Below the pieces are notes generated by a model that saw nothing but the letters and a program-made list of their open reading frames with translations, made no database searches and was not told the origin of the DNA. Shown one piece after another: positions 1 through 18,675 of a DNA stretch of 18,675 nt. Numbering within the stretch: the stretch's first letter is position 1; each line of letters begins with the position of its first letter. Source of the DNA: Oscillospiraceae bacterium (GTDB taxonomy: Bacteria > Bacillota_A > Clostridia > Oscillospirales > Oscillospiraceae); NCBI GenBank assembly GCA_902786615.1, contig CADADE010000034.1, forward strand, positions 1 through 18,675, given 5' to 3'. Position numbers and translations under genes: made by a program.

Positions 1-60
1 CAGATCGCCATCGTCAATATCGATCAGGCCAGCGCTACGTATTCAAGCCCGCGCCATTGA
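1..60 (+). CDS. Possible 3' end of an upstream gene (partial)
   Basis: Frame 1 is open from the window edge to a TGA at 58-60 and would encode a 19-residue C-terminus beginning QIAIVNIDQ and ending SSPRH. The 5' arm of the terminator lies inside its last codons, a usual place for an intrinsic terminator at the end of a gene. No family can be assigned from so short a piece. Frame 2 is also open here, so this is only a likely reading. Confidence 0.3.
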   Translation, partial: QIAIVNIDQASATYSSPRH

Positions 61-100
61 TCGCTCCAGTTCGGGGCGGTTGGTGGCGCGGGCTTTTTTT
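45..100 (+). terminator. Intrinsic terminator before the late gene cluster
   Basis: A perfect 12-bp inverted repeat, AAGCCCGCGCCA at 45-56 and TGGCGCGGGCTT at 84-95, is followed by a run of seven T (94-100). The loop is long at 27 nt, so it may be less efficient than a tight hairpin. It ends the upstream unit directly before the HNH gene. Late transcription must therefore start downstream of it or read through it by antitermination; no clear promoter is visible between it and the HNH start. Confidence 0.75.
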
Positions 101-118
101 GTTTCCACGGGAGGTTTT

Positions 119-445
119 ATGCAGGACTGGACTCAGCGTTTCTACTCCCACGCTGCCTGGCTGCGATGCCGCGATGCCTTCATCGCCAAACGCCGCGCTA
201 TCGACGGCGGCCTATGCCAGCGCTGCCACAAGCGGGTCGGGTACATCGTGCACCACAAGATTACGCTCACACCGGAGAATATCTCACAGCCGGATGTGGC
301 ACTTAATCATCGGAACCTCGAGTACCTGTGCCATGAGTGTCACAATCTCGAGCACGGCGTCTTCGTAATGGCGACGCCGGCCGTCGCCTTCGACGAAAAC
401 GGCAACGTCGTCGCGGCGTTCGATCGCCGCGACTCCCCCCGGTGA
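119..445 (+). CDS. HNH endonuclease, DNA-packaging associated
   Basis: The 108-residue protein carries a zinc-finger HNH core: CQRC (C33, C36), a VHH motif (H45-H46), N66 and CHECH (C71, C74, H75). In phages this small nuclease sits next to the terminase genes and works with the large terminase in cutting at cos sites, as known for HK97-like phages. The start at 119 is chosen because GGGAGG (109-114) precedes it and the fold begins MQDWTQRFY; an upstream TTG at 80 lies inside the terminator stem-loop and is unlikely. It is the first gene of the packaging block, followed by a 246-base gap and then the terminase small subunit, the classic order of cos phages. Confidence 0.9.
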   Translation: MQDWTQRFYSHAAWLRCRDAFIAKRRAIDGGLCQRCHKRVGYIVHHKITLTPENISQPDVALNHRNLEYLCHECHNLEHGVFVMATPAVAFDENGNVVAAFDRRDSPR

Positions 446-530
446 AATTTTCGCGGCGTGCCCTCCTGTACCGCAGGCCACAGGTCGGAAAAATTCGCAG
501 GACGCACACGAGACCCCCCTGGTGGAACTT
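435..530 (+). other. Candidate cos / packaging site (C-run direct repeats)
   Basis: Two imperfect direct repeats stand about 79 bases apart: six C then GGTGAAATTTT at 435-451 (overlapping the HNH stop codon) and six C then TGGTGGAACTTTG at 514-532. C/G runs next to HNH and terminase genes are typical of the 3'-overhang cos sites of Gram-positive phages. The site is inferred from position and composition only; the exact cut cannot be read from the sequence. Confidence 0.4.
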
Positions 531-691
531 TGATAAAAATACGTGAGGAAAACACCACGGGAAAATGGCCCGAAACCATCCATAAATTAGGGCGGATCTC
601 TGAGGATAACCGACGACATTGCAGTGACTTTTTCGGACTTGTCACGGATACTGACCGACATCCGGAGACACGTCGACTGGAGGATTACGCC
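446..691 (+). other. Gap between HNH and small terminase
   Basis: These 246 bases hold the C-run repeats and, near the small terminase, two short inverted repeats: GTGAC 624-628 with GTCAC 641-645, and CGGAT 645-649 with ATCCG 660-664. The region is open in the same frame as both flanking genes. However, third codon positions in the 3' part (about 536-691) are only about half G or C by my count, unlike the GC-rich third positions of the neighbouring genes, and the residues look non-coding. I find no convincing -35/-10 promoter. The likeliest role is a terminase recognition and cos region. Confidence 0.45.
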
Positions 692-1060
692 ATGCCAAAA
701 AAGAGCAAGAAAACCCGGATTGCCGCCGAGCATGTCAGACTGCTCGGCCTTTATGAATCGCTTCCACAGGAGAAGATGGCTCTGGCCGTCGGCATGATCG
801 AACGTGCTGCATTCATGCGCGTCGAATGCGAGGACTTGGAAGCCTATCTACAGAAGAACGGATGGACTGAACCCTTCCAGCAAGGATCCCAAGCGCCCTA
901 TGACCGCGCCCGGCCACAGGGTCAGACCTACCAGCAGCTGAACAGCAACTACCAGAAGATAATCAAACTTCTGGACAGCCTGCTGCCGCTGCAGACATCA
1001 GGAAACCAGACGGCGGACGACGGCTTCGACGGCTTTGTCAACAGCCGTGATGAGACGTGA
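692..1060 (+). CDS. terS: Phage terminase small subunit, P27-like
   Basis: The 122-residue protein is basic at its start (MPKKSKKTR), helical in the middle and ends with the pattern YQQLNSNYQKIIKLLDSLLP, which resembles the C-terminal helix of P27-family small terminases (Pfam Terminase_4). It recognises phage DNA and hands it to the large subunit. The ATG at 692 is preferred because GGAGG at 679-683 lies 8 bases upstream. An in-frame upstream extension from 458 has no good ribosome site and poor codon bias. The stop TGA (1058-1060) overlaps the ATG of the large terminase, so the two are translationally coupled. Family assignment rests on pattern and context. Confidence 0.85.
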   Translation: MPKKSKKTRIAAEHVRLLGLYESLPQEKMALAVGMIERAAFMRVECEDLEAYLQKNGWTEPFQQGSQAPYDRARPQGQTYQQLNSNYQKIIKLLDSLLPLQTSGNQTADDGFDGFVNSRDET

Positions 1061-2796
1061 TGAAAAGATACCCGCCGGACTATAACCCTATCCGAGAATA
1101 CTGGGCGCAGATCCTCAGCGGTGAGGTTATTGTCGGGCAAAAGCTCTACAAAACAATCCGGCACTTGATCCGTCAGATGGACGAACCTGGGATCTACTAC
1201 TACGACGCCCGACGGGGAAATCACATCCTCGAGTTTGCGGAAAACTACTGCCGGCACTCCAAAGGTAAATACGGTGGGCAGCTCGTCCAGCTGGAACTCT
1301 GGGAAAAAGCGATCCTCGCGGCGGTCTTCGGCTTTGTGGACATAGAAGGCACGCGGCAGTATAGGCAAACGGTATTGATCATCGGGAAGAAAAACGGCAA
1401 GAGCCTGCTGGCGTCCATCGTGGGAGCTTATATGCTAACCGCCGACGGTGAAGCCGGCCCGGAGGTATACGCGGTCGCCACTAAACGAGACCAGGCGCGC
1501 ATCATCTGGACCGAGGCCAAGCGGATGATCAAAAAGAGTCCCGTGCTTGCATCCAGGGTGAGGACACTGGTCAATGAGCTGCTCTGCGATGCCAACGACG
1601 GCGTCTTCAAACCGCTGGCTAGCGACTACAACAGTCTCGACGGCCTAAACATCCACTGCGCTCTGATGGACGAGTTTCACCAGTGGCAGCACGGCAGACC
1701 ACTTTATGACATCATCGCCGACGGCATCATCGCCAGAGAACAACCACTGCTGTTTCTGACATCCACCGCCGGCATGATCCGTGAGGACATCTACGACGAT
1801 ATCTACGACGAGTGTGAACGGCTGATCAACGGCTATGACGACCCAGAGGGCTACCGGGACGAGCACATGCTCGCCTTCGTCTATGAGCTCGACCAGCGCG
1901 CCGAATGGACGGATCCCGGATGCTGGATGAAGGCAAACCCGGGGCTTGGGACGATCAAGTCCCGCCGGATCCTCGAGGACAAGGTCGAGAAGGCCAAAGC
2001 CAACCCTGCGCTGGTGCGCAATCTGGTCTGCAAGGAGTTCAACATCCGGGAGACCGATATCTCCGCCTGGCTCAACTTCGAGGAGCTCAACAACACCGAC
2101 ACCTTTATCCTGGACCGAGAAGCCAAACAGCTGCGCTGGACGCACAATGGAGAGGAGCGGATCCTCAGTTATCCGCGATACGGGATCGGCGGCGTTGACC
2201 TCTCCAAGACCACTGACCTTTGCGCGGCGAAGGTTCTATTCCGGGTACCAGAGGCGCCGGAGATCACCTTCGTGCTGAGCCAATACTGGCTGCCGGAGCA
2301 GCCGAGCCTCGAGCAGTTAGAGACGGAGACGAAAATCCCGTGGACAAAGTGGGCTGAGCGCGACCTGCTGCGTTGCTGCCACGGAAACATCATCCGTTAT
2401 CGCGACGTCGTCGACTGGTTTGTGCACGTACAGGAAGACCTCGACATATACGTCAGCTGGTTCGGATATGACGCCTGGAGCGCTTCCTACTTCGTGGAGG
2501 ACATGAGCGCCTTCTTTGGCAGCGCTGCAGGAATTGCAGTCCACCAGGGCAAGAAGACACTGTCGGACCCGATGATGCGCCTCGGCGCGGAGCTGCGGGC
2601 CCACCGAATCGTTTACAACAACAATCCACTCGACAAGTGGTGTCTCGCAAACACGACCTACGAAGAAGACAAAAACGGCAACATCCAGCCGCACAAGACA
2701 AACAGACCCACACGTAAGATCGATGGCACAGCAGCGCTGCTCGATGCCTGGGTCGTCATGGTCGACAGGATGCAGGACTACATGAACCTGATATGA
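1060..2796 (+). CDS. terL: Phage terminase large subunit
   Basis: This 578-residue protein is the packaging ATPase-nuclease (Terminase_1/YmfN-like). The ATPase domain shows Walker A GKKNGKS (about residues 109-115), Walker B ALMDE (about 201-205) and a coupling motif LTSTAG (about 233-238). The C-terminal RNase H-like nuclease has acidic residues in GVDLS (about D380), YDAW (about D471) and KIDG (about D555). It cuts concatemers at cos and drives DNA through the portal. The ATG at 1060 overlaps the stop of the small subunit; a GTG at 1057 would add one residue. The Shine-Dalgarno is weak, which fits coupled translation. The length is normal for the family and the gene looks intact. Confidence 0.97.
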   Translation: MKRYPPDYNPIREYWAQILSGEVIVGQKLYKTIRHLIRQMDEPGIYYYDARRGNHILEFAENYCRHSKGKYGGQLVQLELWEKAILAAVFGFVDIEGTRQYRQTVLIIGKKNGKSLLASIVGAYMLTADGEAGPEVYAVATKRDQARIIWTEAKRMIKKSPVLASRVRTLVNELLCDANDGVFKPLASDYNSLDGLNIHCALMDEFHQWQHGRPLYDIIADGIIAREQPLLFLTSTAGMIREDIYDDIYDECERLINGYDDPEGYRDEHMLAFVYELDQRAEWTDPGCWMKANPGLGTIKSRRILEDKVEKAKANPALVRNLVCKEFNIRETDISAWLNFEELNNTDTFILDREAKQLRWTHNGEERILSYPRYGIGGVDLSKTTDLCAAKVLFRVPEAPEITFVLSQYWLPEQPSLEQLETETKIPWTKWAERDLLRCCHGNIIRYRDVVDWFVHVQEDLDIYVSWFGYDAWSASYFVEDMSAFFGSAAGIAVHQGKKTLSDPMMRLGAELRAHRIVYNNNPLDKWCLANTTYEEDKNGNIQPHKTNRPTRKIDGTAALLDAWVVMVDRMQDYMNLI

Positions 2797-2815
2797 AAGG
2801 GGGAAGCGGCGCGCG

Positions 2816-4033
2816 ATGGGTTTTTTCGACAGACTGTTCAAACCGAAACCCAATGAAGCGGTGCTGAATTATTTTCAGATGCTCAGCTCCTACAGCCCCG
2901 TCTGGAGGACGAGCGGCGGCGGAGTTTACGAGGCGCTCGAGACACGCGCTGCGATCCATGCGATCGCGACCCACTGTTCCAAGCTCAAGCCGCATATTAC
3001 GGGCGCAGCCGGCAAGCGGTATGAACGCATGCTGCAGATAAGACCGAACCCATGGCAGACAACCAGCCAGTTCCTTTACCGACTCGCGACGATCTACGAG
3101 GTCGAAAACAATGCTTTTTTGGTCCCAGTGCGCTCGGAGTTCAGCGATACGGACATCGCCGGGATCTTCCCGGTGCTGCCGAGCAGCTGTGAACTGCGGG
3201 AGGGCCGAAGCGGGAAGCTGATCCTGCGCTTCGCTTTCCCAAACTCAAAGACTGGATACATCGACTTCGACCAGGTCGGGCTGATGACAAAAATGCAGTT
3301 TGAGAACGACATGTTCGGCGACGACAACTCGCCGCTCAACCCGACCATGCGCGTGATTGGCATGCAGCAGCAGGCCATGGTGGAAAGCATCAAACAGTCC
3401 GCTTCGCCGCGTTTTCTTGCGAAGATTGCAAACAGCATGCGGCCTGACGATCTCGCCGCGGAGCGGGAGCGCTTCATCAAGGACAACCTGGGCGTAAAGA
3501 ACTCCGGTGGCGTGATGATCTTTGACCAGAAATACGCCGATGTCAAAGAACTCTCAAGCAGGGCATCCATGATCGACGCGGACCAGATGAAGCTGATCGA
3601 CGACAACGTGGCCAAGTACTTTGGAGTCTCGCCTGAGATAATGCGTAACGAGATGAACGAGGATGTCTGGAACGCTTTTTATGAAGGCAAGATCGAACCC
3701 TTTGCCCTGCAGGCGAGTCTCGTGATCTGTTCCATGCTCTTCTCAGACCGGCAGATCGCCGCCGGTAACGGCGTGGAGTTCTCGGCAAACCGCCTGCAGT
3801 TTGCTACCACGCGCAACAAGCTTAACACCATTGTGCAGATGTTCGACCGCGGCATGCTCTCCAGGAATGAGGGACGCGAGATCCTCCAGATGCCCGGCAT
3901 CGGGCCGGAGGGTGACAGATACTTCATTCGCGGCGAGTATGTCGACACAGCAGAGCGCACCGACGACGAGGAAGACGACGAGGATGATCCGATCGACGAT
4001 CTCAAAGATGAGGAGAAGGAGAAAGAAACATGA
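2816..4033 (+). CDS. Phage portal protein, HK97 type
   Basis: The 405-residue protein begins MGFFDRLF, a typical start for HK97 gp3-like portals (Phage_portal PF04860), and continues with the conserved pattern of an N-terminal helix, RAAIHAIA and the RPNPWQT region. Twelve copies form the ring at the head vertex through which DNA enters and leaves. The extreme C-terminus is very acidic (a run of D and E from about residue 382), which is not unusual in this family. An AAGGGGG at 2797-2803 precedes the start. Its final ATGA overlaps the start of the prohead protease. Confidence 0.95.
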   Translation: MGFFDRLFKPKPNEAVLNYFQMLSSYSPVWRTSGGGVYEALETRAAIHAIATHCSKLKPHITGAAGKRYERMLQIRPNPWQTTSQFLYRLATIYEVENNAFLVPVRSEFSDTDIAGIFPVLPSSCELREGRSGKLILRFAFPNSKTGYIDFDQVGLMTKMQFENDMFGDDNSPLNPTMRVIGMQQQAMVESIKQSASPRFLAKIANSMRPDDLAAERERFIKDNLGVKNSGGVMIFDQKYADVKELSSRASMIDADQMKLIDDNVAKYFGVSPEIMRNEMNEDVWNAFYEGKIEPFALQASLVICSMLFSDRQIAAGNGVEFSANRLQFATTRNKLNTIVQMFDRGMLSRNEGREILQMPGIGPEGDRYFIRGEYVDTAERTDDEEDDEDDPIDDLKDEEKEKET

Positions 4034-4674
4034 ACGAATACGGAAAGGAGATCCGGTCTTTCAGCTTCGAGATCCGAAGCGAACACGACGAACAGCACGG
4101 TGATTTCATCACCGGTGTTCCGATCGTCTTTAACGTCCGGACAGAGCTCTGCAACTGGGATGAGATCATCGCCCCGGGTGCCTTGGACAAGACCGACCTA
4201 CGTGACGTGCGCTTCCTGGTCAACCACGACACCAGCATGATCCCGCTTGCGAGAAGCCGCAACAACAACGCCAATTCCACCATGCAGATGACCGTCGAAG
4301 ATGACGGGATGCACATCCGCGTAAACCTCGACACCGAAGGGAACGCGGAAGCCAAAAGCCTTTACAGCGCCGTCAAGCGCGGAGACATCAGCGGCATGTC
4401 GTTTATGTTCCGCGTGGACAGCGATGAATGGGAGGACCTTGAGAGCGAGAGACCCCTGCGGACAATTACAGGTATCAGTAAGGTCCACGAGGTCTCCGCA
4501 GTCACCTGGCCCGCATATGAGCAGACCTCTATCGAGGCGCGCAGCAGCGCAAAAGGGCTGGAGAGCTCCGCCTCGGTGCTGGAGAGCGCGAGGAAAGCGA
4601 AGGCAGACCGGGAGGCCAGAGAGGCCCTAATTGCCACTACCCTCAAGAAACTGGAGGAAGCGAAAAATGTTTGA
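4030..4674 (+). CDS. HK97-family prohead protease
   Basis: A 214-residue S78 peptidase (Peptidase_S78, PF04586) that trims the capsid precursor during maturation. Visible landmarks are the SEHDEQHGDFITGVPIVFN opening, the FLVNHD motif with likely catalytic H66, and GDISGMSF with the probable nucleophile S124. The family nucleophile lies in this GxSF element. After about residue 165 the sequence becomes a charged helical tail rich in A, R, K and E, a common protease C-terminus. It overlaps the portal by 4 bases and the capsid gene by 8, so portal, protease and coat protein are made from one message. Confidence 0.95.
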   Translation: MNEYGKEIRSFSFEIRSEHDEQHGDFITGVPIVFNVRTELCNWDEIIAPGALDKTDLRDVRFLVNHDTSMIPLARSRNNNANSTMQMTVEDDGMHIRVNLDTEGNAEAKSLYSAVKRGDISGMSFMFRVDSDEWEDLESERPLRTITGISKVHEVSAVTWPAYEQTSIEARSSAKGLESSASVLESARKAKADREAREALIATTLKKLEEAKNV

Positions 4675-5833
4675 TTTCAGTACCATGAGCCCGGAGGAGC
4701 TGCTCGCCAGGAGCGAAGAGCTGCGTACACGCGCTGAGGCGATTGCGGAGGAGCTCCGCAGCGAGGGGGCCAACGCGGCTGCACTCGCCGAGGAGTCCGA
4801 CGCCAATATCGCCGAGCGCCAGGCCATCGCCGCCGAGCTCGAGATCAGGAGGGCCGCCAAACAGGCGGCAGAGGAAGCCCGCGCCGCCGATTTTCAGGCG
4901 GGATCGGGCAAGATCGAAACGAAAGGAGTTTCCAAAATGAACGAGAACCGCTTCGGCATCGAAACCGCCGAGTATCGCGACGCATGGGTCAAGAACCTCA
5001 TCCGCCGTGACATGAGCGAGGAGGAGCGCGCCGCACTCACTTCCGCCGGTGCCGTTATCCCGACAATGACCGTAAACGCTGTATGGGACAAGCTGGTCAA
5101 GCCCGCCGAGCTGCTCGGCAAGGTCGATGTCAGCCAGTTCCCCACATACGTGCGTTTCCCCGTCGCCACCGCCAACAACGCCGCCGCATCCGGCGCTGTC
5201 GGCGGCACCATCACCGAGAGTTCCGACGTTGTCGGCTACGTCGACCTCATCCCCAACGAGTATGTCAAGCTCCTGACCGTCGGCGCCGATATCGAGCACA
5301 TGGCAATCTCCGCCGTGCATGACTGGATTGTGGATAACATCGTCGGCCAGATCCGCTACGCGATCAACAAGGACATCGTTGTCGGCACTGGCACCAATGC
5401 CCTCAAGGGCCTGACCGCATCCGTGACCGCCTCTGCGACCGCGATCCCTGCCACCGTGACCAAGGCCGCCGTGCTGGGCATCATGGCGGCTCTGCCCGCG
5501 CAGCACCACGGCGGCGCCATCTGGATCATGACGCCGGAGATGTTCTACAACAACATCATGTCCCTGACCGCCCTCAACGACTACGTCATTAACGACGGCT
5601 TCAACATGAAGCTCTTCGGCCATGACGTGGTGCTTATGAGCGAGTGCAAGGTAAGCAGTAAGGAGACCGTCTTCTTCGGTGATCCCAAGGCCTACAAGTG
5701 CAACATCTTCAAGGCCATCGATATCAAGCCCTTCGAGACCGCGACGACCACCAACCTCCAGTTCCGCGGCGCGTGCCTGGCCGACGGCGAGCTGATCGAC
5801 GCCACTGCCTTCGTCCGCTTCGCGCAGGCCTGA
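4667..5833 (+). CDS. Major capsid protein, HK97 type, with N-terminal delta (scaffold) domain
   Basis: This 388-residue protein is an HK97-fold coat protein (Phage_capsid, PF05065). Residues 1 to about 80 form an Ala/Glu/Arg-rich coiled coil, the delta domain that acts as internal scaffold and is normally removed by the prohead protease. The coat domain starts near residue 91 (MNENRFG) and includes the conserved PEMFYN and FFGDP segments. The start at 4667 is set by GGAGG at 4653-4657; an upstream in-frame ATG at 4631 lies inside the protease gene without a good ribosome site. An internal ATG at residue 91 has its own strong Shine-Dalgarno, so a second, scaffold-free product is possible. Confidence 0.95.
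   Translation: MFDFSTMSPEELLARSEELRTRAEAIAEELRSEGANAAALAEESDANIAERQAIAAELEIRRAAKQAAEEARAADFQAGSGKIETKGVSKMNENRFGIETAEYRDAWVKNLIRRDMSEEERAALTSAGAVIPTMTVNAVWDKLVKPAELLGKVDVSQFPTYVRFPVATANNAAASGAVGGTITESSDVVGYVDLIPNEYVKLLTVGADIEHMAISAVHDWIVDNIVGQIRYAINKDIVVGTGTNALKGLTASVTASATAIPATVTKAAVLGIMAALPAQHHGGAIWIMTPEMFYNNIMSLTALNDYVINDGFNMKLFGHDVVLMSECKVSSKETVFFGDPKAYKCNIFKAIDIKPFETATTTNLQFRGACLADGELIDATAFVRFAQA
4922..4939 (+). promoter_or_regulatory. Internal ribosome binding site and start within the capsid gene
   Basis: AAAGGAG at 4922-4928 stands 8 bases before an in-frame ATG at 4937 (residue 91 of the capsid protein). Initiation here would give a 298-residue protein (4937-5833) that lacks the delta domain. 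It falls at the expected scaffold/coat junction. The spacing and match are at least as good as those of the annotated gene start. The signal is seen directly; its use is inferred. Confidence 0.55.
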
Positions 5834-5853
5834 TCTGTCTGAACAGAATCCCA

Positions 5854-5886
5854 GGGAGAAGGACGGGACTGACCCGGCCTTCTCCC
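5854..5886 (+). promoter_or_regulatory. Strong hairpin between capsid and connector genes
   Basis: GGGAGAAGG at 5854-5862 pairs perfectly with CCTTCTCCC at 5878-5886. Inside it CGGG (5864-5867) pairs with CCCG (5873-5876) around a 5-base loop, with a single A/G mismatch between the two stems. No T run follows, so a classical terminator is unlikely. A role in mRNA 3'-end stabilisation or partial attenuation after the highly expressed capsid gene is inferred. The nine-base direct repeat TCTGAACAG flanks it at 5838-5846 and 5890-5898. Confidence 0.6.
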
Positions 5887-5909
5887 CGATCTGAACAGGA
5901 GGGACGCCA

Positions 5910-6215
5910 ATGGAAACGACACTGACAACCACAGTCAAAACGGATCTCGGTATCCGGAACGACAAGCACGATGATCAGATCGATATGGCAATCAACGCAG
6001 CGAAAACCCAGATGGCCATGCGCGGCGTCACCGTGATCAACGAAACAGATCCCACGACCGTGACCTGCGTGGAGCTCTTCTGCCGGCACTGGTTCAACTT
6101 CCAGGGAGAGGCACAGCGTTTCTTCCAGGCTTTTGAGTTTTTGGCCAACGCCATGGCACTGAGCTCTGAGTACGGTACGGCCGCCGCAAAGAACGGGGAA
6201 GGCGGGGCGCCATGA
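5910..6215 (+). CDS. Head-tail connector / DNA packaging protein (HK97 gp6-like)
   Basis: The 101-residue, mostly helical protein opens with a short Thr-rich stretch and then the pattern KTDLGIRNDKHDDQIDMAI, typical of the Phage_connect_1 family (HK97 gp6, SPP1 gp15), which forms the ring under the portal. Its place directly after the coat protein agrees with this. AGGAGGG at 5897-5903 precedes the ATG. The stop overlaps the next start as ATGA. The C-terminus is a low-complexity Ala/Gly tail. Confidence 0.85.
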   Translation: METTLTTTVKTDLGIRNDKHDDQIDMAINAAKTQMAMRGVTVINETDPTTVTCVELFCRHWFNFQGEAQRFFQAFEFLANAMALSSEYGTAAAKNGEGGAP

Positions 6216-6538
6216 GCGGACTGCAGACCAACCGCACGCCATGGACCGATGAGCTGATCCTGCTGAGCTACGAGGAAACCACGGACAGAGAGGGCTATAC
6301 CAGCCGAACCGAGACCGAGACCGAGATTTGCTGCTGCTTCTCTGCCGGCGTCGCACGCGGGGAGTTCTACGAAGCGATGAAGGCTGGACTCCGGGCCAGC
6401 TGCTCGGCGGAGGTGTGGGAGGACGACTACGAGAACCAGACGCGCGCACGCGCCGACGGCAGCCTCTACAACGTCATACGTCACTATCCGACAGGGCGCG
6501 GCACGGTGATGCTGATCCTCGAGGAGGTGGTCCGATGA
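6212..6538 (+). CDS. Head-tail adaptor / head closure protein
   Basis: This 108-residue protein has the hallmark layout of Phage_H_T_join-type adaptors (SPP1 gp16/YqbH-like): a WTDELILLSYE opening strand, a DREGYTSRTE turn, and SAGVARGEFYEAMKAGL in the middle. Such proteins bind the connector ring and close the head before the tail docks. It is coupled by 4-base overlaps to both neighbours. The cluster of three cysteines (ICCCF, about residues 39-43) is unusual for the family but probably has no special role. Confidence 0.82.
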   Translation: MSGLQTNRTPWTDELILLSYEETTDREGYTSRTETETEICCCFSAGVARGEFYEAMKAGLRASCSAEVWEDDYENQTRARADGSLYNVIRHYPTGRGTVMLILEEVVR

Positions 6539-6885
6539 GCTGCGACGAGACCCTGCAGACAGCGCTCGAGACCCTGGGGCTACCGGTACACCCAAACGAG
6601 TATACGGGACCAGATCTGGAGTATCTGACCTGGTCCTATACCCAGATCCCTGTGGTGGCAGCGGACGATGCGCCACACGCGGCCAGGTATCTGATCACGG
6701 TGCGGTACTTCCTCCCATTCGACAAGAATCCAAACAGGATGAAACGCGCAATCAGCTGGGCACTGTTTCGTGCAGAATGCACTTGGCCATCGATCACTAA
6801 TATCACAGACCAGGAGGGCCAGGGCTACGCCCTCGAGTGCGAATGGACGGACGGAGGGGGCTACTATGGCTCAGATCAGTCTTAA
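6535..6885 (+). CDS. Probable tail terminator / head-tail joining protein
   Basis: The 116-residue protein has a short N-terminal helix (ETLQTALETLGLPV) followed by alternating beta strands (YLTWSYTQIP, ARYLITVRYFLP) and a helix (RMKRAISWALFRA). This matches the small alpha/beta tail-terminator fold seen at this locus in siphophages. Assignment rests on order (connector, adaptor, this gene, gp10-like, tail tube), not on a diagnostic motif. Start ATG 6535 overlaps the adaptor stop; a longer frame from 6328 lies inside the adaptor gene. It overlaps the next gene by 20 bases. Confidence 0.6.
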   Translation: MSCDETLQTALETLGLPVHPNEYTGPDLEYLTWSYTQIPVVAADDAPHAARYLITVRYFLPFDKNPNRMKRAISWALFRAECTWPSITNITDQEGQGYALECEWTDGGGYYGSDQS

Positions 6886-7300
6886 CGGCCTGGACGAGAT
6901 CGACAAGATGCTAGAGCACCTGAGCGAGGTCCCCTTTGACGTCATCTCTGACGCACTGAACGCCATGGCCGACGTGGCCGAGGCGCAGGTGCGCCAGACC
7001 GGGCAGTCCATGGGGGTCCGGGATCCGGAGAGCCGGGTGCACATTCTGGACAAAATAACCCACACCAAACCCAAGAAAAGCGACACCGGGGGATACTCCA
7101 ACGTCACCTTCTCCGGGACAAGGACCCGGGGGCGAACGAAAACAAGGAACGCGGAGATCGCGTTTATTAACGAATACGGCAAGCGGGGCCAAGCGCCCCG
7201 CCCGTTTATCAGGCAGGCCGCCGAGCAGGGCGCCGACACCATCGCCAAACCCGGCGAGGAGATCATCGGCGATTGGCTCGAGAAAATGGCCAGCAGCTGA
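6866..7300 (+). CDS. HK97 gp10-like tail completion protein
   Basis: The 144-residue protein ends with the recognisable gp10 family segment IAFINEYGKRGQAPRPFIRQA (HK97-gp10_like, PF04883) and begins with a helix around a LNGLDEIDKML pattern. Family members lie between head-tail joining genes and the tail tube gene and act in tail completion. The start at 6866 is preferred over an upstream in-frame codon at 6770 because GGAGGGGG (6853-6860) precedes it and the homologous fold begins there. It is followed after 14 bases by the tail tube gene. Confidence 0.9.
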   Translation: MAQISLNGLDEIDKMLEHLSEVPFDVISDALNAMADVAEAQVRQTGQSMGVRDPESRVHILDKITHTKPKKSDTGGYSNVTFSGTRTRGRTKTRNAEIAFINEYGKRGQAPRPFIRQAAEQGADTIAKPGEEIIGDWLEKMASS

Positions 7301-7314
7301 GAAAGGAGCTTTAT

Positions 7315-7917
7315 ATGCCTCAGTTTGGACTTCGCGGCGCAATGGTCGCCAAGTACAATAATAACAACGGCGCTGTGACTTACGACACCCCGATCGGTGC
7401 CGGCTGCGCCATCTCCGTCAACCTGGAGCTGACCTTCGCCGAGGCCAGGCTCTACGCCTGCGACAGCCTGGCAGAGTATCTGCGCGAGGTCACGGGCGGC
7501 AACATCACATTCGGCGCCAAACTCTTCCCGCAGGAAGCGCAGGTGCTGATGTTCGGCAACAAGACCAAAACCCGCAGCATTACTTATACCCCGCCCGGCG
7601 GCACGCAGACAACCGGCAACGTCACGAGCGTGGCCACCACAGCCAACGACGACCCGAGCTACGTGGGCTTTGCCTGCTATGCCCCCGACATGGTCAACGG
7701 CGAACGCAAGTATACCGCCTTTTTCGTACCGAAGGTCAAGTTCTCCACGCCCAGCACGGTGCTGAACACCAAGGGCGAATCGATCACCTTCCAGACGCCG
7801 CAGACCACGGGCGCTTTCCTGCAGTCTGACGCAAGCGACAGGGTGATCCAGGAGATCGCCATTTGCGACAGCGAGGAAGAGGCGCAGGCATGGATCGCCG
7901 CCGCATTTGCCGCATGA
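7315..7917 (+). CDS. Major tail (tube) protein
   Basis: This 200-residue, beta-rich protein has the features of Gram-positive siphophage tail tube subunits: an N-terminal region ending in LELTFAEARLYACDSLAEYL, a central strand set (SYVGFACYAPDMVNG, YTAFFVPKVKFSTP) and a final ESITFQTPQTTGAF strand pair. The tube stacks around the tape measure. GAAAGGAG at 7301-7308 sits 6 bases before the ATG at 7315; an earlier in-frame codon at 7273 lies inside the gp10-like gene. It directly precedes the tail chaperones, as expected. Confidence 0.88.
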   Translation: MPQFGLRGAMVAKYNNNNGAVTYDTPIGAGCAISVNLELTFAEARLYACDSLAEYLREVTGGNITFGAKLFPQEAQVLMFGNKTKTRSITYTPPGGTQTTGNVTSVATTANDDPSYVGFACYAPDMVNGERKYTAFFVPKVKFSTPSTVLNTKGESITFQTPQTTGAFLQSDASDRVIQEIAICDSEEEAQAWIAAAFAA

Positions 7918-7925
7918 GGTGAGCC

Positions 7926-8282
7926 ATGAGGAGTCTCAAGCTCGAAACCAAGAAAATTGATTTTGATGGCCGCGTCTGGGAGCTGCGGTGCAACATGTCC
8001 GTCCTGGACAGGCTCGAGCAGGCCCACGACGGGAACTTCACCGCGGTGATGACCCTGCCACCCTCAAAGGCGACGCCTGAGGTCCTGGCGGCTATGCTCA
8101 ACGATTACGCGGAGGATATGGGCTGGGATATCCAGTACACACCGAAGCAGATCTCCAAGATGGTCAGCTTCGCGGACATGAAAGAGATTGACGTCATCGG
8201 CATGCTCTACCGGGCGGTCATACCGGAGGATCCGCAGCCGGCTGCGGCAGCACCCACAGAAGAGGGCGAACCGGGAAACTGA
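7926..8282 (+). CDS. Tail assembly chaperone, gpG-like
   Basis: The 118-residue acidic, helical protein lies between the tail tube and tape measure genes, the fixed location of the tail assembly chaperone pair. The body (RSLKLETKKIDFDGRVWEL, then a helical NMSVLDRLEQAHDG) matches Gram-positive gpG-like proteins. The last 15 residues are a flexible A/P/E/G linker, typical just before a frameshift site. The stop codon TGA at 8280 directly follows the slippery heptamer GGGAAAC, so a fraction of ribosomes is expected to continue into the T domain at 8279-8533. Both forms coat the tape measure during tail assembly. Confidence 0.88.
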   Translation: MRSLKLETKKIDFDGRVWELRCNMSVLDRLEQAHDGNFTAVMTLPPSKATPEVLAAMLNDYAEDMGWDIQYTPKQISKMVSFADMKEIDVIGMLYRAVIPEDPQPAAAAPTEEGEPGN

Positions 8283-8321
8283 ACGACCGGGCGGAGTCTA
8301 ACCACATCGACTTCGCCCGGT
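8273..8321 (+). promoter_or_regulatory. Programmed -1 frameshift site: slippery heptamer plus stem-loop
   Basis: GGGAAAC at 8273-8279 is in the correct X XXY YYZ phase for the gpG frame (G GGA AAC) and is followed at once by TGA. After a 6-base spacer, ACCGGGCGGAGTC (8286-8298) pairs with GACTTCGCCCGGT (8309-8321): 13 bp with one G-U pair and a 10-base loop. An SD-like AGAGGG at 8261-8266 lies just upstream and could also stimulate. All elements are seen directly; use in vivo is inferred from the known G/GT frameshift in tailed phages. Confidence 0.9.
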
Positions 8322-8533
8322 ATCTCTCTATCTGGCTCTTTGAGTGCCACAGGGACGAGGCCGAGTTCTGGAAAACCATGAACCCGCGGCGTCTCTGGAG
8401 CCTTTTTGACGCATATTTTCGACCAAGACATCAACGGGAGATCTCCCAAACGCTCCAGACGGGCGAAAACCAACCAAAAAACGGCAAAATCGGTGAGATT
8501 TCCCTCGCAGCATACCTCACGGGAGGAGGCTAA
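8279..8533 (+). CDS. T domain of the gpG-T tail chaperone, made by -1 frameshift
   Basis: The -1 frame is open from the slippery site to a TAA at 8531-8533 and has no suitable start codon of its own. It encodes about 84 residues starting LNDRAESNHIDFARYL, with WLFECHRDEAEFW and KTMNPRRLWSLFDAYF, a pattern typical of the second chaperone gene before the tape measure in Gram-positive phages. Joined to gpG it gives a protein of about 202 residues. Known GT fusions recruit tail tube subunits to the gpG-coated tape measure. Its end runs into the GGGAGGAGG ribosome site of the tape measure gene. Confidence 0.88.
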   Translation: MNDRAESNHIDFARYLSIWLFECHRDEAEFWKTMNPRRLWSLFDAYFRPRHQREISQTLQTGENQPKNGKIGEISLAAYLTGGG

Positions 8534-8536
8534 CCC

Positions 8537-10321
8537 ATGGCGACAAGGACCGTCGGGCTCAAGATGGAGCTTGAAGGCGAAAAAGAATACAAAGAAAAAA
8601 TCGCCGAGATTAACCGGGAAAACAAAACGCTGGGCGAACAGATGAAGAAGCTCGCTGCCGAGTACCGCGGCAACGAAGACAGCATCGATGCCCTGGAGAA
8701 GAAGCAGGAGCTGCTCAACCGGAGCCTGCTGGAACACCAGGCCAAGGTCGCCGAGACTCAGAAGCAGCTGGAATCCTGGCGAGAGGCTCAGAAGCGAGTC
8801 AAAGAAGAGTTTGGCGCAGGGTCTGAACAATACAAAACTGTACAGAAGAAGGTTCAGGAGTATGAGGCCGCTTTGGCGAAGGCCCAGACGGCCGAAATCG
8901 AGACGAAGAACGCCATCGAGGACACCACTGAGGCCCTGGAGAACAGCAAGAAGCCCATCGAGGAGGTCGGCGAAGCCCTTGAGGAACTGGAGCCTGCCAC
9001 CGGAAAACTGGGCGATCAGGTCAAGGGCCTGAGCAGCAAACTGGGCATCAATCTACCGGAAGGAGCCACGAAGGCTCTCAACAGTATCAATGGCTTTTCA
9101 GCCGGAGCGGTGGCCAAAATGGGCGCGGTGGCTGCAGCAGCTGCCGCAGCCGTCAAAGTACTCAAGGCTCTCTACGACACCACGATTGAGGCAGCTGCCC
9201 GCGCGGACGATCTGCTGACCAAGAGCGTGATCACCGGAGTAAGCACCCAAACGCTGCAGCAATGGCAGTATGCCGCTGATTTCATTGACGTCAGCGTAGA
9301 CACCATGACAGGCAGCATGACCAAACTGACCAACAGCGCTTTCGACGCCGTCAACGGCAACGAAAAGCTCGCGGCGTCCTTTGCATCGCTTGGCGTCTCG
9401 GTGACAGACAGCTCCGGGCAGCTCCGCCCCGCCGAAGAGATCTTCTACGACGTGGTGGACGCGCTGGGTAAGGTGCAGAATCAGACGGAGCGCGATGCCA
9501 TCGCCATGGATATCATGGGCAGAAGTGCCCAGGAACTCAATCCCCTGATCGCTCAAGGAAGTGAAGCTCTGCGCGGTTTTTCAAAAGACGCAGAAGACGC
9601 TGGTTACGTGTTGGACGAGTATCAGATCGCCAAACTTGACGAGGTCAACGCCGCCTACCACCAGATGCAGCTGCAGATAGAAGCCACAAAGAACCAGCTG
9701 GCTGTGGCGTTCGCTCCTGTGGCCGAAGCGTCGTTAAAAGTGGTGACCGCCGCGGTGGGCGTCCTGACTAATGCCCTCGCTAAAATGAACGAGATGGCTG
9801 AGAAGGCTGCCAGGGCTTTCAAGAGCCTGCTGGGACAGCAGAGCGAAATGAAAAACTATGGCGGCCTTGGTTCCGACGTGTACGGCGCGACCTGGAAGGA
9901 CGATGTGCAGGCATACGTTACCATGGGCGGCACGGTCATTACCCCCGACATCATCGACCAGATTGATAAAACAACAGGCAAACCGAAGAACAATTTTTAT
10001 TTGGGCGAAATTCTCCCTGGTGAGTCTGCGTACTCATACGGGTATATGAGCGAAGCAGACATACAAAAGCTTTTGGCAGGTCGCAACGCCGCAGGGGATG
10101 CCAACTGGCGCGGCGGTCTGACATGGGTCGGCGAAAGCGGGCCTGAGCTGGTGGCCCTGCCCAGGGGCAGCCGGATCTGGAGCAACCAGGAGAGCCAGCA
10201 GATGGGCGCCACCGGCACCGACACCAGCCGGATCGAGGCGCTGCTGGAGCGCAACGTGCAGCTGCTGGAGGCGATCGGCGGCGAGTTTTCGGGCCTGCGG
10301 GTCAGGAGGAGGATGGCGTAA
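8537..10321 (+). CDS. Tail tape measure protein
   Basis: The 594-residue protein has a long charged coiled coil (about 15-150), an Ala-rich hydrophobic helix (about 189-212), then the TMP-type segment ADDLLTKSVITGVSTQTLQQ with a NPLIAQGSEAL region. Its C-terminus carries LTWVGESGPELVALPRGS (about 527-545), a motif common in Gram-positive phage tape measures. It sets tail length and helps DNA entry. At roughly 0.15 nm per residue this predicts a tail near 90 nm, short for a siphovirus. GGGAGGAGG at 8521-8529 gives a strong start. It ends immediately before the next ATG. No peptidase or lysozyme domain is evident. Confidence 0.95.
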   Translation: MATRTVGLKMELEGEKEYKEKIAEINRENKTLGEQMKKLAAEYRGNEDSIDALEKKQELLNRSLLEHQAKVAETQKQLESWREAQKRVKEEFGAGSEQYKTVQKKVQEYEAALAKAQTAEIETKNAIEDTTEALENSKKPIEEVGEALEELEPATGKLGDQVKGLSSKLGINLPEGATKALNSINGFSAGAVAKMGAVAAAAAAAVKVLKALYDTTIEAAARADDLLTKSVITGVSTQTLQQWQYAADFIDVSVDTMTGSMTKLTNSAFDAVNGNEKLAASFASLGVSVTDSSGQLRPAEEIFYDVVDALGKVQNQTERDAIAMDIMGRSAQELNPLIAQGSEALRGFSKDAEDAGYVLDEYQIAKLDEVNAAYHQMQLQIEATKNQLAVAFAPVAEASLKVVTAAVGVLTNALAKMNEMAEKAARAFKSLLGQQSEMKNYGGLGSDVYGATWKDDVQAYVTMGGTVITPDIIDQIDKTTGKPKNNFYLGEILPGESAYSYGYMSEADIQKLLAGRNAAGDANWRGGLTWVGESGPELVALPRGSRIWSNQESQQMGATGTDTSRIEALLERNVQLLEAIGGEFSGLRVRRRMA

Positions 10322-12658
10322 ATGTCAACAGTCACCAAAACCTACGCCTGCATCGGCAGCGCGATGATCGACTCCCAGAGCACAGGCACCAATTACCATG
10401 GGGCGTCATCCTATGATATCAAAGCAAACCCGAAAAACGCGCTCTGCCTCAAATTTGAGGCATTCCCGCAGAGCTTACGGAGAAACAAGCTGTACTCCGC
10501 CGTTGTAAAAGATTACTTTTCCGCGGTGATAGGCACGCCTACAAGTACTCAGATTTACAATACGGTAGTCAGCGTTTATTCGTGTGACAGCTTCAACGAG
10601 TCCTCCGTCACCTGGAACAGCAAGCCCGGGAACAATACGACCCTCGGAACCACAGCAATAGTATACACGCCTACCGGCGGCTGGAGTCCCTCATCGCCAT
10701 GCGCTTTCCCGGCCACCCACACGAAGGGAGACGACGTCATTGCGCAGCTGATCCTTCAGAAGTCCTGTGTCATGATCGAAGGGGTTCGGGAGCATTATTC
10801 AGGTGACCAGCTGTTCCTCAATACAAGAGCCGCAAGCAGCAAGCCAACGCTGACCGTCCAGTACGACAGCTCTGTCAAGGTGTCCTACCGGCCTGAGGGC
10901 AGGAGCCACACTTCCGGCTATCTCGACCGATTCATTGAAAACAAGTTTACGTGGCGCATCGTGAAAAACGATACGGCATACTGCCTATCTGACCCCATCC
11001 AGAAGTCTGCAAATTTCCAGTGGCGGAAAGCCGGAACCAGCACGTGGAACAGCGTGCCCGTCTCCGGGGCCACAAGTGAAGTGACGATCCCGGCCGAAAC
11101 CTTTGTCGGGAAGACGCTCGAGTGGAGGATCGTGGTCGTCGATGATCTGGGAGATACGCTGACATCCCCGACATACACCAACGACATGAGCGTCGGTGAG
11201 CTGACCGCGACGCCCTCATCCCCGATCGCAGGAGCGTTTGTGGACCCGCTGGCGCAGTCCCTGTTCATGTGGACGAATCAAAATGACCACGGAATCACGC
11301 GGCAGCAAAAAGCAGATCTTCAGTGGAGCACAAACGGCAGCTCCTGGAACACCCTCGGCACCGCGACCGGTGAATCCCAGAGCTTCCGCGCGCCCGCGAA
11401 CACATTCGGCACCGGGACATACTACTGGCGTGTACGGGCCTACAACCTTGACGGTGAGGCCGGGCCATGGAGCGAAGCTGCCCAATTCTCCACCGTCGAT
11501 TCCACCATGTACGCCGCGGCCGTGCATCCTGTCGGTGAGATCTGCGAGAACAACTCGCCGGTCACCTTCACCTGGACGTATTCGAGCGACACGGGCACGC
11601 GCCCAACCAGGTCGGACGTACAGTGGAGCAGAGACAGAGCCACCTGGACGGATCTGATCTCTGTCGACAGCAGCGTGATGATCTATATCGCCCCAGCCAA
11701 TACTTTCCCGTCCGGCACGGTCTACTGGAGAGTCCGGAACTACAACCACAACAACGTGGCCGGTCCATGGTCGGAAGTCGTGACCTTTATCAGCTATGGC
11801 GCGCCGCCGGTGCCTTCGGTGTCCGTCGATGAGGTCCCGTTCGCGACCATCACCTGGCAGAGCTCCGGGCAGGAGGCCTGGAGCGTCACGGTAGACGGGA
11901 CGACATACGGCCCGTACTTCGGAACAGACAAGAACTTCACCCTGGAGGAGCCGCTGGAAGACGGACAGCACACGGCCAGCGTGGCGATCCAGGGCGCCTA
12001 TGGGCTCTGGTCAAAAGCCGGGCAGATTGTGTTTTCTGTTGAAAACCAGCCGGGCGCGGATATCCGGCTCCGCGGGGTCTTTTACGGAGACGCCGCTCTG
12101 AGCTGGGAGTCGTCCGACGAGCTGAACGAGACTTACGTGTACCGCGACGGCAAAAGGATCGCGAAAACCGCGAACCTTGCCTATACGGACCGGCTCACGG
12201 TCGGGCTGCATACCTGGTACGTGCTGGAGAAGCTCCCGGGCGGCTACTACACGAAATCGAACGAGGTGACCGGCAAGCTGCACGTCTGCAAGCCGCTGAT
12301 CGCGAAATTCCCGGACGGGGCATGGGTGCAGCTTGTGCTCAGCGAAAACGCCACCAGATCGCAGACGACCGCCTACAGCCGCACCGTGAGCCTGCGCCAC
12401 ATCGTCGGCGCGGTCTATCCGGTTCTGGAGGTCTCAGCCTTTTGCGACGAATCGACGGCCTTCGATGCCGCCTTTGTGGACGACGCCGCGGCCAAGGCCT
12501 TCGAGCAGCTTCGCGGCGAGATCGTCATCCTGAAGACCTGCGACGGAATCGTCGTCGGCTGTCTGGCCCAACTCCAGCGCATCCGCAGACAGTTCTTCGT
12601 TGGGTACAGTTTCACCCTGCAGCGGATCCACTGGGAGGATTACATCGATGAAACGTGA
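10322..12658 (+). CDS. Multidomain distal tail protein: DNRLRE-like domain, Fn3/Ig-like repeats, baseplate-type C-terminus
   Basis: This 778-residue protein takes the place usual for the distal tail (Dit) protein after the tape measure. Residues 1 to about 182 resemble a DNRLRE-type beta domain (the SVYSCDSFNESSVTWNS segment). Residues about 186-288, 293-392 and 398-491 are three tandem Ig/Fn3-like repeats; the last two share YYWRVRAYN / VYWRVRNYN and AGPWSE, and a weaker unit follows to about 575. The last 140 residues, with EIVILKTCDGIVVGCL and GYSFTLQRI, look like a Dit/LysM-like ring domain. It probably links tail tube to hub and may bind host glycans. AGGAGGAGG at 10304-10312 precedes the start; the stop overlaps the next gene by 11 bases. 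Confidence 0.75.
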   Translation: MSTVTKTYACIGSAMIDSQSTGTNYHGASSYDIKANPKNALCLKFEAFPQSLRRNKLYSAVVKDYFSAVIGTPTSTQIYNTVVSVYSCDSFNESSVTWNSKPGNNTTLGTTAIVYTPTGGWSPSSPCAFPATHTKGDDVIAQLILQKSCVMIEGVREHYSGDQLFLNTRAASSKPTLTVQYDSSVKVSYRPEGRSHTSGYLDRFIENKFTWRIVKNDTAYCLSDPIQKSANFQWRKAGTSTWNSVPVSGATSEVTIPAETFVGKTLEWRIVVVDDLGDTLTSPTYTNDMSVGELTATPSSPIAGAFVDPLAQSLFMWTNQNDHGITRQQKADLQWSTNGSSWNTLGTATGESQSFRAPANTFGTGTYYWRVRAYNLDGEAGPWSEAAQFSTVDSTMYAAAVHPVGEICENNSPVTFTWTYSSDTGTRPTRSDVQWSRDRATWTDLISVDSSVMIYIAPANTFPSGTVYWRVRNYNHNNVAGPWSEVVTFISYGAPPVPSVSVDEVPFATITWQSSGQEAWSVTVDGTTYGPYFGTDKNFTLEEPLEDGQHTASVAIQGAYGLWSKAGQIVFSVENQPGADIRLRGVFYGDAALSWESSDELNETYVYRDGKRIAKTANLAYTDRLTVGLHTWYVLEKLPGGYYTKSNEVTGKLHVCKPLIAKFPDGAWVQLVLSENATRSQTTAYSRTVSLRHIVGAVYPVLEVSAFCDESTAFDAAFVDDAAAKAFEQLRGEIVILKTCDGIVVGCLAQLQRIRRQFFVGYSFTLQRIHWEDYIDET

Positions 12659-13691
12659 GATAGAGATCCAGTACATCATCCGCCGCAACGGTGCGTACTT
12701 CGGCAAGCTCTACGCAATCGGGAATCCTCAGCTCCGCTGTGACGACAGCACGGCGCTCAAGATGTCGCTGTCCGGGGACTTCGCCCCGAACGAGCTTGCG
12801 GACTGGCTGCGCGACGAGATCCAGCCTGTGCTGATCATCGACGGTGTCGAACACCCGCTGGCTGTTCTCATGCCGGCGACCGTGATCCCGACCAAAACGG
12901 CCACGACCGCGTCGCTGCACATTGAGGCCTATGACCGCTGCTGGCGCGTGCAGGACGTCACGACAGAGGACATCCTCTATCTGGCAGCGGGCGCAAACTA
13001 CGTACAGGAGATCCAGCGGCTGCTGGTCTCCTGCGGGATCGACACAGTGCTGGCCACGCCGTCGGATGCGGTTTTCTCGGAGGCCAGGGAGGACTGGGAC
13101 ATCGGGACCAGCTATCTGGACATCGTCAATCAGCTGCTGGGGGAGATCAACTACAACCCCCTGTGGTTTAATGCGCAGGGCGCGGCCGTGCTGGAGCCGG
13201 TGTCGGTGCCCAGCGTCTCCCGACTCAAGCACGTGCTCGATGAGAGCAACGTCGAGTCCATGCTCCTGCCGTCGATCAGCCGGGAGACGGATATCTACCG
13301 CGCGCCCAACGTCTTCCTGTGCGTTTGCTCGAACCCCGACAAGAGCGGCCCGCTGGTCTCAAAGGCCGAAAACACAAACCCGCAAAGCCCGCTGTCGATC
13401 GGCCGCCGCGGGCGGCGGATCATGAAAAAGATCCAGGTGGCCAACATCGAAAGTCAGGCAGCGCTTGACGCCTATGCCGCGCGGATCTGCAACGAGAGCA
13501 TGATCGGCGGCGAGACCATCCGCGTGCAGACGGGGCTTCTCCCCGGCTTCGGCATGGCGGACGTCACCGCACTCCGCTTTGAGGGCGTCGACGAGCTGTG
13601 CGTCGAGAAAGCCTGGACGATGTCACTGGGCGTTGGTGGGACCATGCAGCACACACTTCAGAGGGTGGTGATCAACATTGACCAGCAATAA
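12648..13691 (+). CDS. Tail hub / tail-associated baseplate protein (Tal-like)
   Basis: The 347-residue protein begins KREIEIQYIIRRNGAYFGKL and contains a DEIQPVLIIDGVEHPLAVLMP strand block and an RVQTGLLPGFGMADVTAL strand near the C-terminus. These are features of siphophage hub proteins related to T4 gp27/Mu gp44. The hub closes the tail tip and opens on adsorption. No lytic domain is appended, unlike long Tal proteins. ATG 12648 is preferred to 12600 because GGGAGG (12633-12638) precedes it. Family assignment is by pattern and gene order after the distal tail protein. Confidence 0.72.
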   Translation: MKREIEIQYIIRRNGAYFGKLYAIGNPQLRCDDSTALKMSLSGDFAPNELADWLRDEIQPVLIIDGVEHPLAVLMPATVIPTKTATTASLHIEAYDRCWRVQDVTTEDILYLAAGANYVQEIQRLLVSCGIDTVLATPSDAVFSEAREDWDIGTSYLDIVNQLLGEINYNPLWFNAQGAAVLEPVSVPSVSRLKHVLDESNVESMLLPSISRETDIYRAPNVFLCVCSNPDKSGPLVSKAENTNPQSPLSIGRRGRRIMKKIQVANIESQAALDAYAARICNESMIGGETIRVQTGLLPGFGMADVTALRFEGVDELCVEKAWTMSLGVGGTMQHTLQRVVINIDQQ

Positions 13692-13911
13692 GGAAGATCT
13701 GGAGATTGACGTCAAGGGCGAGCCGGCGCAGCTGCTCCTGGCCACCGTGGGGAGCGCAAGCTCCGCCGGCGTAACGCTGATCTTTGACGGGACGGATACG
13801 CCGACACAAAAACGATACAAGCGCGTGACCAGTCAAGGACTCTCGTCTAACAACCGCGTGCTCGTGGCAAAGATTTCCGGCACCTTTGTGGTAATCGGGA
13901 AGTTAAGCTGA
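13678..13911 (+). CDS. Small baseplate-type protein, probable OB-fold-like (TTG start)
   Basis: The 77-residue protein is almost entirely beta strands: GVTLIFDGTDTPTQKRYK, then NNRVLVAKISGTFVVIGKL. Short proteins of this pattern follow the hub gene in many Clostridia phages and look like a stand-alone OB-type barrel, as found in hub spikes. That fold is my inference. The only early start is TTG at 13678, overlapping the hub gene by 14 bases, with a GAGGGTGG at 13661-13668 upstream. Low initiation strength would fit a protein needed in few copies. Confidence 0.65.
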   Translation: MTSNKEDLEIDVKGEPAQLLLATVGSASSAGVTLIFDGTDTPTQKRYKRVTSQGLSSNNRVLVAKISGTFVVIGKLS

Positions 13912-13924
13912 GGAGGAGGACAAC

Positions 13925-14272
13925 ATGGCAGCCATTCACAGAGCCGGGACGTTCCCGGTCACAATCAAAACGCCGAAGCCACCGGCGGATTATTCCATCA
14001 TCCGCGTGAGCTTTGCCCAGGGGCAGAGGCTCATCGTCGAGAAGACGAACGGCGACGAGGGCTTCACCGTGGGCGAAGACCGGGTGGAGGTGGTGCTGAC
14101 ACAGGCAGAGACGCTGGCGTTTGCGCCCACTGCGGGCTCGCCCATGGGCGCGGTCACAGGCCCCATGGCCTACATGCAGATCCGGTGCTATCAGAGCGCC
14201 ACGGACGCCCCCGCCTCCGCCGTCTGGCCCATCCCGGTCTATGACAGCCTCAACCAGGAGGTGATGGGCTGA
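13925..14272 (+). CDS. Small tail/baseplate protein of unknown function
   Basis: The 115-residue protein is beta-rich, with motifs FPVTIKTPKPPADYSIIRVSF, VVLTQAETLAF and a GPMAYMQIRCYQ segment ending in AVWPIPVYDSLNQEV. I do not recognise a named family. Similar small proteins lie just before the fibre gene in Firmicutes siphophages and may adapt fibre to baseplate. AGGAGGAGGA at 13911-13920 is a very strong ribosome site. The stop TGA overlaps the ATG of the fibre gene (TGATG), so synthesis is coupled to the fibre. Confidence 0.75.
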   Translation: MAAIHRAGTFPVTIKTPKPPADYSIIRVSFAQGQRLIVEKTNGDEGFTVGEDRVEVVLTQAETLAFAPTAGSPMGAVTGPMAYMQIRCYQSATDAPASAVWPIPVYDSLNQEVMG

Positions 14273-15582
14273 TGGCCGACGTTTTCGAGCTCCAAAGCTG
14301 CTGCAACGAGTTCCAGTTCACGGATCCCGAGGACAACTTCGAGAGCTGGAACGGTTTGCGCGGCCCCGCCGGACCTGCTGGCCCTCCGGGCCCTGCGGGC
14401 TCACCCGGCACAAGCGTTGAGCTGCGCGGCCCCGTGGCGAGCACCGAGCAGCTTCCGGCCACCGCTCCTTCCGGGGAGCTCTGGCTTGTGGGTACTTCGT
14501 CCCCATTCGACGGCTGGTTCTACAACGGCACGAGCTGGCAGAACGCCGGCCAGATCGCTGTCGGCCCTGTCGGCCCTGCCGGGCCTGCAGGAGATCCTGG
14601 CAGCGATGGGACGACCTTCATGCCATCGGTGAGCTCCGAGGGCATGCTCAGCTGGACAAACGACGGCGGCAAACCCAACCCCGACCCGGTAAACATCCGA
14701 GGCCCGAAGGGAGAACCGGGCGACGCAAGCATGACGATCCTGTCCTACGGCAATAGTACATGGGCGGACTTCATTGCTGCTTATAATGCAAAAAGCATTG
14801 TGTACTGCCGCGCATCCATTACCGCAGCGAATCCCGGCGCTGGTTCTCAGGTGCGTATGGCTGTCATGGCCTACGTCAATCATCCAACTGTCCCTACCAG
14901 TGTTGATTTTGTGTATTATTATCCCGCCATTCACAGCGATTCTCAGCAAGGGGATCAGCTTTTTGTTTACACCCTCTCGCAAACAAATGGTTGGTCATAC
15001 GTGGTCAAAAACACGTTCTCCCGCGTCGTTGCCGGGGAAAACATGACATCAAGCTACGCCAACGGAACGCTGACGCTCAACGCAACGGGCGGCGGTACAG
15101 CAGACGCACTCCCGCTGGCTGGCGGCACAATGGCTGGCAATATCGACATGAACGGCAACAAGGTAACCAAATTGCCTACGCCAACCAACTATCAAGATGC
15201 TGCCAATAAGGATTACGTTGACAAGAGATATCTCAAGCCGCCCAGCGGCATACCGAAATCTGATCTTGCGAGCGATGTGCAAGCGGCTCTTGTACCGGCT
15301 GGCGGCTCCGCCGGACAAATCCCGGTCAAGGCCAGCGCCACGGACTATGATTTGAAATGGGCCACGGTAGCGCTACACATTTCCGTCGCCTCTTTTTCCA
15401 GCTTCCCGCAGACGATCAGCAACAGCGCTATCACTGCAGGTATGCGGGTGGTCAATTGCGTTTGGGGTACACCGTCGGAAATCACCGGAGATGTAACGTG
15501 GACAACCGCAGACGGGAGCTTAACGCTCTCAGGTTCGATATCGGGCAGCACGACCGCTGAAATTGATCTGATTTTGTTTTAA
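14272..15582 (+). CDS. Collagen-like tail fibre protein
   Basis: The 436-residue fibre has three Gly-X-Y tracts: about 31-48 (GPAGPAGPPGPAGSPGTS), 98-113 and 144-151 (GPKGEPGD), which should form short triple helices. Then come a less repetitive beta region (about 152-270), a fibre repeat GGTMAGNIDMNGNKVTKLPTP with DAANKDYVD (about 284-316), a linker GIPKSDLASDVQAAL, and a beta C-terminal domain with GMRVVNCVWGTP. These motifs are typical of trimeric receptor-binding fibres. The middle coding section (about 14740-15050) is visibly AT-richer than its surroundings, hinting at module exchange. The start overlaps the previous stop. Confidence 0.92.
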   Translation: MADVFELQSCCNEFQFTDPEDNFESWNGLRGPAGPAGPPGPAGSPGTSVELRGPVASTEQLPATAPSGELWLVGTSSPFDGWFYNGTSWQNAGQIAVGPVGPAGPAGDPGSDGTTFMPSVSSEGMLSWTNDGGKPNPDPVNIRGPKGEPGDASMTILSYGNSTWADFIAAYNAKSIVYCRASITAANPGAGSQVRMAVMAYVNHPTVPTSVDFVYYYPAIHSDSQQGDQLFVYTLSQTNGWSYVVKNTFSRVVAGENMTSSYANGTLTLNATGGGTADALPLAGGTMAGNIDMNGNKVTKLPTPTNYQDAANKDYVDKRYLKPPSGIPKSDLASDVQAALVPAGGSAGQIPVKASATDYDLKWATVALHISVASFSSFPQTISNSAITAGMRVVNCVWGTPSEITGDVTWTTADGSLTLSGSISGSTTAEIDLILF

Positions 15583-15595
15583 GGAGGGGTAAACC

Positions 15596-15838
15596 ATGGG
15601 CAATTATTTCTACACGACAATCGAGAATCAGGTGCGTGAGGACGGCAGCAGAGGCTTGCTGTACGACCATTTCGAGAATTATGATGCAGCGCTTGCCAAG
15701 CTCTACACCATTCTGGCGGCGGCAGCAACGTCCGGCCTGCCGTACCATAGCGGCCACATCATGCGCTCTGATGGCATCCTTACGGACGGCAGAGTGTTCG
15801 ACCGACGCATGGCCCCCGCCCCGGAACAGGAGGAGTAA
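15596..15838 (+). CDS. Small conserved-looking phage protein after the fibre
   Basis: The 80-residue protein (MGNYFYTTIENQ, a helical DHFENYDAALAKLYTILAAAA, then YHSGHIMRSDGILTDGRVFD) has no domain I can name. Its position directly after a fibre gene, with AAGGAGGGG at 15581-15589 as ribosome site, suggests a fibre partner or assembly chaperone, which is inference. The 3' end carries the AGGAGGAG ribosome site of the next small gene, so the two are likely translated together. It has no membrane segment or signal peptide. Confidence 0.75.
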   Translation: MGNYFYTTIENQVREDGSRGLLYDHFENYDAALAKLYTILAAAATSGLPYHSGHIMRSDGILTDGRVFDRRMAPAPEQEE

Positions 15839-15841
15839 GCA

Positions 15842-16012
15842 ATGAGTAAGATCTTTATGGCGCGTAGCGCCACACACACACACACACACACGGGCGGCGG
15901 CCCGATTCTGCCGAAGGGAGGACGCGCTGGGTTAAGCTGTTGTCCTCCGCCTCCGGGGATCGGAGGTCTGAGGCGTAAATCCTCTGATCTTCGTGATTGG
16001 AGGGCTGAGTGA
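15842..16012 (+). CDS. 56-residue gene with a CA-repeat-encoded Thr-His tract
   Basis: An unrecognised 56-residue protein begins MSKIFMARSA, then THTHTHT encoded by a (CA)10 run, then GGGPILPKGGRAG, a CCPPPPG stretch and a charged end RKSSDLRDWRAE. It is supported as a real gene by a perfect AGGAGGAG at 15828-15835, 6 bases before the ATG, and by a TGA stop that overlaps the ATG of the next gene (TGATG at 16010-16014). A change of one CA unit would shift the frame to a stop at 15933 (gain) or 15976 (loss). The function is unknown. It could be a phase-variable translational leader for the following gene or a small fibre-associated protein. Confidence 0.6.
   Translation: MSKIFMARSATHTHTHTGGGPILPKGGRAGLSCCPPPPGIGGLRRKSSDLRDWRAE
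15871..15890 (+). repeat. (CA)10 dinucleotide microsatellite in coding sequence
   Basis: Ten uninterrupted CA units sit within codons 10-17 of the 56-residue gene. Dinucleotide tracts of this length are uncommon in bacterial or phage coding DNA and are prone to slipped-strand mispairing. Gain or loss of a unit would truncate the protein. The repeat is seen directly; variability is inferred. Confidence 0.95.
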
Positions 16013-16323
16013 TGGCGACGGGAAAAATACTTTCGGAACACGGGGAAGTGAAAAATATCAACGCATCGGTAACAGGCACGATAACAGCAGGAGAGAATGC
16101 ATGGAAGTATGTACCTGTTACGATCCCGGATGGTTATCGCATGATTGCTGTTAATTCACTCAAATTTTCGGGAACTGACGCGAATTATATTGTTTTGCGC
16201 GGATTTGTAGTCGACAATTCAAATAGCAGAGTAGAGCTATACTTTAAGAATACGACTGCGCAAACGACTGTTAATTATACAGCAACGGTTTGGATAACAT
16301 GCGTACGATCTAACTTGTTTTAA
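16012..16323 (+). CDS. Small beta-rich tail-tip protein, paralogue 1 of 3 (MATG family)
   Basis: The 103-residue protein starts MATGKILSEHGEVK and continues with strands VTGTITAGENAWKYVPVTI and VNYTATVWITCVRSNL. This is like the small head domains found at the end of fibre loci in gut Clostridia phages; I infer a fibre-tip or receptor-binding role. It shares layout with the next gene (TITAGEN against AVSAGQS; CVRSNL against YVRNDL). GGAGGG at 15999-16004 gives a good ribosome site, and the start overlaps the preceding stop. A hand count over 16021-16320 gives about 41% GC, far below the capsid region, suggesting recent acquisition. Confidence 0.7.
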   Translation: MATGKILSEHGEVKNINASVTGTITAGENAWKYVPVTIPDGYRMIAVNSLKFSGTDANYIVLRGFVVDNSNSRVELYFKNTTAQTTVNYTATVWITCVRSNLF

Positions 16324-16352
16324 CTCCTATCACTCAGCCAAGCCGAGAAGGT

Positions 16353-16670
16353 ATGGCAACAGGTACAATTAAATCACTAACTGGTGCAATAAAAGTATAT
16401 GATCTCATGTTCACTGACGTTGCAGTGAGTGCAGGGCAGAGCGTTTCTCAACAGTACTCATTTCCGGTTATAAGCGGGTGGAGCCGGGCCTTCGTTTCAG
16501 TTCACGGTGTCAGCGGCTCCGGTACTGGTCGGGCGATCATAACGATTCATGGTACGCCATCCAGCGGATACGTTTGGATTGGTTCTACCGATACTGCTGT
16601 TACTGCGAAATTTACAATCAGGTGCTTATATGTTCGAAACGATCTATACGAGAATGCTACACCAACGTGA
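16353..16670 (+). CDS. Small beta-rich tail-tip protein, paralogue 2 of 3 (MATG family)
   Basis: The 105-residue protein begins MATGTIKSLTGAIKVYD and has strands VAVSAGQSVSQQYSFPVI, SRAFVSVHGVSG and TAKFTIRCLYVRNDLY, matching paralogue 1 in order and C-terminal signature. It lies 29 bases after that gene. Its only Shine-Dalgarno-like stretch, GAGAAGG, ends almost against the ATG, so direct initiation should be poor; reinitiation or silence is possible. Its coding sequence is AT-richer than the head genes. A receptor-binding head domain is the likeliest role, without direct proof. Confidence 0.65.
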   Translation: MATGTIKSLTGAIKVYDLMFTDVAVSAGQSVSQQYSFPVISGWSRAFVSVHGVSGSGTGRAIITIHGTPSSGYVWIGSTDTAVTAKFTIRCLYVRNDLYENATPT

Positions 16671-16686
16671 TACCCAGCCATGAAAA

Positions 16687-17046
16687 ATGGCAACAGGAAC
16701 AATCAAGAAAGGAATCTCAATGCCGAGCCAGTATGTGTTTGCCGCATGGCTCTCACTCGGATTTTGGAGATCGGACAATTCTGGTGTTATCCACTTAGTT
16801 TTCGATGCTCCATTCTTGGAGCCGGGAACGCAACTATCAGTAGCCGAGAGCACTGTCTCGATAAATGTTTTTCAGCCGGGATCATCTGCTGCCGCAACGC
16901 CAATCCTCAACACGAGCATTCTCGGTGCGGCTTGTCAAGTCCCCGGAAAAATTGACGTAACGATCCCGGCTGACGAGTCAGTAACCGCAAACAGAATTTG
17001 TTACTATTCGCTTCGCACGCAACTGACCATTAACGTGGGGAACTGA
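16687..17046 (+). CDS. Small beta-rich tail-tip protein, paralogue 3 of 3 (MATG family)
   Basis: The 119-residue protein begins MATGTIKKGISMPSQYVF and ends RICYYSLRTQLTINVGN, keeping the start and end signatures of the two preceding genes while the middle has diverged strongly. The gene starts 16 bases after paralogue 2 and has no visible Shine-Dalgarno. The first bases ATGGCAACAGG are identical to those of paralogue 2, so the 5' end is the conserved part. An overlapping 91-residue frame from 16680 is rejected as a shadow. The role, like its siblings, is inferred to be a fibre tip or alternative adhesin. Confidence 0.62.
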   Translation: MATGTIKKGISMPSQYVFAAWLSLGFWRSDNSGVIHLVFDAPFLEPGTQLSVAESTVSINVFQPGSSAAATPILNTSILGAACQVPGKIDVTIPADESVTANRICYYSLRTQLTINVGN

Positions 17047-17047
17047 T

Positions 17048-17095
17048 ATGGACGACGATGAAAAAGAGTTCAGCGGCCTTTTGGAGGATGAATGA
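17048..17095 (+). CDS. 15-codon coupling ORF before the endolysin
   Basis: The ATG at 17048 opens a very short acidic ORF, MDDDEKEFSGLLEDE, closed by a TGA that overlaps the endolysin start. A GTGGGGAA at 17035-17042 could serve as ribosome site. Its own sequence carries the GGAGG (17083-17087) used by the endolysin. It may be a translational leader that times lysin synthesis, or a chance ORF. No family is known to me. Confidence 0.35.
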   Translation: MDDDEKEFSGLLEDE

Positions 17096-18108
17096 TGCAG
17101 CACGATTTTGATTTCAAGGGCGCGGCGGAAATGCCCCGCCCCTACGATCCCGCCAACTACGGGCTCCCGATCTGGCGGGATGAGAATCACCAGCCGCCGC
17201 AGACAGAAAAGCAGGAAGCGGAAACTGCGCCCGAGGCCGTGGAGTCGGACGCGCCGGGTGTGATCAGCCGAGCAATGACGTGGGCGCTCGACACTGCCGA
17301 AGACAACAGCCATGGCTACTCCCAAGCCAACCGCTGGGGGCCGGACTATGACTGCTCCAGCTTTGTGATCTCGGCCTGGGAGCAGGCGGGCGTCCCGGTC
17401 AAGGCGGCCGGCGCGACGTACACGGGGAACATGTACGACGTCTTCACCCGCTGCGGCTTCCAAGATGTGACCGCCGCCTGCGATCTCGCCACCGGCGCGG
17501 GGCTGCGGTACGGCGATGTGCTGCACAGTCATAACGACGGCAAGCAGCACGCCGCGTTATACGCCGGACACGGTCAGATCGTACATGCCCGCAGCAGCGA
17601 AGGCAACAGCATCCAGGGCGACCAGAGCGGCAACGAGATCAGAGTGCAGCCATACTATGGCCCGTGGGACTGCGTCCTCCGCTACACCGGATTTGAAGGC
17701 ATTGTCGATTATGGCGTCCGCGGTGAGCCGGGAGAGCCGGGAATTGTTGAGGAACAACGGGCAAAGCGCTCCATCCTCAAAAAGGGGATGATCGGCGAGG
17801 ACGTGCGCGTGCTGCAGGAAAAGCTGGTCAAGCTCGGATACGACACCGGAGGCGTAGAAGGGAAGTATGGCACGAAGACCTTTCTTGCCGTGGCCAAGCT
17901 CCAGGAAGAGCATAAGCTCACGCCGGTGGACGGAGAGGCAGGGCCGGTTACAATGGCCTTGATCGACAGCCTGCTGGACGAGCTGCCCGCCGTCCATGAG
18001 CCCGCGCCAGACATCCGCGACACCCTCGCCGCCCTGGCGGAGTACCTGCAGACCGACGAGTTTCTGCAAGGATTTAATAATTACATAGAGAGGAGCAAAG
18101 AGAAATGA
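17092..18108 (+). CDS. Endolysin: NlpC/P60-type peptidase with PG_binding_1 domain
   Basis: The 338-residue enzyme cleaves peptidoglycan peptides. Residues about 57-200 form an NlpC/P60-type cysteine peptidase with DCSSF (probable nucleophile C88), H153 in KQHAALYAGH and H165 in QIVHA. Residues about 229-293 form a peptidoglycan-binding domain (LKKGMIGEDVRVLQEKL, GYDTGGVEGKYGTKT). A linker with GEPGEPG joins them. The first 55 residues are an acidic, Pro-rich extension with no signal peptide or membrane segment, so release depends on the holin. The start may equally be ATG 17095, which overlaps the preceding TGA and is better spaced from GGAGG. It overlaps the holin gene by 4 bases. Confidence 0.9.
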   Translation: MMQHDFDFKGAAEMPRPYDPANYGLPIWRDENHQPPQTEKQEAETAPEAVESDAPGVISRAMTWALDTAEDNSHGYSQANRWGPDYDCSSFVISAWEQAGVPVKAAGATYTGNMYDVFTRCGFQDVTAACDLATGAGLRYGDVLHSHNDGKQHAALYAGHGQIVHARSSEGNSIQGDQSGNEIRVQPYYGPWDCVLRYTGFEGIVDYGVRGEPGEPGIVEEQRAKRSILKKGMIGEDVRVLQEKLVKLGYDTGGVEGKYGTKTFLAVAKLQEEHKLTPVDGEAGPVTMALIDSLLDELPAVHEPAPDIRDTLAALAEYLQTDEFLQGFNNYIERSKEK

Positions 18109-18605
18109 ATGCACCGGAAAGAGCAACCGAAATCAAGGCCGCGATTGCGGCAATCCTCGCGTTTTTGACAGCCCTTTGGGGCTGGGTCGGCTGGGCCGTC
18201 TGGATTTGGATAGTCTGCATGCTGATCGACTATATCAGCGGCAGCGCCGCGGCGAAAAAGGACAACGAGTGGGCGAGCTCCGTCGCCCGCGCGGGCCTCT
18301 GGCACAAGCTGGGCGAAGTGTTCGCGGTTTTGGTGGCAGCCCTTTGCGACATCGCGCTGCATGTACTGATAAACGGCGCCGGCGTGCAGATTGGCGTCGA
18401 GCTGCCGGTCATGGTCACGCCCGTGGTGCTGTTATGGTACATTATTACTGAGCTCGGCAGTATTGCTGAGAACGCAGGGAAGCTGGGCGCTCCGGTACCC
18501 AAATGGCTCATGAGATCTTTGGCAGCATACAAAGACAAAATCGACAGCGACCACGGCGAACACGAGGACAAGCCTCCCGATGAAGAGAAGGCAGAAAACG
18601 AATAA
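18105..18605 (+). CDS. Phage holin, phage_holin_4_1 (TcdE/Cph1) type
   Basis: The 166-residue membrane protein has a hydrophobic block at about 11-43 rich in Trp, a second segment at about 69-90 and a third at about 99-118. The signature stretches WIVCMLIDYISGSAAAKK and LWYIITELGSIAENAG are typical of phage_holin_4_1 proteins (PF05105). The tail (about 145-166) is highly charged, as in other holins. It forms the lesion that lets the endolysin reach the wall. It follows the lysin, reversing the more common holin-lysin order, and ends the cluster just before a terminator. Confidence 0.93.
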   Translation: MNAPERATEIKAAIAAILAFLTALWGWVGWAVWIWIVCMLIDYISGSAAAKKDNEWASSVARAGLWHKLGEVFAVLVAALCDIALHVLINGAGVQIGVELPVMVTPVVLLWYIITELGSIAENAGKLGAPVPKWLMRSLAAYKDKIDSDHGEHEDKPPDEEKAENE

Positions 18606-18614
18606 AAGAAAGAT

Positions 18615-18642
18615 AAAGCCACGGCCTGACGCCGTGGCTTTT
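18615..18642 (+). terminator. Intrinsic terminator after the holin gene
   Basis: AAAGCCACGGC at 18615-18625 pairs perfectly with GCCGTGGCTTT at 18631-18641 around a 5-base loop, followed by a short T-rich tail (TTTTGTTG). It lies 9 bases after the holin stop and closes the late transcription unit. The paired A run upstream means it could also work on the opposite strand. Confidence 0.92.
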
Positions 18643-18675
18643 GTTGAAAACTTATCTGTTTTTGAAATCAGGGCC

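Follow-up and report, generated by a model that had tools for sequence, protein, structure and literature searches.

What does a dinucleotide repeat control when it lies in a small leader gene directly before a set of phage tail-tip genes: one gene, or a choice among several? The question is raised by a stretch of 18,675 nucleotides from an Oscillospiraceae bacterium (contig CADADE010000034.1; this whole stretch is called the window below), in which an ORF of 56 codons (15842..16012, plus strand), opened by an ATG with GGAGGAG upstream, carries an uninterrupted (CA)10 repeat and, in its current frame, ends on the start of the next gene: its TGA (16010-16012) overlaps the ATG at 16012. The gene with its ribosome site, the uninterrupted repeat and the TGATG overlap had all been described in a first-pass annotation of this DNA, and are confirmed here. 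That annotation also took the repeat for a possible ON/OFF switch of the 16012 gene. The slippage-type tract and its coupling to that gene stand; ON/OFF control of the 16012 gene alone is disfavoured, because the two supposedly broken frames run to conserved stop sites, each with a Shine-Dalgarno and each complementary to the leader of a different further ORF. A one-unit change most likely hands translation to another tip gene, and our analysis suggests that the cassette is probably a three-position phase-variable selector of tail-fibre tips in a gut-type phage.

The cassette in a phage late region and its tract in related loci

The window covers part of the late region of a tailed phage, with the gene order collagen-repeat tail-fibre gene, 80-aa gene, leader ORF, three small ORFs, NlpC/P60 endolysin and holin. 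The collagen-repeat gene upstream of the cassette (14272..15582, plus strand) matches PHROG tail fiber 3904 (E 1.3e-15), with Pfam Collagen below its cut-off, and its product is likely the fibre shaft. Directly 5' of the cassette is the conserved 80-aa gene (15596..15838, plus strand), which has 569 homologues and a small alpha/beta fold in an AF2 model (pLDDT 93.5), and gave no Pfam or PHROG match at E 0.01. The small ORFs of the window likewise had no Pfam or PHROG match at E 0.01, and an Rfam 15 scan of 15800-16750 returned no family match up to E 5. ORF1 (16012..16323), which encodes a small tail-tip-like protein, would be the one currently selected (state S3); ORF2 (16353..16670; state S2) and ORF3 (16687..17046; state S1), also on the plus strand, encode a second and a third small protein. 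Among ten ORFs of relatives tested, ORF2 of the three-ORF locus L316 matches PF21882 Gp53-like_C (E 1.6e-10), the single ORFs of L024 and L032 match the same family, the ORF of L015 matches PF21939 Gp10_C, and seven have PHROG tail matches, some of them weak. The proposal that the tract is coupled to fibre-tip-like genes in a phage late operon is supported, the tract being of the slippage type and lying in a leader ORF.

Related loci (L numbers below) were reached through the sequence and alignment of the 80-aa gene in viral and bacterial contigs and through two motif scans. The window and 21 related cassettes make up a set of 22 loci, of which eight were found by a pattern fixing parts of the stop sites S1 and S2 described below, five by an S2 pattern and nine via the 80-aa gene; since the patterns fixed letters of the S1 and S2 motifs, conservation of those letters is no independent evidence. 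L011, in which a single ORF is left, and L015 are excluded from this set, and the tests on 17 loci further exclude L003, L034, L043, L044 and L319, which show fewer than three ORFs or are cut short by the contig end. The 80-aa gene motif occurs in 26 distinct loci, the window counted, ten of which hold a cassette or a remnant of one (the window, L001, L003, L004, L005, L006, L010, L011, L012 and L025), with L015 a doubtful remnant. About ten of the other 15, judged by eye, have an ORF start within roughly 10 nt of the 80-aa stop, and this simpler form, one ORF starting at or near the stop of the 80-aa gene, is found in many relatives. The seven bacterial records are metagenome-assembled genomes, including ones from goat cecum, roe deer, red deer and the RUG series (a name that we take to denote rumen); one of the seven, the RUG record L025, holds the cassette.

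In the window the tract reads (CA)10 plus a C, 21 nt in all (15871..15891). The 20-nt (CA)10 string appears a single time in the window, and 200 dinucleotide shuffles produced none; it is therefore not a chance feature. It is the proposed dial of the cassette, on the grounds of its sequence and of the other tracts at the equivalent place in relatives. These are CA, CT, GA, GT, poly-G or poly-C tracts, or weak TA or CT remnants, and sit just 3' of the 80-aa gene or of another gene in its place: (CT)13 in L006, (GA)10 in L035, 19 nt of TC in L308, 16-26 nt of GT in L313, L314 and L318, 25 nt of TG in L320, 13 nt of CA in L319, 9 nt of TA in L001, a CT tract down to 8 nt in L003, C9 in L025, and G5 to G9 in L004, L005, L010-L012, L034, L037, L043, L044, L307 and L316. 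A tract meeting the census cut-off stands at the cassette in 21 of the 22 loci, which total 198,247 nt and contain only seven other tracts above the same cut-off, five of them plain 6-nt runs of G or C. A tract fixed in place with a changing unit would be hard to explain except by selection for slippage.

One mark of a simple-sequence contingency locus, a short-unit tract that runs without interruption and changes the reading frame of an ORF, is present; a second, tract length differing between close relatives, is also found, with 17 nt of GT in L313 and 26 nt in L314 behind similar leaders, and with G8, G5 and G6 in L010, L011 and L012 behind near-identical 80-aa genes, where the tract flanks differ too; these lengths come from assembled contigs and may be erroneous. 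The repeat is accordingly kept in relatives with varying length, and even its unit varies. A word-based protein search for homologues of the 56-residue protein found none. As there is no homologue, and as the repeat unit and hence the peptide differ among relatives, the most plausible reading of the 56-residue product is a leader peptide.

Tracts were also seen at other places. L314 has a further GA tract of 17 nt elsewhere in its contig (13777-13793), and L020, a locus without the small ORFs, has a G7 in the stretch 3' of the 80-aa gene (3429). In L028 an (AC)8 (3780-3795) lies within a small ORF, one frame of which gives a 110-aa protein, the others stopping within 56 nt; this looks like a plain ON/OFF tract at the same gene position.

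Three frames and three stop sites

The three frames that leave the tract in the window have their first stops at three distinct sites. S1 (M1; 15926..15935, plus strand) consists of GCTGGGT (15926-15932) followed by TAA (15933-15935), and is complementary to the ORF3 leader; S2 (M2; 15970..15978, plus strand) consists of GAGGCG and TAA (15976-15978); and S3 is the TGA on the ORF1 start. The two stops at 15933 and 15976 had been given in the first-pass annotation, which assigned them to gain and loss of one unit, respectively, as follows from the reading frames. First stops fall at S1, S2 and S3 in 19 of the 22 cassettes, the exceptions being L003 (one ORF), L004 and L012, and S3 lies no more than 8 nt from the ORF1 start in all 22. 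In L012, S1 receives two of the frames and S2 none. An extra TAA in L004 (3283), 24 nt before S1 and in the S1 frame, would make ORF3 unreachable or mark a different state. The stop codons at these sites may be TAA, TAG or TGA, which indicates that a stop and its frame are kept rather than one sequence. Read from the leader ATG, three loci are in state S1, eleven in S2 and eight, including the window, in S3.

Two shuffle tests bear on this arrangement. The loose one asks for an earliest stop at least 30 nt past the repeat start and for a last first-stop no farther than 12 nt from where ORF1 starts, and was passed by 21 of the 22 natural regions and by 1108 of 11,000 shuffled ones. In the sharp one the Shine-Dalgarno sequences before S1 and S2 (SD1 and SD2) and ORF1 were held fixed and the other letters of the leader shuffled; the first stops had to fall, for exactly one frame each, 6-17 nt behind SD1, behind SD2, and no more than 9 nt from the ORF1 start. 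Fifteen of 17 natural leaders passed (L004 and L012 failed), as against 230 of 34,000 shuffled ones. This motif-anchored test stands in for an argument that was dropped, namely the joint change, modulo 3, of both first-stop spacings in L307 and L318, because the first stops of three frames must behave in this way.

The ribosome sites are distributed unevenly over the cassette. In the 17 three-ORF loci, AAAGGAGG-like sequences end 9-15 nt before the stops of S1 and S2, with anti-Shine-Dalgarno pairing energies of -9.0 to -17.3 kcal/mol at S1 and -11.0 to -17.2 at S2, and the ORF1 start has -9.1 to -13.0. The Shine-Dalgarno is weak or missing at ORF2 (-0.9 to -7.0) and at ORF3 (+0.7 to -6.4); in the window the values are -3.0 kcal/mol, a weak site, for ORF2 and -0.1, no site, for ORF3. 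At 3-14 nt behind these two Shine-Dalgarno sequences, SD1 and SD2, the 17 loci contain a single start codon, an ATG in L001 that opens 20 codons. By sequence, then, S1 and S2 have strong Shine-Dalgarno sites but lack a usable start, and ORF2 and ORF3 are starts with a weak Shine-Dalgarno or none. A stop and start that overlap or lie within a few nucleotides, as termination-reinitiation requires, are found for S3 and ORF1 and not for ORF2 or ORF3. If the tract did no more than make or break the overlap coupling of ORF1, with ORF2 and ORF3 translated independently, the TGATG overlap and the good ORF1 Shine-Dalgarno would be accounted for; the Shine-Dalgarno sequences at S1 and S2, their weakness or absence at ORF2 and ORF3, the three-frame arrangement and the matched complementarity described below would all be left unexplained, and we regard such a plain switch as unlikely.

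The Shine-Dalgarno sequences of the leader also lie in local hairpins. In the first, hp1 (15917..15948, plus strand), the 5' arm (15917-15924), which includes SD1 (GGAGG, 15917-15921), pairs with 15941-15948 and the S1 stop is in the loop; in hp2 (15949..15967, plus strand; arms 15949-15955 and 15961-15967), SD2 (GGAGG, 15962-15966) is in the 3' arm; and in hp3 (15980..16004, plus strand) the 3' arm contains the ORF1 Shine-Dalgarno (15999-16003), which, when the short stretch 5' of ORF1 is folded, is paired in part or in full. The hairpins of the Shine-Dalgarno sequences covary as well: across the 17 loci, own arms of hp1 score better than swapped arms (0 of 10,000 permutations reach the observed value), and for hp2 one of 10,000 arm permutations does so.

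Leader translation in different frames could also control a terminator, as in transcription attenuation. The pil1 locus of Streptococcus gallolyticus (PMC3894217) is reported to have a repeat in a leader-peptide gene that controls a terminator, and the present cassette resembles it in having leader-peptide-gene repeats and in that the site where translation ends would decide downstream expression. In pil1 the output is transcription past the terminator; here the output would be a choice of three ORFs, and a consensus scan found no terminator-like site between 15500 and 17150, where shuffles gave 1.7 on average, and a T-run between S1 and ORF1 in one of 17 loci. Attenuation is therefore extremely improbable as the function of this leader.

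Complementary arms and the downstream ORFs

Three small ORFs follow the leader in 17 loci. They do not overlap (gaps of 17-46 nt and 15-30 nt), and the three ORFs of a locus have a matched N-terminal tag in common (0 of 10,000 permutations), their bodies not being matched; between loci, the bodies of the ORFs differ and the leaders are alike. No third small ORF was seen in L034 or L044 and no second in L319, L003 has one ORF, and the contig of L043 ends inside ORF2. The S1 of L034 is without the CACTGG core, and L044 has kept it.

The leaders of ORF2 and ORF3 are complementary to the stop-site region. In the window, the 5' arm of helix B (GGCTGAGTGATGG, 16003..16015, plus strand), which covers the ORF1 start and the S3 stop, forms 13 bp, one of them G-U, with an arm in the ORF2 leader (CTATCACTCAGCC, 16327..16339, plus strand), and the ORF3 leader arm ACCCAGC (16672..16678, plus strand) pairs with 15926-15932 at S1. 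A further element, helix A, pairs S2 with the ORF2 leader and has only 3 bp (GGC/GCC) in the window. Across the 17 loci, S1 and the ORF3 leader share 6-12 bp; the stretch from S2 to the ORF1 start shares 8-13 bp with the ORF2 leader as helix B in 16, the 8-bp match of L012 being located elsewhere and probably due to chance, and 6 bp in L001. When other segments of the region are scored for comparison, S1 comes first as a partner for the ORF3 leader in 12 of 17 loci and stays within the top 2.4% in every one; for the ORF2 leader, helix B comes first in 12, the remainder ranging up to 29% (L001). Own partners score higher than swapped ones for S1 and the ORF3 leader (22.5 versus 19.2), helix A (13.4 versus 11.9) and helix B (24.8 versus 18.4), and in each case the observed value was beyond all 10,000 partner permutations. 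Relatedness among the loci is left in by these and the other permutation tests.

The letters of these arms change together in part. Because the S1 core GCACTGG/CCAGTGC is almost invariant, it carries little information. In L037 a compensated pair, GGCTCTGTAA/TTACAGAGCC, stands in the place of that core. The window, like L003, has arms two nucleotides shorter (GCTGGGT/ACCCAGC), and counts of single pairs therefore cover the other 16 loci. Among these, pair 9 is T-A in six, G-C in four, A-T in one, G-U in one and non-standard in four; pairing beyond the core is patchy, with pairs 10, 11 and 12 standard in nine, seven and seven, and pair 1 in three. Helix A reads GGCGT/ACGCC, GGCTT/AAGCC, GGCGG/CCGCC or GGCAC/GTGCC by locus, its fourth pair being standard in 14 of 17 and its fifth in 12, with L308 and L318 uncompensated. 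Helix B occurs as a GGCTGAGTGAT-type arm or as GCTGACTGAT, GTGGCTAG, GTGGCTGTTA or TATGAGTGTTAG, each with its cognate partner, the last in L005 as the compensatory pair TATGAGTGTTAG/CTAACACTCATA; in 10 of 17 loci the ORF1 start codon lies within it.

Global folds calculated without ribosomes treat the two helices differently. At least one helix-B nucleotide pairs with the ORF2 leader at a probability of 0.5 or more in 15 of 17 loci, and at 1.00 in the window. Pairing of S1 with the ORF3 leader exceeds 0.3 in only five of 17 and has a maximum probability of 0.00 in the window, because hp1 holds S1. In these models this is the main result against S1 and the ORF3 leader as a standing structure, and we read hp1 as a trap that would be opened by a ribosome stopping at S1. 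The distances to be bridged are long: ORF2 starts 303-513 nt and ORF3 621-867 nt behind the S1 stop (17 loci).

Phage T4 has translational bypassing in gene 60 and a hairpin-shortened ribosome site at gene 38. If ribosomes here left S1 for ORF3, or S2 for ORF2, by hopping across a paired loop (programmed bypassing), the leader peptide would be fused to the tip. A take-off of this kind, beside a stop codon, with structure and with a Shine-Dalgarno on the 5' side, would be like that of gene 60, and long-range pairing would suit such a hop; nevertheless, the mixed start codons of ORF1 (ATG in eight loci, GTG in nine) and ORF2 (ATG in 14, GTG in three) are a mark of initiation, though ORF3 has ATG in 17 of 17, and the leader peptides hold different repeat units in different loci, so that we think bypassing quite unlikely. 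The preferred reading, reinitiation on alternative tip genes, shares with gene 60 and gene 38 the structure-guided placement of ribosomes over a gap, or a hairpin that unites Shine-Dalgarno and start, and differs from them in being long-range, three-way and frame-selected.

The complementary arms could also serve at the level of DNA, as short inverted repeats for inversion or as sites of cassette exchange between phages. Taken as DNA, S1 with the ORF3 leader and helix B are inverted repeats flanking the ORFs, and the ORF bodies vary behind similar leaders; exchange at leaders may occur too, given that in L011 S1 adjoins a single ORF with an ORF3-type leader. Yet a scan of the opposite strand within 1300 nt of S1 for tagged ORFs gave one candidate in 22 loci (L316, 84 codons), all three ORFs are on the leader strand in the 17 three-ORF loci, which were chosen for that, and neither inversion nor exchange explains the frames. 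As the role of the arms, either is very unlikely. The L316 candidate, behind S1, begins with a tag-like MAQSVL and may be due to chance.

Two further arrangements of these elements were observed. In L032 (84-119) and L039 (minus strand), an S2 motif is directly followed by an ACGCC partner and an ATGGC start, with no tract, as if the S2 coupling element could stand alone as a hairpin. L320 (minus strand) has a second tract, G10, at the end of ORF3 (800-809 of the plus strand; oriented 1405). One of its frames meets a TAA immediately, another stops at the ATGA that opens a fourth small ORF, and the third runs on for 348 nt to the TGATGG start of a fifth; this is possibly a second three-way dial in series.

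A frame-addressed choice of tail tips and its relation to known systems

In the selector that we propose, the tract length modulo 3 would determine the frame of the ribosomes that exit it, each frame being open up to one site: S1 (TAA 15933), S2 (TAA 15976) or S3 (TGA 16010). The strong Shine-Dalgarno at each of the three sites would be held at least partly in a local hairpin, which the arriving ribosome would open. A stop at S3 would lead to ordinary overlap-coupled reinitiation on ORF1, helix B having been melted en route. After a stop at S2, helix B would stay intact and bring the ORF2 start beside the S2 Shine-Dalgarno, with the ORF1 start remaining paired in many loci. A stop at S1 would open hp1, and its loop would be free to pair with the ORF3 leader, so that the ORF3 start could reach the S1 Shine-Dalgarno. 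One of three alternative tips would be made, and gain or loss of repeat units would rotate the choice: in the window, now set to ORF1, one more CA unit would lead to S1 and ORF3 and one fewer to S2 and ORF2. The tract, its frames and stop sites, the split ribosome sites, the arms with their compensatory changes and the three ORFs are visible in the sequence itself. We infer that slippage takes place in vivo, that RNA pairing guides reinitiation, that the three outputs are mutually exclusive and that the products bind receptors. In more general terms, it seems on balance likely that the reading frame serves as a three-way address, in which the remainder modulo 3 specifies a stop and cognate long-range helices complete a split ribosome-binding site, and two such dials may be stacked in some phages (L320).

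The closest known systems are the poly-G genes of Campylobacter phages. Their receptor-binding proteins are reportedly phase-variable through tracts that lie within the genes and turn each gene ON or OFF (Sorensen et al. 2021, Cell Rep 35:109214), and to our knowledge the slippage switches described so far turn one gene on or off or alter its level. Common to both systems are phage slippage tracts that vary the expression of receptor-binding proteins. Whereas the Campylobacter tracts reportedly lie within the gene they switch, here a single tract lies in a separate 56-codon leader ORF, is of CA, and varies in unit among relatives; and in place of ON/OFF control per gene, it appears to select among three genes via three stops. 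Slippage control of receptor-binding proteins by poly-G in Campylobacter phages is cited in PMC10579305, and Sorensen et al. 2021 is cited also in PMC10877375. Searches of open-licence PMC papers brought up no description of a tract selecting among three genes, a result that does not prove there is none.

Translational coupling by termination-reinitiation at TGATG or ATGA overlaps is documented in PMC6728339 and PMC10666635. The overlap of S3 and ORF1 is of that kind; ORF2 and ORF3, unlike such pairs, are distant, and complementary arms connect them with S2 and S1, respectively. Other phage means of varying the tail tip are invertible tail-fibre segments (Mu, P1) and reverse-transcriptase-mediated variation, both named in PMC10579305. 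Those systems use a recombinase or a reverse transcriptase, neither of which is required by the model presented here.

If the model is true, all three frames are used, and each slippage event would swap one tail tip for another, with no dead end. The phage would thereby have a recombinase-free means of varying its receptor-binding protein, and ribosomes would be handed across hundreds of nucleotides by RNA pairing after termination.
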